Below are positions 1-64,000 of a DNA stretch of 64,000 nucleotides, in pieces. Positions within the stretch are counted from its first letter, which is position 1; each line of letters begins with the position of its first letter. A program made the position numbers and the translations under genes. The notes under the pieces are model-generated. The model worked only from the letters and a program-made list of their open reading frames with translations, was not told where the DNA came from and made no database searches. This DNA is from Arthrobacter sp. Leaf337 (lineage in GTDB: Bacteria > Actinomycetota > Actinomycetes > Actinomycetales > Micrococcaceae). Location of the stretch: assembly GCF_001423745.1 (NCBI RefSeq), contig NZ_LMPC01000002.1:1-64000 (forward strand), in the 5' to 3' direction.

Positions 1-103
1 GGGCTCTGTCTCTGGCTCGCCATCTCGCAAAGCGCGGGCGGTGGCGCTGTTTCCTACTACTTCTAACACGCTGGACCTCAGACAAAGAACTATATGCACG
101 CAT

Positions 104-160
104 AAAAACTGCTCCCCGGAAGTCGGAACTGAATTTCTCAGTCCAACTTCCGGGAAGCAG
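104..160 (-). terminator. Rho-independent terminator of the lactate operon
   Basis: A long imperfect hairpin (109-123 pairs with 146-160, with a shorter inner stem) is followed on the minus strand by a run of five T (104-108 read in reverse). It lies about 58 bp past the stop codon of the lactate dehydrogenase gene, so it should end that transcript. The rest of bases 1-217 shows no gene. Confidence 0.8.
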
Positions 161-217
161 TTCACCTGGTGAAGGAGCGTCGGTGCAAAACGTGCAGGAA
201 GTGAGAGAGCGTCCGGC

Positions 218-3043
218 TTACCGGGTGACTTCCTCCAGCAGCTCCAGCACGTGCCGGTACTGGGCGCCCGTGGCCCGTGTCATGCCCAGTTCGCAGGTGC
301 GGTTGCACGAGGCGTGGGCGGCGGCGCCCATCTTGGCCACCTCCGCAGCCTGTCTCGCCGTCGCCGACTCCGTCAGTTCAGGGTGCAGCATGCCCCGGTC
401 CCCGGCAAACGCGCAGCAGCCCCAGTTTTCCGGGATGTCCACCCGCTCGGCCACCGCTCCGGCAATGGCACCCAAGGCATCGTTGAGGCCCATCCTGGTG
501 GACGAACAGGTGGGGTGCAGTGCCAGGGACTCCAGCTTCCCGTGGTCAGGCAGCCGGGGCAGGATCTGTTCCGCAGCGAAGTCGACGGCGTCCACCATGC
601 GGAGCGCACGTTGCCCCGGCGCGGGTATGTCCGATTCGACGGCCTGCCGCAGCCCTTCGGTGCACGAGGAGGCGTCGCAGACGATGGGAAGTTCACCGTC
701 CCGGGTGGCTTCCCTGAGGGCGGCCAGGGTCTTCCGGCGCATGGTTGTTTGGCCCGCGGACATGCCCTTGGAGGACCAGGGGGTACCGCAGCACAGGCCG
801 TCGATCCCTTCCGGGACGAGGAGCGTGAGCCCGGCGCGGCCGCATAGCTGCTCAAAGCTGTACTGGACGCCATGGCCTTCTGCGTCGGGACCCGCACCCG
901 CGGGTCCGAACATGGTCCCCACGCACGCCGGGAAGTAGACGGCGTCGGCTCCGCCCGCCGGCGTCGGACGCTTGCGAACCGAACCGCCGCCGGGCAGTTC
1001 GGCGGAGTACAGCGGTACCGTGTCCTTCCCGAGGATTGCCCGGGCGGCCTTGTTGGGCGGCGTGATGGCAGCTGCCGGGAGCTTGTCGACCACGGTCAAG
1101 GCCAGCGAGGCACCACGGGTCACTCCCTCCCAGTGCTTGGCGACGGCGTTCCACGCACCGTTGGCGAGCGGACCGGCGTCGGCCTTCCGCAGCCGTTTCA
1201 CGAGCGATCCGGTGTTGATGTCCACCGGGCAGGCGGTCTGGCACATCCCGTCCACGGCGCAGGTGTCCACGGATTCGTACTCGTAGTCCTTTTCCAGTTC
1301 TCGCACCAGCGCCATGTCCCCGGCCAGCCTGGCGGATTCGATGGCCCGCAGCGTCACGATCCGCTGGCGCGGCGTGAGCGTGATGTCCTTGCTGGGGCAC
1401 ACCGGCTCGCAGTAGCCGCAGGAGACGCAGCGGTCCACCTCCTCGGCCACGGGCGGCGCCGTCTTGATGTGCCGCAGGTGAGCCAGCGGGTCCTCGTCCA
1501 TCAGCACGCCCGGGTTGAGCATCGCAGCGGGGTCGAAGAGCCGCTTAATGGTTCGCATGACGTCGTAAAGCTCATCGCCGTACTGCCGGCGGACGAAGGG
1601 AGCCATTACACGACCTGTCCCGTGCTCGGCCTTCAGCGATCCGCCCTCGCCCAGGACCAGGTCCACCATGTCCTCCGTGAAGGCGCTGTAGCGGTCCAGT
1701 TCGGCCGGAGAGGCGAAACCGTCAGTAAGCATGAAGTGAACGTTGCCGTCCTTGGCGTGGCCGAAGATCACGCTGTTGCTGTAGCCGTATTTGTCGAAGA
1801 GCCGGTTCAGTTCCCGGCACGTCCTGCCCAGCACCGGAACCGGAACCACGATGTCTTCCAACAAGGCAGTGGTGCCCTGGGGACGGGCACCGGCAACTGA
1901 TGCGTAGAGTCCCTTGCGCAACTGCCAGAGCTGCCCACGTTCCCGGGCGTCGCCCGTAAACCGGGCGGGCGAAGACAGGCCGAGGCCCGGGAGGACAGCC
2001 TCGCCGTGGGCCTGGAGCTCCACGAGGTCACCGCCGCTGCCGGCGGAATACTCCACGAGCAGGGCGGCATGCTCCCGGACTGCCAGGTCTTGCACGACGG
2101 CGGGCGTTCCCTTGAGCGTCCGGCCCACCTTGAGGGACAGCGCATCCATCAGCTCAATGGTGGCGGCACCGGTTTCAACGAGGGCGGGCAGGGCAGCGTT
2201 GGCGGCTTCGAGATCCGGAAACACCAGCAAGCCTGCGGCCGCGTGCTGGAGCCGCGGGATGGTGCGGAAGACCGCCTCTGCAACGAACCCCAGGGTGCCT
2301 TCGCTGCCAATGATCAGGTGGGTCATGATGTCCACCGGGGACTGGAAGTCCAGCAGGGAGTTCAGGCCATAACCCATGGTGTTCTTCATCGAGAACTGCT
2401 GCCGGATTTTGCGCACGGAGTCCACATTGTTACGGACCCGCCTGGCCAGCCGGACCAGGCCTGCGTGGAGTTCCGGTTCGAGGGCGCGGAGCCTTTGGTC
2501 GGCGTCGGCTGCTCCGGTATCGATGACGCTGCCGGAGGGCAGCACCACAGTCAGTGACTCCAAGGTGCGGTAGGTGTTGTCCACCGTGCCGCAGTTCATC
2601 CCGGAGGAGTTGTTTGCCACCACGCCGCCGACGGTGCACGCCGCCTCGCTGGCCGGATCCGGGCCGAACTTCCGCCCGTAGCGGGCGAGCCTCGCGTTGA
2701 GTGCCCGTACCGTGACGCCGGGCTGAACGCGGACCCGCGCGCCGTCGTCGAGCACTTCAATCTCCCGGAAGTTGCGGCGGACATCCACCAGCACGCCGGC
2801 GGTGACCGCCTGGCCGCTCAGGCTGGTCCCTCCGGAGCGGAACGTCAATGGCACGCCTTGGGCGGCACTGGCCCGCAGCAGCCCGCCCACTTCGGCGGCA
2901 CTCCCGGCCGTCACCACGGCCTGCGGGAGCAGGAGGAAATGCGAGGCGTCGTGGGCGTTCGCGTGCAGGTCGATGGCCCGGGTGCTCACCTGCGCGGGAT
3001 CCTTCACTGCCGCGCGAAGGCCTGCCGTGTCCAGCGGTGCCAT
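218..3043 (-). CDS. FAD/Fe-S-linked lactate dehydrogenase (Dld-II / GlcD-GlcF fusion type)
   Basis: A 941-residue single-chain flavin and iron-sulfur dehydrogenase, probably oxidising lactate (most likely D-lactate) and passing electrons to the quinone pool. Seen: an FAD_binding_4 region at about 40-180 with RSGGTSLSGQ, an FAD-oxidase C-terminal region to about 515, a ferredoxin-like segment with CVSCGYCEPVCP near 539 and CAVDGMCQTACPVD near 593, then two CCG-type half-domains (CCGTPW near 748, GCCAFAGDRG near 870). The order equals a GlcD-like protein fused to a GlcF-like one. It overlaps the lactate permease stop by one base (TGATG), so the two are co-transcribed. Substrate is inferred from the permease; glycolate or another 2-hydroxyacid remains possible. 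Confidence 0.85.
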   Translation of the reverse strand: MAPLDTAGLRAAVKDPAQVSTRAIDLHANAHDASHFLLLPQAVVTAGSAAEVGGLLRASAAQGVPLTFRSGGTSLSGQAVTAGVLVDVRRNFREIEVLDDGARVRVQPGVTVRALNARLARYGRKFGPDPASEAACTVGGVVANNSSGMNCGTVDNTYRTLESLTVVLPSGSVIDTGAADADQRLRALEPELHAGLVRLARRVRNNVDSVRKIRQQFSMKNTMGYGLNSLLDFQSPVDIMTHLIIGSEGTLGFVAEAVFRTIPRLQHAAAGLLVFPDLEAANAALPALVETGAATIELMDALSLKVGRTLKGTPAVVQDLAVREHAALLVEYSAGSGGDLVELQAHGEAVLPGLGLSSPARFTGDARERGQLWQLRKGLYASVAGARPQGTTALLEDIVVPVPVLGRTCRELNRLFDKYGYSNSVIFGHAKDGNVHFMLTDGFASPAELDRYSAFTEDMVDLVLGEGGSLKAEHGTGRVMAPFVRRQYGDELYDVMRTIKRLFDPAAMLNPGVLMDEDPLAHLRHIKTAPPVAEEVDRCVSCGYCEPVCPSKDITLTPRQRIVTLRAIESARLAGDMALVRELEKDYEYESVDTCAVDGMCQTACPVDINTGSLVKRLRKADAGPLANGAWNAVAKHWEGVTRGASLALTVVDKLPAAAITPPNKAARAILGKDTVPLYSAELPGGGSVRKRPTPAGGADAVYFPACVGTMFGPAGAGPDAEGHGVQYSFEQLCGRAGLTLLVPEGIDGLCCGTPWSSKGMSAGQTTMRRKTLAALREATRDGELPIVCDASSCTEGLRQAVESDIPAPGQRALRMVDAVDFAAEQILPRLPDHGKLESLALHPTCSSTRMGLNDALGAIAGAVAERVDIPENWGCCAFAGDRGMLHPELTESATARQAAEVAKMGAAAHASCNRTCELGMTRATGAQYRHVLELLEEVTR

Positions 3044-4785
3044 CAGGGGACCATCCAGCCAAGTACGGGGGTGGACTGCAGGAAGATCAGGACAGTGATG
3101 AGCGCCAGCAGGCCGAGGCTCCAGCCGAGGAGCTTCCGGAAGAGGGCACCCTCGGCACCGTCAAGGCCCACCGCCGCCGAGGCCACGGCAAGGTTCTGCA
3201 GCGAAAGCATCTTGCCCATCACACCGGCGGAGGAGTTGGAGGCCGCCATCAGCACCGGAGAGAGGCCGGTCTGCGCCGCGGCGGTGGCCTGCATCTGGCC
3301 GAACAGGGAGTTGGAGGAGGTGTCGGAGCCGGTGAGGGCCACACCGATCCATCCGATCAGCGGTGAGAGGATGGCGAAGAAGCCGCCCGCGGAAGCCAGC
3401 GCGAAGCCAAGGGTGGTGGTCTGGCCGGACAGGTTCATCACGAAGGACAGCCCCAGGACGGCGGTGACGGTGACGATCGTCCAGCGCAGCTGCACGATCG
3501 TATCCCGGTAGATGCGCAGGCCCTGGGATGCAGTGATTTTATACAGCGCCATGGTGAGCAAGCCGGAGAACATCAGCAGGGTGCCGGTCGCCTTGATGTG
3601 GTCCAGCTTGAATTTCGTGGCTGCGACAGGCTTGCCGGCGGAATCGGTGATGTCCAGGCCGGGCCACGCGAACGTCACGCTGCCCACCTGGCCCAGCCAG
3701 GTCTTGACGAACGGGATCTGGGCCACCGAAAACACAGCGATGATGATCAGGTACGGGGCGATCGCCATCCAGATCCTCCGTGGTTCGGGCCGTGAGTTAT
3801 CGGCGGACACCGCGGTCCCCGAGGCGGGCACGGAGGCCGGGTGTTCGGCGCCAGTCACGGACCCGGCGGCGGAGCGGCCGTCACGGGCGACGGCGACGGC
3901 AGCAGCCGCGTGCGCAGCCTCCGGTTCGGCTTTCGGTGCGGCTTCGACAGTGCCGCCCATTCCGACGGTTTCTTTCGGCTGCCAGACCTTCAGCATCAGC
4001 AGCACGGCGGCCACTGTCACGACGGCGGCAACAACGTCGGTGAGTTCCACGGCAAAGTAGTTGGAGGTTACGAACTGGGCCGCTCCGAAGGCGACGCCTG
4101 CCACCAGGGCTACGGGCCAGGTCTGCTTCACGCCGCGCCGGCCGTCGACGATGAACACCAGCAGCAGCGGCACGATCAGGGCAATGAACGGCGTCTGGCG
4201 TCCGGCCATCGAGGACAGGTCGTGCAGCGGCAGTCCGGTGACGCCGTTGAGTGCGATGATCGGCGCGGCCATGGCGCCGAAGGCCACGGGAGCAGTGTTG
4301 GCCAGCAGCGAGACCACAGCCGACTTCAGCGGCTTCATGCCGGCCGCCATCAGCATGGCAGCGGAGATCGCCACGGGGGCGCCGAATCCGGCCAGGGATT
4401 CCAGCAGCGCACCAAAGCAGAAGGCGATCAGGATGGACAGGATGCGGAGGTCGTTGGAGATGGAGCGGATTGTCTGACCCAGCACCTCGAACCAGGGTGT
4501 GGCCACGGTGAGCCGGTAGATCCACAGCGCGTTGACCAGGATCCAGAGGATCGGGAACAGTCCGTAGAAGATGCCGGCTGCGGTGGCGCTCAGGGCCTGG
4601 TTGACCGGCATCTGCCAGCCCACGATGGCCAGCACGAGGGACAGGGCCAGGCTGGCGAGGGCGGCCTTTGGCGCTTTGACTTTGAAAACGCCGAGCAGGA
4701 CGAAGAGCAGGACGAGGGGAAGCGCAGCGCAAAGGGCTGAAATCACTAGGGACCCGGCAATGGGATCGAGGATCTGCTGAAACAT
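3043..4785 (-). CDS. lldP: L-lactate permease family transporter
   Basis: A 580-residue polytopic inner-membrane protein of the LctP/LldP family, which imports lactate (and often glycolate) with protons. Seen: hydrophobic segments throughout, the family-typical stretch ESLAGFGAPVAISAAML near residue 120, and conserved GSDTSSNSLFG and ASNSSAGVMGKM stretches in the C-terminal third. A hydrophilic Ala/Pro-rich loop of about 80 residues sits in the middle and is probably cytoplasmic. First gene of a two-gene operon with the lactate dehydrogenase. A FadR-type regulator is transcribed divergently and operator-like repeats lie in the shared spacer, suggesting lactate-responsive control. Confidence 0.93.
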   Translation of the reverse strand: MFQQILDPIAGSLVISALCAALPLVLLFVLLGVFKVKAPKAALASLALSLVLAIVGWQMPVNQALSATAAGIFYGLFPILWILVNALWIYRLTVATPWFEVLGQTIRSISNDLRILSILIAFCFGALLESLAGFGAPVAISAAMLMAAGMKPLKSAVVSLLANTAPVAFGAMAAPIIALNGVTGLPLHDLSSMAGRQTPFIALIVPLLLVFIVDGRRGVKQTWPVALVAGVAFGAAQFVTSNYFAVELTDVVAAVVTVAAVLLMLKVWQPKETVGMGGTVEAAPKAEPEAAHAAAAVAVARDGRSAAGSVTGAEHPASVPASGTAVSADNSRPEPRRIWMAIAPYLIIIAVFSVAQIPFVKTWLGQVGSVTFAWPGLDITDSAGKPVAATKFKLDHIKATGTLLMFSGLLTMALYKITASQGLRIYRDTIVQLRWTIVTVTAVLGLSFVMNLSGQTTTLGFALASAGGFFAILSPLIGWIGVALTGSDTSSNSLFGQMQATAAAQTGLSPVLMAASNSSAGVMGKMLSLQNLAVASAAVGLDGAEGALFRKLLGWSLGLLALITVLIFLQSTPVLGWMVP

Positions 4786-4833
4786 GTGTCTCCAGATTTG
4801 TGTTAGGCGTCACAACACCGTGGCGCCCTTCGA

Positions 4834-4887
4834 TTGTCTAACAAGTACACATGTTGGTCAAGAGAGACTTGTTGGCTTGTCTGGCAA
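4834..4887. promoter_or_regulatory. Paired LldR-like operator repeats
   Basis: TTGTCTAACAA at 4834-4844 fits the TNGTNNNACNA pattern reported for LldR-type FCD regulators. TTGTCTGGCAA at 4877-4887 differs at two of eleven positions. Centres are 43 bp apart, about four helical turns, in the spacer between lldP and its divergent GntR/FCD regulator. Binding is inferred. Confidence 0.55.
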
Positions 4888-4930
4888 GATTGAGGTGACT
4901 CAAGCAACTCTTGGCGGGAATGGAGCTCCG

Positions 4931-5623
4931 GTGGCCGGGCGAATCACAGCAGTTTCGATCGTGGACGCGATCGCCGCGGATCTGCGGAGCCGGATCTTTT
5001 CCGGTGAACTCGGTTCCGGCCACACCCTTACCGAAACGGACGTGGCCTCCTCCTACGAGGTGGCTCGTCCCACAGCAAAGGCCTCGATCGAGAAGCTCGT
5101 CGCGGAGGGGCTGCTGGACCGCGGGACGCACAAGACCGCCCGCGTGGTGGAACTCGGACCGGATTCCGTGCGGGACATCTATCTGGCCCGCGCCTATTTG
5201 GAAAGCGAAGTACTCCGGCGGCTCGCGCGCACCAGGGACGTGCCGGAAGCGGCCGTGCAGGCCAACCGTGACATCGCGGCGCTGCAGACGGGAGCCCCGC
5301 TCGACGTCATCGAACCGGACATGCGGTTCCACACCAGCCTGATCGACGCCGTCGGCAACGAACGCATCAGCAGGATGTACCGCTCGCTCGTAGGGGAGGT
5401 GCGGCTGTGCATGGTCCGCATCCAGTCCCTGCACCTCCTGGACACCGCATTGATCCAGGCCGAACACCAAAAGATCCTCGAACTCATTGAAGCAGGCCGG
5501 GGGGACGCCGCCGCCGAACTGCTCGACGAGCACCTGGGGCGCGCGCGGGAACGGCTGGTCGCCGCTATGGGAGGCATTGCCGGTCCGGAAGCCGGCGCAC
5601 GCTCCGAACTGCTGCCGGAATAA
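4931..5623 (+). CDS. GntR-family (FadR/FCD) regulator of the lactate operon
   Basis: A transcription factor with an N-terminal GntR winged helix (the recognition region contains YEVARPTAKASIEKL) and a C-terminal helical FCD ligand domain of about 130 residues. In LldR-type relatives the FCD domain binds lactate. I chose GTG 4931 because GGAG lies five bases upstream and the protein then begins just before the winged helix. An in-frame GTG at 4895 and an ATG at 4784 would add residues with no recognisable domain, and the ATG would overlap the operators. Divergent from lldP, so likely its local, possibly autoregulated, repressor. The lactate ligand is inferred from the neighbourhood. Confidence 0.85.
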   Translation: MAGRITAVSIVDAIAADLRSRIFSGELGSGHTLTETDVASSYEVARPTAKASIEKLVAEGLLDRGTHKTARVVELGPDSVRDIYLARAYLESEVLRRLARTRDVPEAAVQANRDIAALQTGAPLDVIEPDMRFHTSLIDAVGNERISRMYRSLVGEVRLCMVRIQSLHLLDTALIQAEHQKILELIEAGRGDAAAELLDEHLGRARERLVAAMGGIAGPEAGARSELLPE

Positions 5624-5697
5624 CCTGCACGCCCGCAGCCGGGCCTGCACGCAGGCGCCCGCGCCCCCCAGTAGCGCACCCCCGGAGTAGAGAGCGG

Positions 5698-7380
5698 CTA
5701 GCGGACGCGCTCCACGCGCTTCTCGTCCCAGACCGGCTCGGCGGATTCGTACACCTTGCCGTCGGAGCCGAACACCAGGAAGCGGTCGAACGTCCGGGCG
5801 AACCAGCGGTCGTGCGTCACGGCCAGGACCGTTCCCTCGAAGTGGTCGATGGCGCGCTCCAGGGCCTCGGCGGAGTGCAGGTCCAGGTTGTCCGTGGGCT
5901 CGTCGAGGAGCAGGAGGGTTGCTCCGGAAAGCTGCAGCAGCAGGATCTGGAACCGCGCCTGCTGGCCGCCGGACAGGGACTCGTACTTTTGCTCCGACTG
6001 TGATGCCAGGCCGTATCCGTCCAAGGCACCGGCTGCGGCCTCACGTCCCAGTCCTGAGCGGTGTTCGTCGCCGCGGTGCAGGATCTCCAGCAGCGTCTTG
6101 CCCAGCAGGTCGGGGCGAACATGCGTCTGCGCGAAGAAGCCTGGACGGATGCGGGCGCCGAGCTTCACGGTGCCTTCGTGCGGCACTTCGGCGATGTCGA
6201 CGTCGGACACCGGCAGGTGTTCCCGCTCGGGATCCGTTCCGCCGGTGGCGAGCAGGCGCAGGAAGTGGCTCTTGCCGGAGCCGTTGGAGCCAAGCACGCC
6301 CACGCGGTCGCCGAACCACACCTCGGTGGAGAACGGCTTCATCAGCCCGGTCAGTTCCAGCTTTTCGGCCACGATGGCACGCTTGGCGGTCCGTCCGCCC
6401 TTGAGCCGCATCTGCACGTTCTGCTCGATCGGCAGGGCCTCGGGCGGGCCTGCTTCCAGGAACTTCGCCAGCCTGGTCTGGGCGGCGTGGTACCTGTTGG
6501 CCATGTCGGAGCGGAACGCGGCCTTGTTCTTGTACATGTTGACGAGTTCCTTGAGCTTCACGTGCTCCTCGTCCCAGCGTTTGCGCAGCTCCTCGAAGCG
6601 GGCGTTGCGGTCCGCGCGCGCCTCCACATAGGAGCCGAACCCGCCGCCGTGGACCCAGGCTCCTGCCCCGTTGATGCCCGGCTCAAGCGTCACGATCCGG
6701 CTGGCAGCGTTGTTCAGCAGCTCGCGGTCGTGGCTGATGAAGAAAACGGTCTTCTTGGACTCGTTGAGCTTGGCCTCGAGCCAGCGCTTGCCCGGCACGT
6801 CCAGGTAGTTGTCCGGCTCGTCCAGGAGCAGCAGTTCGTCCGGGCCGGCGAAGAGCGCTTCGAGCACCAGCCGCTTCTGCTCACCACCGGAGAGGGTCGA
6901 CGCCGGGCGGTGCTGCGCGCGGTCGAACGGAAGTCCCAGCGCGGCCATGCAGACCTCGTCCCAGACGGTTTCGACGTCGTAGCCGCCGGCGTCTCCCCAG
7001 TCCACGATCGCCTGGGCGTACTGCATCTGGGTGGGCTCGTCGTCGTGCTCCATCATGGCCAGTTCGGCCTCGTCGACGGCGCGCGCGGCGGCGGCCAGCG
7101 CCGGCGGGGCCGCGGACACCAGGAGGTCGCGGACAGTGGATTCGTCCCGGACCTGCCCCACAAACTGGCGCATGATGCCCATGTTGCCGGACCGGCCGAT
7201 CACGCCTTCATCCGGGACCAGGTCGCCGGAAATGATGCGGAAAAGCGTCGTCTTTCCCGTTCCGTTGGGTCCGATCAGCGCCGTCTTGGTGCCGTCCGGG
7301 ACCTTGAAGTTCACCCCGTTGAGCAGTTGCGTGCCGTCGGAGAGGAAGTAGTCGATGCCGGAAACGTCAATATGAGCCAC
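5698..7380 (-). CDS. ABC-F family ATPase
   Basis: A 560-residue soluble protein with two ABC ATPase domains and no membrane segments, typical of ABC-F proteins that bind the ribosomal E site and act in translation or antibiotic protection. Seen: first Walker A GPNGTGKTT near residue 38, signature LSGGEQKR, Walker B LLLLDEPDNYLD; a charged helical linker at about 260-320 (the P-site tRNA interaction motif in this family); second Walker A GSNGSGKS near 370, signature LSGGQQAR and Walker B LLLLDEPTDNLD. It stands alone between convergent and same-strand neighbours. Whether it is a housekeeping EttA/Uup-like factor or a resistance factor cannot be told from sequence alone. Confidence 0.92.
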   Translation of the reverse strand: MAHIDVSGIDYFLSDGTQLLNGVNFKVPDGTKTALIGPNGTGKTTLFRIISGDLVPDEGVIGRSGNMGIMRQFVGQVRDESTVRDLLVSAAPPALAAAARAVDEAELAMMEHDDEPTQMQYAQAIVDWGDAGGYDVETVWDEVCMAALGLPFDRAQHRPASTLSGGEQKRLVLEALFAGPDELLLLDEPDNYLDVPGKRWLEAKLNESKKTVFFISHDRELLNNAASRIVTLEPGINGAGAWVHGGGFGSYVEARADRNARFEELRKRWDEEHVKLKELVNMYKNKAAFRSDMANRYHAAQTRLAKFLEAGPPEALPIEQNVQMRLKGGRTAKRAIVAEKLELTGLMKPFSTEVWFGDRVGVLGSNGSGKSHFLRLLATGGTDPEREHLPVSDVDIAEVPHEGTVKLGARIRPGFFAQTHVRPDLLGKTLLEILHRGDEHRSGLGREAAAGALDGYGLASQSEQKYESLSGGQQARFQILLLQLSGATLLLLDEPTDNLDLHSAEALERAIDHFEGTVLAVTHDRWFARTFDRFLVFGSDGKVYESAEPVWDEKRVERVR

Positions 7381-7410
7381 GCGTTCAATCTTCCCATGCC
7401 CGCGTGGGCG

Positions 7411-9216
7411 CTAGGCGGGGCTGCAGCCTCCGTTGGCATCCTGGAAAGTGTCCAGCCGGTGGATAAAGGCGGCCATGGCCTCACGCGTGATCGCGTCCAG
7501 GGGCCGGTACGTTCCGTCGCTCCAGCCCTTGGAGACTCCCGAATAGTTGGTCCAGGCGATCTCGCCGTAGAAAGGGGCCGGAACAGGAACGTCCTTGAAC
7601 GGCGAGGCAGTGGGCTCCGCATAGCCCAGGGTGGCCGGCAGCCGGCAGTATTCCCCGCTGTACCTGTAGATAAAGGCGGCCATGGCCTCACGGCTCATCG
7701 ATGCCCCCGGGCGGAACGTGCCGTCCTCCCAGCCGTTGGCCAGCCCTTCGGCCTCGAGCCACGCGATCTGCTTATAGAACAGGCTTCCGGTGGGCACGTC
7801 AACGAACGGCGACTTCGCCGGCGGAGTGTACGCAGGGCTGCCCGCCAGCCGGTACATGAAGGCCGCCATGGCCTCGCGGCTGATCGCCTGGTAGGGCCGG
7901 TAGGTGCCGTCGCCCCAGCCGGTGCTCAACCCGCTGTCGTACATCCAGATGATGTCCGAACGGAAGCCGGATCCGCTGATGTCGGTAAAGGGATCGGGGG
8001 CTGTAATAGTGACACCCGCCGCGTCCCCGGACACGTAATCGATCCGGACCCTGGTGCCGGCGTGGGTCACGAACGTGCTGCCCGCCTGCCATGCATGGTT
8101 CGTCGCGTAATAGCCGTCGAAGGGAACGGTGGACGGCATGAGCAGCAATGAGGAGACGGCTGTGGCTCCGCCACGCTGGACGATCTTCACGCCCTTGTTT
8201 CCGTTCACGGCCAGCCGGGCGTCATAGCCCACAGGGAGTCGCAGCTCAACGAAGTACACTTCCCCGCTTTTGGGGTCCGTGAATTTCAGGGCCCGATTGG
8301 CTTCGGTGCCGGCCCACGCTTTGAGGGTGTAGCTCTTACTTCCGGCGGCAATCCCTGTGTTGCGGATTTCGTCGCCTCGGCCGAACCCGCCTGCTTCCCA
8401 GTGGCTGGAGCTGATGGTGGGCAGCTCAAACCAGCGTGATGCCCCCATGAGGTCCATCGTGTCGCCGTACTCGCGTACGCTGCAGGAGCTGTCGGTGTAG
8501 TTGCCGTTGAGGTCGGATCCGACGTCTGACGTGCCGCTGAGGCACTGCAGGCTGTCGGCGTGCATGAGGCCCAGGACGTGTCCAAACTCGTGGGCTACAA
8601 CATTGTTGGTGAAGTTGCTCGGCAAGGGCATCAGAATCCGCCCGCCCTGGTTCCCGGCGCTCCAGCCTGCTCCCAGCGCACCCCACGACAGTTCGGTCAC
8701 GGGCACGAACACAACAAGCGCTTTGTATGACGCATTGACCCAGCCCAGCTCGCGGGTCACAGTGTCCATGATCTCGTAGTACGTCTGGGTGGACTTTGCC
8801 GCGGAGGGAACGCCGGTCCGGGTGGAAGCGACAGACATGGAAAGCCGGTTGTTCGACATGGTCTTCCAGAAGTTGCTGGAGGCAGTGATCCCGGCTTTTG
8901 CGGCATTCAAGTCGATGGCTGCCGTCTGTTCCGCCGTTTTGTCCGCGAGCTTGACGGTCACCAGGGTCACCTGGATGTCACCGGCACGGGTCAGGCTGCT
9001 AGCAGCCCCCTGCGGAGTTTCCGCTTCCCGGATGGCTCTCAGGGCCTCGGGTTCGAAGGTGTGGTCGGAATGCGGCGTGCCCTCGGCAGTCGACGAAACC
9101 GGGGGTACGGCAGGGTCGGACGGGGCTGCCTGCGCCGGTAGGGTCACCAGGCTGATCGACGTCATCGAAAGAAGCAGGGCCGATAGGACGGCGGCCGTCC
9201 GGTGAATGAGCTGCAT
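7411..9216 (-). CDS. Secreted metzincin-type zinc protease with three SLH repeats
   Basis: A 601-residue exported protein. Seen: Sec signal peptide at 1-31 with a hydrophobic core and an AQAAP cleavage region; the extended zinc motif HEFGHVLGLMH at about 209-219 (HExxHxxGxxH, the metzincin signature, with Glu as catalytic base); a beta-rich middle region; and three tandem SLH-like repeats from about 411 to the end, each with a G-W-x-DGTYRP or DGTFRP core followed by (I/M)(S/T)REAMAAF(M/I)YR. SLH domains hold proteins to the cell wall, so this is probably a wall-attached protease. The SD is only moderate (GGAAAGAAG, well spaced). Substrate unknown. Confidence 0.85.
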   Translation of the reverse strand: MQLIHRTAAVLSALLLSMTSISLVTLPAQAAPSDPAVPPVSSTAEGTPHSDHTFEPEALRAIREAETPQGAASSLTRAGDIQVTLVTVKLADKTAEQTAAIDLNAAKAGITASSNFWKTMSNNRLSMSVASTRTGVPSAAKSTQTYYEIMDTVTRELGWVNASYKALVVFVPVTELSWGALGAGWSAGNQGGRILMPLPSNFTNNVVAHEFGHVLGLMHADSLQCLSGTSDVGSDLNGNYTDSSCSVREYGDTMDLMGASRWFELPTISSSHWEAGGFGRGDEIRNTGIAAGSKSYTLKAWAGTEANRALKFTDPKSGEVYFVELRLPVGYDARLAVNGNKGVKIVQRGGATAVSSLLLMPSTVPFDGYYATNHAWQAGSTFVTHAGTRVRIDYVSGDAAGVTITAPDPFTDISGSGFRSDIIWMYDSGLSTGWGDGTYRPYQAISREAMAAFMYRLAGSPAYTPPAKSPFVDVPTGSLFYKQIAWLEAEGLANGWEDGTFRPGASMSREAMAAFIYRYSGEYCRLPATLGYAEPTASPFKDVPVPAPFYGEIAWTNYSGVSKGWSDGTYRPLDAITREAMAAFIHRLDTFQDANGGCSPA

Positions 9217-9368
9217 CGGGCGTCAGTGCTTCTTTCCGTGTTCAGAAATCAAGTGCAGTAGGGCCGCCGCGGGGCGAGCCCTCCCAGAATATGGTCCGCT
9301 TGCGTACTTTCCGGGCGCACTCGCCAAAGACTGACGGAATCCTGCGCTGAACCTGCGCTAACGCCGGG

Positions 9369-11360
9369 TTAACCGGCGGCGACGAGGAAGTTCTTGAGTA
9401 AAGGACCCGATGTTGTGGCTCCCAGGCCGCCTTCTTCGACGAAGACAGCGACGGCGAGGTCGCCGTGCACCGCCACAATCCAGGCGTGCGTCTTGGGCGG
9501 GTTCTCATTTCCGAATTCCGCAGTGCCCGTCTTGGCTCCCACCGGTTCCCCCGGTACGGAGGCCAGGAATCCAGCGTGTCCCGAGGTAACCACGGCGCGC
9601 ATCATGTCGGCCAGCGCGGCCGTTTCCGCCGCCGTGACCGGCTTCTCGGCGGCCTTGGCCGGAGCCGGAGCCGTGGAGGACGACGACGACGTTCCGTCCG
9701 CCGTCGGGGTTCCGGACCCCTCGGGGGCTGCTGTGCCGGAGTTGGCTTCCGCGTTCAGCACGAGGACGGGTGACACGGGGGACCCCTTGGCCACGGAGCC
9801 GGCCATTACAGCAGCAGCCAGCGGCGAGAGCAGTACCTTGCCCTGGCCGATCATGGAAGCGGCATGCTCGGTGCCCTCCGCTTCGCCGGGAACCGAGCCG
9901 AGGAAGGCGGCTGCCCCCAGGCCGGGCGCCTCAACGGCAACACCGAGGGAGGTGGCCGCGGATTCAAGCTGCGCCTGGCTGACGGTGTCGCGGGCCGCAA
10001 TGAAGGCTGTGTTGCAGGAGTGCGCGAACGCGTCCCGCAAGGTGACGGATCCCAGGGAGCTTTCCGGATAGCCCTCCGCATTCTTGAACGTACGGCCGTC
10101 CACCGTGAGCGTCGGCGTGCATTCAACCTTGGAGTCCGGAGTCAGGCCGTTGCGGATCATGGCCAGGGAATCCACCATCTTGAACGTTGAGCCGGGGGCA
10201 TACTGGCCCAGCAGGGCCGTGTTGTAGCCGTTGCTGCCAGGTCCTGAAGCTGCTGCCAGAACTGCGCCGCTGGAAGGGCGCAGGGCCACGATGGCGGACG
10301 CCGGACCGACTTCCGCCAGGACATCTTCGGCGAGCTGCTGCAAGCGGGGGTCCAAGGTGGTTTTCACCGGCGTTCCCGGTTTCATATCAGCCTGGAACAG
10401 AATCCGGCGGCCTTTGTTGGGCAGTGCCTGCTTCTCGTCAGCCGAGAGCCCTGCCTTTTCGGCATAGACCTGGATTCCGTCGGTGCCGCGGAGCTGTGCG
10501 TCGTATTGCTGCTGGAGCCCGCCCGTACCGGTGGTGTCCCCGGCTTTGAGCGTCCCGCCGGATTTTTCGATCTGCTCGGCATTCGCCTCGGCCGCTGTGC
10601 CCAGGAGGGCGCGGGCGAAGGTGCGGGTCAGCGCCAGCGGCAGGAGGTCGGCGATGGACGAGGCGCCTGGGATCTGGGCAATCTGTTCGTCGGTAATGGT
10701 CCGGCCGTCCTGGCGCAGGGTGATGGCGGTGACGAAAGCGGCGGGGCCGGCAGCCTGTACCTGCTGTGTGTACGCGGCGGGGTCCACTCCCACCAGCTGG
10801 GCAAGTTTGGCGGCGGACGCAGCGGGGTCGGCTGAACCCAGCTTGGGCTTGTCGATGCCAACGTTCACCACCGGGCGGTAGGTGACGAGCTTCGCGTCGC
10901 CGGCGCCGAGGATATCGGCACGCTGGGGCGACTGGGCGCCCGCGCCAATGACTTCGCCTTCGGCCAGTTCGGGGGCTAGCAGGGCAGGCTTCCACACGGT
11001 CAGCCATTTGCCTCCGGACTTCTTCAGTTCGGCGGAGGCGGTGTATTTCCACTCGCCGGAGCCGATCTTCCAGCTGTAGTTCAGCGGGACCGTCGCGGTG
11101 TCCTTCTCTAATGTCAGCTCTCCGGTTTCCACGTCCGGTTTGGCGGGATCGAGAGCCTGGAAGACTTCCTTCAGCTGTTCGTTGGCGGCTGCGGAGTCCT
11201 TGCCCTCAAAAGCGACGGAGCCGACGTCAAGCGCAGTCATCGCAGAGGCGAGCTGCTTCGCTGCGTCCTGCGCGCCGGCACGGCCGTCGTCGCAAGCCAC
11301 CAGCGATCCGCCAATTATGAGTCCGACAAGGGCAAGCGAAAGTTTCTGAAAGTTCCCCAC
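9369..11360 (-). CDS. Lipoprotein class B penicillin-binding protein (MecA-N-like)
   Basis: A 663-residue transpeptidase that cross-links peptidoglycan outside the membrane. Seen: a lipoprotein signal ending in GGSLVAC, an NTF2/MecA-N-like domain at about 30-145, a dimerisation region, and a transpeptidase domain with the three active-site motifs STFK (about 393), SCN (about 447) and KTGTAEFG (about 608). I chose GTG 11360 because it places the lipobox at the N-terminus; the frame stays open for 65 more codons but those encode no plausible signal. A Ser/Thr/Pro-rich insert near 540-570 interrupts the catalytic domain. PBP2a-like architecture does not by itself mean beta-lactam resistance. Confidence 0.9.
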   Translation of the reverse strand: MGNFQKLSLALVGLIIGGSLVACDDGRAGAQDAAKQLASAMTALDVGSVAFEGKDSAAANEQLKEVFQALDPAKPDVETGELTLEKDTATVPLNYSWKIGSGEWKYTASAELKKSGGKWLTVWKPALLAPELAEGEVIGAGAQSPQRADILGAGDAKLVTYRPVVNVGIDKPKLGSADPAASAAKLAQLVGVDPAAYTQQVQAAGPAAFVTAITLRQDGRTITDEQIAQIPGASSIADLLPLALTRTFARALLGTAAEANAEQIEKSGGTLKAGDTTGTGGLQQQYDAQLRGTDGIQVYAEKAGLSADEKQALPNKGRRILFQADMKPGTPVKTTLDPRLQQLAEDVLAEVGPASAIVALRPSSGAVLAAASGPGSNGYNTALLGQYAPGSTFKMVDSLAMIRNGLTPDSKVECTPTLTVDGRTFKNAEGYPESSLGSVTLRDAFAHSCNTAFIAARDTVSQAQLESAATSLGVAVEAPGLGAAAFLGSVPGEAEGTEHAASMIGQGKVLLSPLAAAVMAGSVAKGSPVSPVLVLNAEANSGTAAPEGSGTPTADGTSSSSSTAPAPAKAAEKPVTAAETAALADMMRAVVTSGHAGFLASVPGEPVGAKTGTAEFGNENPPKTHAWIVAVHGDLAVAVFVEEGGLGATTSGPLLKNFLVAAG

Positions 11361-11418
11361 CGCGCCATTATGCCCGCAAGCCCGGACAATGTTCTTGTCA
11401 CATGGCACCCGCCCGTGT

Positions 11419-12072
11419 TTAGGGCCGGATGATCCGGCGCTGCGTGGCCACGGAAATCGCAGCGGTGCGGTTGTCCACGCCGAGTTTTCCGTAGATGTGC
11501 ACCAAGTGGGTCTTGACGGTGGCCTCGGAGATGAAAAGCTGCCGGGCGATGGCACGGTTCGGCAGTCCCGTGGCGAGCAGCTGCAGCAGCTGGATTTCCC
11601 TGGCGGACAGTGCCGGTTCAGGGTTCCGGATCCTGCCCATCAGCCGGGCGGCCACCTCCGGAGCCAGCGCCGTCCCGCCGGCCGCCGCGGAGAGGACGGC
11701 CTGCCGGATTTGCTCGGGCGGGGCATCCTTCAGCATGTAACCGCTGGCGCCGGCTTCGACGGCAGCCAGGATATCGGCGTCGGAATCATAGGTGGTGAGG
11801 ATCAGCACCGGCGGTGCCGGCATACCCGCCTCGCCGGCCTTGATCTTTTGCGTGGCCGTGACGCCGTCCATGCCCGCTCCCATTTGCAGGTCCATCAGGA
11901 CCACGTCCACAGGCTCGCCCAGGGTGTGGAGCCTGGCCAGCTGGGCAAGCGCAGCAGCACCGTCGCCGGCTTCGGCGGCCACTGTGATGCCTTCGAAGTC
12001 GCTCAGCATGGCCCGGAGCCCGGCGCGTACCACCGGGTGGTCGTCCACCAGCAGGATTCGGATTCCGCTCAT
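11419..12072 (-). CDS. NarL/LuxR-family response regulator
   Basis: A 217-residue two-component response regulator. Seen: receiver domain at about 1-120 with the acidic DD pair, the phospho-acceptor Asp in VVLMDLQM (near 57) and conserved Lys in YMLKDA; C-terminal LuxR-type helix-turn-helix with LSAREIQLLQLLATG and ISEATVKTHLVHIYGKLGV. ATG 12072 overlaps the histidine kinase stop by four bases (ATGA), so the pair is translationally coupled. The frame extends further upstream, but only as a shadow inside the kinase gene. Its target may be the ABC transporter encoded just across the spacer. Confidence 0.95.
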   Translation of the reverse strand: MSGIRILLVDDHPVVRAGLRAMLSDFEGITVAAEAGDGAAALAQLARLHTLGEPVDVVLMDLQMGAGMDGVTATQKIKAGEAGMPAPPVLILTTYDSDADILAAVEAGASGYMLKDAPPEQIRQAVLSAAAGGTALAPEVAARLMGRIRNPEPALSAREIQLLQLLATGLPNRAIARQLFISEATVKTHLVHIYGKLGVDNRTAAISVATQRRIIRP

Positions 12073-13427
12073 GGCCGCTCCCCGTTTGCCGGTTTCCCGG
12101 TCGCCGACGCGTCCACCAGCGGGAGCCGGATGGCCACCACTGTTCCCTCGCCCGGAGCGGACTCGATGTCGAGAGTGCCGGCCAGCGCCGCCACCCGTTC
12201 CCGGAGGGACCGGAGGCCGTATCCGGAACCATCCTGCGGTTGTGGTCTGTTCGGGTCGACCCCGGATCCCGCCGCTTCCGGGCGGAACCCGACGCCGTCG
12301 TCGTAGATGTCCATGGCCACTTCGCTGCCTAGAAAGGACAGGGTCACGACGGCGGTGCTTGCCTTTGCGTGGACCCACACGTTCGCCAGGCTCGCCTGTG
12401 CCGCGCGGAGGAGGGTGGTGGAGTACGGGTTGGGCAGCTCCACAGGAGTGCCTTCGAGGTCGAAGCGGCACCGAAGGCCGGCCCCGCGTGCCGCTGCCTC
12501 GGCCTCGGTCTTCTCGCAGAGCCGGCGCAGGCTCCCCGCCAGGGACATCTGCTCAAGCGCCGGGGACTGCAGGTCGCGGACAAAGTTGCGCGCCTCGGCA
12601 AGGTTGGCGGACGCAGTTTCCTGCACCGTGCGGAGCCGTTCGCGGGCTGTGGCGGTGTCGCCGTCGACGAGTGCCTTTTCAGCCGAGCGGCCCATCAGCA
12701 CGATGCTCGAGAAACCCTGGGCCAGGGTGTCGTGTATTTCGCGGGCCAGCCGTGCCCGCTCGGTGAGGGTTCCGGCGTCGTGCTGGCTGCGGGCCAGTTC
12801 GCCGCGCGTCCGTCGCAACTCCTCGGCCGCGAGGCGCTGGTTCTCGCCCTCAAGGTACAGCGCCCGGTACGCGAGGCCGGTAATCACGGCGAACGCCGCT
12901 CCGAATACCGGCCCCAGCACCATCGGCAGCTCCAGGGCCGGGCCGGCCGCGCCTCTGTTGTGGAACCAAAGCGCCACCACAACCAGCACGGTGGACGCCG
13001 CAATGACCGGGAGGGCCGCACGCCGCCGCAGTACGTGGAGCTGCAGGAAGAAGAGTGGAAAGGCCAGCCAGACGAAATCCGCGCTGGACCAGATGAGCAC
13101 CAGCCACAAGGCCGAGACTGCCCCGAGCCACCATGGTGCGTATCGCCGCGGATCAAAGCGCTTCGCATCCGTGGAGTGGCGTTTCTCCAGGACCGTGCCG
13201 ATGAGGTAGACGGCTGCGAGCACCACGGCAAGGACCAGGGAAAGCCAGCCCGACAGCGCCGGACCGGACGTCAGGACGCGCGCCATGGCCACCAGAAGCA
13301 AGACGGCGAAGCCCACGTGGAGGCTGATTCTCAGGAGCCGCAGGATTATCGCCGAACCGCTGGGTTCGCTTTGGATCACCACGTGCCTCGCATCAATCCA
13401 GCGTATCCTCCACGACTCCCGTTTCAC
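12069..13427 (-). CDS. Sensor histidine kinase, HisKA_3 type
   Basis: A 452-residue membrane kinase of the NarX/DesK/LiaS class. Seen: about five or six hydrophobic segments in the first 170 residues with no large extracellular domain, a coiled-coil linker, the dimerisation box with phospho-acceptor His in LAREIHDTLAQGFS (near 231), and a C-terminal HATPase with GYGLRSLRERV and a final G-x-G loop in APGEGTVVAIRLPL. The small sensor region suggests intramembrane or partner-mediated sensing. Coupled to the downstream response regulator by a 4-bp overlap, and divergent from the FtsX-type ABC operon at 13580. That layout is common for cell-envelope stress systems; function here is inferred. Confidence 0.93.
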   Translation of the reverse strand: MKRESWRIRWIDARHVVIQSEPSGSAIILRLLRISLHVGFAVLLLVAMARVLTSGPALSGWLSLVLAVVLAAVYLIGTVLEKRHSTDAKRFDPRRYAPWWLGAVSALWLVLIWSSADFVWLAFPLFFLQLHVLRRRAALPVIAASTVLVVVALWFHNRGAAGPALELPMVLGPVFGAAFAVITGLAYRALYLEGENQRLAAEELRRTRGELARSQHDAGTLTERARLAREIHDTLAQGFSSIVLMGRSAEKALVDGDTATARERLRTVQETASANLAEARNFVRDLQSPALEQMSLAGSLRRLCEKTEAEAAARGAGLRCRFDLEGTPVELPNPYSTTLLRAAQASLANVWVHAKASTAVVTLSFLGSEVAMDIYDDGVGFRPEAAGSGVDPNRPQPQDGSGYGLRSLRERVAALAGTLDIESAPGEGTVVAIRLPLVDASATGKPANGERP

Positions 13428-13579
13428 GGTGAAATCGGGCCCGGCGGCCGGAGATCAACCATTTGGTTGAGCCGCTGCTCCACCCGGTGCCTCCGGATGG
13501 CCAACCGGGAGGCCGATGTGCGCTGCCGTCCGTGGCGGAAGAGTGGGAAACAGCACCACACCACCACGAAAGGAACCAC

Positions 13580-14689
13580 GTGTTTCTCGCCATTCGCGAT
13601 CTCCGCTTTGCCAAAGGCCGCTTCGTCCTGATGGCAGCAGTCATCGCCCTGATCACTTTGCTGCTCGTGATGCTCTCGGGACTGACTGCCGGCCTGGGCA
13701 ACCAGTCAACGTCGGCGATCGCCGGGCTGCGGACCGACCAGATAATCTTCGGTGCCCCGGCGGGCACTCCGGCCAAGGCGTCGTTTACCGAGTCGGAAGT
13801 GACCCGGGAGCAGCTGGCTGCCTGGTCCGCGCAGGACGGCGTTGCCGGGGTGGAGGCGCTCGGGATCAGCCAGGTCCGAGCGCAGGCCGTTGGCACGGCC
13901 GGTTCGCCTGGCGGCACCGCAAACGTGGCAGTCTTCGGCGGCAGTAACGGCCTGTCCGCGGGTCCGGCCAGCCCCATGCCTGATCCCGCGGACGACGGAA
14001 CGGTTGTGGTGGGCGAAACCCTCGCAGCGGACCTGCATCTCAGCCCCGGCAGCCTCCTGGCAGTGGGCGGCGTTGAACTTGCCGTTGCGGGCATCGTTCC
14101 TGACCAGTGGTATTCACACATCGGCGTCGTCTGGACCTCGTTGAGTGACTGGCGGCAACTGGCCCGCATCGGCAGCGGGTCCCTGGGCACCGTACTGGCC
14201 GTGACGTTCGACGCCGGCGCCCAGGTTGACGTGGACGCCGCCAATGCTGCTGCCGGGACGGTCAGCACCACCCGCGACGGTTCGTTCCAGGCCCTCGGAT
14301 CCTTCAAGAGCGAGAACGGCTCGCTGATGTTGATGCAGGCGTTCCTGTACGGCATCTCCGCCCTTGTGATCGTGGCTTTCCTGACGGTGTGGACCGTCCA
14401 GCGGACCCGGGACATTGCCGTGGTCAAGGCTATGGGCGGGTCGCCCGGCTACGTACTCCGGGATGCAATGGGACAGGCCCTGATGGTGCTGGCCGCAGGG
14501 ACAATTGCCGGCGGCGGAACGGGCCTGCTCGGCGGGTTCCTGGCGGCACAAGCTGCGCCGTTCCTGCTCACCCCCGCCACCACGCTGGTGCCCATCGCCG
14601 GCATCCTGCTCCTGGGCCTGTGCGGTGCAGCAGTGGCCGTCCGCGGCGTGACCAGGATTGACCCCCTGCTTGCCCTCGGCGGCAACTGA
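13580..14689 (+). CDS. FtsX/MacB-type ABC transporter permease
   Basis: A 369-residue membrane protein with the MacB/FtsX layout: one N-terminal membrane helix (VLMAAVIALITLLLVML), a periplasmic-side domain of about 200 residues, then three membrane helices in the last 120 residues, including ALVIVAFLTVWTVQRTRDIAV with the conserved region after helix 2. GTG 13580 was chosen because AAAGGA precedes it and it starts just before the first helix. Its ATPase partner follows 51 bp downstream. Such transporters export peptides or lipids, or transmit mechanical signals; the substrate is unknown. Confidence 0.88.
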   Translation: MFLAIRDLRFAKGRFVLMAAVIALITLLLVMLSGLTAGLGNQSTSAIAGLRTDQIIFGAPAGTPAKASFTESEVTREQLAAWSAQDGVAGVEALGISQVRAQAVGTAGSPGGTANVAVFGGSNGLSAGPASPMPDPADDGTVVVGETLAADLHLSPGSLLAVGGVELAVAGIVPDQWYSHIGVVWTSLSDWRQLARIGSGSLGTVLAVTFDAGAQVDVDAANAAAGTVSTTRDGSFQALGSFKSENGSLMLMQAFLYGISALVIVAFLTVWTVQRTRDIAVVKAMGGSPGYVLRDAMGQALMVLAAGTIAGGGTGLLGGFLAAQAAPFLLTPATTLVPIAGILLLGLCGAAVAVRGVTRIDPLLALGGN

Positions 14690-14740
14690 CTCCGCCCCCA
14701 CGATCCCCCCACACTTATATTCCTTGAAAGGCATACTCCA

Positions 14741-15451
14741 TTGGATACCCCGCTCAACCTGGTCAACGTGACGCTCGAGTACCCGGACGGAGACACCACC
14801 CTCAAGGCACTGGACTGCGTGAACCTCGCGCTCGGCGCAGGGGAATTTCTCGCCCTCGTAGGACCTTCGGGATCCGGCAAGTCCTCCTTGCTTGCAGTCT
14901 CAGCGGCGCTCATCCGTCCCACCTCGGGCGTGGTGACCATCGACGGGCAGGAGGCCAACGGCCTGCGGGACGCTGAGCTGACAGCCCTGCGCAGGGAACG
15001 GATCGGCATCATCTTCCAACAGCCGAATCTTCTGCCGTCCCTGACTGCGGCCGAGCAGCTCCTCCTCGCGGACCATCTGCGCGGGAAACCCCTGGCTGCG
15101 GCCCGCAGGCGTGCCGACGAGCTTCTGGACGTCGTCGGGCTCGGTACCGTGCGGGACAAGCGTCCGCATCAGCTGTCCGGCGGACAGCGTCAGCGCGTCA
15201 ACATAGCCCGCGCCCTGATGGGCCGCCCCAAGGTGCTTCTAGTGGACGAACCTACCGCCGCCCTGGACCACGAGCGGAGCGGGGGCATCATCCGGCTCCT
15301 GCGCGAGGTCACGGACGAATTCAATGTGGCCACTGTGATGGTCACCCACGACACCGAATTCGTGCCAATGACAGACCTCGTGGCCAGCGTGCGGGACGGG
15401 CGGGTTTCTGCCCTTCAGCCCGCCAAAGTCCCCTCACGGGCGTCATCGTAA
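14741..15451 (+). CDS. LolD/MacB-type ABC transporter ATP-binding protein
   Basis: A 236-residue ATPase partner of the upstream permease. Seen: Walker [10 protein letters not shown] (near 47), Q-loop in [13 protein letters not shown], signature [15 protein letters not shown], Walker [13 protein letters not shown], and switch His in VMVTHD. The start is a TTG with GAAAGG ten bases upstream; no closer ATG or GTG fits the domain start. The 3-prime end runs 37 bp into the convergent HxlR regulator gene, so the two genes share their terminal coding sequence on opposite strands. Confidence 0.92.
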
Positions 15452-15774
15452 GCTTCCCTGGCGCCCAGAATGCTGGCGACATTTGACTCAGCCCATTCCC
15501 TGAGCACGGTCAGCGGGCCCAACAGGGACACCCCCAGGTCAGTCAACTGGTAGTCAACGCGGGGCGGGACCTGGGCGAACACCGTTCTGGTGATCAGCCC
15601 GTCCCGTTCCAGCGCCCTGAGCGTCTGGGTGAGGACCTTGGGGGTGATTACGTGGACATGCTTGCGCAATTCGGAGAAACGGACCGGTCCGTCCGCCAGG
15701 ACCTGCACCACCAGGGAGGCCCATTTGTCACCGACCCTCTGAAAGACAACCCGCGAGGGGCACTTCGGATCCAT
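15415..15774 (-). CDS. HxlR-family (QorR/YodB-like) redox regulator
   Basis: A 119-residue winged-helix transcription factor. Seen: the HxlR layout with a Cys near the N-terminus (residue 5, in DPKCPSR) before VGDKW, the helix-turn-helix [25 protein letters not shown], and wing [16 protein letters not shown]. In YodB, HypR and QorR the equivalent N-terminal Cys senses quinones or hypochlorite; whether this Cys does so is inferred. Divergently oriented to an NAD(P)-binding oxidoreductase, with a palindrome between them, the classic arrangement for a thiol-switch repressor and its detoxification target. Overlaps the 3-prime end of the ABC ATPase gene by 37 bp. Confidence 0.9.
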
Positions 15775-15846
15775 GATGTCTCCACCCGGCCAGGCGACAA
15801 GCTGGTTGGTATCGATTAGGCAGCCTCGTTTCTTCTGCGCCCCTAG

Positions 15847-15861
15847 GTATCCTAGAGATAC
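15847..15861. promoter_or_regulatory. Palindromic HxlR operator candidate
   Basis: GTATCCTAGAGATAC is a perfect inverted repeat (GTATC, five-base spacer, GATAC) centred 43 bp upstream of the oxidoreductase start and 80 bp from the regulator start. Extra half-sites GTATC (15809-15813) and GATAC (15875-15879) flank it. Regulation by the neighbouring HxlR protein is inferred. Confidence 0.55.
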
Positions 15862-15896
15862 TGTGAATTTCTACGATACCCAGTCCGAGGAGCGGC

Positions 15897-16544
15897 ATGA
15901 AAATCGCGGTGTACGGTGCCACCGGCATGGTGGGCGGCCAGATCGTCAAGGAATCGCTGCGGCGGGGCCACAAAGTCACCGCCATTTCCCGGACAGGCGC
16001 TGCACTCCCCGGCGCCACGGCCTGCAGCGCGGAACTGGCAGACACGCGCATGTTCGCGAGCATTGCCAGCGATCACGACGCCGTGGTGCTGGCCACGGTG
16101 CCCAGCCGCACGGGCGGTGATCACGGCGAATGGCTGGCCGCCATGAAGGCAGCCTTCAGCAGTGCCGGTACAACGCGCCTGCTGGTGGTAGGGGGCGCCG
16201 GCGCACTCGAAATCAACGGTGTGCGCCTGTGTGATTCGCCCGATTTTCCTGAGCCCTACCGCCCCGAAGCCCGCACCATGGCCGCCGCCTACGATGAAAT
16301 TCGATCTGCTCCGGAATCCCTTAACTGGACCATGCTGGCGCCCGCCCCAGTCATGCAGCCGGGCATCCGCACCGGCAAGTATGTGACGGCGGACAACTCA
16401 CCCGCCGGCCGGTCCATCACTACCCAGGACTTTGCCGCGGCAATGCTGGACGAGTTGGAAAATCCGGCCCACCACCGGGCACGCTTCACAGTTGCGAACA
16501 CGGACGCCAGCGCGGTCGGCGAGCCGGGATACCCCGTTTCCTGA
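15897..16544 (+). CDS. NAD(P)H-binding oxidoreductase (NmrA/YwnB-like atypical SDR)
   Basis: A 215-residue cytoplasmic Rossmann-fold protein. Seen: nucleotide-binding VYGATGMVGG at residues 4-13, followed by a basic Arg after beta-2 (AISRTG) consistent with NADPH preference, and a middle strand LLVVGGAGALEI. It lacks the Tyr-x-x-x-Lys catalytic pair of classical short-chain dehydrogenases, as in the atypical NmrA-like group that includes quinone reductase QorB relatives. GAGGAG precedes the ATG. Divergent from a Cys-containing HxlR regulator, which suggests a role in quinone, aldehyde or oxidant stress; substrate unknown. Confidence 0.85.
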   Translation: MKIAVYGATGMVGGQIVKESLRRGHKVTAISRTGAALPGATACSAELADTRMFASIASDHDAVVLATVPSRTGGDHGEWLAAMKAAFSSAGTTRLLVVGGAGALEINGVRLCDSPDFPEPYRPEARTMAAAYDEIRSAPESLNWTMLAPAPVMQPGIRTGKYVTADNSPAGRSITTQDFAAAMLDELENPAHHRARFTVANTDASAVGEPGYPVS

Positions 16545-16595
16545 TCTGGCGGGCCGTACCACCGGCCCCGCAAGCCGAAGCCACCGGAGCCGGCG

Positions 16596-18035
16596 CTACA
16601 GGCCAAGCCGGGGAAGCGGCAACCCGAATATGTCTTTGAGGGCATATTTCGCGGCGTGGAAGCCGGGCATGCCGGTAACGCCGGGACCGGGAGGGGTGGA
16701 GGAGGAGCACAGGTACACGCCCGGCAGGGGAGTTCGCCACGGGACTGGACTAACCACGGGCCTCTGTATCAGCCCGCGGAGGTCCATCAAACCTGCCGCG
16801 AAGTCGCCGCCCACGTAGTTCTGGTTGTATACCGCCAGTCCGGCCGCCGTCGTCACCTGCACCTGGACCACAAGGTCACGGAAACCAGGGGCAAAACGTT
16901 CCAATTGCGCCGTCACAGCCTCCGCCATGTCCTTGGTTGATCCAGCCGGAACATGGCAGTACGTCCACAGGATGTGCCGTCCCTTCGGGGCGCGGGAATC
17001 GTCAAACCGCGAAGGCTGGGACACCAGGACGTAGGGACGATCCGGGTGCTTTCCGGCAGCCACCTGGTTTTCGGCTTCGGCCATCTCGGCTCGCGTGCCG
17101 CCCACGTGGACGGTGCCGGCGTCCGCCAATTCCGCCGCTTGCCACGGAACCGGTCCGGCCAGGATGAAATCGACCTTGCAGGCGGCGTTCCCGAACCGAT
17201 ATGACGCCAGGGAGCGGAGGTACCCGGCGGGCAACCTGTCTCCGGAAAGCCTGAGCAGTGCCGGGGGCGCTATATCCAGGAGTGTCGCCCTGACCGCCGG
17301 CAGTTCCGCCAGGGAATCGATCCGCCGCCCGGTTTCCACGGACCCGCCGTGCGCTTCGATGTCCCGGACCATGGCGCTGGCGATGGAAGCTGACCCGCCC
17401 GCCGGAATAGGCCAGCCCTGCGCATGCGCCAGCGTGCCCAGCATGAGCCCTGCGCCGGCGGGTGCCAGCGACGGCAAGGCGCCCACGGAGTGCGCGGCAA
17501 CACCAGTCAGGAGGGCCGGTGCCAGATCGTCCCTGAATCTGGTGTTCCATGCCGGTGAGCCCTGCTCAAGGGTCCGCAGGCCGAATAGCACTGCTGCAAC
17601 GGGGTCGTGCGGGATCCGCAAGAGCTGGTTGAGGGTGAAGTCGGCAACGCCGGCGGCCCGGCGGACGAGGGGTGCCATCAGGCGGTGGTACGCGGGGCCG
17701 TCCCGTCCGAGCCCCTCCGCAGTGCGGTCCAGGGAGCGGTACGCCAGCGCAGCCCGGCCCCCGTCCAGGGGCGACGCGAAGGAGAGCTCGGGTGTGATGA
17801 GGTGGATTCGCCGCGCCAGCTCGAAGGCCTGGAAAAAGGGGGAGGCCAGCGCCATCGGCTGGACTGCCGAGCAAATATCATGCAGGTGGCCGGGCTGCAT
17901 CAGTTCGGAGGTCCGAAGGCCGCCGCCGGGAGTGGCTGCCTCCTCAAACACGTGAACCTTGAGCCCGGCGCGGGCCATTGTTACCGCTGCGGCAAGGCCG
18001 TTGGGACCGGAGCCGACGACGGCGACGTCAGGCAT
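16596..18035 (-). CDS. CrtI/phytoene-desaturase-like FAD oxidoreductase
   Basis: A 479-residue FAD-dependent oxidoreductase. Seen: N-terminal dinucleotide-binding motif VVGSGPNGLAAAVTMARAG (residues 5-23) followed by the GG-motif PGGGLRTSEL, and a C-terminal FAD-closing segment near GVYLCSSSTPPGPGVTG, both as in the NAD(P)/FAD oxidoreductase family of phytoene desaturases and retinol saturases. No crtE or crtB lies nearby, so a carotenoid role is not supported by context; many actinobacterial members have unknown substrates. The start overlaps the upstream membrane glycosyltransferase gene by eight bases, suggesting co-translation. Confidence 0.85.
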   Translation of the reverse strand: MPDVAVVGSGPNGLAAAVTMARAGLKVHVFEEAATPGGGLRTSELMQPGHLHDICSAVQPMALASPFFQAFELARRIHLITPELSFASPLDGGRAALAYRSLDRTAEGLGRDGPAYHRLMAPLVRRAAGVADFTLNQLLRIPHDPVAAVLFGLRTLEQGSPAWNTRFRDDLAPALLTGVAAHSVGALPSLAPAGAGLMLGTLAHAQGWPIPAGGSASIASAMVRDIEAHGGSVETGRRIDSLAELPAVRATLLDIAPPALLRLSGDRLPAGYLRSLASYRFGNAACKVDFILAGPVPWQAAELADAGTVHVGGTRAEMAEAENQVAAGKHPDRPYVLVSQPSRFDDSRAPKGRHILWTYCHVPAGSTKDMAEAVTAQLERFAPGFRDLVVQVQVTTAAGLAVYNQNYVGGDFAAGLMDLRGLIQRPVVSPVPWRTPLPGVYLCSSSTPPGPGVTGMPGFHAAKYALKDIFGLPLPRLGL

Positions 18036-19497
18036 CGCTGGCCGCCCTCCGCCAGGGGAGCACCGATGCGGCAGGGTTCGCCGGATCCACTCGCAACCAG
18101 TCGGGTGCGCCGTCGAACGGCCCTCCTTGGGGATCGTCCAGCGAGTGGCGGCGGATGATGTCGTAGCCCGGGTCCCAGATATCCCAGGCGACCCGGACCA
18201 TCAGGTATGCCGTGGCAATCATGTGCAGGCCCACCGCCAGCACGTAATAGGGCATATCGATGTTGTGCTGGGTCGGGCCCCCGCTCGTTACCTGCCCGAG
18301 GTACATCCAGACCGCCGCCCAGTGCAGGCCTTCGATGCCCTGCCAGATCAGGAAATCGCGCCAGCGCGGGCGGGCCAGGGCCAGAAGGGGGATCAGCCAG
18401 ATAACGAACTGCGGTGAATACACCTTGTTGGTCAGGATGAATGCCGCAACTATCAGAAACGCCAGCTGGGCGAGCCTGGGGCGGCGCGGTGACGTCAGCG
18501 CCAGCAAGGCGATGAGCACGCAGCTGATGAGGAACAGGTTGAGGGCGAGGGTGTTGATCGCTTCGGGCCCCAGGGGCATCCATTGCAGGCGCCCGGCCAC
18601 CAGGTTGTAGGCGAACCAGGGGGAGCTGTAGCCGGCCGGGCGGTCCTCGGTGAACTGGTAGAAGTACTTCCAGCCGGAGGGGTTCATCGCGGCGATGGGG
18701 AGGTTGATGGCGAGCCACGCGGCGGCGGCCGCGGCGGCGGTGACCAGCAGGGGTCGGATCTTTCCGGTCCGCAGCGCCAGCAGGAGGATCGCCCCGAAGA
18801 TCAGGACCGGGTAGAGCTTGGTGGCCGTACCCAAACCGATCAGGACGCCGGCCAGCACCAGCCGGTCACGGGAGAAGAAATACATCCCGACGGCCAGCAG
18901 GCACACGGCCCACATGTCCCAGTTGATCACCCCGGCGAGGATGATACCGGGGGCCACCGCCACCATAGCGGCGTCCCACGGCCGGCGCCGGCTCATGCGC
19001 GCAGTTGCGAGGACCGTGACGATCCAGACGGCGGCGATGAGAGTGGCATTGACGTCGAAGTAGCCGAGAATGCGTGCGTCGGTGGGGCCCTGCCCCGGGA
19101 CCAGCATGGCTGTCAGGCCCGCGATGATTCCCATCAGGACGGGATATTCGAAGAAGCTGCCTTCACTGAAGAAGGGAAAGGTGCCATCGCCCAGTCCGCG
19201 GTTGCGGAAAAGCTCCGGGAAATCCGAATAACAGGTGGAGTAGAACTGTCCCGGCGACTCCCAGCCGTTCGCGCGGCAGTAGTTCTTGACCATGATGCTT
19301 GCCAGGGCGGCCAGAACCGTAAGGATGATCAGAACGCGTTCAACGGTGAAAATACCCGGCGAGACGACTCCGGGTTCAGCCCGGCGCCCCATGGGCCCGC
19401 CGATCAGCTCGGTGAAGTTCCTGAGCAGGAGATCACTTCGGCTCGGAATAACCAGGCGGGACCGTTTCCGGTGCGCCGGCGGCATTGTCTCCTGCAT
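18028..19497 (-). CDS. GT87/DUF2029-family membrane glycosyltransferase
   Basis: A 489-residue multi-pass membrane protein with about 10-12 hydrophobic segments, of the family that includes actinobacterial polyprenyl-phosphate-mannose-dependent alpha-mannosyltransferases. Seen: an N-terminal cytoplasmic part of about 50 residues, a first membrane helix near VERVLIILTVLAALASIMV, an extracytoplasmic loop with conserved aromatic and acidic residues (CYSDFPELF and FFEYPVLMG), and several Trp-rich loops. Likely adds sugars to wall or lipid glycans outside the membrane; donor and acceptor are unknown. Overlaps the downstream CrtI-like gene by eight bases. Confidence 0.82.
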   Translation of the reverse strand: MQETMPPAHRKRSRLVIPSRSDLLLRNFTELIGGPMGRRAEPGVVSPGIFTVERVLIILTVLAALASIMVKNYCRANGWESPGQFYSTCYSDFPELFRNRGLGDGTFPFFSEGSFFEYPVLMGIIAGLTAMLVPGQGPTDARILGYFDVNATLIAAVWIVTVLATARMSRRRPWDAAMVAVAPGIILAGVINWDMWAVCLLAVGMYFFSRDRLVLAGVLIGLGTATKLYPVLIFGAILLLALRTGKIRPLLVTAAAAAAAWLAINLPIAAMNPSGWKYFYQFTEDRPAGYSSPWFAYNLVAGRLQWMPLGPEAINTLALNLFLISCVLIALLALTSPRRPRLAQLAFLIVAAFILTNKVYSPQFVIWLIPLLALARPRWRDFLIWQGIEGLHWAAVWMYLGQVTSGGPTQHNIDMPYYVLAVGLHMIATAYLMVRVAWDIWDPGYDIIRRHSLDDPQGGPFDGAPDWLRVDPANPAASVLPWRRAASDA

Positions 19498-19560
19498 GCC
19501 TCGAGCTTACCGTCGCAGCTGCGCACCAGCCGTCCCGGCCTGACGGCTGTACCGGCCAAC

Positions 19561-19587
19561 AAAAAGCCCACGCGTCGCCGCGTGGGC
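19561..19587 (-). terminator. Rho-independent terminator after the 47-aa gene
   Basis: A perfect nine-base stem (19566-19574 with 19579-19587) and a TCGC loop on the plus strand, followed on the minus strand by five T residues. It lies about 95 bp past the stop of the 47-residue gene and before the GT87 gene, so it ends that small transcript and isolates it from the next operon. Confidence 0.85.
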
Positions 19588-19681
19588 CTTCTGTGCATAA
19601 ATTTTGCTCGCCGCCATTGGATCTCCTGGATATTTCCGTTACCGGCTGCAGCGCGGTACTTGAGGGAACGACGATCATTAC

Positions 19682-19825
19682 TCAGCGAATGACGCCGCCC
19701 ATCTGGTGCAGGACGACATACACGTCTTCACGGTTCTGGTCGAGGAGCTGGCCGTTGAACAGCGTCTTCTCCTTCATCGCCGGCTGCCAGCCAAAGCGCA
19801 GAACGGCACGGAGCCTTTTCATCAT
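19682..19825 (-). CDS. Small basic protein of unknown function, 47 residues
   Basis: Not recognised. Seen: an ATGATG start preceded by GGAAGGAGGTAACC, one of the strongest ribosome binding sites in the window, GC-rich third codon positions like real genes here, and a clean terminator 95 bp downstream. The product is basic at the N-terminus (MMKRLRAVLRFGWQP), mixed-charge in the middle (MKEKTLFNG) and ends VVLHQMGGVIR; no membrane helix, Cys or signal peptide. An in-frame GTG at 19903 with AAAGGA upstream would give 73 residues, but the added part is weakly coding-like and contains the strong SD. Possibly part of one locus with the 31-residue frame at 20226-20321. Confidence 0.6.
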   Translation of the reverse strand: MMKRLRAVLRFGWQPAMKEKTLFNGQLLDQNREDVYVVLHQMGGVIR

Positions 19826-20225
19826 GGTTACCTCCTTCCGGGGTGTTGTCAGGCGGCGTCGGCCACGGTCGACGTGTTGCATGGTGCTGGCAGTGCTGCT
19901 CACTTAGGGTCCTTTGATGAGTGTTTCCGCCCGGAATTGGGCATGACGAATAGGGCCAATTAATTGACGGAATTAATGGCAGTAATGAGGCATAGGAATG
20001 CCCGGTGAATTGGCTCCGGAATAAAGACCGAAGCAATTGCTGGATTTCGCCAAGCGAAGAATGGCTCCAAGATGCAGCTACGCCACAGACCCCAACAAGA
20101 AGCCGGGTTCCGAACTATGGGGTGTTGCGTAACCACATGGGGCCGGCTTTACGGCTGGCTGCCGGGGAGCTTCCCGAGTCAGGATGCCGCCACAAGGATT
20201 CGGCCGGAAGGCCGGAATCGCCAGG

Positions 20226-20321
20226 TTAGGAGGCAGTCACTCCGTGAAAAGGGCGCGTGACAGCAGCAGAGGCCGGGGTGGCGGTGATGGTCATCTTCCA
20301 TCCGCTAGTCAAAGTAATCAT
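20226..20321 (-). CDS. Possible 31-residue peptide with strong RBS
   Basis: Not recognised. AAAAGGAGG lies about ten bases before the ATG. The peptide begins MITLTSGWKMTITATPASAA and is Thr/Ala-rich, without Cys or a membrane helix. A hairpin (20351-20374) sits in the presumed 5-prime leader and a second GC-rich hairpin with ATTCCGGCC/GGCCGAAT arms follows the stop. A -10-like TGTAAT with a -35-like TAGTCA 17 bp upstream is present further up. It could be a leader peptide, a small toxin or signal, or chance; codon choice is only partly genome-like. Confidence 0.4.
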   Translation of the reverse strand: MITLTSGWKMTITATPASAAVTRPFHGVTAS

Positions 20322-20452
20322 TTTTCCCAACCTCCTTTTCTATTCTGCCGCTGTTCGGTTGACTAACCGGACAGCACGCGCCGATGACCCTGGCAAAACG
20401 CACTGGAGTCAGGAATAAAATTACACCAGCATTGGGGCATTTGACTAGCGGA
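20301..20452. repeat. 13-bp perfect inverted repeat flanking a hairpin
   Basis: TCCGCTAGTCAAA at 20301-20313 is exactly complementary to TTTGACTAGCGGA at 20440-20452. Between them CTGTTCGGTT and AACCGGACAG form a stem (20351-20374) around GACT. The core TTGACTA occurs at 20358-20364 and 20441-20447 and, in reverse, at 20306-20312. It may be a small mobile-element relic or repeated operators; no flanking target duplication is visible. Confidence 0.55.
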
Positions 20453-20488
20453 TTTGAAGAATTGCAGGAAATATTTGATAAATCGTCT

Positions 20489-21073
20489 TTATAGTCCCCA
20501 GCGGACCACGGCCGGGGTCTTCTTGTCCCATCCAAGCGTGCAGACTTTAGCCGTCCCCAGGATGAAATGCCGGCCCTCGTGCGGGTCGAGTCCCAACCAG
20601 CGTGCGGTCAGGATCCTGGAGAAGTGTCCATGGGCCACAATCAGTACGTTGTCCAGTCCGGATTCCAGCACGCGGGCCACAATTTTGTCCGCCCGTGCAG
20701 CCACTTCCTCAAGGGCCTCGCCGTTGGGCACGCCGTGCGTCCAGATCAGGTACTCCGGGTTGTCCTTGCGGATCAGGTCGGAACTGATGCCTTCGTAGTC
20801 GCCATAGTTCCATTCCACTGCCAGGGGTTCCTGTTCAGCGTCGGGGAATCCCGCCAGTTCCGCCGTCCGGCGGGCGCGCCGCAGGGGTGAGGTCAGCACC
20901 AGGTCGAAGTCAACGCCGTCGAGAATCTTCCGTGCCTCCACGGACTGCTGCTCGCCCTCCACCGTCAGGGGCAGGTCGGTGAGCCCGGTGTACTGGCCGC
21001 TCTTGGACCATTCAGTTTCACCGTGGCGCAGGATCCAAAGCTGGGGGCGTGCGGTGCTGTTAAGTGAAATCAC
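20489..21073 (-). CDS. Histidine phosphatase (phosphoglycerate mutase-like)
   Basis: A 194-residue member of the histidine phosphatase superfamily. Seen: the phospho-acceptor RHGETEW at 16-22, a conserved Arg in LTSPLRRARRTAE, and the second catalytic His in VLIVAHGHFSRIL. A phosphatase of small metabolites is more likely than true phosphoglycerate mutase, given the short length and substrate-loop sequence. GTG 21073 directly abuts the TAA of cca (TAAGTG), so it is translated from the cca message. Its substrate is unknown. Confidence 0.9.
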   Translation of the reverse strand: MISLNSTARPQLWILRHGETEWSKSGQYTGLTDLPLTVEGEQQSVEARKILDGVDFDLVLTSPLRRARRTAELAGFPDAEQEPLAVEWNYGDYEGISSDLIRKDNPEYLIWTHGVPNGEALEEVAARADKIVARVLESGLDNVLIVAHGHFSRILTARWLGLDPHEGRHFILGTAKVCTLGWDKKTPAVVRWGL

Positions 21074-22564
21074 TTATGACTCCTCGGTAGTGGAAAGTTC
21101 GACGCCGGCGGCCGGCTGCTGTTCTGCGGCCGCGGGCTGGCTTGCCCACCACTCGCGCAGCCTGACCTCGGCCACTGCGGGATCGAGCGGGCCGTGCTCC
21201 ATGCGCTCTTCAAGCAGGAATTTGTAGGCCTTGCCCACCACCGGCCCGGGCTTCAGCCCAAGCAGGGCCATGATCTGGCCGCCGTCAAGGTCAGGCCGGA
21301 CCGCTTCCAGCGATTCCTGCTCGCGCAGCGCCGCAATGCGCGCCTCGAGGTCGTCATAGGCGAAGGAAAGCCTGTCGGCCTTGCGCTGGTTGCGTGTGGT
21401 CACATCCGACCGCGTCAACCGGTGCAGGCGTTCCAGGAGGGGCCCGGCGTCCGTCACGTAGCGGCGGACGGCGGAGTCGCTCCACCCGGCCTCGCCGTAG
21501 CCGTAGAAACGCATGTGCAGCTCCACCAGGCGTGCCACGGCCTTGATGGTGTCGTTGTCGAAGCGGAGGGCCTTCATCCGCTTCTTAGTCAGTTTGGAGC
21601 CCACCATGTCGTGGTGGCGGAAGCTCACGGCACCGCCCGGTTCGAAACGGCGCGTCGCCGGCTTGCCGACGTCGTGCATAAGGGCAGCGAACCGCAGCAC
21701 AAAATCGGGGCCGGGCACGGCGCCGTCGGAATCCGTCTCCAGGGATGCGGCCTGCTCAAGTACCTGCAGGGAATGCTGGTAAACGTCCTTGTGGCGGTGG
21801 TGTTCGTCCGCTTCGAGCCGCAGCGCGGAAACTTCCGGCAGGACGAATTCGGCCAGGCCTGTGTCCACCAGGAGGTCGATGCCCACGCGGGGATGCGCTC
21901 CGCAGATGAGCTTCACCAGTTCCTCGCGGATACGTTCCGCGGAAATAATGGTGATCCGTTCCGCCATCTGCGTCATCGCCTGCTTAACGTCCTCGCGGAC
22001 CGCCACACCGAGCTGGGAGGCGAAGCGGGCCGCCCGCATCATGCGTAGCGGGTCATCGGAAAACGACGACTCCGGCGAACTTGGCGTGGCCAGAACGGAG
22101 GCATGGAGGTCGCGGACGCCGCCGAACGGATCAACCAATTCCATCGAGGGCAGCCGCAGCGCCATGGCGTTAATGGTGAAGTCCCGGCGCAGGAGGTCAT
22201 CCGTGAGGGATGACCCGAACGCGACGACGGGCTTGCGTGACTCCGGGTCGTAAGCCTCGGCGCGGTAGGTGGTGATTTCAATCTGGAAGCCGGACTTCCG
22301 CATTCCGATGGTGCCGAATGCCCGTCCGATCTCCCAGAAGTTGTCCGCCCATTTCTTGATGAGCGCCAGAGTCTGGTCCGGCGTGGCGTCCGTGGTGAAG
22401 TCAAGGTCAGGGGAGAGCCTGCCCAGGAACAGGTCACGAACGGGGCCGCCTACCAGCGACAATTCGTGTCCGGCGTCGACGAAGCGCTGCCCGAGCTCCA
22501 GGACCACCGGGGCCACCTGGAAATCGACGGTGTGCGGGTCGGACTTTTGATGTGCGTGCGCCAT
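21074..22564 (-). CDS. cca: CCA tRNA nucleotidyltransferase
   Basis: A 496-residue class II CCA-adding enzyme that builds or repairs the 3-prime CCA of tRNAs, with a C-terminal HD domain. Seen: nucleotidyltransferase motif GGPVRDLFLGRLSPDLDF (residues 39-56) with the DxD metal ligands, RRDFTINAMAL, the ERIREEL neck motif, and HD residues in RFAALMHDVGKPATRRF. It is the PcnA/CCA homologue in the conserved actinobacterial block cca, NUDIX, murJ, trxBA upstream of the origin. ATG 22564 is separated by 160 bp from the divergent NUDIX gene. Followed without a gap by the histidine phosphatase. Confidence 0.95.
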   Translation of the reverse strand: MAHAHQKSDPHTVDFQVAPVVLELGQRFVDAGHELSLVGGPVRDLFLGRLSPDLDFTTDATPDQTLALIKKWADNFWEIGRAFGTIGMRKSGFQIEITTYRAEAYDPESRKPVVAFGSSLTDDLLRRDFTINAMALRLPSMELVDPFGGVRDLHASVLATPSSPESSFSDDPLRMMRAARFASQLGVAVREDVKQAMTQMAERITIISAERIREELVKLICGAHPRVGIDLLVDTGLAEFVLPEVSALRLEADEHHRHKDVYQHSLQVLEQAASLETDSDGAVPGPDFVLRFAALMHDVGKPATRRFEPGGAVSFRHHDMVGSKLTKKRMKALRFDNDTIKAVARLVELHMRFYGYGEAGWSDSAVRRYVTDAGPLLERLHRLTRSDVTTRNQRKADRLSFAYDDLEARIAALREQESLEAVRPDLDGGQIMALLGLKPGPVVGKAYKFLLEERMEHGPLDPAVAEVRLREWWASQPAAAEQQPAAGVELSTTEES

Positions 22565-22724
22565 AGTTACTTAAGCTTGTCAGAAAACCGTGCCAACAAG
22601 CACCAATCGGGGCCGCCTAACCCTGCCGTTACACCGTTGCTTCCGGAATTTACGTCATACGCAGTCCACTTTCTTGTCATGTTCCGGTCATCACGAACGG
22701 GCAAGAGTCGTTAGAGTGGACTTC

Positions 22725-23273
22725 ATGGCCCATCCCGTACCGAGTGCTCCTGGCAGGAGGACAAACCCACCGTTGCCGTCGGCAATCGGTGCCCATGTCG
22801 CGCCCGCCCAGCACTCGGGACCGGCCTCGCTGCCCACCGTTGAGGAAATCTCCGCCGGCGGCGTTGTTGTTGACACGTCCGACGGCGAACTGAGGGTTGC
22901 GATCATCGCCCGCCTCAACCGCGGGGGGCGCCTCGAGTGGTGCCTGCCGAAGGGCCATCCGGAGGGCAAGGAAAAGAACGAGGAAGCGGCCGTCCGCGAG
23001 ATCGCCGAAGAAACCGGCATCAGCGGAAGCATCCTGGCCCCGCTGGGCAGTATCGACTACTGGTTTACCGTCAGCGGACACCGCGTCCACAAAACCGTCC
23101 ACCACTACCTGCTCCGGGCCACGGGCGGCGAGCTGACTATCGAAAACGATCCCGACCAGGAAGCTGTGGATGTCGCCTGGGTGCCCATCCAGGAGCTCGC
23201 CCGCAAGCTGTCTTTTCCGAATGAGCGCCGCATCGCGGACCTCGCCAGGGAAGTCCTGCCGGATCACCTCTGA
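22725..23273 (+). CDS. NUDIX hydrolase (MutT4-like position)
   Basis: A 182-residue NUDIX hydrolase that cleaves nucleoside-diphosphate-linked substrates. Seen: a complete Nudix box in GHPEGKEKNEEAAVREIAEE ending TGI, with the REIAEE metal-binding core, preceded by a Pro/Ala-rich N-terminal 45 residues. ATG 22725 was taken because the region upstream in the same frame is not coding-like. It sits where MutT4 lies in mycobacteria, between cca and murJ, and its stop is seven bases before the murJ start, so the two are co-transcribed. The large DUF6049 membrane protein found between them in other Actinobacteria is absent. Confidence 0.92.
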   Translation: MAHPVPSAPGRRTNPPLPSAIGAHVAPAQHSGPASLPTVEEISAGGVVVDTSDGELRVAIIARLNRGGRLEWCLPKGHPEGKEKNEEAAVREIAEETGISGSILAPLGSIDYWFTVSGHRVHKTVHHYLLRATGGELTIENDPDQEAVDVAWVPIQELARKLSFPNERRIADLAREVLPDHL

Positions 23274-23279
23274 GGTTCT

Positions 23280-25325
23280 GTGACTGATTCCAAGACCGTC
23301 CAGCCCAGCGAGGCCCGCTCCAGTGCCGTCATGGCGGCCGGAACACTCGTCTCCCGGTTCCTGGGCTTCGGCAAGACCTGGATGCTGGGTGCAGCCCTTG
23401 GCCTCGGCTCCACGGTCAATGACACCTTTATCAATGCCAACAACCTGCCCAACCTGATCTTCCTCCTCGTGGCCGGTGGTGTGTTCAACGCCGTCCTGGT
23501 GCCCCAGATCATCAAGGCCAGCAAGGCCCCGGACAGGGGAGCGGACTACATCAGCCGCCTGCTCACCCTGGCTGTCCTGGTGCTTCTCAGCCTGACGCTG
23601 CTGGTGACCCTCCTGGCGCCGTGGGTTATTGAGCTGACCACGCAGGGCTATTCGGCGGAACAGAAATCACTGGCGGTTTCCTTCGCCTTCTGGTGCCTGC
23701 CCCAGATCTTCTTTTACGGCCTGTATGCCCTGCTCACGCAGGTCCTCAACGCCAACGGGGCGTTCGGACCGGCAATGTGGGCACCTATCCTGAACAACAT
23801 CGTGGCCATCGCCGGCCTGGGCATGTTCATCTGGATCCTCGGGGCCAACGTCACAAATCCCCACACCCTGGACAACTGGGGACCCACCCAGACGTTCCTT
23901 ATCGCCGGGTTTTCCACCATCGGCGTGGTGGCCCAGACGGCCATCCTGCTGATTCCGGTATTCCGGCTCCGGCTGGGACTCCGTCCAAGGTTTGGTTGGC
24001 GCGGAGTGGGCCTGGGGCAGGCCGCAAAACTGAGCGTCTGGACGCTCCTTACTGCCGCCGTCGGCCAGCTCGCCTTCCTGTACGTAATGCGCATTGCCAC
24101 TATTCCGGGTACCGAACGCCTGCGCCTCGAGCGTGCCGGGGATCCGGCGGCCGGGTTCCTCCCGGGCAACGCCGTGCTGGAAGTGGCCAGCCAGCTATAC
24201 CTGCTGCCGCACTCGATCATCGCCCTCTCGCTGGCCACCGTTCTGTTCAACAGGATGACGCGGGCCTCCCAGGACGGCGACAGGGCGGCCTTGCGGGACG
24301 CCCTGTCCCACGGCCTGCGGACCATGGCAGTGGCCACGGTCTTTGGCGCATTGGCTCTCTTCGCACTGGCCGGACCCCTGGGCATGTTCTTCTCCGGCGG
24401 CAAGGTGCAGGACGGCGTGATGCTCGCGCAGACCCTGACCATCCTGGCCCTCAGCACGCCGTTCATGAGCGCCAACTTCATGATGTCCCGGGTCTTTTAC
24501 GCCAACGAGGACGCCCGCACGCCCTTCTACATCCAGCTGGTCCTGGCGATCGTCAACGTGGTTGCGGCCTTCGCCATCCAGTTCTTGCCGTACAACCAGA
24601 TCATCTTTGCCATAGCCATCCTTTACACGGGCGGCAACATCCTGTCCGTGATTGTGAGTGCGCACTTCCTCCGCCGCCTTCTGGGGCACCTTGACGGCCC
24701 CCGCATCGCCAATTCGTACATACGCATGGGTTACGCGGCACTGGGTTCCGCCGTGGCCGGCGCCGGTGCGCTGTGGCTCATGGGCAGCTACAGCGCCGAC
24801 GGGTTCGCCTGGAGCGGCCGGATCGAGGCCTTGGTGACCGTCGTCGTCGTCGGGCCTGTGATGCTCGTGGCGTACCTGTTCCTGCTCAAGCTCTTCCGCG
24901 TCACGGAACTCCGCGACCTGCTGCAGCCGCTTCTCGGCAGGCTGGGGCGGGGGTCCGCCCCAACTACACCGGCGGACACCGCAGCGGATACGGCGCGGGA
25001 TACCGCCGGGCTCCGGGGACGCACGACGCCGGAGCGCGCCACCGTTTCGGTTGACACCGGCCTGATCCCCCGAATTTCCGGAGAGTTCGATGCGGCATCG
25101 TTCCGCGCGGGACCGCAGGTTGAGGAACCGGCACCGGACCATGACCCGCACCAAACCGCTTCCGCGGGTGAATACCTTCCGTCCGAGGATGTGCCCACCA
25201 CCGCGCGGGGTAGCATCATGCGCGAGGAAATCCCGCTGCCCGGGCGCCGTACCTTCCAGGGAACGGCCGGCCGCAACCCGCACTTCAGCACCCGCTCGGG
25301 AGGTCGGCGGAAGAAAAAGAGGTGA
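23280..25325 (+). CDS. murJ: Lipid II flippase MurJ/MviN
   Basis: A 681-residue polytopic membrane protein that flips lipid II during peptidoglycan synthesis. Seen: about 14 membrane helices in the first 550 residues, the N-terminal MAAGTLVSRFLGFGKTWML signature, and VLVPQIIKA near residue 75. The last 130 residues are hydrophilic, Pro/Thr/Asp-rich and probably disordered (cytoplasmic). GTG start seven bases after the NUDIX gene. Unlike mycobacterial MviN it carries no pseudokinase domain; that part is encoded by the next gene. Confidence 0.95.
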   Translation: MTDSKTVQPSEARSSAVMAAGTLVSRFLGFGKTWMLGAALGLGSTVNDTFINANNLPNLIFLLVAGGVFNAVLVPQIIKASKAPDRGADYISRLLTLAVLVLLSLTLLVTLLAPWVIELTTQGYSAEQKSLAVSFAFWCLPQIFFYGLYALLTQVLNANGAFGPAMWAPILNNIVAIAGLGMFIWILGANVTNPHTLDNWGPTQTFLIAGFSTIGVVAQTAILLIPVFRLRLGLRPRFGWRGVGLGQAAKLSVWTLLTAAVGQLAFLYVMRIATIPGTERLRLERAGDPAAGFLPGNAVLEVASQLYLLPHSIIALSLATVLFNRMTRASQDGDRAALRDALSHGLRTMAVATVFGALALFALAGPLGMFFSGGKVQDGVMLAQTLTILALSTPFMSANFMMSRVFYANEDARTPFYIQLVLAIVNVVAAFAIQFLPYNQIIFAIAILYTGGNILSVIVSAHFLRRLLGHLDGPRIANSYIRMGYAALGSAVAGAGALWLMGSYSADGFAWSGRIEALVTVVVVGPVMLVAYLFLLKLFRVTELRDLLQPLLGRLGRGSAPTTPADTAADTARDTAGLRGRTTPERATVSVDTGLIPRISGEFDAASFRAGPQVEEPAPDHDPHQTASAGEYLPSEDVPTTARGSIMREEIPLPGRRTFQGTAGRNPHFSTRSGGRRKKKR

Positions 25326-25492
25326 ACTGCCGCGGTTTCACCGTGCCTGTCTCACACGGCCGTAACGCACCATCGGCTAGGATCAGAAGCTAACTAGGGT
25401 AGTAGTAACAGACCAGAAATTAACCGGCTAACCGGCGTATCCGCTTTGGCATGATTGAGGCGGGGATTCCCCGGGCAGTCTAGGAGGAACCC

Positions 25493-27088
25493 GTGTCCCA
25501 CCCGATCGATGTTGGATCAGTGCTCGGCGGCCGCTACAAGGTCACCGCCACCGTATTGACCTCACACGACCATGATCTGGTGCTGGATGGTGTTGACCAG
25601 GTCCTCAACCGGCCGGTGAGCATCCTGGTTGCGGGTCCGGATAACGCGGAGCAGGTGGCCCAGAGCGCCCGCGAGGTTGCCACCGGGGAACGGCCCGGAA
25701 ACGTGCAGATCCTCGATCTTGGCGTCAGCGAGTCCACCACCTACCTGATCACCAACCACACGTCAGCCGCCGATCTCCTGGACCTCGTGGTTGCCTCCAA
25801 CCCGCCCTATGTGGAGCCCTTCTTCACGGACACGCTGGGCAGCGAGATTTTCGGTACCGCCCGGTCCCACGAGCCGGAAACATATGACGGCCTGTACGAC
25901 GAGGAAGAAGTCGACGCCGGCTACATCAACTACGGCAACAACCAGCCGGCCGGCCAGGACCGCAAGCCCACGTCCCCGCCGGTTGTCCCTCCCGTGGTGC
26001 CGCCCCGCACCGCGCCCGTTCGCCCGACGTCGGCCCCCTCCGTCGGCTCCTCCGGATCCGACTCGGGCCAGGCACGCGGGCATGGAGCCGGCGCTGCTGG
26101 AGCCGCTGCCGGCGCAGCCGGGCTCGCTGCCGGTGGCGCAGCGGCTGGCAAAGCGTCCCGGGAACCCACCACTGCACCTCAGGCGACCACCCCGCAGCAG
26201 GCCGTACCCGCCGGGCGGAACACCGAAACCCCCAATGCCCAGGCCCGCGCAGAAGCCGAATCGCCCAAAGTCTCCCTGTGGGCGAACAACGACTATGACT
26301 ACCCGGAAGAAGAGGCGCCCTCCACCGGGCCGGCCAGGACCGCCCGCGAACGGATGGCAGCCACATTCCCGGCATTCGCCGGTGGCGGTCGGGGCGACGA
26401 AGCGGACGAATATTACGACGACGACGAGCCACCGGAGCGCGAGCCACGGTCAATGCGGTGGCTCGTAGGAGGGCTGCTTGCTGCCGTGCTGGTGGTCGGC
26501 CTCATCTTTGCCGTCTCCAACCTCGGAAGCCTCTTCAAGAGCGAGCCCCAGAGCAACCCCGCTCCCGGAACCTCAAGCAGCGCGTCCCAGCCACAGACCA
26601 GCGGCGAGCCGACAGCAAGCCAGTCCACAGCGCCGGCCGCAGGTCCGCCCGCCGTCGAGGGCGTCTCCCGCCTTGGCGACTTCGATTTTGCCGCCACCTA
26701 CGATGGTGACCTTTCCAAGACGTTCGACGGCAATGCGGCAAGCTACTGGTCGGACATGGAGTTTGCAACGGACAACTGGGGCGGGCTGGCTCCCGATGTT
26801 TCCCTGGTGGTGAAGCTGAAGAGCCCCTCGAAGGTTTCGTCCATCACGCTCAGCCAGCTTGGCGGCTCCGGAGGCAACATCAGCGTGCTGACAAATGACC
26901 GTCCGTCCCTGGAAGGCGCCAAGCAGGTCGGGACCAACAGCTTTACCTCACCAGATCTGACCATGCCGCTCCCGGAGCCGGTCACAGCCCAGTACGTGAT
27001 CGTGTCCATCAAGAACCTGCCCAAGCTGGCTGCACCGAAAACCCGCTTCGGCTACGGTCTCCGCCTCGGCGAGATCAAGGTCCAGTAG
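25493..27088 (+). CDS. MurJ-partner protein: pseudokinase-like N-terminus, one TM, discoidin-like C-terminus
   Basis: A 531-residue single-pass membrane protein. Seen: an N-terminal segment of about 110 residues beginning VLGGRYKVTATVLTSHDHDL, which resembles a kinase N-lobe but lacks catalytic motifs; a long Pro/Ala/Glu-rich linker at 110-320; one membrane helix at about 325-347; and an extracytoplasmic beta-rich domain of about 140 residues with DGDLSKTFDGNAASYWSDM, like discoidin or galactose-binding folds. Mycobacterial MviN carries the same pair of domains fused behind the flippase, where the pseudokinase recruits FhaA. A strong SD (AGGAGGAAC) precedes GTG 25493. Role in regulating lipid II flipping is inferred by domain correspondence. 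Confidence 0.78.
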   Translation: MSHPIDVGSVLGGRYKVTATVLTSHDHDLVLDGVDQVLNRPVSILVAGPDNAEQVAQSAREVATGERPGNVQILDLGVSESTTYLITNHTSAADLLDLVVASNPPYVEPFFTDTLGSEIFGTARSHEPETYDGLYDEEEVDAGYINYGNNQPAGQDRKPTSPPVVPPVVPPRTAPVRPTSAPSVGSSGSDSGQARGHGAGAAGAAAGAAGLAAGGAAAGKASREPTTAPQATTPQQAVPAGRNTETPNAQARAEAESPKVSLWANNDYDYPEEEAPSTGPARTARERMAATFPAFAGGGRGDEADEYYDDDEPPEREPRSMRWLVGGLLAAVLVVGLIFAVSNLGSLFKSEPQSNPAPGTSSSASQPQTSGEPTASQSTAPAAGPPAVEGVSRLGDFDFAATYDGDLSKTFDGNAASYWSDMEFATDNWGGLAPDVSLVVKLKSPSKVSSITLSQLGGSGGNISVLTNDRPSLEGAKQVGTNSFTSPDLTMPLPEPVTAQYVIVSIKNLPKLAAPKTRFGYGLRLGEIKVQ

Positions 27089-27218
27089 CGGCCTGACCCC
27101 CGGCCAATACGGGGCTGCCCCGGGCCAGAGCACCTTCTGTGCCCGGTAACACGGCTTCCTCCGGAACGACTAGGCGGTACCCTGAGTGGTGGCGTCTTGT
27201 TGGCCTACCTCCATGCCC

Positions 27219-27244
27219 GGAATATTCAGGATCAACAATGGGTT
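27219..27244 (+). promoter_or_regulatory. Sigma-R/SigH-type promoter of trxBA
   Basis: GGAAT (27219-27223) is followed by exactly 18 bases and GTT (27242-27244). This matches the GGAAT-N18-GTT consensus of the thiol-oxidative-stress sigma factors SigR (Streptomyces) and SigH (Mycobacterium), whose best-known targets are trxB-trxA. It lies about 60 bp upstream of the trxB start. Confidence 0.7.
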
Positions 27245-27304
27245 GTGCCATGTGGCCGGCCAGCAAAAGCAGGCGCATCGACTAAGGAAGAGGTTCACCG
27301 TTCA

Positions 27305-28261
27305 GTGAGCACCGCAGAAAACACCGCGTCCCAAGTACGTGATGTCATCATCGTCGGCTCCGGCCCTGCAGGCTACACGGCTGCAGTTTATACGGCACGT
27401 GCCAACCTTAAGCCGCTGCTCCTTGCCGGTTCCGTCACTGCCGGCGGGGAGTTGATGAACACCACCGACGTGGAAAACTATCCCGGATTCCCTGAAGGCA
27501 TCATGGGTCCCGACCTCATGGAGAACTTCGAGAAGCAGGCCGCCCGGTTCGGCACGGAGATCCAGTTCGAGGACGTCACGGCTTTGGATCTCGACGGCGA
27601 CATCAAATCCGTCACCATCGCGACGGGGGAGACCTTCCAGGCTCGAGCCATTATCCTGTCCACAGGATCGGCTTACCGTGAGCTCGGCCTTCCGAACGAA
27701 AAGCGACTCTCAGGCCACGGCGTTAGCTGGTGTGCAACCTGTGATGGTTTCTTTTTCAAGGACCAGGACATCGCGGTCATCGGCGGTGGCGACTCGGCCA
27801 TGGAAGAAGCACTGTTCCTCACCAAGTTCGCCAAGTCAGTCACCGTGGTGCACCGCCGGGACACGCTCAAGGCGTCCAAGATCATGGGTGACCGCGCACA
27901 GGCCCACGAGAAGATCAACTTCGTGTGGAACACCGCTGTTGAAGATGTCCTCGGCGGCGACAAGGTCACCGGCCTGAAGCTGAAGAACCTCGTGGACGGC
28001 AGCGAATCCGAATTGGCTGTCACCGGCGTATTCGTGGCGATCGGAAACGATCCGCGCACGGAGCTCATCAAGGACACCCTGGAGATCACGCCGGCCGGCA
28101 CCATTGCCGTTGAAGGGCGCAGCTCCAAGACGAGCGTCAAGGGTGTGTTCGCTGCTGGCGACGTTGTAGACCCCACCTACCGCCAGGCCATCACTGCCTC
28201 CGGCTCCGGTTGCGTGGCAGCTATCGACGTCGAGCACTATCTCGCAGACTTCCACGCCTAA
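27305..28261 (+). CDS. trxB: Thioredoxin reductase
   Basis: A 318-residue NADPH- and FAD-dependent thioredoxin reductase. Seen: FAD-binding VGSGPAGYTAAVYTARA near residue 18, redox-active CATCDG near 144 (C-A-T-C), NADPH-binding GGGDSAMEEALFL near 163, and the C-terminal FAD segment AAGDVVDPTYRQAITASGSG. GTG 27305 gives the family length; the open frame extends further upstream but would overlap the predicted promoter. Followed 36 bp later by trxA, forming the classic reductase-thioredoxin operon. Confidence 0.95.
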   Translation: MSTAENTASQVRDVIIVGSGPAGYTAAVYTARANLKPLLLAGSVTAGGELMNTTDVENYPGFPEGIMGPDLMENFEKQAARFGTEIQFEDVTALDLDGDIKSVTIATGETFQARAIILSTGSAYRELGLPNEKRLSGHGVSWCATCDGFFFKDQDIAVIGGGDSAMEEALFLTKFAKSVTVVHRRDTLKASKIMGDRAQAHEKINFVWNTAVEDVLGGDKVTGLKLKNLVDGSESELAVTGVFVAIGNDPRTELIKDTLEITPAGTIAVEGRSSKTSVKGVFAAGDVVDPTYRQAITASGSGCVAAIDVEHYLADFHA

Positions 28262-28297
28262 CAGCGCACTATTGATCCGAAGGGAAACAACAAAACA

Positions 28298-28624
28298 ATG
28301 AGCAACGCGAAAGACGTAACCGACGCAAGCTTCAGCACGGATGTACTCTCGGCCGACAAGCCGGTCATCGTGGACTTCTGGGCAGAATGGTGCGGTCCCT
28401 GCCGCAAGCTGGGCCCTATCCTGGACGAGATCTCCGTTGAGTACAGCGAGAAGGTCAATGTCGTCAAGGTAAACGTAGATGACAACCCGGCAATCGCAGC
28501 CGAATACGGCATCACGTCCATTCCCGCCGTCTACCTGTTCCAGGGTGGCGAGGTGAAGAACACCGTTATAGGCGCCAAGCCGAAGCAGTTCTTTGAGAAG
28601 GAATTTGCTGACGTCCTGTCGTAG
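28298..28624 (+). CDS. trxA: Thioredoxin
   Basis: A 108-residue thioredoxin. Seen: active site WCGPC at about 32-36 within VDFWAEWCGPCRKLGP, and the conserved cis-Pro in GITSIPAVYLF. AAGGGAAAC lies upstream of the ATG. It reduces disulfides in ribonucleotide reductase, peroxiredoxins and other targets, and is regenerated by the TrxB just upstream. Transcript ends at a strong hairpin about 50 bp downstream. In related genomes genes such as the cwlM amidase usually follow, but here a gene-free region begins. Confidence 0.97.
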   Translation: MSNAKDVTDASFSTDVLSADKPVIVDFWAEWCGPCRKLGPILDEISVEYSEKVNVVKVNVDDNPAIAAEYGITSIPAVYLFQGGEVKNTVIGAKPKQFFEKEFADVLS

Positions 28625-28674
28625 TACGCTGACCGTCTAAGCGGCATCATGCGTAGCCCGGCAACCCGGGATAA

Positions 28675-28720
28675 GAAAAGCGGTGGCCATCACCTGGAAA
28701 GGTGATGGCCACCGCTTTTC
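28675..28720 (+). terminator. Strong hairpin terminator after trxA
   Basis: A perfect 21-bp stem (28675-28695 with 28700-28720) around a GGAA loop, ending in CTTTTCTTT on the plus strand. The A-rich 5-prime side would also give a T-rich tail on the minus strand, so it could work in both directions. Confidence 0.93.
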
Positions 28721-29103
28721 TTTCCTTGCTTTGCTGACTATAGCCGAGTAGCGGGCGGGATGGCCGGCGTCACGGGTGACGGGGCACTGGCGGCCTGGCA
28801 ACCTGCCCACGAGCTGTTTCGGGGGACCGCTCGACCTACTCCCATCGGACAGAAGCGTGCCCAGCGGGGTGACGGGCTTTCAACAACTCAGGCTGGTTGT
28901 TTCGGATCAAGATTCTCATCAGGATTGGCCCACGGAGCGAAGTGGCTCACGGTCTCGAATGGCGGGGCCCCTTGGTGAACTTGCTGTGCATTCTAGTGTC
29001 GCCGTAGTCTCGCTAGATTAGTCGAGGAGCTCCTGGTATCTGACTGTGTCGTGGCTTGGCGTCGCCGCCAAGTGCTGATCGAGCCTCTTCCAAAGCCTGC
29101 GAG

Positions 29104-29119
29104 TGTTTCACGTGAAACA
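29104..29119. other. parS: parS site
   Basis: TGTTTCACGTGAAACA, a perfect 16-bp match to the bacterial parS consensus bound by ParB. First of the sites in the trxA-parB region. Confidence 0.93.
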
Positions 29120-29282
29120 CTGTCACCCCTGTTCCCAGCGTCCGACAATATGCGTGAGTCCACATGGCGCTGGACGTGGAGTCCTGCAAGGGTGACGGAG
29201 TTCGGCTACTAGGTTCTCAGAGACAGTCCAAAAGGAAGTCGCCCTCAATCGACCAGTTCAGGCTCACCCCTCCCGGGAGAAT

Positions 29283-29298
29283 TGTTTCACGTGAAACT
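29283..29298. other. parS: parS site
   Basis: TGTTTCACGTGAAACT, 15 of 16 bases matching the consensus (last base differs). It is 179 bp from the previous site, the closest pair in the window. Confidence 0.9.
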
Positions 29299-30166
29299 CT
29301 CGGCGATCCTGCTCGAGAATTCGGCATTAGGAGGCCCCTTCGATTTCGAACTTACTGCGCGAGCCCATTAGGGAGCACTCATCCTGCCAACTCGCCATAG
29401 CTTGGCGGAAGCTCCCGCGGCTCTGAATAGACCCTTTCGTGCGTCAAAGTTCAGCCCGAGATCGTAATACGCCGATGCACCAGCCCTAGGGAACCTGGTT
29501 CAGTTCACAACCAGCGCCGATCGCTCTCGATCCTAGCGACACATAGGATGGCGACCCCATTCTTTCATCGCTATGGCGCCAACAACTTCACACTCATTGA
29601 AGCCCGGCAATGAACAAACGAATCGAAAGCCCGATTTCCTGACAAACTCGGGCACACGAAGGATTTCAACAAGGAAGCGGGTAGCCCCGCAACTCAACCG
29701 ACTTCGACTGCTCGACTGGCGAATTCGCGAATGGTCCACGAGGGCGCCAAGTCCGGTCAGAGGACGATTCCGCATGGATGCGGACGACACCGCACGGTTG
29801 AGGACAGTTCTGGGACTCTAACATCGTCCGATTGAGCGACTCCCGTGTCCATTGGGCCGCTCACTGCGCCAGCGTTTAAATGCAAGGGGACCATTTCAGG
29901 GGGCATCAACGGATCGTCACCTGAATCTGAACGCTGAGCCCACAGGATCTCCGAGTGAGCGCCCTATGTGTACCAGCAACGTACCGCCACATGCGGAGCC
30001 CCTTGGTAACTCAGGGTAATCGGCGTCTGGAGTCTGGGAGTCGAATCCTGGTCAGTAGATGGAGCAATCTGACATCCTTCCAGGGGAGTGCCCGGGCATG
30101 GACTCCGAAAGGGGCCGACAATGACCGATACCCCATCACGGTCCCGTCAAATGCGACCACCGCCGC

Positions 30167-30182
30167 TGTTTCACGTGAAACA
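30167..30182. other. parS: parS site
   Basis: TGTTTCACGTGAAACA, a perfect consensus site. Confidence 0.93.
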
Positions 30183-30600
30183 TCCACCTAGCACGTGCTG
30201 CACCAAACACCATCCTGCGCCGGTCATGCTCCACAACTCCTCATCATTGCGATACACCTGTCTGACGAATCCAACACCAGTAGATGCGCAAGGATGGCAG
30301 AATCTTCCGTCGTGGACGTCGCCTGGTCACATGGAACGGACCATGCACCGTGCTCGTGTCTTGACCCCCGGGGTCTGAGGTCAAGAGGATCAACTGGCAG
30401 GACGACCCCACCTATACAGCTCGCATTCGCCCGCGAGTGAAGTGCAGCAGCTCGGTTCAGGACCACACTCTGCTCCCACGGCAGTGGCACAGTGCAGTGG
30501 TGCGCCGCCGATCAGCCCGGCTTCCTATGCCGGCGGATCTCCAGGCAACCGCACCTGGCGCCCACGCACCAAGGCACCGCCGCACCAGGGCACCAGCGCA

Positions 30601-30640
30601 CCAGCTCGCCAGCTCGCCAGCTCGCCAGCTCGCCAGCTCG
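30601..30640. repeat. Five tandem copies of an 8-bp unit
   Basis: CCAGCTCG repeated five times without error, followed by a diverged CCACGATG, and preceded by a looser GCACCAG/GCACCGC series. The unit number may vary between strains by slippage. No coding role is supported. Confidence 0.85.
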
Positions 30641-30691
30641 CCACGATGTGTACTAGGAATGTCCGGGGAAGGGTGCACGTGCACTCACCCA

Positions 30692-30707
30692 TGTTTCACG
30701 TGAAACA
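30692..30707. other. parS: parS site
   Basis: TGTTTCACGTGAAACA, perfect consensus, about 50 bp beyond the 8-bp tandem repeat. Confidence 0.93.
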
Positions 30708-32060
30708 CAGGCTACATCGGTTCTCAGTAACCAATCTGGTTTTCAAGTCGCACCAGCTGCCAACAGGCGCATTGATTCCCATACTGTTGGTAACTGAACT
30801 CACCCCCCCAAAAAGGGATTTCATGACTGCTGAGCAATGTCGCTCCACCGTCACGACTCGGCCCCTGGTTCTCCAAATCCGCTAACCCCATGTAGGTGAA
30901 TCCTGGCTACCATCGGGCACAACAGTGGCCGAAGACACAGCCCGTGGGATAGACGGGCCCGGTACCTCAGGTCAGGACACGGCGCCCACTCTTCCAAATA
31001 GAGCCGACGAAAGTGAAATCCGCAGAAGTATGGGGGAGTATTCAACTCGGCGCTCCTTTGAAACGGCTGCCCGGACCAATGGGAGCCCCGCTGAAGTGAT
31101 GCCAGCTGGAGACCACCATCTGGAGAACCACGCCTGGCAGACAGCGGCCTCCTCCAGATGGGCGCGCGTTCTCCGACCAACCTATACGGGGAGCCAACCC
31201 ACGGTACCAATGGCGGCCACGGCGACCCCAGTCCAGTAGCAACGGGAATACCCGAATCTTCCCCACGTCGGGTAGAGCGCACTTCTCATCCGTGGATCGC
31301 TTGGCGGATCAGGCTTTCACTCAGCACCGTAGAACCGGAGAATGCCGCGCGGCCACCGACGCTGGCACGTTCGCGATCGAACAAGACACATCGCCGCGAC
31401 AGACGGGAGACCATCGTCGCCGGCCTGTCAGCCCACCTTGCGGGCTCCCATGCCACCCCAATCTTGGCTTGCACCCTCGGTTTGATACCCCCGACCGCAA
31501 CCCAGCCGCGGATGAACCCCTCGAGAGTGAAGACGCCTATTCCACGCAACAGGCCACTGTGAACCGGACTGCTACTTGTAAGGACGCTTCTTGAACGCCA
31601 GGAATTCGCCGAGGTATCCGGTGAAGAAGTCGGCCCGGCTCCGCGAACCGAGACGTTTGAAGTTCGGTGAAGAAAAGTTATCCGCCCGCGGGCTGTCCCG
31701 GCAGGTTCCACGCCTAACAACACGCACCTCGGATACGGGGGCATAGCTTTCGAGATTTTATGGCAAGCCGCTAATACGCTCGGTACGGCCTGCGAGTCTG
31801 TATCTGGCCCATGGTTCCGCAATTTGAGCGCGCATTCCTGATGATCTAGCCGCGAGCCTGTTGCCGAGTAGCCGTACAGTGGCGCCTTCCAATCGACCGG
31901 AAGTGCTAATGAGGAAGAGCGGACGATGCGTGGTGGCTGTCTTCTGATGTCGTGAACGTACGCGATGGGACTCGGAGTGATGGATCTTTCGCTGTCAGAG
32001 CCAGCAGCAAAGTTGTCACGGATCCGCTCCGGAGCGGACTTTTCCCCAAGTGCCCTCCAT

Positions 32061-32480
32061 TTGTCCACATCCGATATCCACAGGTTTGTCCACAGCTCTT
32101 TCCACACGTCCGTTGCTGTGATTTTCGCCATGGCCCCTGGTGGCAAGGAACCAGTGTTCGCCGTGACGGGAGTCACTAAAGACTTCCAAAGTCGCGGAAG
32201 CTTCCGGATGGTCGAAATTGCCTGCCAATGGTGAAAAGACTGCCCACAATCCGCGAAAATGACGCCTTTGGCGCCAAATTCTCGCCGAAAACAGCTACCT
32301 GCCATGTTTCACGTGAAACACAAGAATCCGCTGGCGGACCTAAACCACGACGGCCTTGGATGTACAGCACCGTGACATCATCATGATCGGAGTGTAGTTG
32401 CCAATTGTCCACAAAGTTATCCACAGTGATATCCACCGGGTTATGCACCGCCCACCTCACCAACTGACACGCTGTCCACA
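32061..32480. other. DnaA-box cluster within the gene-free region
   Basis: TTGTCCACA at 32061-32069, 32086-32094 and 32405-32413, a perfect TTATCCACA at 32417-32425, and near-matches ATATCCACA (32074-32082) and CTGTCCACA (32472-32480). Spacing is uneven, in two groups about 310 bp apart with a parS site between. DnaA may bind here; an origin function is not shown. Confidence 0.55.
32305..32320. other. parS: parS site
   Basis: TGTTTCACGTGAAACA, perfect consensus, between the two halves of the DnaA-box group. Confidence 0.93.
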
Positions 32481-32690
32481 CAGTCGGGAGAGGTCCGACG
32501 ATGCATGGACGTACTCATGTCGGACCTGTACGACGGCTCTCCGACATCAACGCAGACGTCAAGGAACAGGTCGAGTCCGGTCACTACTGACTGACGATTG
32601 GCGTTGTGCCGTCAGGGGAGGTGCTGCCCCCGACGCGCCACGGACCCCAACAATCTGGATCTGTGTGCGTCTCGATCGCAGGAGGTAGCG

Positions 32691-32795
32691 ATGGCGAGAG
32701 CTAGCGATCGCGAAAGGTTCCGATCTTCAACTAGGCGCAGGCCCACTCGCCCTGCGAACATCACCGAAGGAAATCAGAAGGGCGACATGGCGTGA
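32691..32795 (+). CDS. Doubtful 34-residue Arg-rich frame
   Basis: Not recognised. CAGGAGGTAGCG precedes an ATG and the frame runs 34 residues, begins MARASDRERF and is strongly basic. It is short and its codon use is not convincing; it may be the start of a decayed gene whose body has lost its frame. Confidence 0.2.
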   Translation: MARASDRERFRSSTRRRPTRPANITEGNQKGDMA

Positions 32796-33294
32796 AGGCT
32801 CCATCCATCAGTCTGTCTCCCGAGGGTTGGCCACACCGCGATCATTCACTCAAATGGAGCCAATCTTGATGTGTAAGTCGAAGCTGATCCGACGACCGCG
32901 GACAGGCCGGACAGGCAGGCGTACTCTTCGTCAAGCTGCGGGGGAGCCACGACATTCCGGTAGCCGCCGAGACTCGACTGGACCAGGGGCCTGGGGCATG
33001 TCGGCGGCAGCGCGTCCTCGTCTGACATCACGACAGCCCATCGGCATTCCGGGTGACCGGAGCAGTCCAGGTTGCGCTTGTCCTAGACCTTTCCACAGTT
33101 GGCCAAATTCCGATGCGCGACCCAAGTCCCCAGAGTCCGTGGCTGTTTCACCACAAGCCGACGAGGTCACAGGGTCGGACAGGCTACTTGCCAACCTGCT
33201 AGCTAAGCACGACTCTGACCCGGCGCAGCAGGCCCTTCCTGCACTTGCCCGTGAAAGATGGGTACTGCGTCGTGGAATCACCCGACTACATCAA

Positions 33295-33310
33295 CGTTTC
33301 ACGTGAAACA
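33295..33310. other. parS: parS site
   Basis: CGTTTCACGTGAAACA, 15 of 16 bases matching consensus (first base differs). Last site before the IS21 insertion. Confidence 0.9.
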
Positions 33311-33690
33311 TAAACCGGCCCTGCAATTGGAGGCAGTGCGACTTGCCGAGCTCTGGACGCTCCGACGCTCCCGGGGGAGTGCCCGGTGAGCCCGTCCATT
33401 CAGAACCATGCCACGGGACCAACTAAGTCATGGGTCGACGGTTGGGCTACGCGTTGGGTCGGCATCTGGGATGGGCGCCGCACGAAGACATCGGTCGAGA
33501 GAACTGTGGTCTGCAGTCAGCGGAAAAATTCAGTTCCACAGGCAACAGCGGCAGTCCCGCTCGGCCGGCAGCCCCTGTCAGTCGAAGTTCGTCAGTGGGT
33601 CAGTCCCAATGCCTGGCCACTGCCACGTCCTGCACATCTAACCGCACCATAATCGCCTGCGCAGCCACTGTAGATCCGAAGGAGATATAG

Positions 33691-33810
33691 GTGACAGAAG
33701 CCGAGATGCACAGAGACCCTGTTGTCGGCACCTTCATCGGGCCATGTCCGCTAGGTGGTTCCGGAGATTGCCTCCGTGGCCGTCCGTCCCTGGCGCCGGC
33801 TAAGCCGTGA
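33691..33810 (+). CDS. Doubtful 39-residue frame with near-perfect RBS
   Basis: Not recognised. GAAGGAGATATAG precedes GTG 33691, and the frame encodes 39 residues beginning MTEAEMHRDP with a CPLGGSGDC segment. A complete initiation signal in front of so short a frame suggests the remnant of a truncated gene, or a small peptide. No terminator follows. Confidence 0.25.
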   Translation: MTEAEMHRDPVVGTFIGPCPLGGSGDCLRGRPSLAPAKP

Positions 33811-34410
33811 CGCTACCAGTAGACGTCCACACTTTGCGATCCGCCGTAGTCTGATAATTCGCAATCAACAGGGTGCGAGTAGCTACTCCAGTGTGTGCCT
33901 GGCATGGTTCCACGTGAACAGCACATGCATCCAATTGAGGCTACAGCTTGAGTTAATCTGCGCCACCCAATGAAATTCCGCGTTACCAACACCGATCCGT
34001 CCGGTTCGATTCGGCGAAAGAGGTCCACAGGATCCGCAAAACCCGCCCTTTGCCCTAGTGGAAGACCATCTTCCCTGCGTCAAACAATGTGCCCGGATGG
34101 ATAGATCTGTACTCGAACGGCGTCCGCACCCAACTCCTTCCGGATCTACCCGCCCTTTCCTCCACCACTACAACGCCGGTGTTACCTACATCAGGAGACT
34201 CGGGGACAAGAAGCCCCGATGCGGTGGATTCCGCTATTCCCGTCTCAGGAGACCATCTGCCACCAACCGTCTCCTGGCGATCGAAACGTGAACTGGAGCC
34301 GACATCCTTACCTACAGCTCCAGAAGCCACTTGGTTCCGGCCTTGCCACAGGGTGCCTGCGTCCATCCGGCGCCGAGATCTTGCCGGGGTGGGGCAGTCG
34401 GGGCCATGTG

Positions 34411-34436
34411 TGAATATTCGCGCTTTTGGGGTCCAT
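34411..34436 (+). repeat. Left terminal inverted repeat of the IS21 element
   Basis: Starts TGAATATTCGCGC and runs into TTTTGGGGTCCAT. It pairs imperfectly with the right end. Confidence 0.7.
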
Positions 34437-34574
34437 CCGTCGTGTGTTCGGGGGCCGCTGGGCAGAGCGCGCAGTAGCGGTCTTGGGTGCCGGTAGTGGC
34501 GTGTTTGGGGGCCATCCTGATTTAGGCTCCTTCCGTCGTGTGTATAGGGCGCACGGCGGAAGGAGTAATCATCA

Positions 34575-36137
34575 ATGGTACGGAAGATCAGAGCGAAGCT
34601 CGTGTTGCGGCTGCGCGCCGAGGGCTTGTCGGGCCGGGCAATCGCTGCGTCGCAGGGCATGTCCCGTAAGAGCATCACGGCGGTGCTGGAGGCTGCCGAC
34701 GCGGCCGGCGTGGCGTGGGATGATATCGCCGACAGTTCGGAGGGCGAGGTCTATACCCGGCTGTTTCCTGGGCGCGGTGAGCATCAGAGTGTGTTCGCGC
34801 AGCCGGACTGGGACCAGGTGCATAGGGAGATGGCCCGGGTCGGGGTGACGCTGAAGCTGCTGCATGGCGAGTACGCGGATTCACGCGCCGCTGGCGGTGA
34901 GCCGGTGATGGGTTATGACCGGTTCTGCAGGACCTATCAGCGACATGTGCTGGTCACTGGGATGGCGTCCCGGGTCGGGCACAAGGCGGCGCAGACGGTG
35001 GAGGTCGACTGGTCGGGCCCGACGATGCAGCTGACAGATCCCGTGACGGGCAAGTCGAGGACGGTGTATCTGTTTGTGGCTTGCCTGCCTTTCAGCCGGT
35101 ACGCGTTCGTTGAACCCGCCCTGAACATGAAGCAGGACACCTGGTTGCGGGCCCACGTGGCGATGTTCGAGGCCTTTGGCGGTTCGGTGCCGCGGATCGT
35201 TCCGGACAACCTGAAGACCGGTGTGATCAAGCATCCCCGCGAAGGCGAGGTCGTGCTCAATGACGCTTACCGGGAGATGGCGGCGCACTATTCGGCGGCG
35301 GTGCTGCCCGGCCGTATCAGGGCACCGAAGGACAAGGCGAGCGTGGAGAACACGGTCGCCCACGTGGCTACCTGGGTCATTGCCGGGCTGCGCCAGCAGC
35401 AATTCACCTCGTTGCCGGAGCTTCGTGCCGCCATCACCGACCGGGTAGGTGCGTATAACGCGGAGCCGTTCCAGAAGCGGCCGGGGTCCAGAGCCAGCGT
35501 GTTCGCAGCCGAGGAGCAGCCCCTCCTGACGGGGTTGCCGGCGGCGGCCTATGAGATCAGCCGGTGGGCCTACGGGCGCCGGGTGGGCCGGAACGGGCAC
35601 GTGGTCTGGGAAAGGAACTACTACTCGGTGCCGTTCGCCCATGTTGGCACGTCGGTGGACCTGCGGATCACCGATCGGGTGCTTCAGGCGTACCGGGGCA
35701 GCGAACGGTTGACCAGCCATCTGTTGCTGCCCGAGAGCGCGGCGAACGAGTACCGCACCAATGATGCCGACCTTCCGGCCGGCGAGAAATACCGGCAGTG
35801 GGATCCGGAGCGGGTGCGGGAATGGGCCGGACGGATCGGCCCGGCAGCAGTGACCGTGGTCAACCGGATCTTCGAGTCCGTCCCGGTCGACGAGCAGGGC
35901 TTGGACGCGGCCCTTGCCGTGTTGCGGCTTTCCCGGCGCTATTCGGCCGAACGGGTGGAGGCGGCCTGCCGGCTTGCGTTGGCAGGCAGGGTGCGGTCCC
36001 CGAGGTATGCGCATTTGCAGCCGATCCTTGCCACGGAGCAGGACAAAGCCGCCGGGCTCAGGCCTCCACGGGATGAAGGAGTCGAACACGGCGGATACGT
36101 GCGCGGCGCCGAGTACTACGCAGGTGGCGCCAAATGA
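34575..36137 (+). CDS. istA: IS21-family transposase IstA
   Basis: A 520-residue DDE transposase. Seen: N-terminal helix-turn-helix with LSGRAIAASQGMSRKSI (residues 19-35), and an RNase H-like catalytic core with Asp in EVDWSGPTMQL (near 152), Asp in IVPDNLKTGV (near 213) and Glu in DKASVENTV (near 256), the expected D-D-E set. The C-terminal part contains the usual Mu-transposase-like beta segment with NYYSVPFAHVG. It overlaps istB by four bases (ATGA). Full family length, no frameshift. Confidence 0.95.
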   Translation: MVRKIRAKLVLRLRAEGLSGRAIAASQGMSRKSITAVLEAADAAGVAWDDIADSSEGEVYTRLFPGRGEHQSVFAQPDWDQVHREMARVGVTLKLLHGEYADSRAAGGEPVMGYDRFCRTYQRHVLVTGMASRVGHKAAQTVEVDWSGPTMQLTDPVTGKSRTVYLFVACLPFSRYAFVEPALNMKQDTWLRAHVAMFEAFGGSVPRIVPDNLKTGVIKHPREGEVVLNDAYREMAAHYSAAVLPGRIRAPKDKASVENTVAHVATWVIAGLRQQQFTSLPELRAAITDRVGAYNAEPFQKRPGSRASVFAAEEQPLLTGLPAAAYEISRWAYGRRVGRNGHVVWERNYYSVPFAHVGTSVDLRITDRVLQAYRGSERLTSHLLLPESAANEYRTNDADLPAGEKYRQWDPERVREWAGRIGPAAVTVVNRIFESVPVDEQGLDAALAVLRLSRRYSAERVEAACRLALAGRVRSPRYAHLQPILATEQDKAAGLRPPRDEGVEHGGYVRGAEYYAGGAK

Positions 36138-36880
36138 GCGGGATCGATACTGAAACCAAGCGCAAGCTCCGTGAGATGGGTGCCGTCCCGATGCTAGAAG
36201 CGCTCGAGGCACAGGACGAGGCACTCGTGCTCGGCATGGCCTTCGAGGAACGGCTCCGCCTGGTCGTGGACGAGGCCCACTCCGGGTTCAATCACGCCAA
36301 GGTCGAGGGGCTGATCCGACGGGCCGGGCTCCGCTACCCGGGCGCGGACCTACGCCGGCTCGACCTCGTGGACGAGCGCGGCCTCGACCGGAGCCTGATC
36401 GCCCAGCTCGGCACGTGCTCCTTCATTGAACGGCAGCAGAACGTCGTGTTTCAGGGATTCACCGGGTCCGGGAAGTCCTACCTCGGGTGCGCTCTGGCCA
36501 AGCAGGCCTGTCTGCACCGGATCCGGTCCCACTACGTCCGAATGCCCGACCTCGAGGAAGCCTGGGCGCTGGCGAAGGACAAGCCCTTGGGGGCCACGAA
36601 GTTCCTGAAGAAGTACGCGGCTTTCACTTTGCTGGTGATCGACGAGTGGCTTCTCGACCACCCCGACGAGGGCATCCGCAGCATGCTGCTGGAACTGCTC
36701 GAACGGCGATACGACACAGCTTCCACCGTGTTCTGCACCCAATACGCCAAGAAGGACTGGCACCAGCGGCTCGGCTCCGGGGTGCACGCCGATGCGATCA
36801 TGGACCGCATCGTGCACAACACCATCTGGGTCGACACCGGCAATCACAACATGCGTGAACACGCCACCATGACGCAATAG
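36134..36880 (+). CDS. istB: IS21-family helper ATPase IstB
   Basis: A 248-residue AAA+ ATPase that assembles on target DNA and directs IstA-mediated insertion. Seen: Walker A GFTGSGKSY near residue 113, Walker B TLLVIDEWLLD near 170, and the sensor segment TASTVFCTQYAKKDWHQRLG. Translationally coupled to istA. Intact. Confidence 0.95.
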   Translation: MSGIDTETKRKLREMGAVPMLEALEAQDEALVLGMAFEERLRLVVDEAHSGFNHAKVEGLIRRAGLRYPGADLRRLDLVDERGLDRSLIAQLGTCSFIERQQNVVFQGFTGSGKSYLGCALAKQACLHRIRSHYVRMPDLEEAWALAKDKPLGATKFLKKYAAFTLLVIDEWLLDHPDEGIRSMLLELLERRYDTASTVFCTQYAKKDWHQRLGSGVHADAIMDRIVHNTIWVDTGNHNMREHATMTQ

Positions 36881-36967
36881 GAAAACGCCGGTGGGGGCCG
36901 GTGGCCCCCATGCATGCGGCCGCTGGCCCCCACCGGCAATATCACTGGCCCCCAAAGGCGAGATCGA

Positions 36968-36993
36968 CTGGCCTCCAAGCCTTCAAATACTCA
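36968..36993 (-). repeat. Right terminal inverted repeat of the IS21 element
   Basis: Read from the right end inward it starts TGAGTATTTGAAGG and continues into a GGAGGCCAG block, matching the left end at the outermost bases and again at the GG-G-CCA core. Confidence 0.7.
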
Positions 36994-37340
36994 ATGTGAG
37001 CCATTTTTGGTCGTCTGCGGGCTTGTAGGCCCGGTTGGCCCCGCAATACTCCCTTCTATCCGGGAGCCCAGTATTCACAGCCTAGAGGGCCCTAAGACGG
37101 CTCTCCAAGCCGCTAGGTGCCCCCGCGAGACGACAGCACGGACACGAGTAGCGGTCGGCAGGAAGCGCCCGTCTGCGTTCTCCGTAGCTCTGCGGACTCC
37201 ACGACGGCGAAGCCACGGGCATCCCGCCGCCATAGACTTCAGCTGTTTGAGGTCATCTGAAACCCAAAACTGATGCTGATCAGGTACTACCAGCAGTGAT
37301 CTCCGGCCAAGTCGTCGACCAGCGGTAGGAGGACACAAAA
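36994..37340. other. Gene-free stretch between the IS and parB
   Basis: About 350 bp with no supported gene. It resembles the region left of the IS and is probably its continuation. Apart from the 5-bp target duplicate at its left edge I see nothing distinctive. Confidence 0.6.
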
Positions 37341-37370
37341 GAGGGCCTGTTTCACGTGAAACAGGCCCTC
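37341..37370. other. parS: parS site inside a 30-bp perfect palindrome behind parB
   Basis: The perfect parS TGTTTCACGTGAAACA (37348-37363) is extended on both sides by seven further complementary bases (GAGGGCC and GGCCCTC), making a 30-bp palindrome with no loop. It starts 17 bp past the parB stop codon. In RNA the same sequence would fold into a hairpin, so it may also help end the parAB transcript, although no clear T-run follows. Confidence 0.9.
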
Positions 37371-37386
37371 TCCGGTCGCGTAGGTT

Positions 37387-38568
37387 TCAGTTCTCAGATC
37401 CTGGTGAAAGAACTTCCATGATCCGGTTCAAGTCCTCCACGCTGGCAAATTCGATACTCACGCGGCCCTTTCGGGCGCCGAGGGAGATCTTTACATTAGT
37501 ATCCAGTCGATCTGACAGAGACGACGCGAGGTAGTCCAACCGCTCATGACGGGCGCCCGGACGGGGGACATTGTTCTTCGCGGTGGTTGCCGGGCTCTGG
37601 TACAGAGTGACAGCTTCCTCGGTGGCGCGAACGGACATTCCTTCTGCGACGATCTTCTGCGCCAGGCGTTCCATCGCCGCTGCATCGGGAAGCGCAAGGA
37701 GTGCGCGCGCGTGCCCAGCGGACAGCACACTCGCTGCAACCCTTCGCTGGACCAGCGGGGGCAGCTTCAGGAGGCGCAAGGTGTTCGAGACTTGGGGGCG
37801 GGAACGGCCAATGCGATCTGCAAGCTGTTCATGCGTCGTTCCGAAGTCCTCCAACAGCTGCTGGTAGGCGGCCGCCTCTTCGAGGGGATTAAGTTGGCTG
37901 CGGTGAAGGTTTTCGAGGAGTGCATCTCGAAGCAGGTCATCGTCAGTGGTGTCCCTGACAATTGCAGGGATGGTTTCCATCCCCGCGGCCTGCACTGCAC
38001 GCCACCGGCGCTCACCCATAACGAGCTCATACGGTTCGCCACCCTTTTCGGTTGACGTCCGGACCACAATTGGCTGAAGAACGCCTATTTCGCGGACAGA
38101 GTGAATGAGCTCCGCCATGTCGTCCTCATCGAAGACGGAGCGGGGCTGTTTACGGTTCGGGTGAATGTCGCCGACCGGAATTTCCGCGAACCTGACACCC
38201 GGGACTTCTACCAGTTCAGGTCCGGTATCGGTGACAACGGCAGCCTCTGACGAAGCCACCTCATCCTCATCAGGCTTTTCGGCATCGGCTCGCTTGGCTG
38301 AGACGGAGTTGGCTGCTGCTTTCCGGGCCGGAGCCTTCAACTCAGATGGCGCTGCGCTCCCGACGGACTTTTTGGGTCCAGGGGAAGCCGGCACAGACGA
38401 TTCTTCTTCCACGGGAACGGCTGTGGCCGTGGACGTCTTGCGTGCCTCGGGAAAGAACAAGTCCACTGGTCGTGAAGGCGCTGCGCCGTTGCCGGAAGCG
38501 TTAGCCGGAGCGGAACTTGGAATGAGTGCGCCAAGACCACGACCGAGGCCGCGTCGCTTATCGCTCAT
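37387..38568 (-). CDS. parB: Chromosome partitioning protein ParB
   Basis: A 393-residue CTP-dependent DNA clamp that loads at parS and recruits SMC and ParA to the origin region. Seen: N-terminal [14 protein letters not shown] motif for ParA interaction, a long Ala/Glu/Asp-rich disordered linker (about 20-140), the CTP-binding boxes GERRWRA and [10 protein letters not shown], a helix-turn-helix with [18 protein letters not shown], and a C-terminal dimerisation domain. Downstream of parA with 65 bp between. Its binding sites occur eight times in 29.1-39.6 kb. Confidence 0.97.
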
Positions 38569-38633
38569 GGATAAATCCCTCCAATGGAAGAGCCCGGCAG
38601 ACCCGGCTCTGGCTAGTGCAGTTGTTGAAAATT

Positions 38634-39698
38634 CTAACGTTCAGCGATTTCGGCTGCGGCTTCCAAGTAGGACAGTGCACCGCTGGAGGAGGGGTCGTAC
38701 GTCATCACAGTCTGCTGGTAACTGGGTGCCTCGGAGATCCTAACCGATCGCGGCACCACGGCACCGAGGACCTGGTCGGGGAAGTGCTGACGAACTTCGG
38801 CTGCCACCTGTGCGGCCAGGTTCGTCCGGCCGTCATACATGGTGAGAAGAATGGTGGAAACAACCAAATCTGCGTTGAGGTGCTTCTGGATCATCTCAAT
38901 GTTCTTCAGAAGCTGGCTGAGGCCTTCCAAAGCGTAGTACTCGCACTGGATGGGAATCAGGACCTCGCTGGCGGCGCAGAACGCGTTGACCGTTAGCAGC
39001 CCAAGGCTCGGCGGGCAGTCGATGAAGATGTAGTCAAGACGGGCCTCGCCCGACTTCTCGCGTTCCTTGGCATACACATCAATCGCGCGGCGGAGCCGCT
39101 GTTCCCTGGCGACGAGTGAAACAAGTTCAATTTCAGCGCCGGCCAAGTGAATGGTGGCGGGTGCACAAATCAGGTTATCGATGTCAGGGCACGGGGCCAC
39201 AACGTCCTTGAGGGGAACGTCGTTGATCAGAACGTCGTAGATGCTGTCGACGTCCGCATGATGTTCAATGCCGAGGGCAGTGGAGGCGTTACCTTGGGGA
39301 TCGATGTCGATGACCAGGACCTTCAGCCCGGCGGCAGCGAGGGCAGCGGCAATGTTGACCGTGGTGGTTGTCTTGCCAACCCCGCCCTTCTGGTTCGAGA
39401 CTGTGAAGACGCGCGTCTTCTCCGGCTTCGGCAGGTCCCGGCCGATCAACCGTTCGCGGCGTTTGTTTTCGTGGGCCAGGTCCCGGGCAATCGGGCTCGA
39501 GTCATCAATGGAGTCCATGATGTTGCCACTGACCGATTCAGTTTCACGTGAAACTGCCGCGGACTTGGACCGGTTTGTAACCGAATTCAGATGATTCCAC
39601 GAATCCGTGGGCGCAATTGAGGGCGCGACCATGGCCCGTGCGGACCCCAGGGACACGAACGGGGGTATCCGCTGTGTGGAGGCTTCGCTACTGGTCAC
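38634..39698 (-). CDS. parA: Chromosome partitioning ATPase ParA
   Basis: A 354-residue Walker-type ATPase that moves ParB-bound origins over the nucleoid. Seen: deviant Walker [11 protein letters not shown] at about 104-113, [11 protein letters not shown], and [13 protein letters not shown]. The first 90 residues are an extension whose [10 protein letters not shown] segment is the translation of a parS site (39540-39555). I kept GTG 39698, since mycobacterial ParA has a similar long extension; ATG 39518 would give 294 residues and put the parS upstream of the gene. Confidence 0.95.
39540..39555. other. parS: parS site within the parA 5-prime coding region
   Basis: AGTTTCACGTGAAACT, the 14-base parS core intact and part of an 18-bp palindrome. 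Read in the parA frame it encodes V-S-R-E-T. Confidence 0.88.
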
Positions 39699-39785
39699 TG
39701 TGACACACTCACTCTCATTCGGCTTTTTCTGCCGTTCACTAGCCTAACTGCTTCCCCCAAAAGTCCTGCGGCACCGGGCCAGCGG

Positions 39786-40436
39786 TTAGGCAATCTTTTG
39801 TGTCTTATTAACGATGATTCGGACCACAGTGGTGGGTTCTTCGAGGATGTCCTCACCGACCACCACTACGGACGTCTGAACGCCGCCGAGCTTGCGGATG
39901 GCTTTGGCAGCCTTCTCGATTTCTTCCCCCGCGCTGCGTCCTTTGATAGCCACAACCTCGCCCTTACCAGCGAGCAGGGGGATCGTCAGGCCGGCAAGGT
40001 TGGACAAAGCCGAAACCGCACGAGCGGTGACGACGTCGGCATTCACCATACCCACGGCCAGTTCAGCACGCGTGCGCATGACCGTTACGTTGCTCAGCCC
40101 GAGGTCGTCCACAACCTCCTGAAGCCATATCACCCGGCGTTCCAGCGGTTCGATCAGGGTCAGTTCAAGGTCAGGCCTCGCAATTGCCAGACACAGTCCC
40201 GGCAGTCCGGCTCCGCTGCCAACATCCGCGACGTGGCTGCCTTGGGCAATTTCCCGCTCGATAACGGCGCAATTCAAAACATGCCGGCTCCAGAGCCTGG
40301 GGATTTCACGCGGTCCGATAAGGCCACGTTCGGTACCGGAGGTGGCCAGGTGCTCCACGTAGCGCTTGGCCAGGTCGAGGCGGTCGCCAAAGATGGCCTC
40401 AGCCGCCTTCAGCTCGGCGTCGGTAATGTCAACCAT
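39786..40436 (-). CDS. rsmG: 16S rRNA (guanine527-N7)-methyltransferase RsmG
   Basis: A 216-residue SAM-dependent methyltransferase (formerly GidB) that modifies G527 of 16S rRNA; loss causes low-level streptomycin resistance in other bacteria. Seen: SAM motif VADVGSGAGLPGLCLAI near residue 70 and the acidic end of beta-2 in LTLIEPLERRVIWL. ATG 40436 gives the usual family length. A GTG further upstream would extend it into the jag coding region. Sits between jag and parA as in most Actinobacteria. Confidence 0.93.
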   Translation of the reverse strand: MVDITDAELKAAEAIFGDRLDLAKRYVEHLATSGTERGLIGPREIPRLWSRHVLNCAVIEREIAQGSHVADVGSGAGLPGLCLAIARPDLELTLIEPLERRVIWLQEVVDDLGLSNVTVMRTRAELAVGMVNADVVTARAVSALSNLAGLTIPLLAGKGEVVAIKGRSAGEEIEKAAKAIRKLGGVQTSVVVVGEDILEEPTTVVRIIVNKTQKIA

Positions 40437-40455
40437 TGTCAGCGTCCCGGAATCT

Positions 40456-41022
40456 TCAGTCTGCGGAGACAACGATGTGCCTCCCGGCACCTTCGCCTTC
40501 GGATTCGCTGACGAACCCGAGATCGGCCACAGCGTCGTGGACAATCTTTCGCTCGTAGGCGCTCATCGGTTCCAGTGCCACAGCCTTACCGGATTCCTTC
40601 ACGGAAGCCACGGCGTCCTCCGCGATCTTCTGGAGGTGGCCTGCGCGCTCCTGGCGGTAGCCGTTGATGTCCAGCACCAAGCGGGAACGGTTCTCGGTGG
40701 CGGAAAGGACCGAAAGCCGGGTCAACTCCTGCAGGGCTTCGAGCACTTCACCGTCGCGGCCAACAAGACTCTCAAGACCCGCAGATTCTTCCTCTGCCAC
40801 GATGGAAATGTATGTCCGTCCGTTGCGGACCTCTATGTCGATATCGCCGTCAATGTCTGCGATGTCAAGCAATTCCTCCAGGTAGTCGGCGGCGACGTCG
40901 CCTTCTTCTTCCAGCCGGCTGGCGGAAGAACCCTTGCCTGTATCCTGGATCTCATCCTGGGCGTCGTCCTGGTCTTCAATGGCCTCGGCGGAAACGGCGT
41001 TTTCGGTGCTATCGACAGACAT
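40456..41022 (-). CDS. jag: Jag/KhpB-like R3H RNA-binding protein
   Basis: A 188-residue RNA-binding protein with an acidic N-terminal region (about 1-45), a KH-like domain (about 45-120, with VGRDGEVLEALQELTRL) and a C-terminal R3H domain whose ERKIVHDAVADLG carries the R-x-x-x-H motif. Relatives (KhpB/EloR/SpoIIIJ-associated) bind mRNAs and influence cell elongation. Its ATG shares one base with the yidC stop (TAATG), so the two are co-translated. Confidence 0.93.
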   Translation of the reverse strand: MSVDSTENAVSAEAIEDQDDAQDEIQDTGKGSSASRLEEEGDVAADYLEELLDIADIDGDIDIEVRNGRTYISIVAEEESAGLESLVGRDGEVLEALQELTRLSVLSATENRSRLVLDINGYRQERAGHLQKIAEDAVASVKESGKAVALEPMSAYERKIVHDAVADLGFVSESEGEGAGRHIVVSAD

Positions 41023-42002
41023 TACTTCTTCTTCCTGTTCTTACGTTGTGGCTGGATGCGCTGGCTCTTGGCTTCGGCGACCGCGGCTGCAGCGGCAGCT
41101 TCAGCCTCGACGTCGGCCTTCTTGCCTCCCAGGATGGGCAGGGCCGGGAGGCCCTTGGCGGCACGGCGCTCGGCGAGGGCCTTGGCGGCGGGGGATCCCG
41201 GCGTTGGCATGCGGCGGATGACGAAGAACTGCTGGGCCATGGTCCAGAGGTTGGTGGTGGTCCAGTAGATGAGGACACCGATGGGGAAGTTGATGCCGCC
41301 CACACCGAAGACGATCGGCAGGATGTAAAGCATCATCTTCTGCTGGCGCATGAACGGGCTGGCCATTGCCTCTTCGGACATGTTCTTGGCCATGATCTGC
41401 TTCTGCGTGATGAACTGCGATGCCGTCATGGCCAGGATCATCACGATCGAGAGGGTCCAAACAGCCACCACGTTGCCGCCAGGAGGCGTGCCGTGAAGCA
41501 GGGTGGCGGACAGCGGGGCACCGAAAATGCTCGACTCGTCGAACTGGACAACTTGTTCGTGGCTCATGGCGCCAATGCCGGCACCCTTATCGCGGGCCGC
41601 CGTGATGCCGGAGAGCACCTGGAACAGCGCAAAGAAGAAAGGCATCTGGATCAGCATGGGCAGGCAGGCCGAGAACGGGTTGGTGCCGTGCTTCTTGTAC
41701 ATGGCCATCTGTTCCTGGGCCATGGCCTGGCGGGACAGCTGGTCCGTCTTGCCCTTGTACTTGTCCTGCAGCTTCTTCAGGTCCGGCTGCAGGAGCTGCA
41801 TTCCGCGCTGGGCCTTGATCTGCTTGACGAACACGGGGATCAGGGCGGCGCGAATGACCAGCACCAGGCCGATGATGGACAGCGTCCACGTCCAGCCGTT
41901 CGCTGCCGGCAGGCCAATGGTGCTCAGTCCCTCATGGAAGCCCACCATGATGATGGACACGAGCCACTTGAACGGAAACATGATTGTTTCAAAGAAGTCC
42001 AT
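41022..42002 (-). CDS. yidC: Membrane protein insertase YidC
   Basis: A 326-residue membrane insertase of the short Gram-positive Oxa1 type. Seen: N-terminal helix at about 12-30, an insertase core from about 45 with RAALIPVFVKQIKAQRGMQ (including the conserved positively charged groove residue), a hydrophilic coiled-coil C1 loop, and a basic C-terminal tail ending in RKNRKKK that can bind ribosomes. No lipoprotein Cys at the N-terminus. In the conserved order rpmH-rnpA-yidD-yidC-jag-rsmG. Confidence 0.95.
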   Translation of the reverse strand: MDFFETIMFPFKWLVSIIMVGFHEGLSTIGLPAANGWTWTLSIIGLVLVIRAALIPVFVKQIKAQRGMQLLQPDLKKLQDKYKGKTDQLSRQAMAQEQMAMYKKHGTNPFSACLPMLIQMPFFFALFQVLSGITAARDKGAGIGAMSHEQVVQFDESSIFGAPLSATLLHGTPPGGNVVAVWTLSIVMILAMTASQFITQKQIMAKNMSEEAMASPFMRQQKMMLYILPIVFGVGGINFPIGVLIYWTTTNLWTMAQQFFVIRRMPTPGSPAAKALAERRAAKGLPALPILGGKKADVEAEAAAAAAVAEAKSQRIQPQRKNRKKK

Positions 42003-42018
42003 ACGATATCCCTATTCG

Positions 42019-42414
42019 TCAGGCCGCAGTGCGGCCTTCTCCATCAGTCTGAGCAGCCAGGTACTTGTCCGGGTTGTTCAGCACAACAATTGTGGGGGTC
42101 CGGTTTTCGGGCCAGTGGCGGTGACCGGCGGGGACATGGTCCACTCCGCCGGCGTTCCAAGGATGACAACGCAGCAGGCGCCGGGCCGCGAGCCAGCTTC
42201 CCTTGACGGCGCCATGCACCGTGATCGCTTCGAGGGCGTACGCCGAGCACGAAGGAAAGAAGCGGCAGACCTGGCCGTACAAGGGTGAAATCACCTTGCG
42301 GTAGGCCTTCAGCAGCAGGATGAGAAAGTTGCGGGGCAGGTTCCAGAGCGCTGTGCCCACCAGGACCGCTGCCGGTTTGAGGAAGAGGACGACGGCGGCA
42401 ATGGAGTTACGCAC
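42019..42414 (-). CDS. yidD: Membrane protein insertion efficiency factor YidD
   Basis: A 131-residue protein with the YidD core: LLLKAYRKVISPLYGQVCRFFPSCSAYALEAITVHGAVKGSWLAARRLLRCHPWNAGGVDHVP is centred near residues 33-95, including the conserved CRFFPSCS and RCHPW motifs. An amphipathic N-terminal helix likely attaches it to the membrane, where it helps YidC. GTG 42414 overlaps the rnpA end by eight bases. The C-terminal tail is longer than in E. coli YidD. Confidence 0.93.
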   Translation of the reverse strand: MRNSIAAVVLFLKPAAVLVGTALWNLPRNFLILLLKAYRKVISPLYGQVCRFFPSCSAYALEAITVHGAVKGSWLAARRLLRCHPWNAGGVDHVPAGHRHWPENRTPTIVVLNNPDKYLAAQTDGEGRTAA

Positions 42415-42817
42415 GCGGTGTCCCTTCCTGTCTTGTTTCCCGTGAAACCGCTGACGCGGCCCGAGGAAGGCGGCCGCCCAGCCGTTTCATGGTCGTTTCC
42501 AGAGCGGCATTGTAATCTGCCAGCAGTTGGTCCCAGCTGGCAGACGCGGCCGCAGGCAGTGCCCGGACCACAATGGCGAACCCGGTACCGTATTCCTGCA
42601 ACGACAAAGCACCGGCTTCCCTCAGTCTCCTCTTAACGAGGTTCCTGACAACAGCGTTCCCGACACTCTTGGAAACGATGAATCCGATCCGGCTTGGTTC
42701 GTCAGCAGCAATAGCTACCGTATATAACACTACGTTCCGGCGTCCATTGCGGACGCCGGAACGTACAGTTGTTGAAAAATCGGTTGGGGTCCTCAGACGG
42801 TTCCTGGTGGCTAGCAC
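42407..42817 (-). CDS. rnpA: Ribonuclease P protein component
   Basis: A 136-residue protein subunit of RNase P, which matures tRNA 5-prime ends with the RnpB RNA. Seen: the RNR motif in VGNAVVRNLVKRRLRE (near 53-68), typical of RnpA. GTG start. The C-terminal AVSRETRQEG is encoded by a degenerate parS (42434-42449). Located between rpmH and yidD as in nearly all bacteria. Confidence 0.94.
   Translation of the reverse strand: MLATRNRLRTPTDFSTTVRSGVRNGRRNVVLYTVAIAADEPSRIGFIVSKSVGNAVVRNLVKRRLREAGALSLQEYGTGFAIVVRALPAAASASWDQLLADYNAALETTMKRLGGRLPRAASAVSRETRQEGTPRA
42434..42449. other. Degenerate parS-like site in rnpA
   Basis: TGTTTCCCGTGAAACC differs from the parS consensus at two of 16 positions, one in the central CACGTG. 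It is translated as V-S-R-E-T in rnpA. ParB affinity is expected to be weak. Confidence 0.45.
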
Positions 42818-42859
42818 CGTTAAACTCGCAAAGGGGTGTTGACCGACGAGTCAGTGTAT

Positions 42860-42997
42860 TTAGGCCGACAGTTCGGTGCGGCCCTTGCCACGACGGGCTG
42901 CCAGGATGGCACGGCCGGCACGGGTACGCATACGAAGGCGGAAGCCGTGCTTCTTGGCTCGACGGCGGTTATTCGGCTGAAAAGTCCGCTTGCTCAC
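42860..42997 (-). CDS. rpmH: 50S ribosomal protein L34
   Basis: A 45-residue, very basic ribosomal protein. The translation begins [20 protein letters not shown], the L34 signature, and ends [11 protein letters not shown] start with CTGGAG upstream on the minus strand. First gene of the leftward block, divergent from dnaA, as in most bacteria. Confidence 0.97.
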
Positions 42998-43466
42998 GTT
43001 AGTTACTCCAGTGGATCAAAGGTGCGCCCACCCGATCAAAAAGGGGAAGAACTGGCCGACGCTAAGTTTTGTATGTGCACACGCTGCCCTCGGCTCGTAG
43101 GACGCAGAACGTCAGAGAGATTCAAATGAGGTCGAAAAGCGGACACAAAGGACTTCACAACGTTAGGCCAAAAAGCATCCGAGAGTCAAACCGGGCCGCC
43201 CCTCACTGCCCTGCACCTGCTGTGGTTAACCTCCGCCCACAGCCTGTGGATGAAGTGGCTCACAGGGCCCGTTTTCGAACCACAACAGTGTAATTATCCA
43301 CAAGGCTCTACCCAGCTATCTTCTAGGCTTTTCATCCCCTAGAGTGGCTCAGTAGCCGATTATCCACGCTCTGTGCATAACCCTGTGGATATAAGCCGGA
43401 ACCAGCCCCTGGTTCAGGACTTGTGGCTGCAGGTAATGCAGGCAAGCAAGTTTGAGGAACTGATTG
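42998..43466. other. rpmH-dnaA intergenic region with DnaA boxes
   Basis: About 470 bp with no gene. DnaA-box-like sequences: perfect TTATCCACA at 43294-43302, and near-matches TGTGGTTAA (43221-43229), TGTGGATGA (43245-43253), TTATCCACG (43360-43368), TGTGCATAA (43372-43380) and TGTGGATAT (43384-43392). These probably autoregulate dnaA and may contribute to the origin. Promoters for rpmH and dnaA must lie here but I cannot fix them. Confidence 0.75.
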
Positions 43467-44888
43467 ATGACAGTAGACGAAGCCAACCACGCGAATACTG
43501 TCGGAAGTTCCTGGCGGCGGGTTGTGAGCCTTCTGGAGCAGGACCACCGGGTTTCACCCCGGCAGCGCGGCTTCGTAATCCTCGCCCAGGCACAGGGACT
43601 GATCGGTTCAACCCTCCTGGTCGCGGTGCCCAACGAACTCACCCGTGAAGTCCTGCAAACGCAGGTCAAGGAAGCCCTTGACGACGCCCTGCACAATGTC
43701 TTCTCCGACGACATCCGCTGCGCCATCGACGTCGACACCGATCTGGTGCCCCTCCACACGGAGCCGGAACCCGCCGTCGAACTTTCCCTCGCGACCGATC
43801 CAACCGTGGAGCAGAAGCCGCAGCCCATGCTGCCGAGCACCTCCCACGAATTCGGCCGGCTGAATCCCAAGTACGTCTTCGACACGTTCGTGATCGGTTC
43901 CTCGAACCGGTTTGCGCACGCGGCCGCCGTCGCTGTCGCCGAGGCACCGGCCAAGGCCTACAACCCGCTGTTCATCTACGGTGACTCGGGTCTGGGTAAA
44001 ACCCACCTCCTGCACGCGATCGGACACTACGCCCGCCGGCTCTACAGCGGCATCCGCGTCCGCTACGTCAACTCCGAAGAATTCACCAACGACTTCATCA
44101 ACTCCATTCGGGACGATGAGGGCACCAGCTTCAAGACCACGTACCGCAACGTGGATGTCCTGCTGATCGATGACATTCAGTTCCTGGCCGGCAAGGACCG
44201 CACGCTGGAGGAGTTCTTCCACACGTTCAACGCGCTCCACAACAACAACAAGCAGGTTGTCATCACCTCGGACCAGCCGCCCAAGCTGCTGGCCGGATTC
44301 GAAGACAGGATGAAGTCCCGTTTCGAGTGGGGCCTGCTGACCGACATCCAGCCGCCGGAGCTGGAAACCCGGATCGCGATCCTCCGCAAGAAGGCCCTCA
44401 GCGAAGGTCTGTCCGCACCGGATGACGCCTTGGAGTACATCGCGTCCAAAATCTCCAGCAACATCCGTGAACTCGAGGGCGCACTCATCCGGGTCACGGC
44501 CTTCGCCAGCCTGAACCGGCAGCCCGTGGACGTCGCCCTCGCCGAGATGGTCCTCAAGGACCTCATCACGGACGACGGCGCCCAGGAGATCACGTCGGCC
44601 CAGATCCTCACCCAGACGGCCGACTACTTCAAGCTCAGCATGGAGGAGCTCTGCAGCAAGTCCCGGACCCGCACCCTGGTGACCGCACGCCAGATCGCCA
44701 TGTACCTGTGCCGCGAGCTGACGGACATGTCACTTCCGAAGATCGGCCAGGAGCTCGGCGGCCGGGACCACACCACGGTGATCCACGCAGACCGCAAAAT
44801 TCGTGAACTGATGGCCGAGCGCCGTGTGATCTACAACCAGGTTACGGAGCTGACCAACCGCATCAAGCAGCAGCAGCGGGATTCCTAA
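43467..44888 (+). CDS. dnaA: Chromosomal replication initiator DnaA
   Basis: A 473-residue AAA+ initiator that binds DnaA boxes and opens oriC. Seen: N-terminal DnaB-interaction domain (about 1-90), a short linker, Walker [10 protein letters not shown] at about 172-180, Walker [13 protein letters not shown] near 232, and the domain IV DNA-binding signature [15 protein letters not shown] near 431. ATG 43467 follows TTGAGGAA; a TTG one codon earlier is less likely. The spacer on its far side carries oriC. Confidence 0.97.
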
Positions 44889-45423
44889 GCCGGGCTTCGC
44901 GCCCGCCTCCTTACCTTATTAACAGGCGCATGTGGATAAGCCTGTGGATAGTTAAGGGGACAACCGCGGTTAATGGGCTTAAAACCCTTAAGGCATCTGT
45001 GGATCAGCGAAACGGCCGAAAAAGTTGTCCCCATCCACACCCTGTTTAAAACCTGCGTCGCCCACAACGGATGAACAGGGCTTAACCGCGAAATCCTGCC
45101 GTGAAACAGGGTTATCCACAGTTTCCACAGCAGTTATTAACACTACTAATCCCAAAAAATTGAAATTCCCTCAAACAACAATCTCGTTCCCAGCACCGGA
45201 CAGCCTCGTGACCTCGGCTCTGAAGAGCCAGCGTCCCGGCCGGAGATGGGGAAAACCGGAATCTTCCGGCTAAGCTGTCAGCAGCGCTCCCATCCTTGGG
45301 TCTGTTTGTGGTTCAGCAAGCGCGGACCATGCAGGTTCCGGTGTCCGGGGGCAAGGTTTTCGAACTCCCTGCGGGAGTTCCCGTTCAGAAAATGGCAGCA
45401 GCAATGAAAGGCGGCACCCTTCC
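44889..45423. other. oriC: Chromosomal origin of replication oriC
   Basis: The 535-bp dnaA-dnaN spacer. DnaA boxes: TGTGGATAA (44931-44939), TGTGGATAG (44943-44951), TGTGGATCA (44998-45006), TTGTCCCCA (45025-45033), TTATCCACA (45112-45120) and TTTCCACAG (45122-45130). An AT-rich stretch at about 45131-45190, with a run of six A, is a likely unwinding element. Location and contents match known actinobacterial origins. Confidence 0.92.
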
Positions 45424-46548
45424 GTGAAGTTCAGAGTCGAACGGGACGTCCTGGCAGAAGCCGTCACATGGACCGCCCGGTCGTTGTCTCCGCGGCCGCC
45501 GGTTCCGGTGCTTTCCGGGCTTCTTCTCAAAGCTGAGGCCGGCACAGTCAGCCTCTCGAGTTTCGACTACGAAACGTCGGCCCGCCTTGAAATCCCGGCT
45601 GATATCAGCGTGGAAGGCACCATCCTCGTCTCCGGCCGCCTCCTTGCGGACATCTGCCGAAGCCTGCCGTCTGCCCCTGTTGAGGTCGAAACCGACGGCA
45701 ACAAAGTCACGCTCACCTGCCGCCGCAGCAGCTTCCACCTCGCCACCATGCCCGAGGCCGAATACCCGCCGCTGCCCGCACTGCCCACCATCAGCGGAAC
45801 CGTTCCAGGTGACTCTTTTGCCCAGGCCGTGTCCCAGGTGATCATCGCTGCCAGCAAAGACGACACCCTTCCGATCCTCACCGGCGTTCGGATGGAGATC
45901 GAGGACGACCTCATCACCCTGCTGGCAACGGACCGCTACCGTCTGGCCATGCGCGAAGTACCTTGGAAGCCCGTTACCCCCGGAATCTCCACCAGTGCCC
46001 TGGTCAAGGCCAAAACTCTCAACGAAGTTGCCAAAACTCTCGGCAACAGCGGCGACATCAACCTCGCGCTAGCCGACGATGACAGCCGGCTGATCGGATT
46101 CGAGAGCGGCGGACGCACCACCACGTCCCTGCTGGTGGACGGCGACTACCCCAAGATCCGTTCGCTGTTCCCGGATGCAACCCCGATTCACGCAACAGTG
46201 CAGACCCAGGAACTGGTCGAAGCAGTCCGTCGCGTCTCCCTCGTTGCCGAACGCAATACCCCGGTCCGGCTGGCGTTCACCGAAGGCCAGCTCCACCTCG
46301 ATGCCGGTACCGGTGAGGACGCCCAGGCTTCGGAAGAGCTTGAAGCACAGCTGACCGGCGACGAGATCACGGTTGCGTTCAACCCGCATTACCTCATCGA
46401 GGGCCTCAGCGTCATCGAAACCAAGTACGTCCGGTTCTCCTTCACCACGGCGCCCAAGCCCGCCATGATCACGGCGCAGGCCGACGCCGACGGCGAAGAC
46501 CAGGACGACTACCGTTACCTGGTTATGCCGGTGCGCCTGCCCAATTAG
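45424..46548 (+). CDS. dnaN: DNA polymerase III sliding clamp, beta subunit
   Basis: A 374-residue beta clamp that tethers DNA polymerase III to DNA. It shows the three-domain clamp layout, starting MKFRVERDVLAEAVTWTARS and ending YRYLVMPVRLPN, the typical hydrophobic-Pro C-terminus near the partner-binding pocket. GTG start. Directly follows oriC and leads the dnaN-gnd-recF-DUF721-gyrB cluster. Confidence 0.97.
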   Translation: MKFRVERDVLAEAVTWTARSLSPRPPVPVLSGLLLKAEAGTVSLSSFDYETSARLEIPADISVEGTILVSGRLLADICRSLPSAPVEVETDGNKVTLTCRRSSFHLATMPEAEYPPLPALPTISGTVPGDSFAQAVSQVIIAASKDDTLPILTGVRMEIEDDLITLLATDRYRLAMREVPWKPVTPGISTSALVKAKTLNEVAKTLGNSGDINLALADDDSRLIGFESGGRTTTSLLVDGDYPKIRSLFPDATPIHATVQTQELVEAVRRVSLVAERNTPVRLAFTEGQLHLDAGTGEDAQASEELEAQLTGDEITVAFNPHYLIEGLSVIETKYVRFSFTTAPKPAMITAQADADGEDQDDYRYLVMPVRLPN

Positions 46549-46655
46549 GTAGCAGCTGATGTCGTTATGGGCAGCCAAAACGACATCTAATGCGACCCAG
46601 TCGGGACCACCACCGCAGCCCTTCCACCACACCAGCGCAGAAAAGAGTTCCTACC

Positions 46656-47540
46656 GTGCACATCGGACTGATCGGCCTTGGAAAAATGGGTTTCAACATG
46701 CGCGAGAGGCTGCGCAAGGGCGGTATCGAGGTCACCGGCTTCGACCGCAACCCTGACGTCACCGACGTCGCCACGGTGGACGAGCTCATCGCAGCCGTTC
46801 CGGCTCCGCGTGTCATCTGGGTCATGGTTCCGGCCGGCGAGATCACCGATGCAGTGATCACCGAACTGGGTTCCAAGCTCGACGCCGGCGACCTGGTGAT
46901 CGACGGCGGCAACTCCCGCTTCACCGAAGACCAGAAGCATGGTGCCGCGCTGGCCGAAAAGGGAATCCGGTTCGCGGACTGCGGCGTCTCCGGCGGTGTC
47001 TGGGGCCTGCAAAACGGCTACGGCCTGATGGCCGGCGGCGATGCAGCCGACATCGAACGGGCGATGCCCGCATTCGATGCCCTTCGTCCCGAAGGCGACC
47101 GCGCGGACAGCTTCGTCCACGTTGGCGGAATCGGCGCAGGACACTACGCCAAAATGGTTCACAACGGCATCGAGTACGGACTCATGCAGGCTTATGCGGA
47201 AGGCTATGAACTGCTGGCCGCCAAGGACATCGTGACGGACCTGCCCGGAACCTTCCGCGCCTGGCAGAAGGGAACGGTTGTCCGCTCCTGGCTGCTGGAC
47301 CTCATGGTGAAGGCGCTGGACGAGGATCCGGGCCTGGCCTCGATCGATGACTACGTCGAGGATTCCGGAGAAGGCCGCTGGACCGTTGAAGAGGCAATCG
47401 CCAACGCCGTTCCGGCGCCGGCCATCACAGCGGCGCTGTTTGCGCGCTTCTCTTCCCGCGAAGACAATTCCCCGGCCATGAAGATGGTATCCGCCCTGCG
47501 GCACCAGTTCGGCGGGCATGCCACCCGCCCGGCCAAGTAA
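46656..47540 (+). CDS. gnd: 6-phosphogluconate dehydrogenase, short decarboxylating type
   Basis: A 294-residue NAD(P)-dependent 6-phosphogluconate dehydrogenase of the oxidative pentose phosphate pathway, producing ribulose-5-phosphate and NAD(P)H. Seen: N-terminal Rossmann motif GLIGLGKMGFNM, VIDGGNSRF, substrate motif DCGVSGGVWGLQNGYGLMAGG and catalytic Lys-Asn region HYAKMVHNGIEYG. GTG 46656 gives the family start at the first beta strand. The short (about 300-residue) form inserted between dnaN and recF is common in Actinobacteria. Confidence 0.95.
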   Translation: MHIGLIGLGKMGFNMRERLRKGGIEVTGFDRNPDVTDVATVDELIAAVPAPRVIWVMVPAGEITDAVITELGSKLDAGDLVIDGGNSRFTEDQKHGAALAEKGIRFADCGVSGGVWGLQNGYGLMAGGDAADIERAMPAFDALRPEGDRADSFVHVGGIGAGHYAKMVHNGIEYGLMQAYAEGYELLAAKDIVTDLPGTFRAWQKGTVVRSWLLDLMVKALDEDPGLASIDDYVEDSGEGRWTVEEAIANAVPAPAITAALFARFSSREDNSPAMKMVSALRHQFGGHATRPAK

Positions 47541-47576
47541 CAGTAGTCCGAGCAGTCCGGGAATCCTGAAGACGGC

Positions 47577-48782
47577 GTGTACCTAGAAAAGCTTTCGCTG
47601 ACCGATTTTCGCAGCTATGCCCAGGTGGACCTCTCCTTCGAACCCGGAGTGACGGTCCTCGTGGGGTACAACGGCATCGGCAAGACCAACCTCATGGAGG
47701 CCATCGGGTACCTGGCCACGCTTAGCTCACACCGTGTCAGTTCGGATGCCCCGCTGCTTCGCTTCGGCACCGAACGGGCACTGATCCGGGCCAAGCTGGT
47801 ACGGGGCGGGCAGACCACCGTCCTGGAACTGGAAATCAACGGAAGCCGCGCCAACCGCGGACGCATCAACCGCAGCAACCCCGTCCGCGCCCGGGACATC
47901 CTCGGCATCTGCCAGACGGTGCTTTTTGCGCCGGAGGACCTTGCCCTGGTGAAGGGAGACCCGTCCAACCGCCGGCGCTTCCTCGACGAGCTGATGGTCA
48001 GCCTCATGCCGCGGCATTCAGCCACGCGGACTGACTACGATCGTGTGCTCAAGCAGCGCAACGCCCTCCTCAAATCAGGTCGGACCGGCAAATTCACCGC
48101 CGGGCACGAGGCCACCCTGGATGTGTGGGACCAGCACATGGCACGGGCCGGTGCCGAGCTGCTGCACGCCCGGCTGGAACTGGTGGAAAGAATCCGGCCC
48201 CACCTGAAGGCGGCGTACGCGAAGCTGACCGACGGGTCCAAGGAAGCGGACGCGATCTACCGGTCGACGCTCCAGGACATGATGGACGACGACGGCGCCG
48301 GTACGGGTTACGCTGAAGGACCCGCCGCCGTCGAACGCGGTGAGGACCTCCGGGAACTGTCCGTCGATGACCTGACCGATCGCTATGTGCAGGCTTTTGC
48401 GGCATCCCGGCGCAAAGAACTGGAACGGGGCATTTCCCTGGTGGGGCCCCACCGCGACGACGTCGAACTTATCCTCGGCGAAGCGCCGGCCAAAGGGTAT
48501 GCCTCGCACGGCGAAACGTGGTCCATGTGCCTTTCCCTGCGGCTGGCGTCCTACTACGTGATGCTCGACGACGCCCGCACCGGCGGGTCGGCCCCGATCC
48601 TCATCCTTGACGATGTGTTTGCCGAACTCGACGTCCAGCGCCGGCGTAAACTGGCGGCAATAGTATCCGGCGCCGAACAGGTGCTGGTGACCGCCGCCGT
48701 CGACGCCGACATTCCGGAAGAGCTGGCCGGGCGGCGGGTGAAGGTAGTCCCCGGAGGAATCGATGAGTCGGAATCCCGATGA
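47577..48782 (+). CDS. recF: DNA repair and replication protein RecF
   Basis: A 401-residue SMC-like ATPase that helps RecO and RecR load RecA at gaps. Seen: Walker A GYNGIGKTNLMEAI near 29-42, signature motif region MCLSLRLASYY, and Walker B ILILDDVFAELD near 342-352. GTG start 37 bp after gnd. Its stop overlaps the next start by four bases (ATGA). Confidence 0.95.
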   Translation: MYLEKLSLTDFRSYAQVDLSFEPGVTVLVGYNGIGKTNLMEAIGYLATLSSHRVSSDAPLLRFGTERALIRAKLVRGGQTTVLELEINGSRANRGRINRSNPVRARDILGICQTVLFAPEDLALVKGDPSNRRRFLDELMVSLMPRHSATRTDYDRVLKQRNALLKSGRTGKFTAGHEATLDVWDQHMARAGAELLHARLELVERIRPHLKAAYAKLTDGSKEADAIYRSTLQDMMDDDGAGTGYAEGPAAVERGEDLRELSVDDLTDRYVQAFAASRRKELERGISLVGPHRDDVELILGEAPAKGYASHGETWSMCLSLRLASYYVMLDDARTGGSAPILILDDVFAELDVQRRRKLAAIVSGAEQVLVTAAVDADIPEELAGRRVKVVPGGIDESESR

Positions 48783-49336
48783 GTAAGGATGCTGGCGGCC
48801 TGCAGCCGGGCCGCGATCCCGACGAAATAGATGCGCCCCAGGCGGCGCTCAACAGGATGCGCGAAGCTGCCGCTGCCCGCGGCGAAATCCGGCGCAAGTA
48901 CCCGCTGCCGGGAGCCGGAGCCAAGAAGCCGGGACGCAGCGCCGGCGGAACGCGGGGCTTCACCCAGTTCCACGGCACGGGCCGCGACCCGTTGGGCCTG
49001 GGGAAAGTGGTGGGACGTCTCGTGGCCGAACGAGGCTGGACTTCGCCGGTTGCCGTCGGATCCGTGATGGCCGAGTGGAGCACGCTTGTCGGCCCTGAAA
49101 TTTCGGCGCACTGCACGCCGGAGAGCTTCACCGACACCACGCTCCATGTGCGGTGCGATTCCACTGCGTGGGCAACCCAGCTGCGCCTGCTCAGTTTCAG
49201 TCTCCTCGAGAAATTCCGGACCGAACTGGGGGAAGGCGTCGTGACCAAGATCCAGGTCCTCGGGCCTGCGGCGCCAAGCTGGCGGAAGGGCGGACGGACA
49301 GTCAATGGCCGCGGTCCCCGGGACACTTACGGATAG
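48779..49336 (+). CDS. DUF721 (DciA-like) protein
   Basis: A 185-residue protein with a DUF721 domain at about 70-165 (VGRLVAERGWTSPVAVGSVMAEWSTLVGPEISAHCTPESF is its core). DUF721 proteins related to DciA load the replicative helicase in bacteria without DnaC; the recF-DUF721-gyrB position is conserved in Actinobacteria. N-terminal 60 residues are basic and low-complexity. Coupled to recF by a 4-bp overlap. Role as helicase loader is inferred from family knowledge. Confidence 0.85.
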   Translation: MSKDAGGLQPGRDPDEIDAPQAALNRMREAAAARGEIRRKYPLPGAGAKKPGRSAGGTRGFTQFHGTGRDPLGLGKVVGRLVAERGWTSPVAVGSVMAEWSTLVGPEISAHCTPESFTDTTLHVRCDSTAWATQLRLLSFSLLEKFRTELGEGVVTKIQVLGPAAPSWRKGGRTVNGRGPRDTYG

Positions 49337-51838
<2,502 letters not shown>

Positions 51839-51899
51839 AGCTCTACAAGAGCCTAAATATTCTTTGAACGACATATACCTGAAACGGAAAATATAGACT

Positions 51900-54608
51900 A
51901 TGAGTGACGAAACACCCGAGGTTCCCGCGGACTCCACCGGACCCGTCGAGCCCGTCCTGGAGGGCGATGTGCTGGTCGACCGCGTGGAGCAGGTGGACCT
52001 GCAGACGGAAATGCAGCGCTCCTACCTGGACTACGCCATGGCCGTTATTGTCGGCCGCGCGCTGCCGGACGTCCGTGACGGCCTCAAGCCCGTCCACCGC
52101 CGCGTTCTTTACGCCATGTTCGACGGCGGCTACCGCCCGGACCGCTCGTTCAACAAGTGCGCCCGTGTGGTGGGCGAGGTTATGGGCCAGTACCACCCGC
52201 ACGGCGATACAGCCATCTACGATGCCCTGGTCCGCCTGATCCAGGACTGGACCATGCGCTACCCCCTGGCGCTCGGGCAGGGAAACTTCGGTTCGCCGGG
52301 TAATGACGGCGCAGCAGCACCCCGGTACACCGAAACCAAAATGGCCCCGCTCGCCATGGAAATGGTCCGCGACATCGACGAGGAAACCGTCGATTTCCAG
52401 GACAACTATGACGGCAAGAACCAGGAACCCACCATCCTGCCGGCCCGCTTCCCCAACCTGCTGGTCAACGGTTCCTCGGGTATCGCCGTCGGCATGGCCA
52501 CGAACATTCCGCCGCACAACCTCCGCGAGGTTGCCGACGGTGTGCAGTGGTACCTGGCCAACCCGACTGCAAGCCGCGAGGAGCTGCTGGAAGAACTCCT
52601 GCTCCGCATCAAGGGACCGGATTTCCCCACCGGAGCCACCATCCTGGGCCACAAGGGCATCGAAGATGCCTACCGCACCGGCCGCGGTTCCATCACCATG
52701 CGCGCTGTGGTTAACGTGGAGGAGCTCCAGGGACGCACCTGCCTGGTGGTCACCGAACTGCCCTACCAGGCAAACCCGGACAACCTGGCCATCAAGATTG
52801 CCGAACTCGTCAAGGACGGCAAGATCTCCGGCATTGCCGACCTTCGGGATGAAACCTCCGGCCGCACCGGCCAGCGGCTGGTGATCGTACTTAAGCGCGA
52901 CGCCGTGGCGAAGGTCGTGCTCAACAACCTGTACAAGCACACCCAGCTGCAGGACAACTTTGCCGCCAACATGCTGGCGATCGTGGACGGCGTCCCGCGG
53001 ACGTTGAGCCTCGATGCCTTTATCCGGCACTGGGTGACGCACCAGATGGATGTCATTGCCCGCCGGACCCGGTACCGCCTCCGCAAGGCCGAGGAAGAAG
53101 CGCACATCCTGCGGGCCCTCCTCAAGGCCCTGGACATGCTGGACGAGGTCATTGCCTTGATCCGTGCGTCCAACACCACCGAAGCCGCCCGGGACGGCCT
53201 GATGCAGCTGCTGGACATCGATGAGCTGCAGGCCCGGGCCATCCTGGACATGCAGCTTCGAAGGCTCGCAGCCCTGGAACGCCAGAAGATCCAGGACCGC
53301 CATGCCGAACTCGAGGCCCTGATCGCAGAGTACAACTCGATCCTGGCCTCGGAAGAGCGCCAGCGGGAGATCATCAGCACCGAACTTTCCGAGATCGTGG
53401 CCAAGCACGGGGATGACCGCCGCACGAAGATCCTGATGGGCTTCGACGGTGACATGTCCATGGAGGACCTGATCCCGGAAGAGGAGATGGTTGTCACGAT
53501 CACGCGCGGCGGCTACGTCAAGCGCACGCGCAGTGACAACTACCGCTCACAGCAGCGCGGCGGCAAGGGCATCAAGGGTGCCCAGCTGCGCGGGGACGAC
53601 GTTGTGGAGCACTTCTTCGTCACCACAACGCACCACTGGCTGCTGTTCTTCACCAACCTGGGGCGCGTCTACCGTGCCAAGGCCTACGAACTCGTGGAAG
53701 CGGGGCGTGACGCCAAGGGCCAGCACGTGGCCAACCTGCTGGCCTTCCAGCCGGATGAGCACATCGCCCAGGTCCTGGATCTCCGCGACTACCAGCACGC
53801 CCCTTACCTTGTGCTTGCCACCAAGCGGGGCCTCGTCAAGAAGACCCGCCTGGAGGACTACGACACCAACCGCTCCGCTGGCGTGATCGCCATCAACCTG
53901 CGCGACGGCGACGAACTCGTCTCCGCCCAGCTCGTTTCGGAAACCGATGATCTGATGCTGGTTTCACGAATGGGCCAGTCCATCCGTTTCACGGCCACGG
54001 ACGACGCACTGCGGCCCATGGGCCGTGCCACGTCCGGCGTGACCGGCATGAAGTTCCGCGAGGACGATGAACTGCTGGCGGCTGACGTCGTCAAGGACGG
54101 CTCGTTCGTCTTCATCGTCACCGAAGGAGGCTACGCCAAGCGGACCGCAGTGGAGGAATACCGTCTCCAGGGCCGCGGCGGCCTCGGCATCAAGGTAGGA
54201 AAGTACCAGGAAGAGCGGGGCCACCTTGTAGGTGCCCTCATCGTCCAGGAAGAGGACGAAGTCCTTGTGGTCATGGAAGGCGGAAAGGTAGTCCGCTCCT
54301 CGGTGGCCGGAGTGCCCGCCAAGGGCCGCGACACCATGGGCGTCATCTTCGCCAAGCCGGACAAGAACGACCGCATCATCGAGGTGGCGCGGAACAGCGA
54401 ACGCGGACTTGAGGGCGAGGAAGCGGAAGCCACCGACCCGGAAAACCCGGCTGAAAGCCCGGCAGCGGCCGGGGATGACGTAACGTTGGCTGAAGGTGCC
54501 GGATCACATGATGGGTCCGCAGAGGCAGATTCAGCACCGGCCGAGGAGTCCGACGAGTCATCGGACGACGCTGAGCTGGACGAAGAAAATACCGGAGGTA
54601 ACGAGTGA
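51900..54608 (+). CDS. gyrA: DNA gyrase subunit A
   Basis: A 902-residue breakage-reunion subunit of DNA gyrase. Seen: catalytic Tyr in PRYTETK (about residue 143), quinolone-resistance region [15 protein letters not shown] with Thr at the position of E. coli Ser83 and Asp at that of Asp87, and a GyrA-box QQRGGKG near 550 in the C-terminal beta-pinwheel. A very acidic C-terminal tail of about 75 residues (Glu/Asp/Ala) follows. Overlaps the next gene by four bases (GTGA). Confidence 0.97.
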
Positions 54609-55261
54609 GTAATTCCGACTCATATCCCAAGCCGAACAGCAACACTCCCGGCGGGATCAGGCAGCCGGCGTCCGCTCCGCGCGTGAACGCCCCCGTACGT
54701 CCCCAGCAACGGCCGTCGACGCCGGGCGCCCCGGTGCAGCGCCCGGTGGTCCCCGGCCAGCGTCCGGCGCAGGGGCAGCGTCCCGGTGTTCCGGGCCAGG
54801 CCCCCCAGGGCCAGCGACCCGGCGTACCCGGTCAGCGACCCGGCCAGGGCGCCTCCCAGGGTGCCCCCGGACTGGTCAAGCCGGCCCCGAAGGCGAAGGT
54901 CCGCCGTGCGCGGCTCCTCGTCAGCAAGGTGGACCCCTGGTCCGTGCTGAAGATGGCCTTCCTGCTGTCCGTTGCCCTGGGCATCGTCACAGTCGTTGCG
55001 GCTATCGTCCTGTGGACCGTCCTGGACCTGACAGGCATCTTCGACCAGGTGGACAGCCTGCTCGGAACGCTTGCCGGCTCCGAAGGCGGCGGGTTCGAAC
55101 TGAAGAAGGTTGCTTCGCTGGGCCAGGTGGCTTCCTTCGCGGTCATCATCGCCGTGGTAAACGTGGTCCTGTTGACCGCCCTGTCGATGCTATCGGCCGT
55201 GCTGTACAACATCTCCGCCACCCTCGTAGGTGGCATCGGCGTGACCCTCACGGACGATTAG
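54605..55261 (+). CDS. DUF3566 membrane protein
   Basis: A 218-residue protein with a Pro/Gln/Arg-rich, probably disordered N-terminus (1-95, including repeated QRPGVPGQ units) and a C-terminal DUF3566 region with two membrane helices (near 118-140 and 175-200). DUF3566 genes follow gyrA across Actinobacteria; function unknown. GTG start inside the gyrA stop overlap. The proline-rich repeats suggest protein interactions. Confidence 0.9.
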
Positions 55262-55359
55262 TCCGCGGATTTTCGCCGGAATTCCACCGGCGAAATGCCT
55301 CGATTTGAGATCGGGCCGGGATGTGCTGTAAAGTCATGTCTCGGCCCGATGAGGCATCG

Positions 55360-55433
55360 GGGCGTATAGCTCAGGCGGTTAGAGCGCTTCGCTGATAACG
55401 AAGAGGTCCCAGGTTCAAGTCCTGGTACGCCCA
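55360..55433 (+). tRNA. tRNA-Ile (GAT anticodon)
   Basis: Full cloverleaf: acceptor GGGCGTA with TACGCCC, D-arm AGCTC...GAGC, anticodon stem CTTCG/CGAAG around CTGATAA (anticodon GAT), T-arm CCAGG/CCTGG with TTCAAGT. CCA is not encoded. Lies downstream of gyrA, as is usual in Actinobacteria. Confidence 0.97.
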
Positions 55434-55492
55434 CGGAACCTGCACAGGTTTTGGAAATGGTTCGGGTAATACCGGGCCGGAACGGGGTGCAT

Positions 55493-55609
55493 GTGAAGAA
55501 GTTGCTGGTTGTTGCAGTAGCTATCGCAGGCGCGCTGCTCTTCAAGAAAGTGCAGGAGTCTGAAGCCCGGAAGACGGTATGGAGCGATTCGACTGACACA
55601 GTCGAATAG
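55493..55609 (+). CDS. DLW-39 family small protein
   Basis: A 38-residue single-pass peptide, starting MKKLLVVAVAIAGALLFKKV and ending in an acidic tail with TVWSDSTDTVE. It has the layout of the actinobacterial DLW-39 family (about 39 residues, hydrophobic N-terminus, D/L/W motif), typically encoded beside the tRNA genes downstream of gyrA. GTG 55493 chosen; a GTG six bases earlier is also in frame. Function unknown. Too short to be found by usual length cut-offs. Confidence 0.8.
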   Translation: MKKLLVVAVAIAGALLFKKVQESEARKTVWSDSTDTVE

Positions 55610-55680
55610 TCCCGAGCCTGGTACGGACGCTGGTCAGAAGCGTTCCGGAACTAGGGTATGATTGACGGGTTGCTTCTTAT

Positions 55681-55756
55681 GGGGGCATGGCGCAATTGGT
55701 AGCGCACCTGCTTTGCAAGCAGGGGGTTCGGGGTTCGAGTCCCCGTGCCTCCACCA
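55681..55756 (+). tRNA. tRNA-Ala (TGC anticodon)
   Basis: Cloverleaf with acceptor GGGGGCA/TGCCTCC, anticodon arm CCTGC TTTGCAA GCAGG (anticodon TGC), T-arm CGGGG TTCGAGT CCCCG, and encoded CCA at 55754-55756. Confidence 0.97.
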
Positions 55757-55760
55757 TAAG

Positions 55761-55799
55761 AAAGGCCCCGGAATGCGGAAACGCAGTCCGGGGCCTTTT
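55761..55799 (+). terminator. Terminator after tRNA-Ala
   Basis: A 12-bp stem (55761-55772 with 55787-55798, GGCCCCGG core) around a 14-base loop, ending in CCTTTTG. It closes the tRNA transcript just before the EamA gene. Confidence 0.9.
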
Positions 55800-55853
55800 G
55801 CTTTGCCCGCCATGCGGCCCGGCGCTGTTGTCCCGGCCACTACTGTTGGAACG

Positions 55854-56768
55854 GTGAACCTCTTCCTCGCCGCTTTAGGCGTCCTGGGCGTGGCCTCTTC
55901 CGGGCCCCTCATTGCCGCCACGCTGGGCGCCACCTCTGTCAGCGCCCTGGCCATCGCCTTCTGGCGCAACGCCATTGGAGCCGCAGTCATGGCCTCGCCG
56001 GTCCTCGTGACCAATCCACGGCAGTTCGGCAGGGTGACGCCCCGCGAGTTCCGCTGGGCGGTCCTTGCCGCCGTCGCCCTGGCACTGCACTTCGCCTGCT
56101 TCATCACATCCCTTCAGCTTACTTCGGTAGCGGCGGCCACCGCGCTGGTCTGCCTCCAGTCGGGCTGGATTGCGGTGTTCCAGCTTTTCCGGGGCGTACG
56201 GCACCGCTGGCAGGTTCTGGTGGGCCTGGGAATGGCCTTCGGCGGCGTTGTGGCCATCACCGGGTTCGACATGGGGACCTCCCGGGACGCCTTGCTGGGA
56301 GACCTCCTGGCGGTGGCTGGCGGCGCCCTGGCGGGCCTCTACACCCTCGCGGGCGGCAAGGCGCGGGAGACCATGGGCACCGGCACCTACACAACGCTTT
56401 GCTACGGCATGTGCGCGGCCGTAGTAGCGCTTCTTGCCCTGGTCTCCCAGCAGCCGCTGGTGGGCTTCGAGGCAGCCGGCTGGCTGGGAATCATTGCCAT
56501 CACCGTCTGCGCGCAACTGGTGGGGCACACGGCGTTCAACCATTTGCTGGCCACCATGAGCCCGCTGCTGGTGTCCATGATCATTCTGCTGGAGATCCCC
56601 GGTGCCGCGCTGCTGGCGGCTGTGTTCCTGGATGAGAGCCTGCCGGGCGGCACCTACGCCGGCCTGGCGCTGATTCTGGTCGGGCTCGCCGTCGTGGTGG
56701 CAGGCCAACGGCGCAGAAAGCCCGCACGAGCCGGTGAAGCCCGCGTGGCGGAGCTTGGCACGGACTGA
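55854..56768 (+). CDS. EamA/DMT-family transporter
   Basis: A 304-residue inner-membrane protein with about ten membrane helices in two EamA repeats (about 5-140 and 150-285). EamA/drug-metabolite transporters export amino acids, nucleotides and other small metabolites; substrate unknown. GTG 55854 was chosen since GGAAC precedes it and it begins right at the first helix (VNLFLAALGVLG); an ATG at 55812 would sit only 13 bases behind the tRNA terminator. It ends convergently with the glycosyltransferase, two bases apart. Confidence 0.86.
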   Translation: MNLFLAALGVLGVASSGPLIAATLGATSVSALAIAFWRNAIGAAVMASPVLVTNPRQFGRVTPREFRWAVLAAVALALHFACFITSLQLTSVAAATALVCLQSGWIAVFQLFRGVRHRWQVLVGLGMAFGGVVAITGFDMGTSRDALLGDLLAVAGGALAGLYTLAGGKARETMGTGTYTTLCYGMCAAVVALLALVSQQPLVGFEAAGWLGIIAITVCAQLVGHTAFNHLLATMSPLLVSMIILLEIPGAALLAAVFLDESLPGGTYAGLALILVGLAVVVAGQRRRKPARAGEARVAELGTD

Positions 56769-56770
56769 CG

Positions 56771-57652
56771 CTACTGGCCGCCGCGTCGCACAGGCTGGGC
56801 GGAGCTCACCGTGTGGATGGCGCGCAGGAGCTTGGCCGGGAAGTAGACGGAGAAGAACACCACCATCGGAGCCTTGAGGGCCATCTTCTTGACGTTGTGG
56901 GCCTTGTAGGTCCGGTCGAACCTGGTCACGTAGTACCGGTAGTCGCGCGGGGAATCCTCGAGGCGGCGGGCGGACATGCCGGAGACCATCTGGGGCCAGT
57001 ACTGGATACGCAGGTCATGGTCGGCCAGGTGCAGGGACAGGTCGATGTCCTCGTGCATTTCGTCCTTCTCATCCCGGCAGGTTTCGCCGCGGATGGTTTC
57101 CCAGGCCGACCGGCGCAGGGCCATGTTCGAGCCAAAGAGGAAGTGGTACTGGTGCTTGGCCAGCTTGAGCATCAGCTGGCGCATCTTGTCATCGGCTTTG
57201 AGGCCGAAGCGGCGCATCGGCATGTCGTAGTACACCACCGGACCGGTCGCTGCCTGGACGGACGGGTCGTGGAAAGCTTTCTGGACCTGTTCCACCCAGT
57301 CCGGTTCCACCACGGAGTCTGCGTCGATCCGGCCCAGAACATCGCCGGTGGCGTGGTTGAGGCCGAAGTTACGGGTGGGAATGAGGCCCTGGGACCTGTC
57401 CTGGGTGAGGAGGATGATGGGGCTCTCAGGATATTCCTGCTGCATCTGGCCGACGATCTCTGCCGTGCGGTCCTTGGACATGTTGTCCACAACAATGATC
57501 TCCGTGGCCGGCACCGACTGGTAGATGGCCGCAATAAGGCACTGCCTGATGACGCTGGCCTCGTTATATGCCGGTATGACGATGGATACGCCCGGCATAA
57601 GCGCAGCGTCGTGCGAGGCATCCTCGGCGGATCTATCGGGTGACATCACCAC
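56771..57652 (-). CDS. Family 2 glycosyltransferase
   Basis: A 293-residue GT-A-fold glycosyltransferase. Seen: SIVIPAYNEASVI (residues 23-35), DNMSKDRTAEIV, the metal-binding GRIDADSVVEPDW (near 112), and a later acidic motif DEMHEDIDLSLHLA typical of processive or cell-wall GT2 enzymes. A short hydrophobic C-terminal region (near 265-280) may dock it to the membrane. Acceptor unknown. Start GTG 57652, no good SD visible. A strong hairpin (57711-57749) separates it from the upstream gene. Confidence 0.87.
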   Translation of the reverse strand: MVMSPDRSAEDASHDAALMPGVSIVIPAYNEASVIRQCLIAAIYQSVPATEIIVVDNMSKDRTAEIVGQMQQEYPESPIILLTQDRSQGLIPTRNFGLNHATGDVLGRIDADSVVEPDWVEQVQKAFHDPSVQAATGPVVYYDMPMRRFGLKADDKMRQLMLKLAKHQYHFLFGSNMALRRSAWETIRGETCRDEKDEMHEDIDLSLHLADHDLRIQYWPQMVSGMSARRLEDSPRDYRYYVTRFDRTYKAHNVKKMALKAPMVVFFSVYFPAKLLRAIHTVSSAQPVRRGGQ

Positions 57653-57710
57653 AAATTTAGCACCCTTGTGCGTCCCAACCCGGGACGGCGGGTGAAGATA
57701 CGGGAAACAA

Positions 57711-57749
57711 CGGAGGAGCCCCGCACATTTTGCGTGCGGGGCTCCTCCG
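57711..57749 (-). terminator. 16-bp-stem hairpin, probable terminator
   Basis: 57711-57726 pairs perfectly with 57734-57749 around ATTTTGC. It follows the 311-residue protein gene on the minus strand. The following T-content is moderate (TTGTTTCCC), so efficiency is uncertain. Confidence 0.8.
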
Positions 57750-57778
57750 ATGTTGTACGGGCCGGTGAAGGCCTGGTT

Positions 57779-58714
57779 TTAGGTGTCGGTGGGCTTAGCG
57801 GCACCGTTGTTCATGCTGGAAGCGATGTTCTTCACGGCAGTCTTGGCGTCCGTGGCAACGTTGGCAGCCTGGTCCTTGGCGTCCTCGGCTGCTTCATCAG
57901 TCTTCGCGGCGGCGTCGTCGGATGCTGCAGCAACGGAGTCCGCTGCGTCAACAGCCTTCTCACCGGCGGCGGCGGTCGTGGCACTTACGTCATTGACGGT
58001 TGTGGCCGGAACGGGCGCGGGCGTCACCGGAGCAGGTGTCTTCCAGGGATCCTCCACAGGCTTGGAGGCTTTCCATGCGGCCACACCGGCGGCGACGGCT
58101 GCGGCGATTACACCGAAAATCAGCAATCCGCGGTGCTTGGGCTTCTGCGGCTTGGCCACTTCCCCGGTAACAACGCGGGTGGCCTCGGCGGCAGCAGCCT
58201 TGAGCTGGTGGCCTGCGGCCTGTGCCTGATCCTGCAGGGAATGAACGACGCCGGAGTCCGCAAGCCTCTGCGCGACGGCATCCACGTGGGCGGGTGCGCT
58301 TTCGAGGGTGCGGTGCACCGCCTCCGAGGCGTGCCCGATCTGGTCCGAGAGCCTGGGCAGGTATTCCACCACCACGCGGTCGCGGGCCTGTGAGATCACG
58401 GGCGCGGCCTTGTCCAGTGCTTCGTGGAGCCGCGGTGTGGCGCCGTCCACTACGTCATGGATCTTGGGCGCAAGGTGGGCGAGTCCGTCCTGGATGCGAG
58501 GCGTTACGGTGGCAACGCCGTCGGCCAGGTTGTGGGCTGCCGATTTGAGCCCTTCCTGGATCTTCGGGGAAGCGGTGTCAATGCCGTGCTGCAGGCGGGG
58601 AACCGCCCAGTCGACGGCTGCTTCAACGCGGGGGGCTGCCCAATCCTTGGCGTTCTCTACCGCGCTGCTGACTGACTGCTCCAGGTCACGGGCAATACGA
58701 TCCGATTTCTTCAC
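57779..58714 (-). CDS. Protein of tandem 11-residue amphipathic repeats with one TM
   Basis: A 311-residue protein not assigned to a named family. Seen: from residue 26 to 113 eight exact-length 11-residue units, e.g. AAPRVEAAVDW, AVPRLQHGIDT, VTPRIQDGLAH, LAPKIHDVVDG, ATPRLHEALDK; the phase seems to carry on to about 179. Then one membrane helix at about 196-214, a Pro/Thr linker, and an Ala/Asp/Lys-rich tail with a looser 11-residue pattern. Such hendecads form long amphipathic helices on lipid surfaces (as in apolipoproteins, LEA proteins, synuclein). GTG 58714 follows GGGAGGTAG. Cell-surface, lipid-droplet or membrane-coating role is inferred only. Confidence 0.8.
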   Translation of the reverse strand: MKKSDRIARDLEQSVSSAVENAKDWAAPRVEAAVDWAVPRLQHGIDTASPKIQEGLKSAAHNLADGVATVTPRIQDGLAHLAPKIHDVVDGATPRLHEALDKAAPVISQARDRVVVEYLPRLSDQIGHASEAVHRTLESAPAHVDAVAQRLADSGVVHSLQDQAQAAGHQLKAAAAEATRVVTGEVAKPQKPKHRGLLIFGVIAAAVAAGVAAWKASKPVEDPWKTPAPVTPAPVPATTVNDVSATTAAAGEKAVDAADSVAAASDDAAAKTDEAAEDAKDQAANVATDAKTAVKNIASSMNNGAAKPTDT

Positions 58715-58868
58715 AACTACCTCCCGATTAATGTGACGGTTCTGTCGTTAGCCTACGTGGATTGCCCCGCACCGGCTATTCATCAGGGCCATTTCCAGCC
58801 GATTTCACCTAGCGCGGAACTGCCCGGCAGGCCTGATGTGCAATTGCCCGACGTGGAACAATGGGCCT

Positions 58869-59414
58869 ATGACTGCCATCGCAACTGCAAAAGCAACCAT
58901 CCACACGAGCCTCGGCGACATCGTCGTCAACCTCTTCGGCAACCACGCGCCCAAGACGGTCAAGAACTTCGTCGGCCTGGCCACCGGCGAGCAGGCCTGG
59001 ACCCACCCCGAAACCGGTGAGGACAAGACCGGCACCCCCCTGTACAACGGCACCATCTTCCACCGCATCATCAAGGACTTCATGATCCAGGCCGGCGACC
59101 CCCTCGGCCGCGGCGTGGGCGGACCGGGCTACAAGTTCGACGACGAGATCCACCCCGAACTGACCTTCAACCAGCCCTACAAGCTGGCCATGGCTAACGC
59201 CGGCATCCAGATGGGCAAGGGCACCAACGGCTCGCAGTTCTTCATCACCACCATCCCCACCGACTGGCTGCAGGGCAAGCACAGCATCTTCGGTGAAGTT
59301 GCCGATGAGGAATCCAAGAAGGTCGTCGACGCCATCGAAGGTGTCCGCACCGGAATGGGCGACCGCCCGGTCGAGGACGTCGTCATCAACAGCATCGACG
59401 TAGAGCAGCTCTAA
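58869..59414 (+). CDS. Cyclophilin-type peptidylprolyl isomerase
   Basis: A 181-residue cytoplasmic cyclophilin that isomerises Xaa-Pro bonds. Seen: conserved active-site stretches NGTIFHRIIKDFMIQAGDP (with catalytic Arg), NGSQFFIT and GKHSIFGEV. ATG 58869 gives a start right before the first strand. No signal peptide. Neighbour of the rhomboid gene, six bases downstream, as in many Actinobacteria. Confidence 0.95.
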   Translation: MTAIATAKATIHTSLGDIVVNLFGNHAPKTVKNFVGLATGEQAWTHPETGEDKTGTPLYNGTIFHRIIKDFMIQAGDPLGRGVGGPGYKFDDEIHPELTFNQPYKLAMANAGIQMGKGTNGSQFFITTIPTDWLQGKHSIFGEVADEESKKVVDAIEGVRTGMGDRPVEDVVINSIDVEQL

Positions 59415-59420
59415 CACCCC

Positions 59421-60302
59421 ATGAGTTACGGAATTCCGGCGGCCGAGCCGTCCGCGCAGATTCCGGTGTGCCCCCGGCACCCGGACAGGCCTTCCTATGT
59501 CCGGTGCCAGCGCTGCGGGCGCCCGGCATGCCCGGAATGCCAGCGGGCGGCCGCCGTCGGATTCCAATGCATTGACTGTGTCAACGAAACAAAACGTACG
59601 ACGCCGGCAGCCAGGACCGTTTACGGCGGAACCGCCGTTGCCGGCCGGCCCCTGGTGACGTTCGGGATCATCGCGGCCTGCGCGCTGGTCTTTGTGCTGC
59701 AGTGGATAGTCCCCAATGACGGGATTTACCAGAACTTCGCTTTCGCAACGGTCTACGCCACCCCCGAGTACGGCGTCTTTGAACCCTGGCGCATGCTGAC
59801 CTCGGCGTTCCTCCATTCCCAAGGCTTCCTCCTGCACATCGTGCTGAACATGTACATGCTGTGGATGTTCGGCCAGGCGCTGGAACCCCTCCTCGGACGC
59901 ATCCGTTTCCTGGCGCTGTACTTGCTGTCCGCCGTCGGCGGATCGGTCGGCTACCTCCTCCTGACACCGACCTATACTCCGGGCCAGCCCCTCGCCGGAG
60001 TCGTGGGTGCATCCGGAGCCATCTTTGGACTCTTCGGGGCCATGCTGGTGGTCCAGCGTCACCGCGGCGGTGACACAAAGCAGCTGTGGGTCCTGATCGC
60101 CATCAACGGCGTCATCGGCTTTATCGTCCCGCAGATTGCCTGGCAGGCCCACCTTGGCGGCCTGGTGACAGGCGCTGCCTGCGCCGCAGCCATTGCCTAC
60201 GCTCCCCGTGGCCCGCAGCGCCGGCTCTGGCAGTCGGCGGGCCTCGTGCTGGTCCTGGCTTTGCTCGCCGGCGCCACTTGGCTGCGAATGGCCGGCGCCT
60301 AA
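59421..60302 (+). CDS. Rhomboid-family intramembrane serine protease
   Basis: A 293-residue membrane protease. Seen: an N-terminal zinc-finger-like part with CPRHPDRPSYVRCQRCGRPACPECQ (residues 17-41; repeated CxxC pairs), six or seven membrane helices, the catalytic GASGAIFG with Ser at about 198, HIVLNMYMLW near 139, and catalytic His in AWQAHLGGLVTG near 244. Ser-His dyad complete, so probably active. Substrate unknown. Adjacent to the cyclophilin gene. Confidence 0.9.
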   Translation: MSYGIPAAEPSAQIPVCPRHPDRPSYVRCQRCGRPACPECQRAAAVGFQCIDCVNETKRTTPAARTVYGGTAVAGRPLVTFGIIAACALVFVLQWIVPNDGIYQNFAFATVYATPEYGVFEPWRMLTSAFLHSQGFLLHIVLNMYMLWMFGQALEPLLGRIRFLALYLLSAVGGSVGYLLLTPTYTPGQPLAGVVGASGAIFGLFGAMLVVQRHRGGDTKQLWVLIAINGVIGFIVPQIAWQAHLGGLVTGAACAAAIAYAPRGPQRRLWQSAGLVLVLALLAGATWLRMAGA

Positions 60303-60316
60303 GCCTTCGATATGAC

Positions 60317-60436
60317 CCAAGATCCCAGGCATACCGTGATCGGAAAAGGGCACAAGGGCATTTATCAGCCGACGCCATACGCTGCCTCAAACGCTTTATA
60401 GCCCGTGAAATTTACTACAGCCTGAAACGGGACCTA
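60317..60436 (+). pseudogene. C-terminal remnant of an IS110-like transposase
   Basis: Codons from about 60323 read SQAYRDRKRAQGHLSADAIR, followed by CLKRFIAREIYYSLKRDL, which looks like the C-terminal tail of IS110-family (Transposase_20) proteins. Nothing upstream in this frame continues the transposase; the frame runs into the rhomboid gene. A truncated relic of 120 bp; family call is by pattern memory. Confidence 0.5.
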
Positions 60437-60621
60437 ACACCCAGCGGAGTAAGCAGTGGAACTGTAGATACATTCGCCGGTCAGCCTCGCCGGCGCAAGG
60501 CTAGGGTGGGCCGGTTTTGCCCCGGGGCTAGACTGAGCCGGGTAAGGACGGATTGGGGGATCCAGGGCGGCTTGCCGCTGTTCCGCTGGTCGGTCGCAGC
60601 CAGCGAACCCAAGGAACGGCC

Positions 60622-61274
60622 ATGACTTTCTTCCAGGACTACCCGATCCCTGCACCGCCTCCCCGCCCACGGACGCCGCAGTACATACCGCCTCCCTGGG
60701 TCGTTGCCCCGCGGTACGAGCTGCCCCCTGTCGTTCCCGTGGGCGAGTTCATCTACAAATCCCCGACCTTTGTGATGGCCATTGAAGCCGCCAAGGTGTA
60801 CTCGACCGGATGCGTCTTAGAAATGTCCTGGATGCTGCGGGCCGCACTGACCAGGATGACCGGCGATGGTCCGAGATGAACGCTATCTTTCACCGGCCTG
60901 CGCCTCAATTGCGCGACGGGGCCATTTCGGTCGATTACGTCCTCCTGTTCGGTATGCAGTTCCCGGACGGAACCAAGGCCACCACATCATCCCTGGCGAT
61001 GTACGAGCAAGGGCAAGGCGCTCCCTTGGATCAGGAACCTGACGGCCCGGTCTTCGAATTTCGCCCCAAGGGCGGCAACGGCGGGGAGGACGACATGTCG
61101 GCAATGGGCGCGCTCTGGCTGTGGCCGCTGCCTCCGGCCGGGGAGCTCCGTCTGCTTGCCCAATGGACAAGCATGGGCATGCCCGAATCCTCCATCGTCC
61201 TGGACGGAGGGCGGCTCCGGGCGGCCGCAGCAGCGGTGCAGAAGTATTGGCCGGACGAGGAAGGGCAGAAATGA
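60622..61274 (+). pseudogene. Frameshifted conserved hypothetical gene
   Basis: The first part (60622-60879, ATG with AAGGAACGGCC upstream) starts MTFFQDYPIPAPPPRPRTPQ and stops after 85 residues. The second frame, shifted by one, continues from about 60840 to 61274 with RTDQDDRRWSEMNAIFHRP and later LWLWPLPPAGELRLLAQW, a coherent globular sequence. Both halves read as one protein of about 215 residues broken near CTGCGGGCCGCAC (60835-60847). A true mutation, programmed shift or sequencing error are all possible. Followed by overlapping small genes in the same operon. Function not known. Confidence 0.65.
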
Positions 61275-61435
61275 TGGCACTCGATAGCCTTGTCCTGGCC
61301 GCAGTCCTCGGAACAGTCTTGTTCTACGTCCTATACGGTGTCATCCGCGCTGGGGTCCGTGACGGCATCCTTCAGGCCGATCAGCGGCGGCAGAACGCCC
61401 TTGGCATGGTCCGCAGCAACGGAGAGCAGGGATGA
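61271..61435 (+). CDS. Small single-pass membrane protein
   Basis: A 54-residue protein starting MMALDSLVLAAVLGTVLFYV, one predicted N-terminal membrane helix (about 5-28) and a charged tail with QADQRRQNALG. Its ATG overlaps the preceding stop (ATGA), and GGAAGGG lies upstream. Probably co-translated with the frameshifted gene. Function unknown. Confidence 0.65.
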   Translation: MMALDSLVLAAVLGTVLFYVLYGVIRAGVRDGILQADQRRQNALGMVRSNGEQG

Positions 61436-61577
61436 GCGCCCGGGGCTGGATAGCGGCGACGGCGGGACGGCCTTCATCATCTTTGTGCTCCCGTACGTCC
61501 TGGCAGTGTTCGGCCTGACGCCCAACGGCACCGAGACCCAGGGGCAGGCACCAGCCCCAAACAACCTTAGCCGTTAG
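61432..61577 (+). pseudogene. Frameshifted small membrane-protein gene
   Basis: ATG 61432 overlaps the previous stop (ATGA) and begins MSARGWIAATAG, but this frame ends after 28 codons. The neighbouring frame from about 61466 continues TAFIIFVLPYVLAVFGLTPN with a good membrane helix and an Asn/Pro-rich tail to the TAG at 61575-61577. Together they look like one gene of about 48 residues broken at GGCGGGACGG. Confidence 0.5.
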
Positions 61578-61852
61578 GTGTAAAGGCCCAACACAGACAT
61601 GACTGTGATGAGTAGCCCGAAGATTGCGATGGCGTAGCCGACTGCGAGGGATACACGTGCAAGCTGGCGCCCTTGGCCGCCGTCGCTGTTGATCTGGTTG
61701 AGCGCAACGTGACCCGCACCGACGGCGAAGACCGCCAAACTAGTGAAGCCTCCAAAGAAGAATCCGGCTACGGCCACCACGGCACAAGTCAGGGACAGGA
61801 TGGCCATTCGGTTGTAGCCGGCCTCGGCGGGTGAAGCTGCTGTTGCTGACAT
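61574..61852 (-). CDS. DUF4190-type small membrane protein
   Basis: A 92-residue protein with two membrane helices (about 15-40 and 68-90) and the DUF4190-like pattern NRMAILSLTCAVVAV followed by a GxxA-rich first helix and GRQLARVSLAVGYA. DUF4190 proteins are common in Actinobacteria; function unknown. Convergent with the frameshifted operon, overlapping by four bases. Confidence 0.75.
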   Translation of the reverse strand: MSATAASPAEAGYNRMAILSLTCAVVAVAGFFFGGFTSLAVFAVGAGHVALNQINSDGGQGRQLARVSLAVGYAIAIFGLLITVMSVLGLYT

Positions 61853-62027
61853 CTTATGAGTCCCCCACTCTTGATCGTTTCGGCGAGTCTACTCCGCGTC
61901 CCAAGGGTGAATGTCGAGAAAATTCAGCGTTTGGGCTTGTCTATAGGAACATCTCCTCCGGCCGCCGACCACGCTGACGCGGGCGTGGCTACGATTCGCC
62001 AAGCGCAAAGTCATCCTCGGGGTAACG

Positions 62028-62267
62028 CTAGTCCAGAACTTGAAGCGATCGGAGGTTAAGGCCCGTTTCCTTGTGCTGGGAAGTAAACGCCTGGGCGATG
62101 AGTCGTACTGAAGCCCTCGAAGCCAACTCTCGTTCGTCCGGAGGTGAAACTTCTGGCCCGTCAATGACCCCACTACGGCTCTCCCATTGTTCGTTGAACT
62201 GCTGGGCCGCCTCGACATCATCAAGTTCAATCTCTAATGAGAACGTAAAGACCTCTTTAGACGCCAT
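62028..62267 (-). CDS. Hypothetical protein, 79 residues
   Basis: Not recognised. An acidic, soluble-looking protein starting MASKEVFTFSLEIELDDVEA and containing FNEQWESRSG and RLIAQAFTSQHKETG. A beta-alpha pattern and lack of low complexity make it more gene-like than its surroundings, but no good SD is visible and its GC is lower than its neighbours. May be transferred DNA or chance. Confidence 0.4.
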   Translation of the reverse strand: MASKEVFTFSLEIELDDVEAAQQFNEQWESRSGVIDGPEVSPPDERELASRASVRLIAQAFTSQHKETGLNLRSLQVLD

Positions 62268-62859
62268 GAGCCAATACTGCCCGGAAAACGGTAAAAAGGC
62301 GTTCTCTTTCCAGCAAGTACTTGTCTATAGGATCATCTTCCGCCGGCTGCCTGCGCTCTCTGCCGCAGCCCGTGGCACTTCAGGCTGTGAACTTGCGTTG
62401 CTGCGGCGCCCCTGGCTGTAACGCGTCCAGGACGGACCCTCCCTGGTCCATGACCTGCAACCAGCCGGGGGCAGTGAAACCACCTCGTGTGCTACGATCC
62501 TCCCCGCTTTCCGGAGTTTTCCACAGGGGTTATCCACATTGTTGGTAACTTACATGCTTGTAGTTCACTCTCCCTCCCCGGTGATGCCCTTGCCAGCTGG
62601 CGATTATCGACAACGGTGATCCTCCTTGTCCACAACTGTGGATAAAGCAGTCCGGCGGGGCTGTGGTTAAGTGGACAACTCAGCTGCCCGCGGCGGGCTG
62701 CCGGTGAGGTGCTTCAAGGGCCGGAAGCGAGGATGCCGCCAGCCAAGTGCCAGGTTTCGCGTGGGAAACCCGCCTCTCCGTCGCACGCATTGGGCGCTGA
62801 AACGGCATATCCCGCCGCGTCGATTGAGCGCTGGAGATACGCTCTTCAACAGGTTATAC

Positions 62860-62879
62860 ACACTGTTAATAACTCCGGA
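62860..62879 (+). repeat. 20-bp direct repeat, copy 1
   Basis: ACACTGTTAATAACTCCGGA, identical to 63132-63151, overlapping a TTATACACA box at its left end. Confidence 0.9.
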
Positions 62880-63131
62880 GGGCTGAGGAGTACGAAGCCA
62901 ATTGGCGGGTTGGAGCCTGATAGAGCATCAGATCACTGATTTATCCCCTGCGTTATCCCCACCTGTGGATAACTTCTGGGGATAGCGTTGTTCTTAAGTG
63001 GATAAGTTCAACGCGCTTGGTGCCCGCCGTCATTGCCGCGGTTCCCCTGCGCAAAATGGCGGGGTGGCTGCTGGATCCAGGCGGTCTGCTTGGCGATTTG
63101 CCGCTTGGAACCCGTTATCCACAGGCAATCC

Positions 63132-63151
63132 ACACTGTTAATAACTCCGGA
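63132..63151 (+). repeat. 20-bp direct repeat, copy 2
   Basis: ACACTGTTAATAACTCCGGA, identical to 62860-62879, nine bases after a perfect TTATCCACA box. Confidence 0.9.
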
Positions 63152-63268
63152 CCGTGGGATTCTTCCGGGGTCCGGGTCATCCACAGGCCATGGCCCTAGG
63201 AAGGATCGCCTCATCGGCCCAGACTTATCAACACTGTGGATAACTTTCCCCACAGGGCCGGGATAAGT

Positions 63269-63880
63269 TCAGGCCCCGTCAGTCCATACGCCGGACGAGC
63301 CGCGACGATGGCTGTCGACAAGATGGGTGTCGATCATTCCGATGGCCTCCATGAGCGCGTACATCGTGGTTGGCCCCACAAATGCGAAGCCTTTGGCACG
63401 CAGGGCCTTGGACAGGGCAATGGATTCGGTCGAAGTTGTGGGGATCTCGGAATGTGTGAGCGGACTCGGCGTTACCTCCGGTTGGAAACTCCAGACGAAG
63501 TCCACCAGCCCGCCTTCACGCCGCAACGCGATGGTGGCCTGGGCGTTGGTGATGGCCGCCCGGATTTTGAGCCGGTTCCGGACGATGCCGGCGTCGAGCA
63601 TGAGGCGTTTGACGTCGTCGTCGGTGAAGGCCGCCACCGCATCTGGCTGGAAGCTGTGGAACGCTGACCGGAAGGCAGGCCGTTTCCTCAGGATGGTGGC
63701 CCAGGACAGCCCGGCTTGGAAGGCCTCCAGGCTGATGCGCTCGAATAGGCCCCGTTCGTCGCGGACGGGCATGCCCCATTCGGTGTCGTAGTACTCCTGG
63801 AGCAGCGCATCCGCGGCCGCCCACGGCGGACGGGCCAGACCGTCGCTGCCGATGATGGTGCCGCGTTCATCCGGGGTCAT
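63269..63880 (-). CDS. tag: DNA-3-methyladenine glycosylase I family protein
   Basis: A 203-residue Tag-family base-excision glycosylase that would remove 3-methyladenine from DNA. Seen: EYYDTEWGMPVRDERGLFER (near 29-48), ISLEAFQAGLSWATILRKR with the catalytic-pocket Glu, and GPTTMYALMEAIGMIDTHLV. Compared with E. coli Tag, the zinc-binding positions Cys4, His17 and Cys179 appear replaced (Ser, Tyr, Ser), leaving only the His175 equivalent, so it probably folds without the zinc clasp. AAGGAACCC precedes the ATG. Confidence 0.9.
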   Translation of the reverse strand: MTPDERGTIIGSDGLARPPWAAADALLQEYYDTEWGMPVRDERGLFERISLEAFQAGLSWATILRKRPAFRSAFHSFQPDAVAAFTDDDVKRLMLDAGIVRNRLKIRAAITNAQATIALRREGGLVDFVWSFQPEVTPSPLTHSEIPTTSTESIALSKALRAKGFAFVGPTTMYALMEAIGMIDTHLVDSHRRGSSGVWTDGA

Positions 63881-64000
63881 GTGGGTTCCTTAGGTTTTCC
63901 AGCGAGGTGGTGCTGCGTCCAGCATATTCAGCCGCCTGGGCTTGGACATGCCCCGGCGATCGCGCATTTCATAGCCGAACGACGTCTCTCACATTATGCT
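63881..64000. other. Right window edge
   Basis: The last 120 bp contain the tag ribosome binding site and no supported gene. A minus-strand frame ending just before tag is closed by an in-frame TGA near 63990, so it is not the tail of a longer gene in this window. Confidence 0.6.

Follow-up and report, generated by a model that had tools for sequence, protein, structure and literature searches.

The usual description of a bacterial centromere is a set of short parS sites that lie within genes or in the gaps separating them, and DnaA-box clusters away from oriC are known from E. coli and also from other bacteria. In C. glutamicum a cluster of ten parS has been described near oriC, in a chromosome that encodes parA and parB; nine of the ten sites are intergenic, and they are spread over 35 kb in gaps between genes, 73 kb from oriC (PMC7083940). 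A single parS is enough for normal growth there, and ParB spreads up to 16 kb (PMC7083940). For Caulobacter crescentus it has been reported that the centromere lies about 8 kb from the origin, that DnaA binds the DnaA boxes of parS and that partitioning needs DnaA-ATP (Mera et al., 2014, as described in PMC6399470 and PMC6667618). Soj/ParA is a regulator of DnaA in B. subtilis, and contacts between ParB and DnaA have been described elsewhere (PMC7022226). The datA and DARS loci of E. coli are non-coding DnaA-box clusters away from oriC, and their description in PMC4585315 does not include a link to parS. Replication and partition functions are also united in a non-coding locus beside the par genes of Deinococcus radiodurans, whose secondary replicons carry arrays of direct repeats with ori and parS-like functions upstream of parAB (PMC7671480).

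The locus analysed here lies between trxA and parB (28625-37386) in a stretch of 64,000 nucleotides from Arthrobacter sp. Leaf337 (the window). Once an insertion sequence is subtracted the interval is ~6.2 kb long, close to the roughly 6-kb gene desert that an earlier note on this DNA had proposed. As in C. glutamicum, perfect parS are clustered near oriC in a chromosome with parA and parB and are mostly located outside genes; here, however, seven of them share a single gene-free interval beside parB with DnaA-box arrays at its centre. As in Caulobacter, a member of an unrelated phylum, the parS locus contains DnaA boxes, which are located ~13 kb from the probable oriC, but here the boxes, recognised by sequence, form two ordered arrays at the centre of a gene-free interval with multiple parS. 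Like datA and DARS, the arrays are a non-coding cluster of strong DnaA boxes away from oriC, but they are located inside a parS cluster. The D. radiodurans locus is an origin of secondary replicons, whereas GC skew and conservation oppose origin function for the Arthrobacter locus.

Table 1. Features of the trxA-parB-parA region and the probable oriC; positions refer to the window.
Feature	Position	Strand	Remarks
trxA (thioredoxin)	28298..28624	+	Pfam Thioredoxin 1.6e-29, ORF; left border, reads into the desert
Terminator-like hairpin 3' of trxA	28675..28720	+	20-pair stem
parS	29105..29118		perfect 14-mer
parS	29284..29297		perfect 14-mer
parS	30168..30181		perfect 14-mer
parS	30693..30706		perfect 14-mer
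DnaA-box array I	32061..32106	+	9-mers at 32061, 32074, 32086, 32098
Central parS, between the DnaA-box arrays	32306..32319		perfect 14-mer
DnaA-box array II	32405..32449	+	9-mers at 32405, 32417, 32429, 32441; 12-bp pitch
parS	33296..33309		perfect 14-mer
IS21-type element	34575..36880	+	istA 34575-36137, istB 36134-36880; element ends not fixed
parS, 25 bp past the parB stop	37349..37362		perfect 14-mer
parB	37387..38568	-	Pfam ParB_N, HTH_ParB, ParB_C; right border, convergent with trxA
parA frame	38634..39698	-	Pfam AAA_31, CbiA; longest ORF, true start codon may be internal
Eighth parS, 5' end of the parA frame	39541..39554		perfect 14-mer
dnaA-dnaN gap, probable oriC (comparison; outside the desert)	44889..45423		DnaA boxes, conservation

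The terminator-like stem, the eighth parS and the DnaA-box module had all been overlooked at the first reading of the sequence.

All seven parS of the interval are perfect copies of the 14-mer GTTTCACGTGAAAC; the earlier note had recognised each of them, one base to the left of its real start. Whether the eighth site falls within parA or immediately upstream of it depends on which start codon is used, and a parS is present at the matching place in all 36 same-genus loci. Together with imperfect sites at 42435 (one mismatch) and 33907 (three mismatches), the window contains 10 parS with up to three mismatches, compared to 1.92 ± 1.52 in shuffled sequences, and none of 100 shuffles reached 10. 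The 5.2-Mb assembly contains eight perfect parS in total, all within 10.5 kb at trxA-parB-parA, and the reversed pattern, used as a control, had no match in it. In 8/8 genomes of the genus all perfect parS, among the matches listed, fall at the equivalent locus. Canonical parS are clustered near parAB and oriC, and the cognate ParA and ParB genes are present, as in ParABS systems.

Apart from one IS21-type element no gene could be supported in the interval, as the earlier note had stated. The element itself had been assigned correctly, since IstA contains rve and Mu-transpos_C_2 and IstB contains IstB_IS21. No match to istA or istB was found in the other same-genus trxA-parB loci compared, and we regard the element as a late insertion. 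Ten chosen desert ORFs of the window had no Pfam match (best E = 0.072). The longest ORF per desert is near chance length, with a mean of 217 aa compared to 200 aa in simulated sequences (43 deserts, 40 simulations, IS excluded from the desert of the window). In six of the 43 deserts it was equalled by at most one of 40 simulations; these include the window, where it has 339 aa (31286-32305, minus strand). A gene-like GC pattern across codon positions is absent from all ORFs of the window's interval outside the IS; the GC3 filter applied is ill-suited to lower-GC genera. At the Rfam gathering level two tRNAs were found in the whole window and none in the interval, and a hidden RNA in the desert was rejected on this result together with the near absence of alignable sequence. 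Two promoter-like sites were identified between 28250 and 37500, where 2.2 are expected, which makes no case for promoters; both have minus-strand orientation and overlap or adjoin array II. Within the first 140 nt past trxA, 43/43 deserts contain a hairpin below -25 kcal/mol, compared to 9/43 control stretches. Judged by its sequence, this strong, terminator-like hairpin might shield the desert.

Of the 36 same-genus relatives, L034 was left out because of a contig end and L052 because trxA was missing within 12.5 kb; the interval was measured in the other 34. All 34 have an interval of 3.9-9.4 kb with 5-11 perfect parS. In 33 of them it is 3.9-7.0 kb long, and the remaining one, L042, has 9.4 kb with insertions, including transposase-like ORFs named by reading their translations. 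The mean number of perfect parS is 7.67 per desert (43 deserts). Between the sites the sequence drifts to saturation across the relatives, and the desert cannot be aligned between species whose parB-parA are 84% identical; its parB-side end with the parS at 37349 was aligned by blastn in 11/42 deserts. In the pair L046/L055 seven of eight parS are in place, compared to 1.1% identical 14-mers elsewhere, and identical blocks of at least 20 bp are limited to two that are parS and two that contain DnaA boxes. For L026/L049 eight of eight parS are in place, compared to 11.8% of the other 14-mers. The desert has reached saturation in the five remaining pairs (identity of 0.43-0.46 in forced alignments), and the 2-6 of 7-10 parS found in place there depend on the parS anchoring the alignment. 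Drift faster than neutral was considered and rejected: desert identity is below that of four-fold sites in L046/L055 (0.699 compared to 0.863) but not in L026/L049 (0.822 compared to 0.807). Because the two pairs disagree and the others are saturated, we claim only that drift is at least about neutral. The earlier note had proposed a dedicated centromere, recognisable in relatives by conserved parS positions amid free drift. The number of parS is indeed kept while the rest drifts, which supports the proposal for related Arthrobacter; exact positions, however, are kept only in the closest pairs.

Near the centre of all 43 deserts two DnaA-box arrays were found, mostly on one strand, with a 12-bp pitch and ~324 bp apart. 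In the window, array I consists of two exact boxes, one with one mismatch and one with two; array II has two exact boxes and two with two mismatches. The module is located at 0.52 ± 0.05 of the desert length, in 42/43 cases between 0.44 and 0.62. Splitting the boxes at the largest gap gave two groups 207-360 bp apart in 43/43 deserts ('bipartite' being a gap of 150 bp or more among boxes within 450 bp of the centre). The box TTATCCACA is present in 35/35 intervals, with 79 occurrences compared to 0.6 expected, and exact DnaA boxes number 92 in 190 kb of interval DNA compared to four in 424 kb of flanks. Module boxes are on the plus strand in 249 cases and on the minus strand in eight, compared to 24 and 19 in the rest of the deserts, and 95 pairs of neighbouring module boxes have the 12-bp spacing. 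The arrays enclose an exact parS in 32/43 deserts, where about 15.6 are expected. Array II is the sole inner stretch of the desert that blastn aligned widely (28/42 deserts). In four deserts it is reduced to one box with at most one mismatch. A module alignment comprised 28/35 deserts, the other seven failing its rule of a parS between boxes; the split into two groups took all 43. Phased A-tracts, suspected in the window as a bend between the arrays, are inconsistent in the relatives.

Among 15 further loci with a measurable interval (14 Arthrobacter-type, one Sinomonas), 14 contain at least four plus-strand boxes per 700 bp; eight duplicates and eight loci without trxA in view (L135, L140, L144, L145, L149, L154, L156, L173) were left out. 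In L122 the box pairs are far apart, with two plus-strand boxes per 700 bp, and L142, from a nested group without the module, has none. The set from other Micrococcaceae genera comprised 32 loci from 29 genera; without L083 and L089 (no trxA in range), 30 loci from 27 genera remained, and none has an exact DnaA box in the interval. The interval is just 77-247 bp long in 11 of these 30 loci, which shows that it can shrink. The gene-free state is common to the whole genus and two other genera and is thus old and maintained. One gain of the module and one nested loss is the simplest reading of a tree that carries no support values; several gains may have occurred instead.

Taken together, we propose that the locus is a gene-free regional centromere, insulated from transcription, with a DnaA-binding centre that couples initiation to segregation, a reading to which we give an even chance. 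Only binding sites would be kept in the spacer. ParB would load at the seven dispersed parS and the parA site and spread over the gene-free DNA; the covered desert would be the cargo moved by ParA and, by analogy, might also load SMC. DnaA would probably assemble at the two co-directional arrays that bracket the central parS, linking centromere state to DnaA availability. Control might also run in reverse, from the centromere to DnaA, via ParA/Soj-type contacts. As a result segregation and initiation would be coordinated, similar to what has been proposed for Caulobacter parS. Several observations count against this reading: 11/43 modules, both g28 loci among them, have no exact parS between the arrays, array II is down to a single box with at most one mismatch in four deserts, the box pairs of L122 are far apart, and Psychromicrobium and its neighbours have neither module nor desert. 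In addition, sliding ParB is halted in vitro by DNA-bound roadblocks but also bypasses them by recruitment in trans, and ChIP data cited in the same paper report genes without strong effect on ParB (PMC9242446), so that ParB may not need gene-free DNA. The C. glutamicum case, in which one parS supports normal growth, ParB spreads up to 16 kb and nine of ten sites are intergenic in any case, also counts against the reading (PMC7083940).

The main rival, which we consider rather unlikely though the best of the alternatives, is DnaA titration: a datA-like reservoir that, being replicated early, binds spare DnaA or promotes its inactivation shortly after initiation, placed in the desert as silent non-coding DNA near oriC and only loosely linked to parS. 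The exact, tightly spaced boxes ~13 kb from the probable oriC would suit it, and datA and DARS are known non-coding sites of DnaA control in E. coli (PMC4585315). Moreover, a second large DnaA-box cluster lies between a rhomboid gene and tag in 20/20 Arthrobacter loci and in 10 of the 15 loci from other genera that include the rhomboid gene. Such clusters near oriC mean that the centromeric place of the arrays may be incidental, but an additional reservoir has less explanatory value in a family that already possesses the rhomboid-tag cluster, and titration requires neither the central place nor the excess of parS between arrays nor the single-strand layout. Alternatively, the arrays, bound by DnaA or another protein, might be a structural divider or loading organiser in the middle of the centromere, a roadblock that would keep ParB clamps apart or direct where SMC loads, with no signal to replication. 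The almost exact central place despite very different desert lengths and the arrest of sliding ParB by bound proteins in vitro (PMC9242446) are in line with this idea; as the boxes are of the DnaA type and not just any tight-binding site, and ParB gets past roadblocks in trans, we judge it improbable.

Less probable still is an origin at the module, be it second, alternative or relic. The paired arrays around a spacer resemble a bipartite origin, AT reaches about 0.5 in a patch between them, and GC skew is slightly less negative on the right side (30/43 deserts, Wilcoxon p = 0.011). Nevertheless, the skew stays negative on both sides (-0.044 left, -0.031 right; 43 deserts) and does not change sign at the locus, whereas in the cluster to the right of dnaA its mean is +0.036 and it is positive in 14/20. 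The dnaA-dnaN gap contains 4-6 DnaA boxes, two of them exact, in 20/20 loci; 52% of its columns are at least 90% conserved compared to 9% in the module, mean pairwise identity is 0.74 compared to 0.40, and its strongest AT bin is 0.67. As the skew keeps its sign across the module and the dnaA-dnaN gap is conserved as expected of oriC, the desert is probably not oriC. The earlier suggestion of a decayed segment, in which parS are retained by happenstance while former genes await deletion, is largely refuted and the least probable of all. Insertions are tolerated, as the IS21-type element and L042 show, and a 395-aa protein with PG_binding_1 and Amidase_3 domains follows trxA in A. gandavensis and A. 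koreensis, which bears out for these two species the earlier claim that cwlM fills this interval elsewhere; this CwlM-like protein had no match in the assembly of the window (E <= 1e-8). However, it is likewise missing from 52/61 family genomes searched, tblastn found no CwlM remnant in the 43 deserts (best E = 0.69), and none of the ten window ORFs had a Pfam match. The gene-free state is moreover shared and old, and length is held at 3.9-7.0 kb in 33/34 relatives although the sequence cannot be aligned and shrinkage is possible elsewhere.

The regional-centromere reading can be taken further. The desert might be a true regional centromere in which selection acts on length and scattered ParB sites but leaves the sequence free, from which genes and transcription are excluded, and in which a central bipartite DnaA switch gates segregation by initiation state. 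It would have arisen in one Micrococcaceae clade, with a spacer whose rate of change equals or exceeds that of synonymous sites, and would be a counterpart of the fast-changing centromeres of eukaryotes. We put this stronger version forward tentatively, as possible but less probable than the basic one. Among the matches listed for open-access titles and the beginnings of abstracts, no description of such a locus in Arthrobacter was found. Arthrobacter are soil bacteria, and this genus and two further genera keep several kilobases of DNA that contain no genes and in which conservation is confined to ParB sites and the two DnaA-box arrays at the centre. Centromere function would here be uncoupled from genes, with binding sites of the replication initiator in the middle of the segregation platform, and this brings the old question of how initiation and segregation are coupled down to about 400 bp outside any gene.

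The trxA-parB interval of the window is about 6.2 kb long without its IS21-type element, and no supportable gene was found in it outside this element. This bears out the description of the region in an earlier note as a gene desert with seven parS sites; the note suggested that it may be a decayed segment kept as a dedicated centromere. The seven sites are real and perfect, the positions given there being each one base too low. The window contains eight perfect parS sites (29105-39554), which are the entire set in a search of the whole 5.2-Mb assembly; a reversed-pattern control gave no match in this assembly. Pfam searches with ten desert ORFs returned nothing better than E = 0.072, no interval ORF outside the IS element has a gene-like codon-position GC pattern, and no Rfam family matches within the interval at gathering level. 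The length of the 339-aa ORF at 31286-32305 was reached in just one of 40 simulations; a Pfam search with it gave no match, and almost nothing in its region can be aligned to other deserts with blastn. A terminator-like stem of 20 pairs lies 3′ of trxA. The desert also contains a tandem run of short CCAGCTCG units (30598-30645), and positions 31706-31719 share a 14-base identity with the trxB 3′ end (28250-28263) that may be chance.

Features of the parS desert and its surroundings in the window
Feature	Position	Strand	Remarks
trxA	28298-28624	+	left border, pointing into the interval
parS			perfect match; seven between trxA and parB, the eighth where the parA frame has its 5′ end
Box-like 9-mers, first group	starts 32061, 32074, 32086, 32098		array I
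Box-like 9-mers, second group	starts 32405, 32417, 32429, 32441		array II
IS21-type element (istA, istB)	34575-36880		inside the interval
parB	37387-38568	-	right border, convergent with trxA
DnaA-box cluster	62517-63321		largest in the window; between rhomboid gene and tag

A ParB search yielded 36 same-genus relatives, and the ParB-linked stretches of all 36 were compared. Eight of their loci match records named Arthrobacter, Pseudarthrobacter and Paenarthrobacter, and the genus is therefore Arthrobacter in the wide sense. Where trxA and parB are both in view (34/36 relatives), the interval measures 3.9-9.4 kb and carries 5-11 perfect parS sites. All 36 have a parS at the parA end, and in 8/8 listed genomes of the genus perfect parS sites are confined to this single locus. 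Further measurements used 43 deserts (the window, 34 relatives, five further same-genus loci, two of genus g28 and one of genus g40), which take in all measurable intervals of Arthrobacter (wide sense), g28 and g40 among the loci sampled. Downstream of trxA all 43 deserts have a hairpin below -25 kcal/mol, vs 9/43 control stretches; the signal after parB is weaker (25/43 vs 12/43). One relative, L052 (G032:C198), has no trxA within 12.5 kb of parB and five parS sites scattered over that stretch; its desert has likely been rearranged or has taken up a large insertion.

A k-mer scan of 35 intervals, run without DnaA as a target, brought up the DnaA box TTATCCACA after the parS-derived words, with 79 occurrences vs 0.6 expected and in every interval. 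There are 92 exact boxes over 190 kb of intervals vs 4 over 424 kb of flanks. A module of two box groups is present in all 43 deserts, the groups being separated by 207-360 bp (median 324); the second group is a single box at ≤1 mismatch in four of them. An exact parS lies between the groups in 32/43 deserts, with about 15.6 expected from random placement; in g40 it occupies a different position within the gap. Module boxes are almost all on the plus strand (249/257, vs 24/43 for boxes elsewhere in the deserts), and their commonest spacing is 12 bp (95 pairs). The module centre is at 0.52 ± 0.05 of the interval (0.44-0.62 in 42/43 deserts), a placement that holds despite more than twofold variation in desert length. 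The densest 700 bp of 430 simulated deserts hold at most three plus-strand boxes (three just once, median 1), those of the real deserts at least three (median 6). The eight box-like 9-mers in the window comprise four exact boxes, three with two mismatches and one with a single mismatch. A third element lies between array I and the central parS, a weak AT-rich patch (about 32190-32300 in the window) with an AT of about 0.50 vs 0.39 (43 deserts); words resembling AACCAAATT or GAAAATTAACC occur in it in several relatives. In another relative, L042, two ORFs judged transposase-like from their translations lie in the right part, between the last two parS sites; these insertions and the IS21 element of the window occupy the same stretch of the desert, and both spare the module.

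In blastn comparisons the array II region of the window can be aligned in 28/42 other deserts and the parB-proximal parS end in 11/42; the remaining desert leaves traces alone, in 1 or 2 of 42. The parB-parA identity between the window and its two nearest relatives is about 84% over 2.3 kb. For the related loci L046 and L055, identity is 86.3% at four-fold sites of parB-parA and 69.9% in the desert; 7/8 parS sites are in place, other 14-mers are 1.1% identical, and unbroken identity over 20 bp or more is confined to two parS and two DnaA-box blocks. For the pair L026/L049 the desert (82.2%) is similar to the four-fold sites (80.7%); 8/8 parS sites are in place vs 11.8% of other 14-mers, and many further identical blocks persist besides the sites. 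Five more distant pairs are saturated in the desert. The pair identities and the parS sites kept in place point to spacer that changes about neutrally or faster and to sites that are held, the conserved content of the desert being predicted binding sites. Between L046 and L055, 30% of aligned desert sites differ vs 14% of parB-parA four-fold sites; in some lineages the spacer may evolve more rapidly than synonymous positions do.

From 31 other genera of the family one or two loci each were sampled, besides the five additional same-genus loci. Apart from g28 and g40 this gives 32 loci of 29 genera, with trxA in view in 30 loci of 27 genera. None of these 30 intervals contains an exact DnaA box; 11 are 77-247 bp long and the remainder longer, and in some other-genera loci the interval contains genes such as cwlM. 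Tersicoccus has six parS sites within 2.3 kb and no DnaA boxes, thus parS-rich intervals occur without the module. Sinomonas (L141) has the module. In a tree built from ParB+ParA (540 columns of 128 sequences; topology alone considered) the module genera fall into one clade, and a module-less group of Psychromicrobium and others is nested inside. The CwlM-like protein that follows trxA in A. gandavensis has a match in 9/61 family genomes; all seven module-genus genomes among them lack one, and a search of the deserts with it found no trace of a remnant.

A replication origin at the module is disfavoured by skew sign and low column conservation. The dnaA-dnaN gap has 4-6 DnaA boxes, two of them exact, in 20/20 loci; columns at least 90% identical make up 52% of this gap vs 9% of the module (28 modules aligned), and its AT reaches 67% in one bin vs about 50% in the module patch. 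GC skew in the non-coding desert is -0.044 left and -0.031 right of the module (less negative on the right in 30/43), and it averages positive over the box cluster to the right of dnaA (14/20 loci). Negative skew on both sides of the module and positive skew right of dnaA place the switch right of the desert, as would be expected for an origin near dnaA; judged from sequence, the module is probably not the origin. The strongest rival to a ParB-loading platform read by DnaA is that the arrays act as a DnaA titration site, a reading weakened by the cluster already present between the rhomboid gene and tag. In the window it comprises 16 boxes at ≤1 mismatch, six exact, and repeats a motif like CTGTTAATAACTCCGGA; at least six boxes lie there in 20/20 Arthrobacter loci, and at least five beside the rhomboid gene in 10/15 other-genera loci with that gene in view. 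This cluster is a candidate family-wide DnaA control site. Alternatively, the arrays could be an organiser or barrier.

The sequence comparison shows how the locus is built, what in it is conserved and where it occurs. From precedents in other bacteria, we infer that the desert would serve as a silent ParB-loading platform whose centre would be read by DnaA. C. glutamicum is described as having ten parS sites and ParB zones, one parS being enough for wild-type-like growth (PMC7083940). Caulobacter parS is reported to carry DnaA boxes and partitioning to need DnaA-ATP (PMC6399470; PMC6667618), DnaA is regulated by Soj/ParA in B. subtilis and ParB-DnaA contacts are known in other species (PMC7022226), and roadblocks that halt ParB sliding can also be bypassed (PMC9242446). 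As a structure the desert is maintained, and it has a second layer overlooked in the earlier note; the locus is still a ParABS centromere in kind.
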